A DNA stretch of 39,236 bases, from the NCBI GenBank assembly GCA_020438425.1, contig JAGQUQ010000007.1, positions 1-39,236 on the forward strand, in the 5' to 3' direction. The translations under genes were made by a program, and so were the position numbers. Shown one piece after another: positions 1 to 39,236 of the stretch. Every line of letters begins with the position of its first letter. The stretch's first letter is position 1. The stretch comes from Solirubrobacterales bacterium. Lineage in GTDB: Bacteria; Actinomycetota; Thermoleophilia; Solirubrobacterales; 70-9. The notes under the pieces were generated by a model. It saw only the letters and a list, made by a program, of their open reading frames with translations. It was not told where the DNA came from and did no database searches.

Positions 1-764
1 ATCCGCGAAAGATGGGTGAGGCAGATCGAACCGGCCGAGAGGTAGTCGAGGACCATGTCCCGGTTCGAGGTCGAATCGAGCGAGTTGACCGTGACCGAGT
101 CGAAGCCAAGGTCGGCGGCAACCGCGCGCCGGTCGATCTCCCAGTTGACCCCGGCCAGGGCTCCCGCCCCGAGGGGCATCACGGCAGCGGCCTTGCGGGC
201 CGCAGCGAACCGGTCGAAGTCCCGCGAGAGCATCCAGAACCAGGAGAGCAGATGGTGCCCCAGATAGACAGGCTGGGCCCGCTGAAGGTGGGTGTATCCG
301 GGCATGGTCCAGTCGCGATGGGTTTCGGCCAGCTTCAGCAGTTCCCGCATCGCGCCGGCGATCCGTTCGCCGGCTCGATCGGACGCGTCCATCACCGCCA
401 TGCAGATGTCGGTGGCAACCTGGTCGTTGCGGGAGCGGCCGGTGTGAAGCTTTCCGGCGAGCTCGCCGATCAAGGCACCGAGCCGGCGCTCGACCGCCAT
501 GTGGATGTCCTCATCCCCGGCCTCGAACTCGAAGCCGCCCGCCTCGAGCTCGCCGGCGATCGCGGCCAGACCCTCGTCGATCACCTTGATCTCGTCATCG
601 GCGATCACACCGATCCGGTTGAGCGCCCGGGCATGGGCCCGCGACTGGGCGACGTCGTAGGGCGCCAGGTGCCGGTCGAAATCGATCGACCGGTTGAGTC
701 GCCAGAACCGGGGGTCCGGCGGCTCGCGAAAGCGCGAAGTCGACTTGTCGGTGTGTCTTGCCAC
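1..764 (-). CDS. argH: Argininosuccinate lyase, N-terminal part (cut by window edge)
   Basis: Cleaves argininosuccinate to arginine and fumarate, the last step of arginine synthesis in the cytosol. About 254 codons are visible from a GTG start at 762-764; the rest lies off the left edge. The translation contains the family signatures HTGRSRNDQV, which follows GKL, and TMPGYTHLQRAQP, then the SLDSTSNRD region of the helical core. The MPQKKN loop is beyond the window. The gene starts 11 bases after the DegT stop codon, with no clear Shine-Dalgarno, so it is probably translated by coupling at the end of the leu/cimA run. Arginine genes are unusual company for leucine genes, but the tight spacing supports co-transcription. 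The family call is secure; the GTG start is the best-placed one before the conserved N-terminus. Confidence 0.93.
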   Translation of the reverse strand, partial: MARHTDKSTSRFREPPDPRFWRLNRSIDFDRHLAPYDVAQSRAHARALNRIGVIADDEIKVIDEGLAAIAGELEAGGFEFEAGDEDIHMAVERRLGALIGELAGKLHTGRSRNDQVATDICMAVMDASDRAGERIAGAMRELLKLAETHRDWTMPGYTHLQRAQPVYLGHHLLSWFWMLSRDFDRFAAARKAAAVMPLGAGALAGVNWEIDRRAVAADLGFDSVTVNSLDSTSNRDMVLDYLSAGSICLTHLSR

Positions 765-775
765 GGCGCTGATTA

Positions 776-1918
776 TTACCCGGCACCAAGGGCGGCGGCG
801 AGTGCCGTACCAACCCGGTCGATGTCTCCCTCGTCCAGTCCGGCGTGAAACGGCAGCGCCATCGAGCGCGCAGCGACCGATTCGGCGACCGGAAACTGCC
901 CTTCGCGGTAGCCGAAGTCCGCGAGGTGCGGGAAGAGGTGAATCGAAGGCAGATAGGCCTTGGCCGGCACCCCCTGCTCCCCGAGCTGCCGGATCACTCC
1001 GTCACGATCGACTCCTTCCGGCAGCCTGACCGGGAAGACGAACCAGCTGCGACGGGCCGGGGCCTGATCGGGGGCCGGCAGTTCCAGCCCGGGGATCGCT
1101 GCCAGGCGGTCGAGGTAGAGCCGGGCAACTTCTTCCCGGCCGGCGAGAAGCTGGTCGAGCCGTGCCACCTGGGCTACCCCGATCGCCGCGGTCACGTCAG
1201 ACATCCGGTAGTTGAACCCGAGCCGGTCGTGGTCGAGCCAGTCCATGTCGATCGCCCGGCCCTGATTCCTTTCGCTGCGCATCACCTCGGCCATTCCCGA
1301 GTCGGCCGGGATCACCATGCCGCCCTCGCCGGTCGACATCTGCTTGTTCGCATAGAAGGCGAAGGTCGAAACATTGCCCCTGCTGCCGACCTTGCGGCCC
1401 TCGGAGTCGATCGCCCCCAGGGCCTGGCAGGAGTCCTCGAGGATCGCGAGTCCGTGGTCCGAAGCGATCCGCTCGAAGGCCGGCAGGTCGGCCGGCTGAC
1501 CGAAGATGTCGATCGGCAACAGGCCCACCGTCTTCTCCCCGACCGCGGCCTCGGCGGCGGCGGGATCGAGATTCAGCGAGACCGGATCGATGTCGGCGAA
1601 GACAGGCTTCACGCCCTCGTAGAGCAGGCAGTTGGCGCTGGCCACGAAGGTGAAAGGACTGAGCACCACTTCGTCACCGGGCCCCCAGCCCAGCGCCCTC
1701 ACCCCGAGATGGAGCCCGGCGGTTCCGCTCGAAACGGCGATCGCGTCTTCGACCCCGAGCCAGGCGGCAAAGTCACGCTCGAACTTCTCCAGTACCGGAC
1801 CGAGCGAGAGCCGGCCCGACCTCAAAACCTCGACGACCAGCCGCTCTTCTTCGGGCCCGATTTCCGGCCGGGCAAGATCGAGCGGCGGGTTCTCCTCAGT
1901 CACCGGAGGCTCCGGCAT
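776..1918 (-). CDS. DegT/DnrJ/EryC1-family PLP aminotransferase
   Basis: A fold-type I PLP enzyme of 380 residues, the normal length for the family. Visible features are the substrate/PLP region SSGTAGLH (about 64-70), the EDSCQALGA strand holding the PLP-pyridine aspartate (D162), and the Schiff-base lysine K192 in YANKQMSTGEGG. Most relatives transaminate keto sugars linked to nucleotides, and a few act in other pathways, so the substrate cannot be read from sequence. The ATG start lies 23 bases inside the 3' end of cimA, which means translational coupling, and argH follows after 11 bases. No other nucleotide-sugar aminotransferase partner gene is adjacent; the only sugar-nucleotide enzyme in view is sqdB, 33 kb away. 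A role tied to amino acid metabolism is therefore possible but unproven. Confidence 0.88.
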   Translation of the reverse strand: MPEPPVTEENPPLDLARPEIGPEEERLVVEVLRSGRLSLGPVLEKFERDFAAWLGVEDAIAVSSGTAGLHLGVRALGWGPGDEVVLSPFTFVASANCLLYEGVKPVFADIDPVSLNLDPAAAEAAVGEKTVGLLPIDIFGQPADLPAFERIASDHGLAILEDSCQALGAIDSEGRKVGSRGNVSTFAFYANKQMSTGEGGMVIPADSGMAEVMRSERNQGRAIDMDWLDHDRLGFNYRMSDVTAAIGVAQVARLDQLLAGREEVARLYLDRLAAIPGLELPAPDQAPARRSWFVFPVRLPEGVDRDGVIRQLGEQGVPAKAYLPSIHLFPHLADFGYREGQFPVAESVAARSMALPFHAGLDEGDIDRVGTALAAALGAG

Positions 1919-3479
1919 TCCCGTTCTGGAAGGCGTAGGCGAGCGAATCGACCAGCGCCTCCCAGGAGGCTTCGATGATGTTCTCCGAAACTCCGATCGA
2001 TCCCCAGGAGTCGCCGCCGTCCTCGCGTCGCGAATCGAGCAGAACCCTGGTGCCGGCCCCGGTGCCGTGGGCAGTGTCGAGGATCCGGACCCGGTAGCCG
2101 GTCAGCTCGATCTTGCTGAGTTCCGGGTAATGGAGGGTTATCGCCTGTCGCAGCGCCCGGTCGAGGGCATTGACCGGGCCGTTGCCTTCGGCCACTTCGA
2201 CGTAGCGCTCGTCCCCGACCTTGATCTTCACTATCGCTTCGGTCTCGACCGGCGCACCGGCCCGCTTCTCGGTCTGGACCTTGAAGGACTCGAAAGTGAA
2301 AAGCGGCTTGAACTCTCCCGCCTCCTGGCGGAGCAGCAAGTCGAACGAGGCCTCGGCCGCCTCGTAGTGGTAGCCGTCATGCTCCTTCTGCTTCAGGGTC
2401 TCGACCGCGTCGCGGGCCGCGGCGTCATCCAACTCGAGCCCGATCTCCTCGGCCCGGGCAAGCACGGTCGCCTTGCCCGACAGTTCCGATGCCAGGACCT
2501 TGCGGGCGTTGCCGACCGCCTCGGGATCCATGTGCTCGAAGGTGCGGGCGTCGGCGGCGATACCGGCGACATGCATGCCTCCCTTGTGAGCGAAGGCGTT
2601 CTTTCCCACGTAGGCCTGATCGGGATCGACGGCCACGTTCAGCAGGTCGGCCACGAAATGCGAGACCGAAGAGAGCTCTTTCATGTTCTCCGGCGGAACC
2701 ACCTCGTAACCCATCTTCAGCTGAAGCGAGGGCAGGATCGAGATCAGGTTCGAGTTGCCGCAGCGTTCCCCGTAACCGTTGACAGTTCCCTGAACCTGCC
2801 TCGCTCCGGCATCGACCGCGGCCAGGGCGTTGGCGACGCCACACTCGGCGTCGTTGTGACAGTGGATGCCAAGCTCCGATTCGGGCAGCGCCGAACGGAC
2901 CTCGCCAACCGCCGCGGCGATCTGATCCGGAAGGTGGGCGCCGTTGGTGTCGCAGAGCACGAGGACTTCGGCGCCGGCCTCGTGAGCGGCCTTCAGACAC
3001 TCCAGCGAGTAGTCCCGGTCATCGCCCCAGGCATCGAAGAAGTGCTCCGCGTCGTACATGATCCGCTTGCCTTCGCCGCGCAGGAAGGCAACCGACTCGC
3101 CGATCATCGCCAGGTTCTCCTCCCGGGTCACCTTGGTCACCTTCTCGAGGTGAAGCGACCAGGTCTTGCCGACCAGGGTCACGACCGGAGCGAAGGTGGA
3201 GGCGAGCAGCATGAGGGCCTCGTCCTGATCGGCCTCCACCCCGCGACGGCGGGTCATGCCGAAGGCGCAGATCGCCGCCTGCTCGAGCTTCTCTTCGGCC
3301 AGGAGTTCGAACAGTTCCGCTTCCTTGGGGTTCGAAGCGGGAAATCCCGCCTCGATGAACTGGACGCCGAGGGCGTCGAGGGCGTGAACCACCCGCACCT
3401 TCTCCGCCGCGGAAAGGGACATGCCCTGCCCCTGCATGCCGTCGCGGAGGGTCGTGTCGTAGAGCTTCACCGATGTCAT
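1896..3479 (-). CDS. cimA: (R)-citramalate synthase
   Basis: Condenses pyruvate with acetyl-CoA to citramalate, giving 2-ketobutyrate for isoleucine without threonine. The 527-residue protein has the DTTLRDGMQ motif (8-16) and the HCHND metal site (206-210) of the DRE-TIM family. A C-terminal LeuA-type dimerisation/regulatory domain runs from about residue 390 to the end. It resembles the long CimA subfamily (Clostridium/actinobacterial type) rather than LeuA, which is encoded separately at 9796-11382. The ATG has a GAAAGG Shine-Dalgarno about 9 bases upstream. The gene lies after ilvE with a 150-base gap that holds hairpins and a possible isoleucine leader ORF, and its 3' end overlaps the DegT gene. 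Homocitrate synthase is a less likely alternative given the leuBCD neighbours. Confidence 0.88.
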   Translation of the reverse strand: MTSVKLYDTTLRDGMQGQGMSLSAAEKVRVVHALDALGVQFIEAGFPASNPKEAELFELLAEEKLEQAAICAFGMTRRRGVEADQDEALMLLASTFAPVVTLVGKTWSLHLEKVTKVTREENLAMIGESVAFLRGEGKRIMYDAEHFFDAWGDDRDYSLECLKAAHEAGAEVLVLCDTNGAHLPDQIAAAVGEVRSALPESELGIHCHNDAECGVANALAAVDAGARQVQGTVNGYGERCGNSNLISILPSLQLKMGYEVVPPENMKELSSVSHFVADLLNVAVDPDQAYVGKNAFAHKGGMHVAGIAADARTFEHMDPEAVGNARKVLASELSGKATVLARAEEIGLELDDAAARDAVETLKQKEHDGYHYEAAEASFDLLLRQEAGEFKPLFTFESFKVQTEKRAGAPVETEAIVKIKVGDERYVEVAEGNGPVNALDRALRQAITLHYPELSKIELTGYRVRILDTAHGTGAGTRVLLDSRREDGGDSWGSIGVSENIIEASWEALVDSLAYAFQNGNAGASGD

Positions 3480-3507
3480 TCGTTACTGCCTTTCAGGAAA
3501 ATCAGGG

Positions 3508-3528
3508 GCCGGCAGCGGGACTGCCGGC
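3508..3528 (-). terminator. Hairpin in the cimA leader, possible attenuator
   Basis: Perfect inverted repeat with 8-bp arms (gccggcag / ctgccggc) and a 5-base loop, 28 bases before the cimA start. Read on the minus strand it is followed by CCCCTGATTTTCC, which has only four consecutive T. It could act as a weak terminator or as a structure hiding the ribosome-binding region. The hairpin itself is plain in the sequence; the function is inferred. Confidence 0.5.
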
Positions 3529-3567
3529 AGGACCAAACACGGCACCTGGCCGCGCTGCCGCGGGATT

Positions 3568-3624
3568 TCAGCCCGCAGCCCCGGTAATTCGGGAGATCCT
3601 AATTTCACTTGCAGCGTGAAGCAT
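3568..3624 (-). CDS. Possible 18-residue isoleucine-containing leader peptide before cimA
   Basis: A short ORF, MLHAASEIRISRITGAAG, starts 5 bases after the ilvE stop codon and ends in the loop of a GC-rich hairpin. That hairpin has arms at 3554-3564 and 3572-3579 with a small bulge. Three isoleucine codons fall within six codons (I-R-I-S-R-I). A second hairpin (3508-3528) follows before cimA. This is the order expected for ribosome-mediated attenuation of an isoleucine gene. Against it, the Shine-Dalgarno-like GAGGA lies very close to the ATG and three isoleucines are few. Treat it as a candidate only. Confidence 0.3.
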   Translation of the reverse strand: MLHAASEIRISRITGAAG

Positions 3625-3629
3625 CTTCC

Positions 3630-4580
3630 TCAGACTGTACTCGGTTCCGATTTGGCTGCCGGCTCACCGACCAGATCGAGCCACTCCGAGTACTGCGGCG
3701 CACGACCGTAGATCGCGTCCTCGTAGGAGCGCTGGACCAGGCGGGAAACCTCGCCGGGCTCGCCAGTGCCGACCGGGTGATCATCGACCTCGCGGACCGG
3801 GACGATCTCGGCCGCGGTTCCGCACATAACGATCTCGTCGGCCAGGTAGAGCTCCGAGCGGGCGATGTCCCTCTCGACCACCGGGTAGCCGTTGTCCTCG
3901 AGGATCTGGATCACCGACTTGCGGGTGATCCCGTCGAGGATCGAAGCCACCTGCGGCGGGGTGAAGACCTTGCCATCCTTGACCATGAAGATGTTCTCGC
4001 CCGAGCCCTCGCAGACGTATCCACGCTCGTCGAGCAGGATCGCCTCCTCGTAGCCGGCCTTGGCCGACTCGGTCTTGGCGAGGATCGAGTTCAGGTACTG
4101 ACCGGATGCCTTGGCATGCGGGATCAGGCTGGCCGACGAAACCCGGCGCCAGGAAGAGACCTTGGCCCGGATTCCGTGGTTCTTGCCGTCCTCGCCGAGG
4201 TAGGCACCCCAGGGCCAGACCGCGATGATCACCTCGACCGGAGCCGACTTCGCGTAGAGACCCATCTCGCCATAGCCCCGGAAGGCCAGCGGACGGATGT
4301 AGCAGTCGCGCAGCCCGTTCTTGCGGATCAGCTCGCGGGTCGCCTCGCCGATCTCCTCCTTCGAGAAGGGGATGTCGAGGAAGTACATGCGGGCCGAATC
4401 CTCGAAGCGCTGAAGGTGCTCGGCGTGACGAAAGATCGCCGGGCCCTGCTCGCCGTCGTAGCAACGGATGCCCTCGAAGACGCCGGTGCCGTAGTGGAGA
4501 CCGTGGCTCAGTACGTGCACCTGCGCCTCGTCCCAGGGGACGAACTTGCCGCTGTGCCAGATGTACTCAGCCTTTTCCAC
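3630..4580 (-). CDS. ilvE: Branched-chain amino acid aminotransferase (class IV)
   Basis: Catalyses the final, reversible transamination of the keto acids of leucine, isoleucine and valine using glutamate. The 316-residue length fits the short IlvE family. Visible motifs are HGLHYGTGVFEGIR (26-39), the PLP lysine K157 in PHAKASGQYLNS, and EGSGENIF. D-amino acid transaminase and aminodeoxychorismate lyase share this fold, but the LHYGTGVFEGIR motif and the leu/cimA context favour IlvE. The start is GTG with a strong AGGAGA ribosome-binding site 5 bases upstream. Two small hairpins lie in the 68-base gap after leuB. Confidence 0.95.
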   Translation of the reverse strand: MEKAEYIWHSGKFVPWDEAQVHVLSHGLHYGTGVFEGIRCYDGEQGPAIFRHAEHLQRFEDSARMYFLDIPFSKEEIGEATRELIRKNGLRDCYIRPLAFRGYGEMGLYAKSAPVEVIIAVWPWGAYLGEDGKNHGIRAKVSSWRRVSSASLIPHAKASGQYLNSILAKTESAKAGYEEAILLDERGYVCEGSGENIFMVKDGKVFTPPQVASILDGITRKSVIQILEDNGYPVVERDIARSELYLADEIVMCGTAAEIVPVREVDDHPVGTGEPGEVSRLVQRSYEDAIYGRAPQYSEWLDLVGEPAAKSEPSTV

Positions 4581-4593
4581 CTAATTCTCCTTC

Positions 4594-4639
4594 GGATCGA
4601 TGATCCAGTTGATGGTACGCCAGATCGTTCCGGCGTACC
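4594..4639 (-). repeat. Two small hairpins between leuB and ilvE
   Basis: Two inverted repeats fill most of this gap. One has arms at 4614-4621 and 4632-4639 (ggtacgcc / ggcgtacc, 10-base loop). The other has arms at 4594-4598 and 4602-4606 (ggatc / gatcc, 3-base loop) directly upstream of the ilvE ribosome-binding site. There is no T-run, so these are not standard terminators. mRNA processing or stability elements within the operon are possible. Confidence 0.5.
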
Positions 4640-4648
4640 CGAGTCAGT

Positions 4649-5737
4649 CTAGCCCTGACCCAGTTCGGCCAGGACCGCTTCCGTCACTTCTTCCGTTCCC
4701 ACGCGGGTTTCGCCTTCTCCGCCTTCGTAGATGTCCGGCGTGCGAAGCCCCCTGGCCAGCACCGCGTCGACCGCGTTGTCGATCCGGTCGGCGGCTTCGC
4801 CGTCACCGAGGCCGTAGCGCAGCATCATCGAGGCCGAAAGCATTGTGGCGAGCGGATTGGCGACTCCCTGACCGGCGATGTCGGGGGCGGAACCATGGAC
4901 CGGTTCGAAAAGACCGGGTTCTCCTTCGGCCCCGATCGAGGCCGAGGGCAGCATGCCGAGCGAACCGGTCAGCATCGCCGCTTCGTCGCTGAGGATGTCG
5001 CCGAACAGGTTCTCGGTCACGAGAACATCGATCTCGGCCGGCGCGGAGACCAGCTTCATCGCGGCGAAGTCAACCAGCAGGTGGTCGAGCTGAACGTCCG
5101 GATAGTCCTCAGCCACCTTCTTGACCGTCTCCCGCCAGAGCCGCGAGCTCTCGAGCACGTTCGCCTTGTCGACCGAGAGCACGCGGGGGCTGTCGGAACG
5201 CTGGCGGGCGGCTTCGAAGGCGGCCCGGGTGATCCGTTCGATCTCGGCGACCGAGTAGGCGCACTCGTCGTAGGCCACGGTCCCCTCATCGCGACGACCC
5301 GAATCACCGAAGTAGATCCCTCCGGTGAGTTCGCGGACGACCAGCAGGTCGGTGCCGTCGATCAGTTCCCTCTTGAGCGGGCTGGCGTCGATCAGGGCCG
5401 GCGAAGGCTTGACCGGACGCAGGTTCGCGTAAAGACCGAGCGCCTTGCGAATACCGAGCAGACCCTGCTCCGGCCGGGGAGCGGTCGGATCCTTGGCCAC
5501 AGCTTCATCCCACTTCGGTCCACCCACGGCTCCAAGCAGCACGGCGTCGGAAGCCTTGCAGGCTTCGATCACCTCGTCGGTCAGGGCCACTCCGTGCTCG
5601 TCAATGGAAGCGCCGCCGATCAGGTGTTCGGTGTACTCGAAATCACCGACCGCATCGAGAACCTGCCGGGTCGCGCCGACGATCTCGGGGCCGATCCCGT
5701 CTCCGGCGAGGACGACAATTTTCCGGGTTTCACTCAT
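4649..5737 (-). CDS. leuB: 3-isopropylmalate dehydrogenase
   Basis: NAD-dependent oxidative decarboxylation of 3-isopropylmalate to 2-ketoisocaproate, the third dedicated step of leucine synthesis. The protein has 362 residues. It shows the GDGIGPEI N-terminus, the substrate-binding [10 protein letters not shown] segment, the [15 protein letters not shown] block with the catalytic lysine, and the [21 protein letters not shown] cofactor motif. These match LeuB rather than isocitrate or tartrate dehydrogenases. Its ATG lies 8 bases inside the 3' end of the methyltransferase gene, so the two are translationally coupled. ilvE follows after 68 bases. Confidence 0.96.
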
Positions 5738-6518
5738 TCTCGTACTTCCTTTTCGCGGTCATGTTCAGGCGAACATAGTTGAAGGTGGTCGGCTCGCCCA
5801 GCTCGGCCATCAGCCGGTCGGCGTAGGCGGTGAACTGTTCGTCGTCCAGGACTTCCCGGGCCGGAGCCAGGAACGAAGCCTCGAAGAAGCCTCGTGGATC
5901 TTCCGGGTGGGCAACCCGTTCCTCGAGCCAGCACTCGACATCCTCGTATCCGGCCGCAACCAGCCGGATCTCGGTCTCTTCCGGCCCGGCGAAGTTCCAG
6001 GGCTCTTCGAACTCCCCGAAGACCCCGGCGAAGGGTTGCTCGGCGTTGACCACGGCCAGGGCGGCCGTGACCTCCGCGACGTTGCCCCTGCCGCCGCACT
6101 GGGCAACCAGCTGGCCGCCTGGCCTGGTCGCCGCGGCCAGCGAACCGAACAGCTTTTCGTGATCGCCGATCCAGTGGAAGGTCGCATTCGAGAAGATCGC
6201 GTCGACCTGCTCTTCGAGTTCGAGCCCGGTCAGATCCTGGCATTGGAAGCTGGTCCTCGGGTCATCGCCGAGTCTTGAAGTTGCCTCCTCGACCATGCTT
6301 GGTGACCCGTCGATGCCGATCACCCGGCCATTCGGCAGCTTTGCCAGGAGGTCCTCGGTCACGTTTCCGGATCCGCAGCCCGCATCAACCACGGTTTCGT
6401 CCCCGTTCAGGACCAGACGGCCGAGCACCGCCTCCGACCACTCCCTTTGCGGGGTTGCCGTTCGGGAATACTTGTCTGCTTCCCAGTCCGCCGGACGGGA
6501 TTCCGGTTCACTGCTCAT
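5730..6518 (-). CDS. SAM-dependent methyltransferase resembling trans-aconitate 2-methyltransferase
   Basis: A 262-residue class I methyltransferase. The SAM motif [10 protein letters not shown] is at 43-52, an acidic GIDGSPSM follows strand 2, and [17 protein letters not shown] (108-124) closely mirrors the corresponding block of E. coli Tam. Tam esterifies trans-aconitate, and the yeast relative Tmt1 methylates both trans-aconitate and 3-isopropylmalate. Here the gene is wedged between leuD and leuB, overlapping leuB by 8 bases and starting 12 bases after leuD with an AGGAG site that begins in the leuD stop region. The position makes isopropylmalate, isopropylmaleate or aconitate plausible substrates. 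The family is clear; the substrate is inferred. Confidence 0.82.
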
Positions 6519-6530
6519 TTTCTCTCCTGA

Positions 6531-7094
6531 TTACAGGCTGGTCGTAACCGGCCCGTAGGTTCCGCCGGGCCCGGCCTCGAAGGCCTCGATCGCATCCTCG
6601 GACTGCAGGGTGAGGGCGATGTCGTCGAGCCCGCCGAGCAGCCGGCGCTTGATCTCTGCGTCGATCTCGAAGGAGGCCTCTCCCCCGTCCCAGCTCACGG
6701 TCTGGTTCTCGAGGTCGACTCTGGCCTGGCCGGCCGTCGCGATCTCCCGGCAGGTCTCCTCCGGCAGCACCACGGGCAGGAACCCGTTCTTGGTGCTGTT
6801 GGAATAGAAGATGTCCGAGAAGGACGGCGCGATCACGGTCTGGAAGCCGAACTGATGGAGAGCCCAGACGGCATGCTCGCGCGAAGATCCGGAGCCGAAG
6901 TTCCGGCCCGAGACCAGGATCGGATGCGGCTCGAGTTCGACCTCGCCGTCACGGATCCAGTCGTAGAACAGGAACTCGCCGTAGCCGGTCCGCTCGACCC
7001 GCTTGAGGAACTGCTTGGGGATGATCTGGTCGGTATCGACGTCGCTGCGGTCCAGGACCGAGACTTCGCCTTCGATTACGTTGATCGCTTCCAT
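6531..7094 (-). CDS. leuD: 3-isopropylmalate dehydratase small subunit
   Basis: The swivel-domain subunit of isopropylmalate isomerase; it pairs with LeuC to convert 2- to 3-isopropylmalate. The 187-residue protein begins MEAINVIEGEVSVL and contains DTDQIIPKQFLKR, the GRNFGSGSSREHAVWAL active-site loop and FYSNSTKNGFLPV. All are typical of LeuD at normal length. The ATG at 7092-7094 is preferred over an upstream in-frame extension because it lies 2 bases after the leuC stop and matches the family N-terminus. It sits between leuC and the methyltransferase gene in the same unit. Confidence 0.95.
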   Translation of the reverse strand: MEAINVIEGEVSVLDRSDVDTDQIIPKQFLKRVERTGYGEFLFYDWIRDGEVELEPHPILVSGRNFGSGSSREHAVWALHQFGFQTVIAPSFSDIFYSNSTKNGFLPVVLPEETCREIATAGQARVDLENQTVSWDGGEASFEIDAEIKRRLLGGLDDIALTLQSEDAIEAFEAGPGGTYGPVTTSL

Positions 7095-7096
7095 TT

Positions 7097-8482
7097 CTAG
7101 CTCCAGTTCCTGATGTCGACGAAGTGGCCTTCGATGGCGGCAGCAGTCGCCATGGTCGGGCTGACGAGGTGGGTCCGGCCGCCCTTGCCCTGGCGGCCTT
7201 CGAAATTGCGGTTCGAGGTCGAAGCGCAGCGCTCCCCCTCGAAGAGGGTGTCCGGGTTCATGCCGAGGCACATCGAGCAGCCGGCACCGCGCCACTCGAA
7301 ACCTGCCTCTTCGAAGATCTTGTCGAGACCTTCTTCTTCGGCCTGGGTCTTGACCAGGGCCGAGCCCGGAACGACCATCGCCCGAACGCTGTCGGCCACC
7401 TTCCGGCCCTTGATCGCGCCGGCGGCTTCACGCAGATCCGAGATCCGCGAGTTGGTGCAGGAGCCGATGAAGACCCGCTCGGGGCGGATCTCCTCCATCG
7501 GGGTGCCGGCCTCGAGGCCCATGTACTGCAGGGCCCGCTCGGCGGCCTCCTTGTCGGCCGGGGAGTCCATCTTCTCCGGATCCGGCACGGTTGCCGTGAC
7601 CTGGGTGACCATGCCCGGGGTCGTGCCCCAGGTGACCATCGGCGAGATCGCCGAGGCGTCGATCTCGACCTCGGTGTCGAAGCTCGCGCCCTCGTCGGTC
7701 GGCAGCTGCTTCCAGCGCTCAACTGCGGCCTCGAAATCCTCCGGCACGCCGGCCTTGCCGCGCATGTACTCGAAAGTGATCTCGTCGGGGGCGATCATGC
7801 CGGCCTTGCCGCCGCCTTCGATGGTCATGTTGCAGACGGTCATCCGCTGCTCCATGGTCAGTGCTTCGATCGCCTCGCCGGCGTACTCGACCACGTATCC
7901 GGTCATGCCGGAGGTGCCGAGCTTGCCGATCGTGGCCAGGATCAGGTCCTTGGAGGTGACGCCCTCGCCGAGCCTGCCGGTGTAGTTGATCCGCATGGTC
8001 TTCGGGTGGGGCTGATTCAGGGTCTGGGTCGCCATCACGTGCTCGACCTCGGAGGTGCCGATGCCGAAGGCCAGGGCCCCGAAGGCGCCGTGGGTCGAAG
8101 TGTGCGAGTCACCGCAGACGATGGTCATGCCGGGCTGGGTCAGCCCCAGTTCCGGGCCGATCACGTGAACGATTCCCTGGGTCTCGGAACCGAGGCTGTA
8201 GACCGGCACGCCGAAGTCGGCGGCGTTCTTCTCCAGGGTCTCGACCTGCTTGCGCGAGAGCGCGTCCTTGATCAGGGCGGCGGTCGGGGTGCCGTCGGTC
8301 GGCACGTTGTGGTCGGCGGTGGCGACCGTCTTGTCCGGGCGGCGCAGCTTGCGTCCGCTCATCCTCAGGCCCTCGAAGGCCTGCGGCGAGGTCACCTCAT
8401 GCACGAGGTGGAGATCGATGTAGAGCAGGTTCTCCTTGACCTCGTGGGCTTCCCAGATCTTGTCGAACATCGTCTTTGGCAT
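7097..8482 (-). CDS. leuC: 3-isopropylmalate dehydratase large subunit
   Basis: The catalytic 4Fe-4S subunit of isopropylmalate isomerase, 461 residues. The cluster cysteines are visible as C342 (GSCTNSR) and C402/C405 (GCSMCLG). [13 protein letters not shown] (123-135) and [11 protein letters not shown] (55-64) are standard LeuC blocks. The length and the loop preceding C402 match bacterial LeuC rather than aconitase. A strong AAGGAG ribosome-binding site overlaps the stop codon of the upstream regulator, 12 bases away, so the regulator and leuC are co-transcribed and probably coupled. Confidence 0.96.
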
Positions 8483-8494
8483 CTGATCTCCTTC

Positions 8495-9106
8495 CTATCC
8501 GCGGCGGAGTCCCGCCGCGATCACAGCGATGAACTCAACCGGTTCGTCGCTTACGTTCTCGAAATGGTGTGGCAGGTCGGCGTCGAAGGTGACGCTGTCG
8601 CCGGCCGCCAGCTGGTGCCGCTCGCCTTCGAAGACGAGAACGAGCTCGCCTTCCAGCACGACCGCGGTTTCCCGGCTGCCCGGCTCGTGCATCGGGGCGT
8701 CATCCGACCCACCGGTGCTCGCACCCGGCTCGAGCCGGTGCGAGGACACGTCGGCCCTCTGCCCCGGCAGGGGCGGCGTCATCTCCTCGATCCGGTGACC
8801 CTTGCGGTTCCGGACCAGGTGATCGGTCGAGCGACTGATCACCACATGCTGGACTTCGTCCAGGCGCAGCAGTTGCGACAGGGTCAGGTCCAGCCCGCCG
8901 GCGATCTTCTCCGCCACCGCCAGGGTCGGACTGGTCCCTCCCCTCTCCACCTGCGAGAGCATGGTCGGACTGACCCCGCTCCGCTCGGAGAGGTCACGCA
9001 ACGAGAGGCCCATCGCCTCGCGCAAGGCCTTGACCCGGGCACCGACGGCATTGTCGGTCTCGGCAACCCTGGTATCGGGCTTGGTGGCTGTTGCGCTCGA
9101 AGACAC
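8495..9106 (-). CDS. XRE-family regulator with C-terminal cupin domain, first gene of the leu operon
   Basis: A 203-residue DNA-binding protein. A helix-turn-helix of the Cro/CI type spans about residues 22-78 (REAMGLSLRDLSERSGVSPTM then LSQVERG), and a cupin barrel spans about 115-198 (HEPGSRETAVVLEGELVLV). Cupins in such regulators usually bind a small effector; which one cannot be told here. As first gene of xre-leuC-leuD-methyltransferase-leuB it is the obvious candidate regulator of that run. The start is GTG with no Shine-Dalgarno. A promoter with TTGACA and TAACGT places the transcript start at or next to the GTG, suggesting leaderless translation. A near-perfect inverted repeat overlaps the -10. 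Confidence 0.88.
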   Translation of the reverse strand: MSSSATATKPDTRVAETDNAVGARVKALREAMGLSLRDLSERSGVSPTMLSQVERGGTSPTLAVAEKIAGGLDLTLSQLLRLDEVQHVVISRSTDHLVRNRKGHRIEEMTPPLPGQRADVSSHRLEPGASTGGSDDAPMHEPGSRETAVVLEGELVLVFEGERHQLAAGDSVTFDADLPHHFENVSDEPVEFIAVIAAGLRRG

Positions 9107-9110
9107 ACTT

Positions 9111-9126
9111 GTACGTTATCACGCAC
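9111..9126 (-). promoter_or_regulatory. Candidate operator overlapping the xre promoter -10
   Basis: Inverted repeat gtacgt-tatc-acgcac, arms matching at 5 of 6 positions around a 4-base spacer. It covers the -10 hexamer of the regulator promoter. The position suits repression by the XRE protein encoded immediately downstream. The repeat is seen directly; the binding is inferred. Confidence 0.4.
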
Positions 9127-9140
9127 AACCGTCCTGTCAA
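9113..9140 (-). promoter_or_regulatory. Promoter of the xre-leuCD operon, probably leaderless
   Basis: On the minus strand, a perfect -35 TTGACA (9135-9140) is separated by 16 bases from -10 TAACGT (9113-9118), which fits the actinobacterial TAnnnT form. Six bases separate the -10 from the GTG start at 9104-9106, so transcription would begin at the start codon itself. This explains the missing ribosome-binding site. Confidence 0.7.
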
Positions 9141-9206
9141 CTCTCCGCCCGGCCTGGCGCCTGCCCGAGCAGGCCGGACCAAGCTTCACCTGAGCCCTGC
9201 AATATG

Positions 9207-9232
9207 AAAGCCCCGCCTTGCGACGGGGCTTT
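9207..9232 (-). terminator. Rho-independent terminator after the 28-codon ORF
   Basis: Perfect 9-bp stem (aaagccccg / cggggcttt) with an 8-base loop, followed on the minus strand by CATATT after the TTT of the stem. It lies 32 bases beyond the stop codon of the small ORF at 9265-9351 and upstream of the xre promoter, so it insulates the leu operon. The symmetric A/T ends mean it could work in both directions. Confidence 0.75.
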
Positions 9233-9264
9233 CGAAGCGTTCGGGATCCTGGATCCCTTTGCGC

Positions 9265-9351
9265 CTACCGGTCGTCCCGGGGCTGCTTCGGCTTGTTGTG
9301 GTCGGCCGGAGCGTTGGCGCTGAGCAGGCTGAAGATAGCTTTGCCCATCAT
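9265..9351 (-). CDS. Candidate 28-residue small protein
   Basis: An ORF starting with two consecutive ATG codons (9349-9351 and 9346-9348) and ending in TAG. The product begins MMGKAIFSLLSANAP and ends in a polar, basic tail (KPKQPRDDR). By my count 25 of its 28 sense codons end in G or C, the pattern of the real genes here. A clear terminator follows 32 bases after the stop, and structured DNA lies upstream, so it looks like a self-contained small gene. No good Shine-Dalgarno or family match is recognised. It could be chance, but the codon pattern plus terminator argue for a real gene. Confidence 0.42.
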   Translation of the reverse strand: MMGKAIFSLLSANAPADHNKPKQPRDDR

Positions 9352-9502
9352 GGGTATCACGTCTCACTTATGTTGCGGTTCATGTGGCAGGAAAACCCTG
9401 CAAAGCCAAGGTACAGAGGCAAAGACTCCAAGTCTGTGACCGCGCTCACTCGTTAGGGAACATTTACGCACGGCGGTTGCTGGTGAGGGGCCCGGCACGG
9501 GC
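9352..9502. other. Non-coding stretch with a possible three-stem fold
   Basis: No convincing gene. On the plus strand, segments gcggt 9375-9379 / accgc 9439-9443, gcagg 9387-9391 / cctgc 9397-9401 and acaga 9413-9417 / tctgt 9433-9437 could form a three-way junction. The complementary strand could fold similarly and would be the leader of the small ORF at 9265-9351. I could not match it to a known riboswitch class. Confidence 0.3.
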
Positions 9503-9553
9503 ATGCCGGAAAAAGACCGTCGCTTCGCTCCCCATAAGGTCTTTTTCCGGCAT
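9503..9553. repeat. Large stem-loop, 16-bp perfect arms
   Basis: Arms 9503-9518 and 9538-9553 (atgccggaaaaagacc and its exact complement) enclose a 19-base loop. A5/T5 runs lie inside the stem. It is downstream of leuA and may serve as a distal terminator. The arm sequence resembles that of the ilvC terminator stem at 17638-17691. Confidence 0.75.
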
Positions 9554-9592
9554 ACCCGCACCGAACCCGACCAGAATCTCCGGGCAGTCCAA

Positions 9593-9636
9593 GTGCCGCA
9601 GGTTTTGACCTGTTAGCCGCAAGAAACCTGCGGCAC
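9593..9636. repeat. Stem-loop, 13-bp perfect arms
   Basis: Arms 9593-9605 (gtgccgcaggttt) and 9624-9636 are exact inverted repeats around an 18-base loop. It is part of a chain of hairpins between leuA and the regulator, with no T-run after the stem on either strand. Confidence 0.75.
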
Positions 9637-9667
9637 CACGGTCCCTGCCACGGTTCGGGCAGCCGTG
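9637..9667. repeat. Interrupted stem-loop abutting its neighbours
   Basis: Outer arms cacgg 9637-9641 / ccgtg 9663-9667 and inner arms ctgcc 9645-9649 / ggcag 9658-9662, with a 3-base bulge. It begins where the previous hairpin ends and runs into the next, so 9593-9770 is almost entirely paired. Confidence 0.6.
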
Positions 9668-9770
9668 GGCCGGTGGCCCTCCCAAAGTGGCTTCCCGATT
9701 ACTGCTCCGGTCAGCGAGTCTTTGGGGACAAGCGCGACGGTAGCGCCATCTTTGGGAGGGTCACCGGCCC
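9667..9770. repeat. Long inverted repeat just after leuA, 21-bp arms
   Basis: Arms 9667-9687 and 9750-9770 match at 20 of 21 positions (the exception would be a G-T wobble), with extra pairing of tggc and gcca just inside. The loop is about 60 bases. It starts 25 bases after the leuA stop codon and could stop transcription or protect the leuA mRNA 3' end. Confidence 0.75.
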
Positions 9771-9795
9771 CGCGGCGTTGGCCGCTCAGCTGCGG

Positions 9796-11382
9796 CTACG
9801 GGGCGTTCTCTTTGACTGCTTCCGAGGTGGCTTCTTCGGCCTGGCGGATTGCGCTTCCATCCAGCAGATTGCCGAGCGCCCGGACATAGGCCCGGGCCGA
9901 TGCCTCGATGATGTCGGTGGAAACGCCCTGCCCCGAAGTGGTGCCGTTCTCGTTCTTGAGGACCACGGTCACCTGACCGAGTGCGTCTTCGCCTCCGGTC
10001 ACCGCGCCGACGTGGTACTCGCGCAGTTCGGCTTCCGCCCCGGTCGCGGCGAGAATCGCCGCGAACACGGCCTCGACCGGTCCGTCGCCGGTGCTCTCGC
10101 CGGAAGTCACTTCGCCGGATGGATGCTTGATTCGCACCCGGCCGACCGGCTTCCGCTCACTGCCGGCTTCCGCCTCGAACCATTCCAGTTCGTGTGACTG
10201 GGGCCGCTCGCGCATTTCGTCGGAGACGATCGCCTCCAGGTCCAGAGCTGTCACCTGCTTCTTCTTGTCGGCCACGTCCTTGAAACGCTTGAAGGCCTGA
10301 TTCAGCGCTTCGCCGTCGACCACGAAACCGAGCTGCTCCAGCGCATCCTTCAGCGCATGACGGCCGGAGTGCTTGCCCAACACCAGCTGGTTCGAATCGA
10401 GGCCGACTTCTGTCGCGTCCATGATCTCGAAGGTCTCGCGCTCCTTCAGGACTCCGTCTTGGTGGATGCCGGACTCGTGGGCGAAGGCGTTCCTGCCGAC
10501 CACCGCCTTGTTCGGCTGGACCACATACCCGGTCAACCGGGAGACCATGCGGCTTGCCCGGGCCAGTTCCCTGGTGTTGATGTTGGTGTGGAGGCCGTGA
10601 ACGTCCTCCCGGACCTTGATCAGCATCGCGATCTCTTCCAGCGAGCAGTTGCCTGCTCGCTCGCCGATCCCGTTGATGGCGCACTCGACCTGCCGGGCCC
10701 CGGCCAGCACACCGGCATAGGAGTTGGCGACGGCCATTCCCAGGTCATCGTGGCAGTGGACGGAGAGGCGCACATCCTTCAGCGACGGCGCGAACCGGTA
10801 CAGATCCTCGAAGAACTTCGCGTACTCGGCCGGGGTCGTGTACCCGACGGTGTCGGGGATGTTGACCACGGTCGCGCCCTCCTCGACCGCAATCGCGCAG
10901 ACTTCCGCCGTGAACTCGACTTCGCTGCGAGTCGCGTCCATCGGCGAGAACTCGACGTCCTCGCAGTAGGACTTCGCCTGGGCGACGGCCGCGCGGGCAC
11001 CCTTCTTCACGTCCTCGCGGCTGTTTCGCATCTGATGCTGGATGTGGATGTCCGAGGTCGAGATGAAGGTGTGGATGCGGGGCTGCTCGGAATCCTTGAT
11101 CGCGTTCCAGGCCGCGTCGATGTCCGGGGCCTGGGCCCGGGCCAGACCACAGATCGTCGGACCCTCGACCTCGCGGGCGATCTTCTGGACCGCCTCGAAA
11201 TCACCGGGCGAGGCGATCGGGAAGCCGGCCTCGATCACGTCTACGCCGAGCCGCGCGAGCTGCTGGGCGATCTCGATCTTCTCCGCTGCGTTGAGCGAGA
11301 TACCGGGCGACTGCTCGCCGTCTCGCAGTGTGGTGTCGAAAATGTGGACGCGGTTTGCGTCGGTGCTGTCCTGTGTGGACAT
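9796..11382 (-). CDS. leuA: 2-isopropylmalate synthase
   Basis: Condenses 2-ketoisovalerate with acetyl-CoA, the committed and usually leucine-inhibited step of leucine synthesis. The 528-residue protein has DTTLRDGEQ (16-24), NIPDTVGY, the VHCHDDLG metal motif, NAFAHESGIHQDG, and a C-terminal LeuA regulatory domain ending in a DIIEASARAY block. It matches the LeuA1 type, distinct from the CimA at 1896-3479. The ATG at 11380-11382 is chosen because AAGGAG lies 6 bases upstream; an in-frame TTG seven codons earlier lacks a ribosome-binding site. The leader holds a leucine-rich peptide ORF complementary to this ribosome-binding site. Confidence 0.95.
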   Translation of the reverse strand: MSTQDSTDANRVHIFDTTLRDGEQSPGISLNAAEKIEIAQQLARLGVDVIEAGFPIASPGDFEAVQKIAREVEGPTICGLARAQAPDIDAAWNAIKDSEQPRIHTFISTSDIHIQHQMRNSREDVKKGARAAVAQAKSYCEDVEFSPMDATRSEVEFTAEVCAIAVEEGATVVNIPDTVGYTTPAEYAKFFEDLYRFAPSLKDVRLSVHCHDDLGMAVANSYAGVLAGARQVECAINGIGERAGNCSLEEIAMLIKVREDVHGLHTNINTRELARASRMVSRLTGYVVQPNKAVVGRNAFAHESGIHQDGVLKERETFEIMDATEVGLDSNQLVLGKHSGRHALKDALEQLGFVVDGEALNQAFKRFKDVADKKKQVTALDLEAIVSDEMRERPQSHELEWFEAEAGSERKPVGRVRIKHPSGEVTSGESTGDGPVEAVFAAILAATGAEAELREYHVGAVTGGEDALGQVTVVLKNENGTTSGQGVSTDIIEASARAYVRALGNLLDGSAIRQAEEATSEAVKENAP

Positions 11383-11385
11383 CTG

Positions 11386-11482
11386 CTTCTCCTTCTGAAT
11401 CAAATCCTGGTGAATCTTGCTTTCAGCTCGCGGCTATCGCGCCGCCCGGCGATCAATCCCCCCAGAGGGGGAGAAGGAGAAG
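11386..11482 (-). promoter_or_regulatory. Candidate leucine-responsive translational attenuator of leuA
   Basis: The leuA ribosome-binding region at 11386-11396 (minus strand AGAAGGAGAAG) is perfectly complementary over 11 bases to the leucine-codon run of the leader peptide at 11472-11482. Between them lie a small hairpin (ccccc 11459-11463 / ggggg 11467-11471) and a second one (gcggc / gccgc, 11430-11445) that would bring the two segments together. A ribosome stalled on leucine codons would cover the blocking strand and free leuA. A ribosome that moves on would let it pair and shut leuA off. The complementarity is seen; the mechanism is inferred. Confidence 0.68.
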
Positions 11483-11512
11483 AAGGGCCGGGCTGTTGAA
11501 ACGGTGATTCAT
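11453..11512 (-). CDS. leuL: Leucine leader peptide of leuA (19 residues)
   Basis: The ORF encodes MNHRFNSPALLLLLPLWGD: five consecutive leucine codons (CTT CTT CTC CTT CTC), then proline and a sixth leucine. Its ATG is 11 bases downstream of a promoter -10 and it ends 70 bases before the leuA ATG. This is the hallmark of a leucine-sensing leader, functionally comparable to enterobacterial leuL. There is no good Shine-Dalgarno, but the short 5' end suggests near-leaderless translation. Confidence 0.78.
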   Translation of the reverse strand: MNHRFNSPALLLLLPLWGD

Positions 11513-11523
11513 TCCGAGTGCCT

Positions 11524-11553
11524 AGCGTAGCGCAGTGACCGGAGACAGTTCAA
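11524..11553 (-). promoter_or_regulatory. Likely promoter for leader peptide and leuA
   Basis: Minus-strand -35 TTGAAC (11548-11553) and -10 TACGCT (11524-11529, TAnnnT form) are separated by 18 bases, overlapping the stop codon of the upstream oxidoreductase gene. Transcription would start about 5 bases before the leader ATG. Read-through from serC-serA is also possible. Confidence 0.5.
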
Positions 11554-12578
11554 GGGGTGAGCAGGACCTTGCCGACGTTCTGACGCGAGGAAATGAAGCG
11601 GTGGGCATCGCCGGCCTCCTCAAAGGCGAACGAGCGGTCAACAACCGGATCGAAGGCATTTCGCTCGAGTCGGGCCTCAAGCATGGCCCCGAGGCGGGTG
11701 AGACCTTCCTGTTTCCACCAATCAAGCAGGTTGAGACCGAACACACCCTTGTTCTCGTTCATCACACCGAAGCTCTTCCACCAGGGCGTTCCGGCGAGCG
11801 GCATCCGGACCAGCGCCGATAACGACTGCCGGCTGATCATGCCCCGGCCCGAGGTGACCTCCGATGCCCCGTACATCACCATCTTTCCGCCTGGTCTCAG
11901 CAGCCGGTAGTCCTTGCGGAAATTGGTCGGCCCGGTCGCATCGATGATCAGATCGACCCCCTCCCCGCCGGTGAGGCGTCTGACCTCATCCTCGAAGTCG
12001 AGTGTGCGGTAGTCGATCGGGTGTTCGACCCCCTGGGCCCTGATCACTTCATGTTTGGAGGCAGAGGCAGTTCCGAAGATCTCGGCTCCGGCCTCCCTGG
12101 CGATCTGGGTCGCGGCGATTCCGACCCCGCCGGCGGCCGCATGGATCAGCACTCGCTGCCCCTCGCTCAACCCGCCCATGACGACCAGCGCGGCGAGGGC
12201 GGTCGCGTAATTGACCGGCAAGGCAGCGGCTTGCTCGATCGAGAAGCCTTCGGGAACCGGGTAGATATCGGTCGCCGGCACGGTGACCAGTTCCGAGTAT
12301 CCACCGAACATGGTCATGCCGAAGACCTGGTCCCCGGTCGAGACGCCCTCGACTTCTGGTCCGAATGACTCGACTGTCCCTGCGAACTCGTACCCGATCA
12401 CGCAGGGCGGTTTGGGCGCGTCCGGATAAAGACCCCGGGTTGCCATCACATCGGCGAAGTTGATTCCGGCCGCCTCGACGGCTACGCGGACCTCGCGAGG
12501 TCCAACCGGAGGATCCGGTTGTTCCTCGACTTTCAGGTCATCCGGCCCGCCATGCCCGGTCAGCACCACGGCTCTCAT
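11550..12578 (-). CDS. MDR-family NADPH:quinone oxidoreductase-like protein
   Basis: A medium-chain dehydrogenase/reductase of 342 residues. A GroES-like N-terminal domain is followed by a Rossmann domain with the glycine motif HAAAGGVGIAA (about 151-161). The zinc ligands of alcohol dehydrogenases are absent, as in quinone oxidoreductases and the VAT-1-like subgroup, whose WWKSFGVMNENKGVFG block it resembles. Substrates of this group range from quinones to enones, so the reaction cannot be fixed. It lies 30 bases after serA and directly before the leuA leader promoter. Whether it has any role in serine or leucine synthesis is unknown. Confidence 0.85.
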   Translation of the reverse strand: MRAVVLTGHGGPDDLKVEEQPDPPVGPREVRVAVEAAGINFADVMATRGLYPDAPKPPCVIGYEFAGTVESFGPEVEGVSTGDQVFGMTMFGGYSELVTVPATDIYPVPEGFSIEQAAALPVNYATALAALVVMGGLSEGQRVLIHAAAGGVGIAATQIAREAGAEIFGTASASKHEVIRAQGVEHPIDYRTLDFEDEVRRLTGGEGVDLIIDATGPTNFRKDYRLLRPGGKMVMYGASEVTSGRGMISRQSLSALVRMPLAGTPWWKSFGVMNENKGVFGLNLLDWWKQEGLTRLGAMLEARLERNAFDPVVDRSFAFEEAGDAHRFISSRQNVGKVLLTP

Positions 12579-12608
12579 GTCCGCAGCCTATCCGGCCGGG
12601 CGCCCGGC

Positions 12609-14201
12609 TCAGAGTTCGATCGCGTGGCCGGTGGAGAACCCGTCGACGGCCTTGATCGTCTCGATCGTCCCGGCCGAGACGGCCGCATCGCTGGTCACGA
12701 CCATGACCGCCTTGTGACTGCCGGATTCGGCCCCGACCGCGGCCGACCCGATGTTCACGCCCTGCTCGCCGAACAGCGAGCCGACCTTGCCGATCATGCC
12801 CGGCTGGTCCGCGTAACGAAACACGGCCATGTGCTCGGCGAACGGCAGGTAGAAGCTCTGGTCCCAGATCGAGACGAGGTAGGGCACGTTCTTGGGGCCA
12901 ACCGTGGTTCCCCCGACCGTGACCACATCGGCGCCGGACTGGATCGTGACCCGGATCAGGTCGGTGAACTCGTCAGCGGTCGAGTCCTTGATCTCGATCA
13001 CTTCGATTCCGCGTTCCTCGGCCATCTGGGGTGCGTTGACCAGGTTGACCGCCTCTTCGGTGTGACCGGCGAGCAAGCCGGCCTGAACGGCGATTCCGAG
13101 CAGGCGGGTGTCGTTGTCGGCGATGCCGCCGCGGAACTCGACCTCGACCCGGTCAATCGAACCCGGGGTCAGGCCGACCGCGAGGCGTCCGAGCGTCTGG
13201 CAGAGCGGTACATAAGGCGCCAGCGCTTCCATCACCGCCGGACTGACGGCGGGAATGTTGACCGCGTTGGTGACCACGCCGCCGGTCAGGGCGGCGGTGA
13301 CCTGTTCGGCAGTGTCGGTCCCGGCCCGGTCCTGGGCCTCGGCGGTCGAAGCGCCGAGGTGCGGGGTCACGACCACGTCGTCACGGGAGAAGATCGGATG
13401 CTCGGTGAAGGGTTCCTCGGGGAACACGTCGAGAGCCGCGCCAGCGAGCTGGCCGGAGTCCAGGCCCTCGATCAGGGCGTCGAGATTCACCAGTTCGCCA
13501 CGGGCGCAGTTGACGAGCCGCATGCCGGGCTTGAACTTCGAGATCGCTTCCGAATCAATCCAGTCGATTGTTTCCGGGGTCTTCGGCAGGTGAATCGTGA
13601 TCAGGTCGGCCCGCCTGTAGATTTCGTCCGGCGAATCGACGCCCTCCACTCCGAGATCCTTGAACCGCTCGGCCGAAACGAACTTGTCGAAGGCGAGAAC
13701 TTCCATGTCGAAGCCCTGCGCGAATTTGGCGACGAGCTGGCCGATCCGTCCGAAGCCGATTACCCCGAGGGTCTTGCCGTAGAGCTCGGCGCCCTTGTAC
13801 TTGGCCCGGTCCCAGCGGCCGTCGACCAGAGCCGAATGGGCCTGCGGCACGTTGCGGAAGAGAGCAAGTGCGAGAGCCATGGTGTGCTCGGCCGCAGCAA
13901 CCGAGTTCGATTCCGGGGCATTCGCGACGATAATGCCGCGCTTGGTGGCGGCCGGAATGTCCACGTTGTCGACCCCGGTGCCGGCCCGGCCGATCACCTT
14001 CATGTTGTCGGCCTTCTCGATCAGCTCCGGGGTGAGCTTTGTTGCCGACCGGATCAGGATCGCGTCGAACTCGCCGATCCGCTGCGCCAGTTCGGCGTCA
14101 TCCATGTCGACGCCGATCTCGACGTCGAAGTTCTCCTTGAGCTGATCAACGCCGCTGTCGGCGATCTTCTCCTTGACGAGTACCTTGGCCCTGTCGCTCA
14201 A
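12609..14201 (-). CDS. serA: D-3-phosphoglycerate dehydrogenase
   Basis: Oxidises 3-phosphoglycerate to phosphohydroxypyruvate, the entry step to serine. The 530-residue protein is the long form. It has the NAD-binding GFGRIGQ motif (149-155) and catalytic R234, E263 and H281. An intervening allosteric-substrate-binding-type domain covers about 320-450, and a C-terminal ACT domain from about 455 would bind serine for feedback control. The TTG start is convincing because a strong AGGAGG precedes it. It follows serC by 52 bases and precedes the quinone-reductase-like gene, forming a serine unit upstream of leuA. Confidence 0.96.
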   Translation of the reverse strand: MSDRAKVLVKEKIADSGVDQLKENFDVEIGVDMDDAELAQRIGEFDAILIRSATKLTPELIEKADNMKVIGRAGTGVDNVDIPAATKRGIIVANAPESNSVAAAEHTMALALALFRNVPQAHSALVDGRWDRAKYKGAELYGKTLGVIGFGRIGQLVAKFAQGFDMEVLAFDKFVSAERFKDLGVEGVDSPDEIYRRADLITIHLPKTPETIDWIDSEAISKFKPGMRLVNCARGELVNLDALIEGLDSGQLAGAALDVFPEEPFTEHPIFSRDDVVVTPHLGASTAEAQDRAGTDTAEQVTAALTGGVVTNAVNIPAVSPAVMEALAPYVPLCQTLGRLAVGLTPGSIDRVEVEFRGGIADNDTRLLGIAVQAGLLAGHTEEAVNLVNAPQMAEERGIEVIEIKDSTADEFTDLIRVTIQSGADVVTVGGTTVGPKNVPYLVSIWDQSFYLPFAEHMAVFRYADQPGMIGKVGSLFGEQGVNIGSAAVGAESGSHKAVMVVTSDAAVSAGTIETIKAVDGFSTGHAIEL

Positions 14202-14253
14202 CTTCTTCCTCCTGTTTGGCCGGTTCCCGTGAACCGGCTTCGATCAAGTCTTT

Positions 14254-16452
<2,199 letters not shown>

Positions 16453-16553
16453 TGCGGGGGAGCAGGGCTGGTGAAAGGGGAATACGGGGTGTCCCGGAGT
16501 CCCATTTCACCTCCAGGACCGAACTCACAGCCGGGTTTCAGGAGGTGGGTATC

Positions 16554-16577
16554 GATTGCATCTATATGGATGCAATC
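16554..16577. repeat. Short perfect palindrome
   Basis: Arms gattgcatc (16554-16562) and gatgcaatc (16569-16577) around tatatg, markedly AT-richer than its surroundings. Weaker flanking pairing (ggaggtg with cacctgctcc) extends it. Function unknown. Confidence 0.55.
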
Positions 16578-16681
16578 CATAGGCACCTGCTCCGGGTCGG
16601 GGTCGGGGAATCACCGAGAGCCCACTTTGCGCCGGTATGTGGCACCAAGTGGGATCTCGCGACTTGCCGGCGACCTCATGA

Positions 16682-16709
16682 GAAAGGGCGGCCTCTTGGC
16701 CGCCCTTTC
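16682..16709 (-). terminator. Terminator of the minus-strand DUF4389 gene
   Basis: Perfect 12-bp stem (gaaagggcggcc / ggccgccctttc) with a 4-base loop, 30 bases beyond the stop codon at 16740. The T-run is short (TTTC plus TCAT). Confidence 0.8.
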
Positions 16710-16739
16710 GGTGAAGCTGGGTGTTGCCCGGGGTGAGGT

Positions 16740-17387
16740 TCAGTCCTCGTCCCACTCGAACGGCGGGTACTCGGTGCTGAGCCAGTAGCTGTAGAAGCCG
16801 GCCCGGAGGTTCCAGGTGAAGCCGTTCCGGATCACGTTGAAGAGACCGTCCGGGATCTTCTTCGTGAAGATGATCGTGAAGAACGCGAAGATCGAGCAGA
16901 TCTGGGCGACCATGAAGATCAGCGATGCCACGATCGCGTAAGGGAGCACCAGCAGCCAGGCAAAGAACGGACGCCAGCGGGAAACCCGCTCCGGATACTC
17001 GGCGACCAGCTGGATGGTGTCGTCAGGCGTTTCCTCGAGGGTGAATGGCGGGTACTTGTCGGTGATCAGCATGTGGTACGCCATCACGCGCATCGCCCAG
17101 CGGTGAACGCCGTACATGTAGTTCCACATTCCCTCGGGGTACCTGGCGGTAAAGAGGGTCGCGAAAAAGGCGATGAAGGCGACGAACATGGCGCCGATTC
17201 CGAGGAAGAAGAGCACCACGTAATGCGGCAGCAGGATCAGCCACTTGATCAGCGGCATGAACCGCGAATACTCGGGAAGCAGCTGGGCATCCACGTCAAC
17301 GGGGTACCCTCCGGCCACGACGGCGGTCTCGGTCACCTCGGTGACCACGACCTCTTCGTCAGGCGTGGGGGTTGGTGTATCTGTCAT
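16740..17387 (-). CDS. DUF4389 membrane protein (paralogue)
   Basis: A 215-residue membrane protein related to the one at 15526-16221. It starts at ATG 17385-17387 with AAGGAG 5 bases upstream; an in-frame extension upstream lacks a ribosome-binding site. The first 50 residues are acidic and Thr/Val rich. There follow two DUF4389-like halves, with membrane segments around 52-85 (LIKWLILLPHYVVLFFLG) and about 145-185. These end in DKYPPFTLEE and STEYPPFEWDED. A CCCCG/CGGGG hairpin (17410-17423) sits in the 5' untranslated region. Function unknown; the convergent arrangement suggests duplication followed by inversion. Confidence 0.85.
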   Translation of the reverse strand: MTDTPTPTPDEEVVVTEVTETAVVAGGYPVDVDAQLLPEYSRFMPLIKWLILLPHYVVLFFLGIGAMFVAFIAFFATLFTARYPEGMWNYMYGVHRWAMRVMAYHMLITDKYPPFTLEETPDDTIQLVAEYPERVSRWRPFFAWLLVLPYAIVASLIFMVAQICSIFAFFTIIFTKKIPDGLFNVIRNGFTWNLRAGFYSYWLSTEYPPFEWDED

Positions 17388-17488
17388 CAGGACTCCTTGG
17401 ACGGATCTCCCCCGAAACCGGGGCCACAGTGAACCTACTCGCCCAACCGGCGTTCTCCTGTAAACGACGGGATATCTGCAAGCCACCC

Positions 17489-17523
17489 GGACGTGGAGTC
17501 CAGCGTTCTCCAGCGGCTCGCTG
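17489..17523. repeat. Direct repeat copy 1 (35 bp)
   Basis: Matches 17592-17626 at 33 of 35 positions. The shared unit begins ggacgtggagtcc and ends ctccagcggctcgctg, and contains the half-palindrome ccagcg-gct-cgctg. Confidence 0.75.
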
Positions 17524-17591
17524 AAGCACCCCAAGCGCAATGTTCAGGGGCCACCAGCCGTGCGCTGTCAAGGAGGCAAGCGAAGGCATCG

Positions 17592-17626
17592 GGACGTGGA
17601 GTCCGGCGCTCTCCAGCGGCTCGCTG
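17592..17626. repeat. Direct repeat copy 2 (35 bp)
   Basis: Second copy of the unit at 17489-17523, spaced 103 bases from the first. With the next base it ends in a perfect palindrome, ccagcg-gct-cgctgg (17613-17627). A related 15-base palindrome occurs at 17703-17717. Confidence 0.75.
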
Positions 17627-17637
17627 GCGAGGAAAAA

Positions 17638-17691
17638 GGCCGGGGAAAGACCGCGATAGTACGTGGGTACGTGAGCTGTCTTTCCCCGGCC
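17638..17691 (-). terminator. Terminator of ilvC
   Basis: Perfect 14-bp arms (17638-17651 ggccggggaaagac; 17678-17691) with a 26-base loop, followed on the minus strand by TTTTT (17633-17637). It lies 45 bases after the ilvC stop. The stem shares the pattern gccgg..aaagacc with the hairpin downstream of leuA. Confidence 0.82.
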
Positions 17692-17736
17692 GTTGACGAA
17701 GTCCAGCGGGCCGCTGGTGGGCGCTGGGCCCGCGTC

Positions 17737-18741
17737 CTAGAACTTGGTGTTGATCCAGGGCATCATGTCCCGGAGTTCAGCCCCGACGATCTCGACCTTG
17801 TGGTCCTTGCCTTCCTGGCGCATGCGATCGAAGTTCTCGTTGCCGGCCTGGTTCTCGCCGATGAATTCCTTTGCGAAGTCGCCGCTTTGGATCTCGGAGA
17901 GGATCTGCTTCATCGCGGCACGCGATTCTTCGCCGATCACGCGGGGACCGCGGGTCAGGTCGCCGTACTCGGCGGTGTTCGAGATCGAGTAGCGCATGCC
18001 CTGAATGCCCTTTTCGTACATCAGGTCGACGATCAGCTTGAGCTCATGCAGGCACTCGAAGTAAGCGAGACGGGGGTCGTAACCGGCTTCGACCAGGGTG
18101 TCGAATCCGGCCCGGACCAGTTCGGTTGCGCCGCCGCAGAGCACGGCCTGTTCACCGAAGAGGTCGGTTTCGCATTCGTCCTTGAAGGTGGTCTCGATGA
18201 TTCCGGCCCGACCGCCGCCAACACCAATGGCGTAGGCGAGCACGAGGTCGTGGGCGTTGCCGGTGGCGTCCTGCTCGACCGCCATCAGGCAGGGAACGCC
18301 GGAGCCTTCCTCGAACTGGCGCCTCACCATGTGACCGGGCCCCTTGGGGGCGACCATGCCGACGTCAACCCCGGCCGGGGGAACGATCTGGTCGAAGCGG
18401 ATCGCAAAGCCGTGGGCAAACATGAGGAGGTTGCCTTCGGCAATTCCGTCGGCGATCTCGTTCTCCCAGATCTCGGCCTGCTTCTCGTCGGGCAGGAGGA
18501 TCATCACGATGTCGCCCTTGCTGGCGGCATCGGCGACCGAAAGGACCTCGAGGCCGGCGGCCGAGGCCTGCTCGCGGCTGGCCGAGTCTTCGCGAAGGCC
18601 AACCACCACGTTCACACCCGAGTCCTTGAGGTTCAGGGCGTGTGCGTGGCCCTGCGAACCGAAACCGAGGATGGCGACGGTCTTGCCCTCGAGCTTCGAG
18701 AGGTCGCCGTCCTTGTCGTAGAAGATGTCTTGGGTGCTCAT
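17737..18741 (-). CDS. ilvC: Ketol-acid reductoisomerase (class I)
   Basis: Rearranges and reduces acetolactate or acetohydroxybutyrate to the dihydroxy acids of valine/leucine and isoleucine synthesis. It is 334 residues, the class I length. The NAD(P)H motif [11 protein letters not shown] lies at about 26-36; [21 protein letters not shown] and [13 protein letters not shown] carry the metal and active-site residues of the knotted C-terminal domain. The start ATG is 19 bases after the menE stop, and a 6-bp hairpin (18744-18762) spans the gap. It is the last gene of the menE-ilvC unit and is followed by a strong terminator. Confidence 0.97.
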
Positions 18742-18743
18742 AG

Positions 18744-18762
18744 AACCCTGATGCTAAGGGTT
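18744..18762 (-). repeat. Hairpin spanning the menE-ilvC junction
   Basis: Arms aaccct (18744-18749) and agggtt (18757-18762) with a 7-base loop. It includes two bases of the menE stop codon and the AGGG that would serve as the ilvC ribosome-binding site. Ribosomes finishing menE would open it, which suggests translational coupling. Confidence 0.45.
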
Positions 18763-20089
18763 ACTTGAGCAGCGCGGCGCGATGAAGCTTGCCGGAGGGG
18801 GTCTTTGGCAGCTCGTCGACCGTCTCGAGCCGCTTGGGAATCTTGTAGGAGGCGAGCTTTCCTTCGCAGTGGCTGCGCAGATCCTCGAGGCCGACCTCCA
18901 CCCCGTCGCGGGCGACGACCACCGCAGTGACGGCCTGCTGCCACTCGGGGTCGGGTCGGCCGATGACCGCCACTTCGACGATCTCCGGGTGCTGGATGAC
19001 CACGTCTTCAACCTCGGCCGGGATCACGTTCTCACCGCCGGTGATGATCATCTCGTCGGTTCGCCCCTGCACGAAGAGGAAGCCGTCCTCGTCGATCCAG
19101 CCGACGTCCCCCGTGTGCAACCAGCCGTCGGCGTCGAGTGCCCCGGCGGACACTGTCGGGCCCTGGACCAGGATCTCTCCGCCCTGGATTCGCAGGTGCG
19201 ACGTGAGCAGGGGGCGGCCGACCGAGCCGACCTTGCGCCGGGCCTCGGCCACTTCCAGCGTGGTGACCTGGGAGCAGGTCTCGGTCAGGCCATAGGTCTG
19301 GATCACATTCGCACCGCGACCCAGAGCTTCTTCGAGTGCGCTGGGCGGCACCGGACCACCGCCGACCAGAATCGCCCGGGGCGCGGTCAGGTCAACTCCT
19401 TCGTCCAGGAGCCTGAGCAGCATCGTCGAGACCATCGAGATCACGGTGACCCCGTCGCGCTCTATCGCGTCGGTCACTCCGTCCGTGGTGAACTGGTCCT
19501 GGAGAACCATCGCTGTGCCGTAGATGACTGACCTCATCACTATCGAGAGGCCGGAGATGTGGCTGGTCGGCAGGGCACAAAGCCAACGGTCCGACGGATC
19601 AACCCCGATGTTGAAAGCCGAACCCATCGCGCTGAAGAGGTGATTTCCGTAGGAGAGCGACACGGTATGCGGACTGCCGGTCGAGCCGCTGGTCAGGATC
19701 CGGCAGTGTGGATCGGACATGTCGTGTTCGCCCAGCAGCGGCATGTCGGCCTCGGTCTGGGTCAGCTTTCCGGGGTCGTCAAGGTCGACCGAGACACCGC
19801 AAGATTCGATCGCCTTCGCCCGCTCCTCCGGGGAAAGTTTCGGGCTGACCGGCAGCAGGACCGCACCGGTCTTCATCAGGGCGTGAATCAGGATGATCTT
19901 GTCCGGGCCGGTGCCCATGTTCATCGCCACAGTGGCGCCGCGACGGACACCCCAGGCCGCAAGACGCCGCGCCGCGTGAACGGCCTCCTCCTCCAGCTCG
20001 GCGTAGGTCATCGACCTGCCGTCCGCGATCAGGGCGATCCGGTCGGGGCAGCTCTGCGCTCTCTGTGCCAGCCAGTTGTCGAGTTTCAA
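18761..20089 (-). CDS. menE: o-Succinylbenzoate-CoA ligase
   Basis: ATP-dependent activation of o-succinylbenzoate with CoA in menaquinone synthesis. A 442-residue acyl-adenylate-forming enzyme. It has the P-loop LTSGSTGSPH (132-141), the YGLTETCSQ motif (266-274) typical of MenE, GWLHTGDVGWIDEDGF, and the C-terminal lysine K434 in TPSGK. Odd point: the P-loop lysine usual after TGxP is a histidine (H141). The start is TTG with GAGGT close upstream. It diverges from menB-menA-menC across an 83-base gap and is followed by ilvC. Other acyl-CoA synthetases share the fold, but the TETCSQ motif and neighbours make MenE the best call. Confidence 0.88.
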   Translation of the reverse strand: MKLDNWLAQRAQSCPDRIALIADGRSMTYAELEEEAVHAARRLAAWGVRRGATVAMNMGTGPDKIILIHALMKTGAVLLPVSPKLSPEERAKAIESCGVSVDLDDPGKLTQTEADMPLLGEHDMSDPHCRILTSGSTGSPHTVSLSYGNHLFSAMGSAFNIGVDPSDRWLCALPTSHISGLSIVMRSVIYGTAMVLQDQFTTDGVTDAIERDGVTVISMVSTMLLRLLDEGVDLTAPRAILVGGGPVPPSALEEALGRGANVIQTYGLTETCSQVTTLEVAEARRKVGSVGRPLLTSHLRIQGGEILVQGPTVSAGALDADGWLHTGDVGWIDEDGFLFVQGRTDEMIITGGENVIPAEVEDVVIQHPEIVEVAVIGRPDPEWQQAVTAVVVARDGVEVGLEDLRSHCEGKLASYKIPKRLETVDELPKTPSGKLHRAALLK

Positions 20090-20171
20090 TTGACCTCGTT
20101 TATCGTGGGACTCCCAATTCTTGCGATACGTGACCCGAACCGGTCGCTGCCTGACGAATGGAGTAACGGAC

Positions 20172-21050
20172 TTGCCCGAAAGACACCGAAACGCGCCCCC
20201 GGAAGAGACGCTGTACGAGCCGATCGATTGGCGTCCGGCCGGAGATTACTCCGACATCCTCTACGAGAAGGCCGAGGGTATCGCCAAGATCACGATCAAC
20301 CGTCCGGAAGTGCGGAACGCGTTCCGGCCGCAGTGCCTGGCCGAACTCCGGGATGCCTTCGAGAAAGCCCGGGACGACACCGAGGTCGGGTCGATCATCT
20401 TCACCGGTGCCGGAACCGAGGCGTTCTGTTCGGGCGGCGACCAGCGCATCCGCGGCGACGACGGCTACATCGGCGACGACGAGGTAGCGCAGCAGGGTGT
20501 CGGCCGGCTCGACGTCGGAGACCTTCACGTCCAGATCCGGCGCACTCCGAAGCCGGTGATCGCGATGGTTGCCGGTTACGCGATCGGCGGCGGCCACATC
20601 CTCCACCTCGTCTGCGACATGACGATCGCCGGCGACAACGCCCGGTTCGGCCAGACCGGACCCCGGGTCGGAAGCTTCGATGGCGGTTTCGGCGCCAGTC
20701 TCCTGGCCCGCAACATCGGCATCAAGAAGGCGAAAGAGTTCTGGTTCCTCTGCCGTCACTACACGGCCGAGGAAGCGCTGGAGATGGGTCTGGTCAACGC
20801 GGTCGTGCCGGTCGAGGATCTCGAACGGGAGACCGTCGCCTGGTGCCGGGAGATGTCGCACCTTTCCCCGCTTTCGCTGCGGCTGCTCAAGTCGAGCTTC
20901 AACGCGGAGGAGGACGGACTGACCGGCCTCCAGCAACTCTCGCATGACGCCACGCTGCTCTTCTACATGTCCGAAGAAGGCCAGGAGGGCAGGAACGCCT
21001 TCCAGGAAGGCCGCAAGCCCGACTTCGACCGGTTCCCGAAGCGCCCGTGA
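20172..21050 (+). CDS. menB: 1,4-Dihydroxy-2-naphthoyl-CoA synthase
   Basis: Crotonase-fold enzyme that cyclises o-succinylbenzoyl-CoA to DHNA-CoA. Visible motifs are CSGGDQ (86-91), [14 protein letters not shown] and [12 protein letters not shown] (161-172), with the conserved SFD aspartate. The 292-residue form starts at TTG 20172, chosen because GGAG lies 8 bases upstream; an in-frame TTG at 20121 has no such site. The C-terminus FQEGRKPDF is typical of MenB. Its stop overlaps the menA start by 4 bases. It is first in the plus-strand menB-menA-menC operon, divergent from menE. Confidence 0.96.
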
Positions 21051-21928
21051 GGATCTGGCTCAACGCGGCCCGGCCGCGCACTCTGCCCGCCGCCGTTGCC
21101 CCCGTTCTGGTCGGCACCGCGGCGGCCGTTTACGTGGCCGGTGACCTGCCCCGGGTCTGGGTCTTTCTGGCGGCGCTGGCGGCCAGTGTGTTGATCCAGA
21201 TCGGCACGAACCTTGCCAACGACTATTCCGATGCCAGAAGGGGAGCAGATACCGCTGACCGCCTGGGACCGGTTCGGGTCACTTCGGCCGGCTTGATCAC
21301 CCCGAAGCGGGTCCTGACCGCAACCTGGATCGCCTTCGCTCTGGCGATCCTGCTCGGTTTCTACATCGCCTGGCAATCGGACTGGATCATCATCGCGGTG
21401 GGTGTGGTTTCGATCGCTGCCGGATTCCTCTACACCGGTGGCCCGCGGCCGTATGGCTATGCGGGACTGGGCGAGGTTTTCGTCTTCCTCTTCTTCGGAC
21501 TGGTCGCCGTGAACGGCTCCTACTTCATCCAGCTCGAGGAACTGGCCTGGCTTCCGCTCGGACTTTCGGTTGCGGTCGGCTTCCTTTCGACTGCCATCCT
21601 GGTGGTCAACAACGTCCGCGACATCGACACCGATCGCCGGGCCGGAAAGAACACGCTCGCGGTCAGGATCGGCCGTGACCGGACCCGCCGCCTCTTCCTC
21701 TTCCTGGTCCTTGGAGCGTTCTTCGTGCTCGGCCTGACCATCGTCCTCAACGACGGCCCCTGGCTGGCCCTGATCGGCCTGATCGCCATCCCGATGGCCC
21801 GCGACCCGATTGCCACGGTCACTGGCCGCACCGACGGCCCTTCGCTGAACAAGGCCCTGGCGGGCACCGGAGCATTGCTCGGTGCCACCTCGCTTCTGAC
21901 CGCGATCGGGCTGGTGCTCGGAGCCTGA
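21047..21928 (+). CDS. menA: 1,4-Dihydroxy-2-naphthoate polyprenyltransferase
   Basis: An integral membrane UbiA-family prenyltransferase that attaches the polyprenyl tail to DHNA, making demethylmenaquinone. It has 293 residues and about eight hydrophobic helices. The first Asp-rich motif is [14 protein letters not shown] and the second [22 protein letters not shown], both typical of MenA. The N-terminal [20 protein letters not shown] is also characteristic. The GTG start overlaps the menB stop (GTGA), and menC follows after one base, so all three are coupled. Confidence 0.96.
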
Positions 21929-21929
21929 G

Positions 21930-22973
21930 ATGACTGGCACGGAGGTCGGGCCGCTCAGCGTCGAGGTGATCCCCTTCGCGCTGAGTTTTCGCCGGCCGTA
22001 CCGGACCGCGACCGGCAGCCTCGAGCGCCGCGAGTCGGTGATCCTGCGTCTGCGCGACGAGAACGGGCTGACCGGGCTCGGTGAGGGCGTGCCGATGGCG
22101 CTGCGGGGTGGTGACGGCCTTGCCCGGGTGGTTTCCGAACTGGAAGCCTGGGCCGATGACCCGGGCCTGATCCCGACCACTCCCCCGGCCCGCTGCGCCG
22201 TCTCGATGGCGGTCGCCGACCTGGTCGCCAAACGCGAAGAGATTCCGCTCTGGCAATACCTGGACCCGGCGACCTCGCCCCGCACCCTGAAATGCAACGC
22301 GACGATCACTTCCGGTGGGGTCGCCGATGTGGTTGATCAATGCGAAACCTGGGCGGCCGACGGATTCGAGGTGTTCAAGTTGAAGGCCGGACCGGATGAG
22401 GCGCTGGAACTGGCCGTGGCGGTCCGGTCCGCCCTGGGCCCGGAAGCGAAGATCCGGATCGATGCCAACGGCACTTGGGGCGAGAGTGCGCCCGACCTGC
22501 TGAGGGAGCTGGAACCGATCGGTCTTGAACTGGTCGAGGAACCGGTGACCGGGCTGGCCGGCCTTGCCGCCCTGAGCCGGATCACCGATATCCCGTTGGT
22601 CGCCGACGAGTCGGTGAACGACCGCGAGGAAGCAGCCGACGCCTTCCTGGAGAGGGCCTGCGCGGCCGCAACCGTGAAGCTGAGCAAGATCGGCGGGCTC
22701 GACGCCGGGCTCGGCGGCCACCTGCCGACCTACCTGTCCAGCGCCCTCGACGGGCCGGTCGGGATCGCGGCGGCCGCCCATGTGGCCCAGACCCTTGACC
22801 CCTCCCTGCCCTGGTCGGGCATGGCTCATGGTCTTGCCACCGAACGCCTCTTCGTCGAGCCGCTCTCGGCAACCGGGCCCCTGACCACGCTTAACGAGCT
22901 CGACCCCCCGACCGAAGGTTTCGGTCTGGGGGTCGAGCTGGACGAGAAAGTGCTTCTCGGCTGCCGGCTCTAG
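21930..22973 (+). CDS. menC: o-Succinylbenzoate synthase
   Basis: Enolase-superfamily dehydratase forming o-succinylbenzoate. The 347-residue protein has the catalytic KxK (K150, K152), metal ligands D178 (RIDANG), E203/E204 (LVEEP) and D226 with E227 (DES), and the opposite base lysine K250/K253 in KLSKIGG. N-acylamino acid racemase and dipeptide epimerase share the fold, but position in a men operon settles the role. The ATG begins one base after the menA stop. It ends 13 bases from the convergent peptidase gene. Confidence 0.93.
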   Translation: MTGTEVGPLSVEVIPFALSFRRPYRTATGSLERRESVILRLRDENGLTGLGEGVPMALRGGDGLARVVSELEAWADDPGLIPTTPPARCAVSMAVADLVAKREEIPLWQYLDPATSPRTLKCNATITSGGVADVVDQCETWAADGFEVFKLKAGPDEALELAVAVRSALGPEAKIRIDANGTWGESAPDLLRELEPIGLELVEEPVTGLAGLAALSRITDIPLVADESVNDREEAADAFLERACAAATVKLSKIGGLDAGLGGHLPTYLSSALDGPVGIAAAAHVAQTLDPSLPWSGMAHGLATERLFVEPLSATGPLTTLNELDPPTEGFGLGVELDEKVLLGCRL

Positions 22974-22986
22974 GCCGGTCTGCTTG

Positions 22987-25968
22987 CTAGTAGTTCGACT
23001 TGAGCGGTTCCACGCCCTTGGCGTTCAGCCGGTCCTGGAAGCTGCTCACCCAGCCTTCGTTGTGACCGTCGGTGCTGGCCGCATTGGTCACGATCAGGGT
23101 GACTGACTTCCGACCCTTGACGAACCTGGACGACTTCTTGATCTTCGCCGGTGCGACGGCCTTGAAGACCCGACGCAGCTTGCCGGCATCCGACTTCCTG
23201 ACCGTGACCCGGATGTCCCTGGTCGTGTCGTGGTACTTGTTGGCCGGACGGCTCTTGACCTTCGGCAGTGCGGTCCGGGTCAGCTTCTCGCCCTCGCCCG
23301 GTTCAATCGCACCGGCCGGAACCGTGATCGGTGCGGCGTGGCCGGCCGGGGTGATTACCGAACCGGTCGGGTAGAGAACACCGTTCAGGAGCAGGCGCTC
23401 CATGCCCTCGAGCCAGGCTCGGAAGGTCGGATCGGCTGACAGCAGGGTCACCCGTCCGGCTCCGAAGGCCTGGTCGACTGCGGCGGTCTTGCCGTAGATG
23501 TTGTTGATGTTCTGGCCACCGGCCAGATCCGAGTAGGAGAACCTGGTGGTCGGGTTCGGGTAGGAGATCGCTTCGACCGCGTCCGGGATCGAACCACCGT
23601 TGCCCGGCAGGGTCGTCGGGTTGTAGACGACCGCTCCGGAGACCCGGTAGAGGAATCCGCCGTTGTCAAAGCCCCAGGAAAGCGGGCTGTTGGTGTTGAA
23701 GTTCACCTTGACCGGGACTCCCTGGGTCGTGCCGTTGGTCGTGGTGTTGACCAGCGTCATCCCGGCGTTCCTGGCCGAAGTGGCGCCGCCGGTGCCCCAG
23801 CTGAAGTAGCTGCCGCCACCGTTGACGAACGTCTGCAGGGCGGTTGCGCCAGCTCCGGCCGGCACCGTGGTGGCCGGGTTGACGACTGCCGTGTAGTTGC
23901 CGCTGACGAGAGCGCCGGCCGCGAGCTGGGTGGTGGTGATCGGATCGACCGGCAGGTCGAGCTTCTCGCGCATCGTGAACATCGCCTGGCAGGGCGTGGT
24001 GCCGATGTCACAGCGCCCGGCCGGCGGCAGGGTCACCGCGGCGGTTCCGGTCAGCATGGCCAGCTTCGGTTCCTTGATCAGGTACCGGTTGACCGACGGC
24101 AGCACCGACATGCCGGTGATCGGCGTCTGGTAGGTGTCGCTGTAGGACTCGAGGTCGATCGAGTGTGAAGCAACCGTCGAACCGTCGAGGATCGCTGTGC
24201 CGGTCGGGTACTTCTTGCCACCGACGGTGAAGCCGGCGTTGGTCCGGTAGGCCTTGACGCCTTCATCGGCGAGCTTGAACAGCATGATCAGGGCTCGCGA
24301 CGAGTCGGTATTGAATGCGTAGTACTTGACCGGGTTGGCCGGCGCGCCGCCGAGGTCCGGAGCACCGATCATGCTCAGGCTGGCTGAGGCAGGCATCGGT
24401 CTGGTCAGCGAACCATTGCCGCTCATTCCCTTCAGCTGCGAGAACGACCAGCCGGTCACGTCGTAGAAGTAGGCGTAGGGGACGAAGGGATCCTCGCCCA
24501 GCAGGGCCTGGATCCAGTGCTTCATGCTCTGCGCCATCGGGATGTAGAGCGTTCCCGCAGGCAGGGTCTGGGTCACGACATTCTTGGTCTGGCGGGCCGG
24601 ACCGAGCTCTGCCGTGTTGGTGAAGCTGACATCGCCGTTGATGTGGATTCCGGGAACGGTCACGGCCGAGTTCAGCTCGTACACCTTGACCCCGGCCCGC
24701 TGGAGGACCGAGATCATCTTGGCCACGTCACCGTCATGGTTGTTCGGCTTGAAGAAGTAGCCGTAGACCTTCTCGTTCGGGACCTGCCAGCTGATCGTGT
24801 GGGCAGGACTGACGATCTGGTTCGGTTCCAGTTCGCCCGCGGCACCCTGGGCGATCGCCTCGTACCACTGCTCGACCCAGGAGTTGAGGATCTGGGTCTT
24901 CAGCCTGGCGGTCTCGTTCAGGGTCTCGTCGAGCGAGAGGTAGTGGTCATAGACCTGCTTGGCGTAGGCACCGCCACGACCCTTCTCGTAGGTCATACCG
25001 GCCGCACCCAAGAGCAGCGAGGGTGCGGTGTCACCGTATTCCGGCGTGAACAGGTCGTACGCGTTGTAGTTCCGGTACGCGATGTTCTGGTCGTTGAACC
25101 GCTTCTGAAGGGCCGGACCGTAAATGAAGTTGATCGCGTCCATCGAGGCATCGGAGAGCTCGTGGTGGACCGGATCCTCGTTCGGCGGGAAGAAGAAGCT
25201 GGACCCGCCCTGCTGATGGGCGTCTACGTAGACGACGCTCGGGTACTCGAGGGCCGAACCCATCTTCAGGTAGTTCTCGGCCTGCTCCTGGGTGTGCCAG
25301 TCGCGGTTGAGGTCGAATGCCCAGGCGTTGGTGCGCTGGTAGAAGTCGCGTCCGTCGGGGTTCTGGACCGGCATCAGGAAGCTGGTCAGCTTTTCGAGGC
25401 GGTCGTAGTTGTCGCAGTCGCGGCGGGCGGCCAGCTCGTACATGAGCTTGATCGTCGCTTCGGCCGAAGATGCTTCGTCACCGTGGACGTTCGACGCAAT
25501 CCAGGCGAAGGCGGGACGCGTCTTGACCGCCTTCTTGGCCTCGACCGGGCTGATTTCCCCTTCGCGCACGTCGCGCCAGAACTCGGCGTCATCCTCGAGG
25601 TCGGCGATGTTTGCCGGCGAGGAGATGATCACGAACGGGATGTCCCGGCCGAGAGCGGTCGTGCCGGCCGACCGGTGCAGGACCATCGACGGTGCGGCAT
25701 TGGCCAGAGCCGTCAGGTACGGGTAGAGGATCGGCGTGTTCTTCTTGGCCGCGTTGTTACTGGTGTTGTCTCCACCGGTGTGAGGCGCAAGCGTGGTGCC
25801 GAACACCGATTCCGGGGTCGGAATCGCCGAGTCGAAGGTGATCGCGGTGGTGCACTGGGAAGGATCGTAGGTAACCGCGGATGCCTGGCTGGCAAAGACT
25901 CCGGAGAGGCCGATGGTAGCCAGAACCGAGGCGATCAGGACGGTGAATGATGTGCGCTTGGTGATCAT
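22987..25968 (-). CDS. Secreted M14-family zinc carboxypeptidase
   Basis: A 993-residue exported metallopeptidase. The start ATG at 25966-25968 has AGAAGG 7 bases upstream; a longer in-frame extension has none. A signal peptide (1-31) ends at an A-S-A signal peptidase site. The M14 zinc site is H162-x-x-E165 (ASNVHGDE) with H251 (VDAHQQGG). NPDGRDFYQ (203-211) and NRDW (221-224) give substrate carboxylate binding, and E328 (GMTYEKG) is the likely catalytic base. A C-terminal region of over 500 residues, Gly/Thr rich and ending basic, has no recognised fold. It lies 53 bases after the Ig-repeat gene and is probably co-transcribed. Confidence 0.9.
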   Translation of the reverse strand: MITKRTSFTVLIASVLATIGLSGVFASQASAVTYDPSQCTTAITFDSAIPTPESVFGTTLAPHTGGDNTSNNAAKKNTPILYPYLTALANAAPSMVLHRSAGTTALGRDIPFVIISSPANIADLEDDAEFWRDVREGEISPVEAKKAVKTRPAFAWIASNVHGDEASSAEATIKLMYELAARRDCDNYDRLEKLTSFLMPVQNPDGRDFYQRTNAWAFDLNRDWHTQEQAENYLKMGSALEYPSVVYVDAHQQGGSSFFFPPNEDPVHHELSDASMDAINFIYGPALQKRFNDQNIAYRNYNAYDLFTPEYGDTAPSLLLGAAGMTYEKGRGGAYAKQVYDHYLSLDETLNETARLKTQILNSWVEQWYEAIAQGAAGELEPNQIVSPAHTISWQVPNEKVYGYFFKPNNHDGDVAKMISVLQRAGVKVYELNSAVTVPGIHINGDVSFTNTAELGPARQTKNVVTQTLPAGTLYIPMAQSMKHWIQALLGEDPFVPYAYFYDVTGWSFSQLKGMSGNGSLTRPMPASASLSMIGAPDLGGAPANPVKYYAFNTDSSRALIMLFKLADEGVKAYRTNAGFTVGGKKYPTGTAILDGSTVASHSIDLESYSDTYQTPITGMSVLPSVNRYLIKEPKLAMLTGTAAVTLPPAGRCDIGTTPCQAMFTMREKLDLPVDPITTTQLAAGALVSGNYTAVVNPATTVPAGAGATALQTFVNGGGSYFSWGTGGATSARNAGMTLVNTTTNGTTQGVPVKVNFNTNSPLSWGFDNGGFLYRVSGAVVYNPTTLPGNGGSIPDAVEAISYPNPTTRFSYSDLAGGQNINNIYGKTAAVDQAFGAGRVTLLSADPTFRAWLEGMERLLLNGVLYPTGSVITPAGHAAPITVPAGAIEPGEGEKLTRTALPKVKSRPANKYHDTTRDIRVTVRKSDAGKLRRVFKAVAPAKIKKSSRFVKGRKSVTLIVTNAASTDGHNEGWVSSFQDRLNAKGVEPLKSNY

Positions 25969-26021
25969 GTGCTTGCCTTCTGAAATTGGTCCGTGAGTGG
26001 TCTCGATCGTCTTCAAGGAGA

Positions 26022-29000
26022 TCACCGGACCTTCCTGGTCTTGGAGGTGGCAGAGAGCGAGCTGTTACCCGGGAATCTCACCGTGATCACCACCCTTTGC
26101 TTCTTCTTTGTCTTTGGTGCTTTGAACGCCAGACCGTAGGTGCAGTTGTTGGCGAGCTTGACCTGGCGGTTGCCCAGCATCTTCTTGCCGAGCTTGGACG
26201 TGATGTTGACTCGCGACCCCTTGCAGACAGCAGCGGTCGTACGAGCCGGAAGCAGGAGCTTTCCGTATGCCTTCATGGTCAGCTTCTTCGCACCGAAACG
26301 CTTGGTGTTGAGCTTCAGTCCCTTCGGCTTGAACTTCGAAACCGTGGTCGACTCGATGTCCTCCGCGGTACGGCCGAGGGTGTCGGTGACGACGGCCCGA
26401 ATCGAGCTGGCACCGACTTCGGAACCGTTCGGCAGGATGCTGCAGCTGTACGGAGCCGAAGTGTCCTCGCAGACCTGGCGGGTGCCGAGGTGGAAGGTCA
26501 CCTTGGTCAATCCGGCTTCGCCCGAGGCGGTCGCGGAGACGGTGGTCCCGTTCTGCGCGATCTTGGCCGGCGGCGAGTCGATGCTGACCGTCGGCTCGGC
26601 CGGCGGCGGGCAGTCGTTGGTGGTCACGGTGACCGTGTCCTCCGTGGTCTGCCCGATGCTGTCCTCGGCTACGGCCTTCAGAGTGAAGCTGCCGTTGCAG
26701 GTTTCGGGGGCGGTCCAGGTGATCGAGTTGTTCGGCGGGGTCACCGAACCGATCTGGGTGCTGCCCTCGAAGAAGGTGATGCTGACGACCTCGTCGTCGT
26801 CGGTTGCCGTTGCGGTCAGGGTGACCTGGCCTCCCGGATCGACGGCGGTCGGGTTGGCTGCGAGGTCAACCGTCGGCGGGGTGTCCGGGCAGGCGGTGGT
26901 GGTGACGGTGACCGTGTCCGTGTTGGTCTGGTCGGCGCTGTCCTCGGCGGTGACCGTGATCACTGTCGATGTCCCGCACTGGTTCGGAGCGGTCCAGCTC
27001 TTGGTGTCAACCCACGGGTTGTCCGAGTTGGTGTTGGTGCTGGTTCCGATCGACGTGCTGCCGGCGACGTACGAGAGAGTCTCCACCAGATCGTCGTCCT
27101 CGGCAGTAGCGGTCAGGTTGACCGAAGCGCCGGGTGCCACTTCCGTGTTGTTGGCCTCGAGACCAACGGTCGGAGCACAGTCTTCGCGGGCGAAGTTGGT
27201 GTTGCTCGTGGTCTCGTGACCGGTTGTATCGGTCGCGACGGCTTCGAGGTCGTAATTCTCGCCACCGCCGCAGGGGTCGGCGGGGGTGAACGTGTAGCTG
27301 GTCACCCCGTTCGCCGGGCTGGTCGCCGTGTGAACGAGGTCGCCGTCGACGTAGAACTCGATCTTGGCCAGACCGAGGTCATCGCTGGCGTCGGCGTCGA
27401 GCTTCACGGCTCCGAGAGGCGACGGAGCCGCCCCGGCCGAAAGCTCGATTTCGGGGGCGCAGTCGTCGACATCGACCGAGACTTCGCCGTAACCGAAGTC
27501 ACCTTCGGAGTCGGTGGCGAAGACCGTGAACTCGACGGTTTGGGGGGCGCCACACTCGGAGGGGGCGGTCCAGGTGACCGAGTTGCCGGGCGGCGTGACG
27601 GCCGAACCGATCTGATCGTCGCCCTGGAAGAACTCGAGCGTCTTCACGCCGAAGTCGTCGGTCGCATCAGCGGTCAGAGTGATCTGCTCGCCGGGGGAAA
27701 CTTCCTCGGCACTGGCCTCGAGCGTGACCGTCGGAGCGGCGTTCACGACAGCCCGCGGGGTCTGCTGGATCGGCCACTGGCCGTTGCTGTCGGCCTGGTT
27801 TCCGCTGCGGAAGGGCTTGAAGTGAACCGAAGTCGAACCGAGAGAACCGTCGGCCGTACCGTTGACCGGGTTGTTGAACGGCGGGATCGTCGGGGCCGGC
27901 GCCGTGGCCGCGTTCGGATGGGTGACCGGTGAAACATCGGGACCGTTATTCAGCGAGCCGGTCGTGTTCGCGATGCCCCAGTAATTGCTGGTTGCCGCAA
28001 CCGGGATGGCATCGTTCTGGGTCGTGCCGTCAGCCAGGACGTTCACAACACCGAAGCCGTTGGCAACGATGTTGCTGTTGAAGATCGTCGAGCCGGCCGC
28101 GTCGGCAAGCCGGACGCCGGCGGCGTTTGGCCGCTGGGCGAGCGTGTAGCCACCCGCGCCCGACATCAGGTTCTGGAAGATGTCGGAGCTGTTTACATCG
28201 ATGGACGCGCCGGAAGTCACCCGCACACCGTCCTGCCCGAAGAGCGTGTTGGTGAGGATGATCCCGTCGCTCTGGGTGGCCGGGTTCTGGGCATAGCCGT
28301 CGAGCGAGGGGCTGTTCAGGTTGCGGCCGATAACCGAGGTCCGGGTCACCGTGGCTTCCGGAGTGACACCGGAGCGGGTCATCGGGAAGGTGTCACCGGT
28401 GGCGCCGTCGATCAGCAGACCACCCTTGTTGTAACGATCGATCCGGGTGCCGTCCACGACCAGCGGAACGGATGCGGCGCTTGGGGCCGCGGTGGCGGCG
28501 GTCACCTGGGCGACTCCCCAGCCGAGGTCGTTGCTGCGGAAACCACCGGGCTGGCTGAACGAAGCCGCCAACTCGGATGTGACCACATTTGTGATCGCGC
28601 TGTTGGTCAGCGATCCGCCGGCGTCGAGGTAGAGCACGCCGGTCTCGGCGTAGACACCGTTCTCGAACTCGCCGTTCCAGATCGGTGTCGAACCGGTGGT
28701 GATGTAGGTCTTGTCACCGCCGCCCGAGATCGTCACGCCGGAAATGTTCACGGTGAGCGGGTCCTCAGGGGTGCCGTTGACCGAGACGATGTTGCCGACG
28801 CCGTCGCGGAGCACCGGGCTGGCGGCCGCGATCTGGCCGCCGGACACGGTCGGCTTGATCGTGACCTTGTCGGCTCCCGCTCCCCTGATCGAGATCGACT
28901 TGGTGATTGTCAGGCCGTTGGTGCCCTGCGCGCCGCTGCCTTCCGAGTAGGTGCCGTTGCAGACCACGACGGTGTCGCCCATCACGGCAGCATCGACTGC

Positions 29001-29186
29001 GGACTGGATGCTGGTGTAGGTCGCGGCCGGACACTGCTGTCCGTTGTCGTCCACGTAGAGGTTGGCCGCGTTAGCGGACTGGGCGCTCAGACCCAGAATT
29101 GCGAAAAGGGTTGCGCACAGCGACAGCCGGAAAGCCGAACGGATTGACGCCAGATCCCTCCCTGGGGAAATTGGACGAAGTAACAC
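26022..29186 (-). CDS. Secreted beta-helix protein with Ig-like repeats
   Basis: A 1054-residue exported protein. A signal peptide (1-40) ends in SANA. A parallel beta-helix-like region (about 43-425) shows the TYTSIQSAVDAAVMGDTVVV motif seen in pectin-lyase-fold proteins. Five Ig-like repeats follow (about 484-576, 577-670, 671-766, 767-859, 863-950), each with a VTLTATATDD-type strand. A basic tail (951-1054) rich in Lys closes the protein. Repeats 1-4 each carry a cysteine pair (C545/C576, C639/C670, C737/C766, C830/C859). No catalytic site is recognised; adhesion or polysaccharide contact is plausible. The start is GTG without a good ribosome-binding site, so the exact N-terminus is uncertain. 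Confidence 0.82.
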   Translation of the reverse strand: MLLRPISPGRDLASIRSAFRLSLCATLFAILGLSAQSANAANLYVDDNGQQCPAATYTSIQSAVDAAVMGDTVVVCNGTYSEGSGAQGTNGLTITKSISIRGAGADKVTIKPTVSGGQIAAASPVLRDGVGNIVSVNGTPEDPLTVNISGVTISGGGDKTYITTGSTPIWNGEFENGVYAETGVLYLDAGGSLTNSAITNVVTSELAASFSQPGGFRSNDLGWGVAQVTAATAAPSAASVPLVVDGTRIDRYNKGGLLIDGATGDTFPMTRSGVTPEATVTRTSVIGRNLNSPSLDGYAQNPATQSDGIILTNTLFGQDGVRVTSGASIDVNSSDIFQNLMSGAGGYTLAQRPNAAGVRLADAAGSTIFNSNIVANGFGVVNVLADGTTQNDAIPVAATSNYWGIANTTGSLNNGPDVSPVTHPNAATAPAPTIPPFNNPVNGTADGSLGSTSVHFKPFRSGNQADSNGQWPIQQTPRAVVNAAPTVTLEASAEEVSPGEQITLTADATDDFGVKTLEFFQGDDQIGSAVTPPGNSVTWTAPSECGAPQTVEFTVFATDSEGDFGYGEVSVDVDDCAPEIELSAGAAPSPLGAVKLDADASDDLGLAKIEFYVDGDLVHTATSPANGVTSYTFTPADPCGGGENYDLEAVATDTTGHETTSNTNFAREDCAPTVGLEANNTEVAPGASVNLTATAEDDDLVETLSYVAGSTSIGTSTNTNSDNPWVDTKSWTAPNQCGTSTVITVTAEDSADQTNTDTVTVTTTACPDTPPTVDLAANPTAVDPGGQVTLTATATDDDEVVSITFFEGSTQIGSVTPPNNSITWTAPETCNGSFTLKAVAEDSIGQTTEDTVTVTTNDCPPPAEPTVSIDSPPAKIAQNGTTVSATASGEAGLTKVTFHLGTRQVCEDTSAPYSCSILPNGSEVGASSIRAVVTDTLGRTAEDIESTTVSKFKPKGLKLNTKRFGAKKLTMKAYGKLLLPARTTAAVCKGSRVNITSKLGKKMLGNRQVKLANNCTYGLAFKAPKTKKKQRVVITVRFPGNSSLSATSKTRKVR

Positions 29187-29359
29187 TGATTGGACGGGAG
29201 AAGAATTCTGGTGGCGCTCGAGGGACTGACGATTGTTCCCCGGGCTAAGGCTCCTCCCACCCGCTTGTACAAGTGGTCAAGTTATCCGATGCAACACATT
29301 CGGCGCAAGTCCCCCTTTCGGGACGCTCGCTCCGGAAGCTCTCTAGGCTCTCCTTTTCC

Positions 29360-31063
29360 GTGGACCCGACCAACACGAATACGGCTCTTTGCACGGCTTT
29401 TGCAGAGGAACTCGCGCGCAGCGGAGTCAGGTTGGCGGTGATCTCCCCCGGTTCCCGTTCGACTCCGCTGGCCCTGGCCTTCCATCGCCAGGAAGGCATC
29501 GAGACCGAAATTGCCCTCGACGAACGGTCGGCTTCCTTCTTCGCCCTCGGGGCCGCCCAGGCCTCCGGATGCCCGGTGGTCCTGGTCTGCACATCGGGGA
29601 CCGCGGCCGCCAACTTCCACCCCGCCGTCGCCGAAGCGGACCTCTCCGCCGTACCTCTGATCATCCTCACCGCAGACCGTCCCCCGGAGCTCCGAGACAT
29701 CGGGGCAGGACAGACGATCGACCAGATCAAGCTGTATGGCGATGCGGTCAGGTGGTTCTGCGAAGTCGGCAGCCACTCGGCCGACGACGCCGGTCTGCTC
29801 CACTTCCGGTCGGTCGCCTGTCGGGCCTTCGCCGCTGCGGGCGGTGACCCCCGCCCCGGTCCGGTTCATCTCAACTTCCCGTTAAGGGATCCGCTCTCGC
29901 CCGTTCGCGAAGAGGGCAAGGTGACTGCCACGCGTCGGCTGGCACTCGAAGGCCGGGAAAATGCTCCCCTCACCTCGATAGAACGAGTGACCTGCGGTGC
30001 CGACCGGTCAACCGTGAGCCGGATCGTCGCGATGGCCCAGGGTGCCGAGAGAATCCTGATCCTGGCCGGACGCCAGGGCGACCAGGGCTTGCGGCAGCCG
30101 CTGGCCCGGCTTGCCAACGCCTGCCGGGCCCCGGTGCTGGCCGAACCGACATCGCAGTTCCGGCTCGGACCGCATGATCGTGGCGCCGTGATCACTACAT
30201 ATGAACGGATCGCCCGACGGAGGGATTCAGCCCTGGCCCCGGATCTGGTCATCCGGCTGGGCGAGTTCCCGACTTCAAAGCAGCTGCGTCTCTGGCTGGC
30301 GGAAGTCGACCCCGCGCAGATCGTGATCGACCCGTCCTACGGCTGGCACGAACCGGTTCGAACCGCCGACCTGATCGTCCGTTGCGATCCGGCCACGCTC
30401 CTGCTTCAGATCGAGAACACTTCCGAACAACGAATCGACGGCCCGGCCGGAAAACAGTTCTGGAACCGCTGGATGGAAGCCGAGCGCGAAGAGCGAATCT
30501 CGATCGAAGATGCGTGGTCCGGGAGCGACGGCCTGAATGCCGGGGAAGTCCATGCCCTCCTGGCCGGGCTCCAGAGCGACGGCGGTCTCGTTTACACCGC
30601 TTCCAGCCTTGCGATCCGCGACCAGGAAGAGTCCCTGCCGCCAATCGACCGGGATCTGCTCTTTCTCGCAAATCGGGGAGCGAACGGAATCGACGGACTG
30701 ATTGCCTCGGGGCTGGGCGCCGCCAGCGCGAGCGGAAGACCGACCACGATCGTCACCGGTGATCTCGGTTTCTTTCATGACGTCGGCAGTCTCGCCCTCG
30801 CCCGGGACCTGGAGGTCCCCGTGCGAATCGTTGTGCTGAACAACGAAGGCGGCGGAATCTTCGAACGGCTTCCACAGCGCGACTCGATGTCCGGGGAAGA
30901 GTTCGAGGCACTCATGCGGACTCCATCCGGACTCTCGGTCGAGAGCGCAGCCCGTCTCTACGGACTCGACTTCCGTCGGGCCGCCACTCTCGAGGCCCTG
31001 GAATCCGCCTTCGGGGCCGGCGGCGATTCGGTCTCGGTCATTGAAGTCCCGGTATCCGGCTAG
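29360..31063 (+). CDS. menD: SEPHCHC synthase (2-succinyl-5-enolpyruvyl-6-hydroxy-3-cyclohexene-1-carboxylate synthase)
   Basis: Thiamine-diphosphate enzyme joining isochorismate and 2-oxoglutarate, the first committed menaquinone step. From GTG 29360 the protein has 567 residues, and the catalytic glutamate falls at E55 (LDERSASFFALG), the canonical MenD position, which supports this start over an in-frame ATG-like start 29 codons earlier. SPGSRSTPLALAF and CTSGTAAANFHPAVAEA are MenD blocks; the ThDP motif is GDLGFFHD followed by LNNEGGGIF. Its stop codon overlaps that of menF tail-to-tail (CTAG). It is separated from menBAC by the two secreted-protein genes. Confidence 0.95.
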   Translation: MDPTNTNTALCTAFAEELARSGVRLAVISPGSRSTPLALAFHRQEGIETEIALDERSASFFALGAAQASGCPVVLVCTSGTAAANFHPAVAEADLSAVPLIILTADRPPELRDIGAGQTIDQIKLYGDAVRWFCEVGSHSADDAGLLHFRSVACRAFAAAGGDPRPGPVHLNFPLRDPLSPVREEGKVTATRRLALEGRENAPLTSIERVTCGADRSTVSRIVAMAQGAERILILAGRQGDQGLRQPLARLANACRAPVLAEPTSQFRLGPHDRGAVITTYERIARRRDSALAPDLVIRLGEFPTSKQLRLWLAEVDPAQIVIDPSYGWHEPVRTADLIVRCDPATLLLQIENTSEQRIDGPAGKQFWNRWMEAEREERISIEDAWSGSDGLNAGEVHALLAGLQSDGGLVYTASSLAIRDQEESLPPIDRDLLFLANRGANGIDGLIASGLGAASASGRPTTIVTGDLGFFHDVGSLALARDLEVPVRIVVLNNEGGGIFERLPQRDSMSGEEFEALMRTPSGLSVESAARLYGLDFRRAATLEALESAFGAGGDSVSVIEVPVSG

Positions 31064-32454
31064 CTGAGCAGCGGCAGCAGGGCACCGAGCTTGATCTCGG
31101 TCTCGGCCAGTTCGGCGGCCGGGTCGGAATCAGCGACCACACCAACTCCGGCGAAGAGGTGAGCCTCGCGGTCACGGATCAGGGCACTGCGGAGTGCCAC
31201 GCAGAACTCGCCGTCCCCGGAGCCGTCCATCCAGCCGACCGGGCCGGCGTACCAGCCGCGATCCATGCCTTCCACCTCGGCCATCACCTTGCGGGCCTTC
31301 TTCCACGGTTCACCGCCGACCGCCGGGGTCGGGTGGAGCAACCCGGCCAGTTCAATCGCGGTCCGCGGCTGGGAAAGCTGAGCGTAGACCGGGGTCCCGA
31401 GATGCTGGATGTTCGCCACCTTGATGATCTCCGGCTCGTCGGCCGCCTCGACCCAGACGCTGATCCGGCTAAGAGACTTGACGATCCGCTTCACCACCAC
31501 CTCCTGTTCTCCGCGGTCCTTCTCGCTGCCCAGAAGCTGCTGGGCGAGGTGATCATCAACGGCCGGGTCACTGCTTCGCCTGGTCGAGCCCGCTAGCCCG
31601 ACCGTCGCCACCCCGCGGCCGGAACAGCGGACCAGCAGCTCCGGGCTGGCTCCGATGAAGGCGGCCTCGCCGGTCCCGACGCAGAAGTTGAAACATGAAG
31701 GAAACCCGATCCTGAGCGCGCCGAAGATCGCGGCCGGATCATGAGCCGAACCGGCCCGGACCACCACTTCGCGGGCCAGCACCACCTTCTCGATCTCCCC
31801 CGCTCTGATCCGTTCGACCGCCCTGGCGACCGAATGCTCGTAATCCTGCGGACTTCGAACGCTTTCGATCGAAGGGGTAACCGTCGGATGCGGATCGATC
31901 ATCGGCAACTCCGGGTGAACGAGGCTGCCGACCCGGCCAAGCGCGGCCTCGATCAGCGACGCGGCCTCGCGGCCGGCCCCCGCCATCAGGTTCAGGGTGA
32001 TGAAGGTGCCGGCCTCCGAAGACTGGAGCGCCAGTTCCGGCAGGACCATCGCGGCCGGACCGAAAGAAGACCAGGCCGGGTCGCTTCCCTGGTCCTCGTG
32101 GAAGGAGAACCCGCCGGTCCAGACCGCGCCGGTGGTGAAGCCGCCCTCGCCCCGGAGCACGGCATCGCCCGAAAGGTGGGCGCAGTCGGCGGCCACCTCG
32201 GTGAACCGGTCGGGGCCGCGGGAGCTGATCTCGTGAACGGCTCCGAGTGCCGCCAGCCTCAGGTTCCGGTCCGGCTGCTCCCAGCAGAAGAACCGCTCGC
32301 CGGCCCGACGCGACGCGAAGACGGTCGCGATCGGATCAGCACATTCAAAGGGTGCCGCGACCGAGACCACGGTCTGTCCGCGTCGGGTGGAAGCCTCGTC
32401 GAGCGCCTCGCGCAGCAGTGATTCGAGAGTCGCCCGGTCTGCGGGCGCCGGCAT
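31060..32454 (-). CDS. menF: Isochorismate synthase
   Basis: Converts chorismate to isochorismate for menaquinone synthesis. A 464-residue chorismate-utilising enzyme with the general-base lysine K223 (EKVVLAREV), GASPELLVRCSGR, NIQHLGTPVYA, HPTPAVGG and MDRGWYAGPVGWMD. This C-terminal fold is shared with EntC, salicylate synthase and anthranilate synthase I; the menD partner converging on it favours MenF. The ATG overlaps the ilvH stop (TGATG), so it is translated from the ilvB-ilvH message, tying isochorismate supply to acetolactate synthase expression. Siderophore genes, the alternative context for isochorismate, are absent. Confidence 0.93.
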   Translation of the reverse strand: MPAPADRATLESLLREALDEASTRRGQTVVSVAAPFECADPIATVFASRRAGERFFCWEQPDRNLRLAALGAVHEISSRGPDRFTEVAADCAHLSGDAVLRGEGGFTTGAVWTGGFSFHEDQGSDPAWSSFGPAAMVLPELALQSSEAGTFITLNLMAGAGREAASLIEAALGRVGSLVHPELPMIDPHPTVTPSIESVRSPQDYEHSVARAVERIRAGEIEKVVLAREVVVRAGSAHDPAAIFGALRIGFPSCFNFCVGTGEAAFIGASPELLVRCSGRGVATVGLAGSTRRSSDPAVDDHLAQQLLGSEKDRGEQEVVVKRIVKSLSRISVWVEAADEPEIIKVANIQHLGTPVYAQLSQPRTAIELAGLLHPTPAVGGEPWKKARKVMAEVEGMDRGWYAGPVGWMDGSGDGEFCVALRSALIRDREAHLFAGVGVVADSDPAAELAETEIKLGALLPLLS

Positions 32455-32996
32455 CAGTCGCCGCCGCGGGCCAGGGCGACTTCGCCCGTGCGGACCATCT
32501 CGAGCAGGCCGTGAGGCCGGAGCATGCTTTCGAAGGCCTCGATCTTGTCGTGCGAACCGGTGACTTCGACGACCAGGGCGCGCCTCGAAACATCGACGAT
32601 CTTGGCCCGGAAAATCTCGGCGAACTGGACGATCTCGGCCCGGTTTTCGACCGCTGCCGAAACCTTGAACAGCGCCATCTCGCGGGCGACCGTCTCTTCC
32701 GGTTCCATGTCGCGGATCTTCAGGACGTTGACCAGCTTGTGGAGCTGCTTGGTCACCTGATCGATCGGATGAACCGCTCCGTCGAGGGTCAGGGTGATCC
32801 TCGAGATGTCCGGGTCCTCGGTCGGACCGACCGCGAGCGTGTCGATGTTGAATCCGCGACGCGAGAAAAGTCCGGCGACCCGGGCGAGAACGCCCGGCTT
32901 GTTCTCGACCAGGATCGAGAGAACGTGCTTGCGACCCGAAAGCGGGGAACGACCGGCGTGAAGGTCCTCGAGCCTGACCATGTCCGTGGAAGCCAT
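32454..32996 (-). CDS. ilvH: Acetolactate synthase small (regulatory) subunit
   Basis: A 180-residue regulatory partner of IlvB that activates the catalytic subunit and confers valine feedback inhibition in the family. The ACT domain (about 23-95) begins KHVLSILVENKPGVLARVAGLF and includes RRGFNIDTLAVGPTED. A second ferredoxin-like domain ends with RPHGLLEMVRTG. The ATG at 32994-32996 follows the ilvB stop by 2 bases and matches the family N-terminus; an in-frame extension antisense-free but inside ilvB is not credible. Its stop overlaps the menF start. Confidence 0.96.
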   Translation of the reverse strand: MASTDMVRLEDLHAGRSPLSGRKHVLSILVENKPGVLARVAGLFSRRGFNIDTLAVGPTEDPDISRITLTLDGAVHPIDQVTKQLHKLVNVLKIRDMEPEETVAREMALFKVSAAVENRAEIVQFAEIFRAKIVDVSRRALVVEVTGSHDKIEAFESMLRPHGLLEMVRTGEVALARGGD

Positions 32997-32998
32997 GA

Positions 32999-34678
32999 CT
33001 AACCCACCATGTCCCTTGCCGCGTTCCCGGCGGGAATCATCGGGTAGCAGTTCTCTCGCGGGCTGACCCTCACATCGAGCAGCGCCGGACCATCGTGTTC
33101 GAGCGTGGCGACCATCATCTCCTCGAGATCGGCACTGTCCTCGCAACGCAGGCCACCGGCTCCGAAGGCCTCGGCCAGCTTGACCCAGTCCGGGCTCGGT
33201 CCGTTCTCGACTCCGCTGTATCGCTCGGACCAGAAGAGTTCCTGCCATTGACGGACCATCCCCATGAAGCCGTTGTTCATCAGGAAGACCTTGACCGGAA
33301 CGTCCTCGTTGACCGCGGTGGCCAGCTCCTGGATGTTCATGATCAGGCTGCCGTCCCCGGCGATGCAGACGACCTGGTCATTCGGGCAGGCGACCTTTGC
33401 ACCGATCGCGGCCGGGAGGCCAAAGCCCATCGTGCCGAGCCCGCCGGAGTTGATCCACTTGCGGGGCTGGTTGAAGCCGTAGTACTGGGCGGCCCACATC
33501 TGATGCTGGCCGACGTCCGAGGTGACGATCGCGTCGCCGCCGGTCACCTTGTGCATCATCTCGACCATGAACTGCGGCTTGATCTCGCCGTCGGTTCCCG
33601 GTTCGTAGGTCAGCGGGTACTCGCCCTGCCAGGCCTTGATCCGGCTCCACCAGCCGTCGAGCCGTGAAGTGTCGGTCTGGAGCGCCTGGTACTCGCGGGT
33701 CAGTTTCGGCAGAACGAGCTTGACGTCACCGACGATCGGAATGTGAGCCGGGACGTTCTTCGAGATCTCGGCCGGATCGATGTCGATGTGGATGAACTTG
33801 GCCGAAGGGGCGAACTCGGAGAGTTTGCCGGTGATCCGGTCGTCGAAGCGGGCTCCGATCGCGATGATCAGGTCCGCTTCATCCATCGCGTAGTTCGCGG
33901 TGCGGGTGCCGTGCATTCCCAGCATTCCGAGCCACTGCCCGTCATCCGAGGGAAAGTCGCCGAGACCCATCAGGGTTGACGTGACCGGGAACCGGTCGGA
34001 GCCACACAGCTCACGAAGCTCGGCCGAAGCGTTTCCGTTCTTGACGCCGCCGCCCGAGTAGATGATCGGTCGCCGGGCGTTCGCCATCGCCTTGGCGGCC
34101 AGGCGGATCTGCTTCAGGTTTCCTTCGACGGTCGGCTTGTACCCGGAGAGGTCGACCGGTTCGGTCCGCTGCTGGTAATCGATCTCGGCTCTCGCGAGAT
34201 CCTGCGGGATGTCGACCAGCACCGGCCCGGGACGCCCGGTAGAGGCGATGTGGAACGCCTCGTGGATGTACTCCGGGATGTGTTCCGGTTCGGTGCAGAG
34301 CAGCGAGTGCTTGACGATCGGCATCGTGATCCCGACGATGTCGGCTTCCTGGAAGCCGTCGGTGCCGATCAGGTCGGTGCGGACCTGACCGGTGATGAAC
34401 ACGGTCGGGACCGAGTCCATCATCGCGTCGGCGATCGCCGTGACCAGGTTGGTCGCGCCCGGACCGGAGGTGCCGAAGGCGACCCCGACCTTGCCGGAAG
34501 CGTGGGCGTAGCCCTCGGCCGCGTGTCCGGCGGCCTGCTCGTGACGGGCCTGTACGTGCCGCAGATCGGCGTCGACCAGCGCGTCATAGGTGGGCAGGTT
34601 CGCTCCACCGGGAATGCCGAAGATGTGGTCGACACCTTCGACTTCGAGGGACTTGAACAATGCGTCTGCGGCTCTCAT
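32999..34678 (-). CDS. ilvB: Acetolactate synthase large (catalytic) subunit
   Basis: ThDP- and FAD-dependent condensation of two pyruvates (valine/leucine), or pyruvate with 2-ketobutyrate (isoleucine). The 559-residue protein has the catalytic glutamate E47 ([14 protein letters not shown]). The central FAD domain follows, and the ThDP motif runs from GDGSLIMN (441-448) to NN at 468-469. [14 protein letters not shown] is the AHAS-specific block. The protein starts closer to the conserved core than many AHAS proteins do. It lies 36 bases after sqdB, with a weak AGGA before the ATG, and is followed by ilvH and menF. Confidence 0.97.
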
Positions 34679-34714
34679 CAGACCAACGATCCTAACGAAT
34701 CAGGCGAGCGCGGC

Positions 34715-35908
34715 TCAGGCCTTCTGGGCGGCTGAAAGAGCGCCGCCTTCGAGCTCGCCCGGGTTCCACTTGGTGCGGGGGGTGATTGCCCGGGGAATGA
34801 CCCGGTCCTTGTGCTGTTCGATCGTGGAAAGCACCGACCGGACCAGCTCCTCGCCGAGCGGATGGGGCTCGAGCCCGAGATCGAGCAGCTTCTGGTTCTT
34901 CGGGTTGTAGTAGTGGCTTTCCAGCTCGACCCGGGGGTTCGGGAAGGTCTCGATCGAGACCTTGTGACCGACTTCGGCCGCGCAGCGCTGGACCAGTTCG
35001 GCCAGTTCCGACACCGTGAAGTGCTCGGTGAACTGGTTGAAGACCCGGAACTCGCCCCGGTCGGCGGGGTTGAGAGTCGCCAGTTCGACGCAGCGCAGGG
35101 TGTCGCGGATGTTGAGATAGCCGCGGGTCTGCCCGCCCGCTCCGTAAACCGTGAGCGGGTGGCCGATCACGGCCTGGACGCAGAAACGGTTCAGCACGGT
35201 GCCGAAGGTCTCGTCGTAGTCGAACCGGGTGGCGAGCCCGGGATCAAGGGCGGTCTCGTCGGTTTCGCATCCGTAAACCACACCCTGGTTCAGGTCGGTG
35301 GCCCTGAGCCCCCAGACCCGGGTCGCGAAATGAATGTTGGTCGAGTCGTGGACCTTCGAGCAGTGGTAGAGCGAGGCCGGCAGCTTCGGGAAGGGAAGCG
35401 TGTCCTTGCGGCCGTTGTGCTCGATCTCGATGAAGCCTTCCTCGATGTCGATGTTGGGAGTGCCGTACTCGCCCATCGTGCCGAGCTTGATCAGGTGGGC
35501 GTCCGGCACGTGCTCCCGCATCGAGAAGAGCAGGTTGAGGGTGCCGACCACGTTGGTCTGCTGGGTCTCGACCGCCGTCTGGCGCGAACGCATCGAGTAA
35601 GGAGCCGAAGGCTGCTCGCCGTAGTGGATGACCGCTTCCGGCAGAAAGTCGGCGACCGCCTTGTCGAGAAACTCGCCGTCCTCGATGCAGCCGACCCGGG
35701 CCTCGATGCGGCGACCGGAAACCCGCTCCCAGGTCTCGATCCGGTCTTCGAGGCTGGAGATCGGGATCAGCGAATCCGTCGACTGGTCCAGGTGCCAGCG
35801 GCGCCGGGCAAAGTTGTCGAGGATCATCACGTCGTGGCCGCGATCGGAGAACCGCATCGCCGTGGGCCATCCGAGATAGCCGTCACCACCAAGAATCAGA
35901 ATTCGCAT
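34715..35908 (-). CDS. sqdB: UDP-sulfoquinovose synthase
   Basis: Converts UDP-glucose and sulfite to UDP-sulfoquinovose, the head-group donor of sulfolipid. A 397-residue extended short-chain dehydrogenase with GGDGYLGWPTA (7-17) for NAD. It has the sulfolipid-specific blocks HYGEQPSAPYSM, KLGTMGEYGTPNIDIEEG and RATDLNQGVVYG, and catalytic T144, Y181 and K185, one residue off the plant SQD1 numbering. The similarity is far closer than to ordinary epimerases. No sulfoquinovosyltransferase is visible next to it, though glycosyltransferase genes diverge from it across 44 bases. ilvB follows at 36 bases. In archaea the homologue Agl3 serves protein glycosylation instead. Confidence 0.93.
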   Translation of the reverse strand: MRILILGGDGYLGWPTAMRFSDRGHDVMILDNFARRRWHLDQSTDSLIPISSLEDRIETWERVSGRRIEARVGCIEDGEFLDKAVADFLPEAVIHYGEQPSAPYSMRSRQTAVETQQTNVVGTLNLLFSMREHVPDAHLIKLGTMGEYGTPNIDIEEGFIEIEHNGRKDTLPFPKLPASLYHCSKVHDSTNIHFATRVWGLRATDLNQGVVYGCETDETALDPGLATRFDYDETFGTVLNRFCVQAVIGHPLTVYGAGGQTRGYLNIRDTLRCVELATLNPADRGEFRVFNQFTEHFTVSELAELVQRCAAEVGHKVSIETFPNPRVELESHYYNPKNQKLLDLGLEPHPLGEELVRSVLSTIEQHKDRVIPRAITPRTKWNPGELEGGALSAAQKA

Positions 35909-35952
35909 AAGGGCCGAGATTACCGGAACGATCAGGGTCTAGGATTGCCTCA

Positions 35953-37320
35953 GTGCGACTGCTAGCCCTCGTTCTCATCGTCGTTGCCGGCTTGGCATTG
36001 AGGATGGATGCGGCCTGGCAGGGGGCTCCGGAGAACCTCCCGGATTCAGCCGCCTACGAGCGGATCGCCCGCGGACTGCACGAAGACGGAGAGTTCATCC
36101 AGAAAGGTCCGGGCACCCCGGCCCATGCCCAGCCAGCCAGCAATTACAGCCCAGGCCTGCCTCTGGCTGTCTCTGCGGTCTTTGACCTGACCGGCGACGA
36201 CGACGTCCGGCTGGCTCGCGTCCTGCTCGCCCTGCTCGGCACCCTTGCGATTCCCCTGGCCTGGCTTCTGGCCCGGAGGCTCGCCCCGCCGGAAGACCCC
36301 GGCATTGCCAGCTTCATCGCCGCTTCGGTGGTCGCCTTCTACCCCTCCCTGATCACCGATGCCGGGATGCTCCTGACCGAGTCCCTGGCCGGAACCCTGA
36401 TCACCGGTGCCCTGCTGGCCCTGCTCCGGGCTCGCGATCACATGCGGGACCGGAACAGATCCGCTGCCCTGCGGATCACCGACTGGATGCTGCCGGGATG
36501 CCTGCTCGGCATGACGGCGATGGTGCGGCCGGAATACCTGGTCATCTCACTCGTCCTGATCGGGGTCGCGGCGGTGGTCGACCGCCACCAGGGGATCCGC
36601 CGGGTTCTGCTCTCGACCGGGCTCATGCTGCTGGCAATGACCCTGGTAATCGCTCCCTGGGTAACCAGGAACCTCGACGACTCGGGAGGCCTCGCCCCCC
36701 TCTCGACCGGCGGTGGACAGACCCTCTTCGCCGGCAGCTACCTCGCCTCCGCGGGCGATCCACTCGAAGTGATGCCCCGGGTCCTTCGAAACAACCCGGT
36801 ACTCGCCCAGCGGATCGAGATCGAGAACGCGATCAGCGGCGAGGGACCCGAATCGGTGACCCCGGAGAGGGTGCTGACAATGCTCGCTTCATCCCGGATG
36901 CCCGGCGTGCCGACCGATCTCGCCCTGACGAGGATGGGCCGGGAGAACTACCTCAGGGCTCTGTTCGGCGACCCCCTCGGCCTGACCGGATACGTGGCTG
37001 GCAAGTCGGCCCGCATCTGGTGGCGGGGCCGGACCGACCTGACCGGTTCACCCGCCGGCCGGGCCTTTCACATGACCCTGGTCGCCGGAGCCCTGGCCGG
37101 GATGCTGCTGCTTGGATTCCGGCGCCGGCCGGAGTTCTGGCTGATCCTGGCCCTGGCGGTCGGGGTCACGATCATCGGGGCGATTTTCGTTGCTTCTCCC
37201 AGGCGCACACTCGCCCTCTGGCCGGTCATCGCCTGCCTTTCGGGGATCGGCTTCAGTCTCGCCTTCCGTCTTGCGAGAGATGCCGTGGCCCACCGGATGA
37301 GGCCGGTTCCCATAGCCTGA
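35953..37320 (+). CDS. GT-C fold membrane glycosyltransferase (PMT/ArnT-like)
   Basis: A 455-residue polytopic membrane protein with about ten hydrophobic segments. The first external loop carries the acidic PDSAAYERIARGL motif (about 31-43), then NYSPGLPLAVSAVF. This is the pattern of lipid-linked-sugar-dependent GT39/PMT-like enzymes, in which a loop Asp is catalytic. The donor would be a polyprenyl-phosphate sugar; the acceptor is unknown. The GTG start at 35953 is the first in frame; no strong Shine-Dalgarno precedes it. A related gene follows 9 bases downstream, and it diverges from sqdB. Confidence 0.8.
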   Translation: MRLLALVLIVVAGLALRMDAAWQGAPENLPDSAAYERIARGLHEDGEFIQKGPGTPAHAQPASNYSPGLPLAVSAVFDLTGDDDVRLARVLLALLGTLAIPLAWLLARRLAPPEDPGIASFIAASVVAFYPSLITDAGMLLTESLAGTLITGALLALLRARDHMRDRNRSAALRITDWMLPGCLLGMTAMVRPEYLVISLVLIGVAAVVDRHQGIRRVLLSTGLMLLAMTLVIAPWVTRNLDDSGGLAPLSTGGGQTLFAGSYLASAGDPLEVMPRVLRNNPVLAQRIEIENAISGEGPESVTPERVLTMLASSRMPGVPTDLALTRMGRENYLRALFGDPLGLTGYVAGKSARIWWRGRTDLTGSPAGRAFHMTLVAGALAGMLLLGFRRRPEFWLILALAVGVTIIGAIFVASPRRTLALWPVIACLSGIGFSLAFRLARDAVAHRMRPVPIA

Positions 37321-37329
37321 CCGGCCCGG

Positions 37330-38766
37330 ATGCCGCTGCTCAAGGATTACTTCACCCGCTACGGACGCGGGGCGCTGATCGCCCTTGCCGTGATCGTCTG
37401 CGCCGGTTTCCTGGTCCGGGCCTGGGTCGTGATCAATCCGCTGGAGGACCCAGGCGACGACGCGCTGGCCTATCGGGCCCTGGCCGAGGCGCTCTATGTG
37501 GACGGAACTTTCGGTTATGAGGAAGACTCGACCAGCGGGCCCGAGTTCAAGACCCCAAGCGACTGGTCGCCGGGCGCTCCCCTGATCTACGCCGCTTCCT
37601 ACTACGCGACCGGCGGGGTCCGCGACGGCATCGCCCGAGGGGTCGAGGCAATCTTCGGCACCGCCGCAATTGTCCTTGCCTTCCTTCTCACGGCAAGGCT
37701 GATCGGTCCGGTCGGTTCCCGGGCGGGACCCCGGCAGGCCATCGGCCCACTGGTGGCAGCGGGGCTGGTCGCTTTCTACCCGCCGTTCATTCACTCGACC
37801 GGGGCGCTGATGAGCGAACCGCCGGCGATCTTCATGCTGCCGTTCTCGGTACTCGCCTTCCTCTGGGCCGACCGGCGTCTGCGAACGGAAAGTGTCTCAA
37901 CCTGGACCCGGATCTGGCCCTGGCTGATACCGGGGCTCGGCCTCGGGCTCACCGCCCTGATCCGGCCCGAATACCTGACTGTCTGCTTTGCCTTCGGCCT
38001 CTTCCTCCTGATCCGGACCTGGCTCAGATCCGGGCCCCGGCTCTCGTTGCTGTCCGCCCTGCTCTTCGGGCTGGCCGTCCTCATCCCGATCGTTCCCTGG
38101 ACCATCCACAACTACCAGCAGCTCGATCGGGTCGTGCCGGTCTCGACCGGCAGCGGCAAGGCCCTCTTCACCGGTACCTACTACCCGGGTGACGGCGAGT
38201 ACCAGCAGGTCAAAGCCGAGCTCTACTTCGAACAGACCGGCACGAGACTCGATCCGGATTCCGACGAGCTGGAGGAGGTCGACCCCGTCCCGCTCTTCGA
38301 CCGGGCCGCCAGGCAGTACAAGGAGGCCAACGACCTCCCGAACCTCGACCGGGACGCCGCACTCGGCCGACTTGGCAGGGAGAACCTCGATAAGTACTTC
38401 AGCGAGGACCCGGTCGGCTATGTCGGCATGACCTTCCGCAAGGTCGGGCGCATGTGGGGATCCGGGATCGGCGAGGCGATGTCTTCCCCGATCGGCAGGG
38501 CGATCCAGATCCTGCTGGTCCTGGCCGGACTTGCCGGGCTGGCACTGCTGGCCTGGCGCAGACGCTGGGAAGCGATCGCGGTCGGCCTTCCGATTGCCAC
38601 GGTTACTGCAGTCGCTGCCCTGACGCTCGCTCCGCCGCGCCGAAATGAGATCCTGATGACGCTCGTCCTGCCTCTGGCGGCGGTCGCGCTCGACGCCCTG
38701 GTCAACCGGGCGACGAAAGAAGCCGGAACCGAACCCTCACCGACCATCCCCGCCCCGGAAAAATGA
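37330..38766 (+). CDS. GT-C fold membrane glycosyltransferase, paralogue of the upstream gene
   Basis: A 478-residue membrane protein with the same plan as its neighbour. After an N-terminal membrane helix (about 14-34), a loop acidic motif DPGDDALAYRALAEAL (40-55) precedes DWSPGAPLIYA, followed by about nine further hydrophobic segments. A large soluble-side insert (about 285-360) separates helices. Shared blocks with the upstream gene (RPEYL, VPVSTGSGKALFTGTYYPG versus APLSTGGGQTLFAGSYLA) show tandem duplication. The ATG lies 9 bases after the previous stop. The stop overlaps the next start (ATGA), so it is coupled to a glycosyltransferase that may make its lipid-linked donor. Confidence 0.8.
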   Translation: MPLLKDYFTRYGRGALIALAVIVCAGFLVRAWVVINPLEDPGDDALAYRALAEALYVDGTFGYEEDSTSGPEFKTPSDWSPGAPLIYAASYYATGGVRDGIARGVEAIFGTAAIVLAFLLTARLIGPVGSRAGPRQAIGPLVAAGLVAFYPPFIHSTGALMSEPPAIFMLPFSVLAFLWADRRLRTESVSTWTRIWPWLIPGLGLGLTALIRPEYLTVCFAFGLFLLIRTWLRSGPRLSLLSALLFGLAVLIPIVPWTIHNYQQLDRVVPVSTGSGKALFTGTYYPGDGEYQQVKAELYFEQTGTRLDPDSDELEEVDPVPLFDRAARQYKEANDLPNLDRDAALGRLGRENLDKYFSEDPVGYVGMTFRKVGRMWGSGIGEAMSSPIGRAIQILLVLAGLAGLALLAWRRRWEAIAVGLPIATVTAVAALTLAPPRRNEILMTLVLPLAAVALDALVNRATKEAGTEPSPTIPAPEK

Positions 38767-39236
38767 TCCTCGCCTCGATATTCCCTGCCCAGCTCACCGC
38801 CCTCCGGGCCACCGGTCTGGTGATCGCCATCCTGATCATTGGCTTCGCGATCTTCCGGAGACGGGAGATGCGAAACGCCGACGTGATCCTGCTGCTGCTG
38901 GCGGGGTTGGGACTGGCGATCGTCTCCGGAACCGAGCTGACCGACCGGCTGCTCTCGGCCCTCTCCTTCAACCGGGGCAACGGTGGCCGGATCCTCGGCC
39001 TTGCCGTGATCGCGATTTTCATCCTCTTCCTGATGGCGCTCCGCGCACTCTCGGTCGGGGCCAGGAACGCCCGGCAGCTCTCTGCAGTACTCGAGGGAAT
39101 CTCCTCCGAACAATTCCGGGTCAGCGACCAGCGCAAGAGGTTCAAGGGCAAGATCGCAATCGTCATCCCCGCCTACAACGAGGCCGACAACCTCGGCTAT
39201 GTGCTCGACCAGATCCCGGCCGAGGTCTGCGGACTC
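38763..39236 (+). CDS. DUF2304 membrane domain fused to a GT2 glycosyltransferase (cut by window edge)
   Basis: 158 codons are visible from ATG 38763, which overlaps the upstream stop codon. Three hydrophobic segments (about 13-31, 40-55 and 77-93) match the DUF2304 plan. After a short linker, KGKIAIVIPAYNEADNLG (about 128-145) is the classical opening of a family 2 glycosyltransferase, polyprenyl-phosphate-sugar synthase type; the DxD motif is off the window. Such an enzyme could load the lipid carrier used by the two GT-C proteins before it. The two parts are in one reading frame with no stop between them, so they form a real fusion unless there is an assembly error. Confidence 0.8.
   Translation, partial: MILASIFPAQLTALRATGLVIAILIIGFAIFRRREMRNADVILLLLAGLGLAIVSGTELTDRLLSALSFNRGNGGRILGLAVIAIFILFLMALRALSVGARNARQLSAVLEGISSEQFRVSDQRKRFKGKIAIVIPAYNEADNLGYVLDQIPAEVCGL

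What the first reader, a model, noticed from the sequence alone, without database searches (positions are those of the whole stretch)
11386..11512. Leucine leader peptide whose leucine-codon run is the anti-Shine-Dalgarno of leuA
The leader ORF MNHRFNSPALLLLLPLWGD has six leucine codons. The minus-strand RNA of the run (11472-11482) pairs perfectly over 11 bases with the leuA ribosome-binding region (11386-11396), with small hairpins in between. Sensor and blocker are the same bases: ribosomes stalled for lack of charged leucine tRNA would expose the leuA site, while fluent translation would let it close. Leader-peptide control of leuA is known in enterobacteria and has been proposed for actinobacteria; this minimal direct codon-to-ribosome-site pairing is the most striking regulatory design in the window.
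Basis: partly seen in the sequence, partly recalled or inferred. Interest (0 to 1): 0.85.

Follow-up and report, generated by a model that had tools for sequence, protein, structure and literature searches.

The report
Leucine-codon lock on leuA translation start
Just before a leucine-making gene, this actinobacterium carries a tiny gene whose run of leucine codons can base-pair with and hide the ribosome-binding site of the leucine gene, so a ribosome short of leucine would open the lock; the idea was proposed for other actinobacteria in 2005, and here it is found across a whole class on a different RNA scaffold.

Summary
On the minus strand, leader ORF MNHRFNSPALLLLLPLWGD (11512-11453) has its leucine run (11482-11472) perfectly complementary over 11 nt to the leuA Shine-Dalgarno (SD) region (11396-11386). 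Only 4/5000 dinucleotide shuffles match this; 2/400 Leu-only synonymous recodings reach the native pairing (0.99). All 73 leaders analysed from the order have a leucine run there. In the window's family (41), modelled SD-leader pairing is 0.87 against 0.41 after synonymous recoding; SD accessibility is 0.08 unoccupied, 0.56 with a ribosome stalled on the leucine codons, 0.07 at the stop. The leader is probably leaderless; no terminator is present. Between the arms lie a conserved hairpin and a covarying pseudoknot. The Thermoleophilia version has a different scaffold, which a model search did not find in Actinomycetes, and sits on a non-orthologous leuA type (once on leuS). In sister families the stem has shifted, so 'sensor and blocker are the same bases' is clade-specific. 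Leucine response is untested.

The parts
11524..11529 (-). -10-like box TACGCT, 11 nt upstream of the leader ATG (predicted TSS about 11517, near-leaderless)
   Evidence: TANNNT ending 6-13 nt upstream of the leader start in 71/73 order leaders vs 7/1206 random positions (listed). The start choice among in-frame ATGs used the box, so slightly circular.
11453..11512 (-). leader peptide ORF MNHRFNSPALLLLLPLWGD + TGA
   Evidence: Leu-run leaders at the same place in all order relatives analysed
11471..11485 (-). leucine codon run CTT CTT CTC CTT CTC (sensor)
   Evidence: Positions -1 to -4 before the Pro codon are 96-100% Leu in 73 leaders, mostly CTT/CTC
11472..11482 (-). 5' arm of base stem P1 (anti-SD) inside the leucine run
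   Evidence: perfect 11-bp complement of 11396-11386
11457..11471 (-). hairpin P2, CCCCC-UCUG-GGGGG, overlapping the end of the leucine run and the PLWGD end of the leader
   Evidence: 98% of cells paired over 45 sequences; preserved when frame or stop codon changes (L008, L012, L014, L064)
11430..11453 (-). H-type pseudoknot: AUCGC (11453-11449):GCGAU (11440-11436) and GCGGC (11445-11441):GCCGC (11434-11430)
   Evidence: found in 67/73 order relatives, 77/102 across the class vs 4% of shuffles, with CGC:GCG to GCG:CGC swaps and GCGGC:GCCGC to GCCGG:CCGGC, GCGCC:GGCGC, CCGGG:CCCGG changes
11386..11396 (-). leuA Shine-Dalgarno region AGAAGGAGAAG = 3' arm of P1
9796..11382 (-). leuA, type-I 2-isopropylmalate synthase (the regulated gene)
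   Evidence: NF002086 755 bits, TIGR00973 695 bits, both over cut-off; TIGR00970 (type II) 142 bits, under cut-off

Best explanation
A translation-attenuation leader. The near-leaderless leader mRNA is translated from its 5' AUG. When charged leucine tRNA is plentiful the ribosome runs through the leucine codons to the stop, 15 nt beyond the end of the five-codon run; the run is then free and pairs with the leuA SD (stem P1, enclosing hairpin P2 and a pseudoknot), closing leuA. When leucine tRNA is short the ribosome waits on the leucine codons, covers one strand of P1, and the SD stays open. Shown here: the parts, their conservation, selection on synonymous codons for the pairing, conserved inner structure, absence of a terminator. 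Inferred: leader translation, stalling, and the response to leucine.
For: Leu-run leader at the same place in every order relative analysed and in the rest of the class. Window family (n=41): P(SD paired with leader) 0.87 native vs 0.41 synonymous, Wilcoxon p 2.5e-11; SD accessibility 0.08 free, 0.56 stalled at Leu, 0.07 at stop. 25 of 28 further leaders, mostly from other families of the class, also exceed their synonymous mean. Leu identity is kept in frame even where the pairing is lost (L027: CTA CTT TTG CTC, P=0.01), so the codons matter beyond pairing. Compensatory changes at the P1 ends: CUACUCCUU:AAGGAGUAG (L018), ACUCCUUCU:AGAAGGAGU (L020, L022), GACUUCUCCUU:AAGGAGAAGUC (L012), UGCUUCUCC:GGAGAAGCA (L010). 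No terminator. The core model finds one place in the genome, this one.
Against: P1 covariation in the window's own family is weak. In 32 sister-family leaders native SD pairing does not exceed synonymous recoding (0.49 vs 0.49), though a longer stem there covaries strongly (0/5000). Species are related, so p-values overstate independence; the ribosome footprint is modelled as a simple unpaired mask. In S. coelicolor, leuA leader mutations were reported as not consistent with classical attenuation (cited in PMC1262725). No expression data were available for this organism.
Confidence: 0.7

Rival explanations
1. The structure is a protein-binding site: a regulator binds the stem/pseudoknot and controls SD access; the leucine run is a sequence constraint or relic (the reading preferred by Seliverstov et al. 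for the LEU element).
For: Conserved pseudoknot and hairpin beyond what the lock needs; Streptomyces leader mutants reported as not fitting classical attenuation.
Against: Leu identity of the codons is retained in frame with third-base changes, also where the pairing is lost (L027); -10 box conserved at a distance that fits leaderless translation.
Confidence: 0.12
2. Transcriptional (possibly Rho-dependent) attenuation: leader translation controls termination before leuA, and SD pairing is secondary.
For: Some other Actinomycetota leuA leaders have Leu runs followed by hairpin + U-run terminators (for example L195, L199, L200, L201, L225-L227), so the ancestral logic may be transcriptional. 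Untranslated leuA mRNA could also be cut by Rho.
Against: No intrinsic terminator in the window element; none evident in the relatives' leaders as read.
Confidence: 0.09
3. The pseudoknot is a riboswitch aptamer (e.g. for leucine) with the Leu-run:SD helix as its base stem.
For: Compact structure with a base stem that holds the SD.
Against: Inner helices swap between pair types and loops vary; no conserved unpaired pocket seen; no Rfam family matches.
Confidence: 0.04
4. Chance complementarity: CTC/CTT leucine codons resemble the anti-SD, so any such run pairs with any SD.
For: Swapped runs and SDs within the family pair nearly as well as native pairs.
Against: Genome-typical synonymous Leu codons rarely give this pairing (2/400; 41-leader test); 4/5000 shuffles.
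Confidence: 0.05

Closest known systems
LEU element upstream of leuA in Actinobacteria (Seliverstov, Putzer, Gelfand, Lyubetsky 2005, PMC1262725)
   Same: Upstream ORF with a leucine-codon run; base stem formed by that run and the leuA SD; pseudoknot inside the base stem; no obvious terminator.
   Different: Here the inner scaffold is a C5-tetraloop-G5 hairpin plus a small 3-5/5-bp pseudoknot, not the long CCGCGNCGRGGG/CCCYCGNCGCGG-type helix seen in Actinomycetes; the gene is type-I leuA, not the type-II (TIGR00970) leuA of Actinomycetes; model R1 finds no Actinomycetes leader above chance (best E 0.92 at such a leader).
Leaderless LeuL1 leader of Streptomyces lividans leuA, MRFGLLLLSCRGEGL (PMC8079986)
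   Same: Leaderless short ORF with a Leu run, no typical intrinsic terminator, before leuA; Leu run followed by RGE as in many Thermoleophilia leaders.
   Different: Non-orthologous leuA type and different downstream RNA.
Polycysteine leaderless short ORFs of mycobacteria (Canestrari 2020; seen here only as cited in PMC9031893 and PMC13236596)
   Same: Leaderless sensor ORF with a codon run controlling translation of the downstream operon.
   Different: Cysteine, different operon; experimentally tested, unlike this one.
Classical leucine leader-peptide transcription attenuators (leuL/leuA of enterobacteria; Streptomyces leuS)
   Same: Leucine codon run as sensor of charged tRNA-Leu.
   Different: They work by a terminator/antiterminator pair; no terminator is present here.

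Membership tests
LEU element (PMC1262725) | Located upstream of leuA | tested here: met
LEU element (PMC1262725) | Upstream ORF encoding a run of leucine codons | tested here: met
LEU element (PMC1262725) | Base stem formed by the leucine run and the leuA SD | tested here: met
   window and its family; shifted in sister families
LEU element (PMC1262725) | Pseudoknot enclosed by the base stem | tested here: met
   H-type pseudoknot with compensatory swaps, but of a different size and sequence; the paper's figures were not readable here, so the helices could not be compared one by one
LEU element (PMC1262725) | Common descent with the Actinomycetes elements (sequence/structure homology) | tested here: not met
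   R1 does not match the L210-L224 leaders above chance; the phylum search finds it almost only in the class. Absence of a match with one model does not prove separate origin.
LEU element (PMC1262725) | Co-occurrence with the ML1624-type helicase | not tested
   -
Leader-peptide translation attenuator | Sensor codons whose occupancy frees a sequestered SD | tested here: met
   structure model only: SD accessibility 0.08 to 0.56
Leader-peptide translation attenuator | Leader is translated and downstream expression responds to the amino acid | not testable with these tools
   needs profiling or reporters
Classical transcription attenuator | Rho-independent terminator between leader and gene | tested here: not met

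The most novel reading that the evidence does not exclude
Thermoleophilia and Actinomycetes arrived separately at the same direct lock (leucine codons = anti-SD of leuA) on two non-orthologous leuA genes, using unrelated pseudoknot scaffolds; in Thermoleophilia the cassette is modular and also sits before a type-II leuA and before leuS.
Probability: 0.4. Interest if true: 0.65.

Novelty: new variant of a known kind. Interest (0 to 1): 0.5.

Why it matters
The LEU element has been an open question since 2005: the same stem could be read as a ribosome-operated lock or as a protein site. A clade in which synonymous codon choice visibly maintains the lock, next to sister families in which the stem has moved, gives direct, cheap tests of which reading is right. 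It also suggests that a sensor codon run can itself be the blocker, a very compact way to build amino-acid control, and it adds a class-wide RNA element for which no Rfam family matched.

Tried and rejected
Duplex-energy swap test for the window's family: no signal (3327/5000), because polypyrimidine runs and polypurine SDs all cross-pair; a contiguous Watson-Crick version gave a weak signal. RNAalifold on an order-wide alignment finds P2 and part of the next helix only, since the linker does not align. Rfam, gathering and relaxed: nothing relevant. The generic promoter scan found nothing. tRNA-Leu(GAG), the expected reader of CTT/CTC, was not among the tRNAs found in the 83%-complete assembly; several other tRNAs are missing too, so this says nothing. 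My first scan for leader starts used a wrong frame and was redone. In Actinomycetes type-II leuA leaders the SD:leader test was mixed (about 6 of 15 above the synonymous mean) with uncertain start sites, so no conclusion was drawn. The weak phylum hit in G593 (L142) is not near a leuA and was taken as chance.

Full report
Observation. The minus strand carries a 19-codon ORF, MNHRFNSPALLLLLPLWGD, at 11512-11453, followed by leuA at 11382-9796 (leuA confirmed by NF002086 and TIGR00973). The leucine run contains CTTCTCCTTCT (11482-11472), an exact 11-nt complement of the leuA SD region AGAAGGAGAAG (11396-11386). The unconstrained fold forms this helix. A complement this long to the SD region arises in 4 of 5000 dinucleotide shuffles of the leader and linker. 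The run uses CTT and CTC, whereas CTT is 6% and CTG 48% of Leu codons in five window genes; recoding only the Leu codons with that usage reaches the native SD-pairing probability (0.99) in 2 of 400 trials.

Taxonomy and conservation. Close relatives are Solirubrobacterales metagenome-assembled genomes. All 73 leaders analysed from the order (41 in the window's family, the window's own included, and 32 in other families) have a Leu-run ORF upstream of leuA, nearly always at the same distance. The four codons before the conserved Pro codon are 96-100% Leu, mainly CTT/CTC. The peptide end LP(L/P)RGE seems to follow from an RNA hairpin rather than the reverse: where the frame or the stop changes (L006, L008, L012, L014, L064, L091) the CCCC-loop-GGGG hairpin stays. 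A TANNNT box ends 6-13 nt upstream of the leader start in 71 of 73, against 7 of 1206 random positions, which fits a leaderless transcript; the choice among in-frame ATGs used this box, so the figure is somewhat favoured.

Inner structure. Between the arms lie hairpin P2 and an H-type pseudoknot. In the window the pseudoknot is AUCGC:GCGAU interleaved with GCGGC:GCCGC. The first helix is CGC:GCG in most of the window's family and GCG:CGC in the sister families, a compensatory swap of three pairs. Across the class the second helix also appears as GCCGG:CCGGC, GCGCC:GGCGC, CCCGG:CCGGG and CCGGG:CCCGG; the pseudoknot is detected in 77 of 102 sequences against 4% of shuffled ones. Column counts on 45 sequences give 99% paired cells for P2 and the second helix.

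The lock. In the window's family, the mean probability that the SD pairs with the leader is 0.87, against 0.41 for synonymously recoded leaders (Wilcoxon p 2.5e-11, relatedness not corrected). With a 30-nt ribosome mask on the Leu run, SD accessibility rises from 0.08 to 0.56; with the mask on the stop codon it stays at 0.07. Twenty-eight further leaders, mostly from other families of the class, show the same tendency in 25 cases. Compensatory changes occur at the ends of the helix (L010, L012, L018, L020), but the swap tests are weak within the family (435/20000 for contiguous complement; not significant for duplex energy), as expected when the SD is itself held by 16S rRNA.

Sister families. 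In 32 leaders of other Solirubrobacterales families the SD is not preferentially held by the leader compared with recoded leaders (0.49 native, 0.49 recoded). Instead a longer rod forms: the Leu run pairs with GGAGA-like sequence some 20-40 nt before leuA, and leader codons upstream of the run pair with sequence that reaches towards or into the SD, for example CGCUUCG:CGAAGCG (L076), ACCUACG:CGUAGGU (L075, L078), CCUGCG:CGCAGG (L066, L085, L088). Own arms pair better than all 5000 shuffled assignments (-30.3 vs -27.1 kcal/mol). A ribosome waiting on leucine would still melt this stem, so the logic may be kept while 'sensor and blocker are the same bases' is lost.

Spread. A covariance model of the core (R1) finds only this place in the host genome, is found in most genomes of the order and, more weakly, in the rest of Thermoleophilia upstream of leuA. 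It does not detect the Actinomycetes elements, which precede a type-II leuA (TIGR00970) and use a different long helix. Leucine-run leaders precede leuA in many other Actinomycetota too, some with hairpin + U-run terminators. In one order member in which no full type-I leuA was found the core sits before leuS (L240, TIGR00396 937 bits), and in another a second copy precedes a type-II leuA (L241).

Prior knowledge. Seliverstov et al. (PMC1262725) described upstream of actinobacterial leuA a leader ORF with a Leu run, a base stem between that run and the leuA SD, and an enclosed pseudoknot, and called it the LEU element. They judged classical attenuation unlikely because of Streptomyces mutants and favoured a protein site. 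Leaderless LeuL1 is reported in S. lividans (PMC8079986), and a leuA leader in C. glutamicum (PMC4046766) and C. diphtheriae (PMC5784534). Leaderless polycysteine ORFs act as attenuators of downstream translation in mycobacteria (Canestrari 2020, as cited in PMC9031893 and PMC13236596). No paper in the held library joins 'leader peptide' and 'Thermoleophilia'.

Verdict. It works like a leader-peptide translation attenuator of the LEU-element design. Membership: the functional features are met; shared ancestry with the Actinomycetes element was tested with one model and not found. The design is known as a prediction; the Thermoleophilia scaffold, the synonymous-codon evidence, the shifted sister architecture and the leuS/type-II placements appear new. 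Leader translation, stalling and leucine response remain inferred.

Noticed in passing
L240 (G050:C85), leader near 4942 minus strand: The leader core precedes leuS (not leuA) in a genome without a full type-I leuA; the SD complementary to its Leu run (GCUCCUG:CAGGAGC) belongs to a 15-codon ORF whose stop overlaps an ATG of leuS, and a type-II leuA follows.
   Followed up: partly
L241 (G048:C97), leader near 2470 minus strand: A second copy of the leader core in the window's family precedes a type-II leuA, next to the usual copy before type-I leuA elsewhere in the genome.
   Followed up: partly
L242 (G250:C50) 322 and 1445: Two near-identical copies of the leader element 1.1 kb apart, the second directly before leuA: a local duplication.
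   Followed up: no
L195, L199, L200, L201, L225-L227: leuA leaders of other Actinomycetota have a short Leu run, then a hairpin and a G-rich stem followed by a U run: ordinary-looking transcription attenuators, on both leuA types.
   Followed up: partly
L155, L156, L158, L164, L165: In some Thermoleophilia families the leuA SD is GGGGAG, the same sequence as the 3' arm of hairpin P2, so SD and P2 may compete for the same CUCCCC.
   Followed up: no
L071 309-485: Two inverted-repeat units (ATGCGGATNATTCGG...CCGAATGAT) are inserted between leader and leuA.
   Followed up: no
window 1935-3473 minus strand: A citramalate synthase (TIGR00977, 632 bits, over cut-off), suggesting isoleucine synthesis by the citramalate route near leuA.
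   Followed up: no
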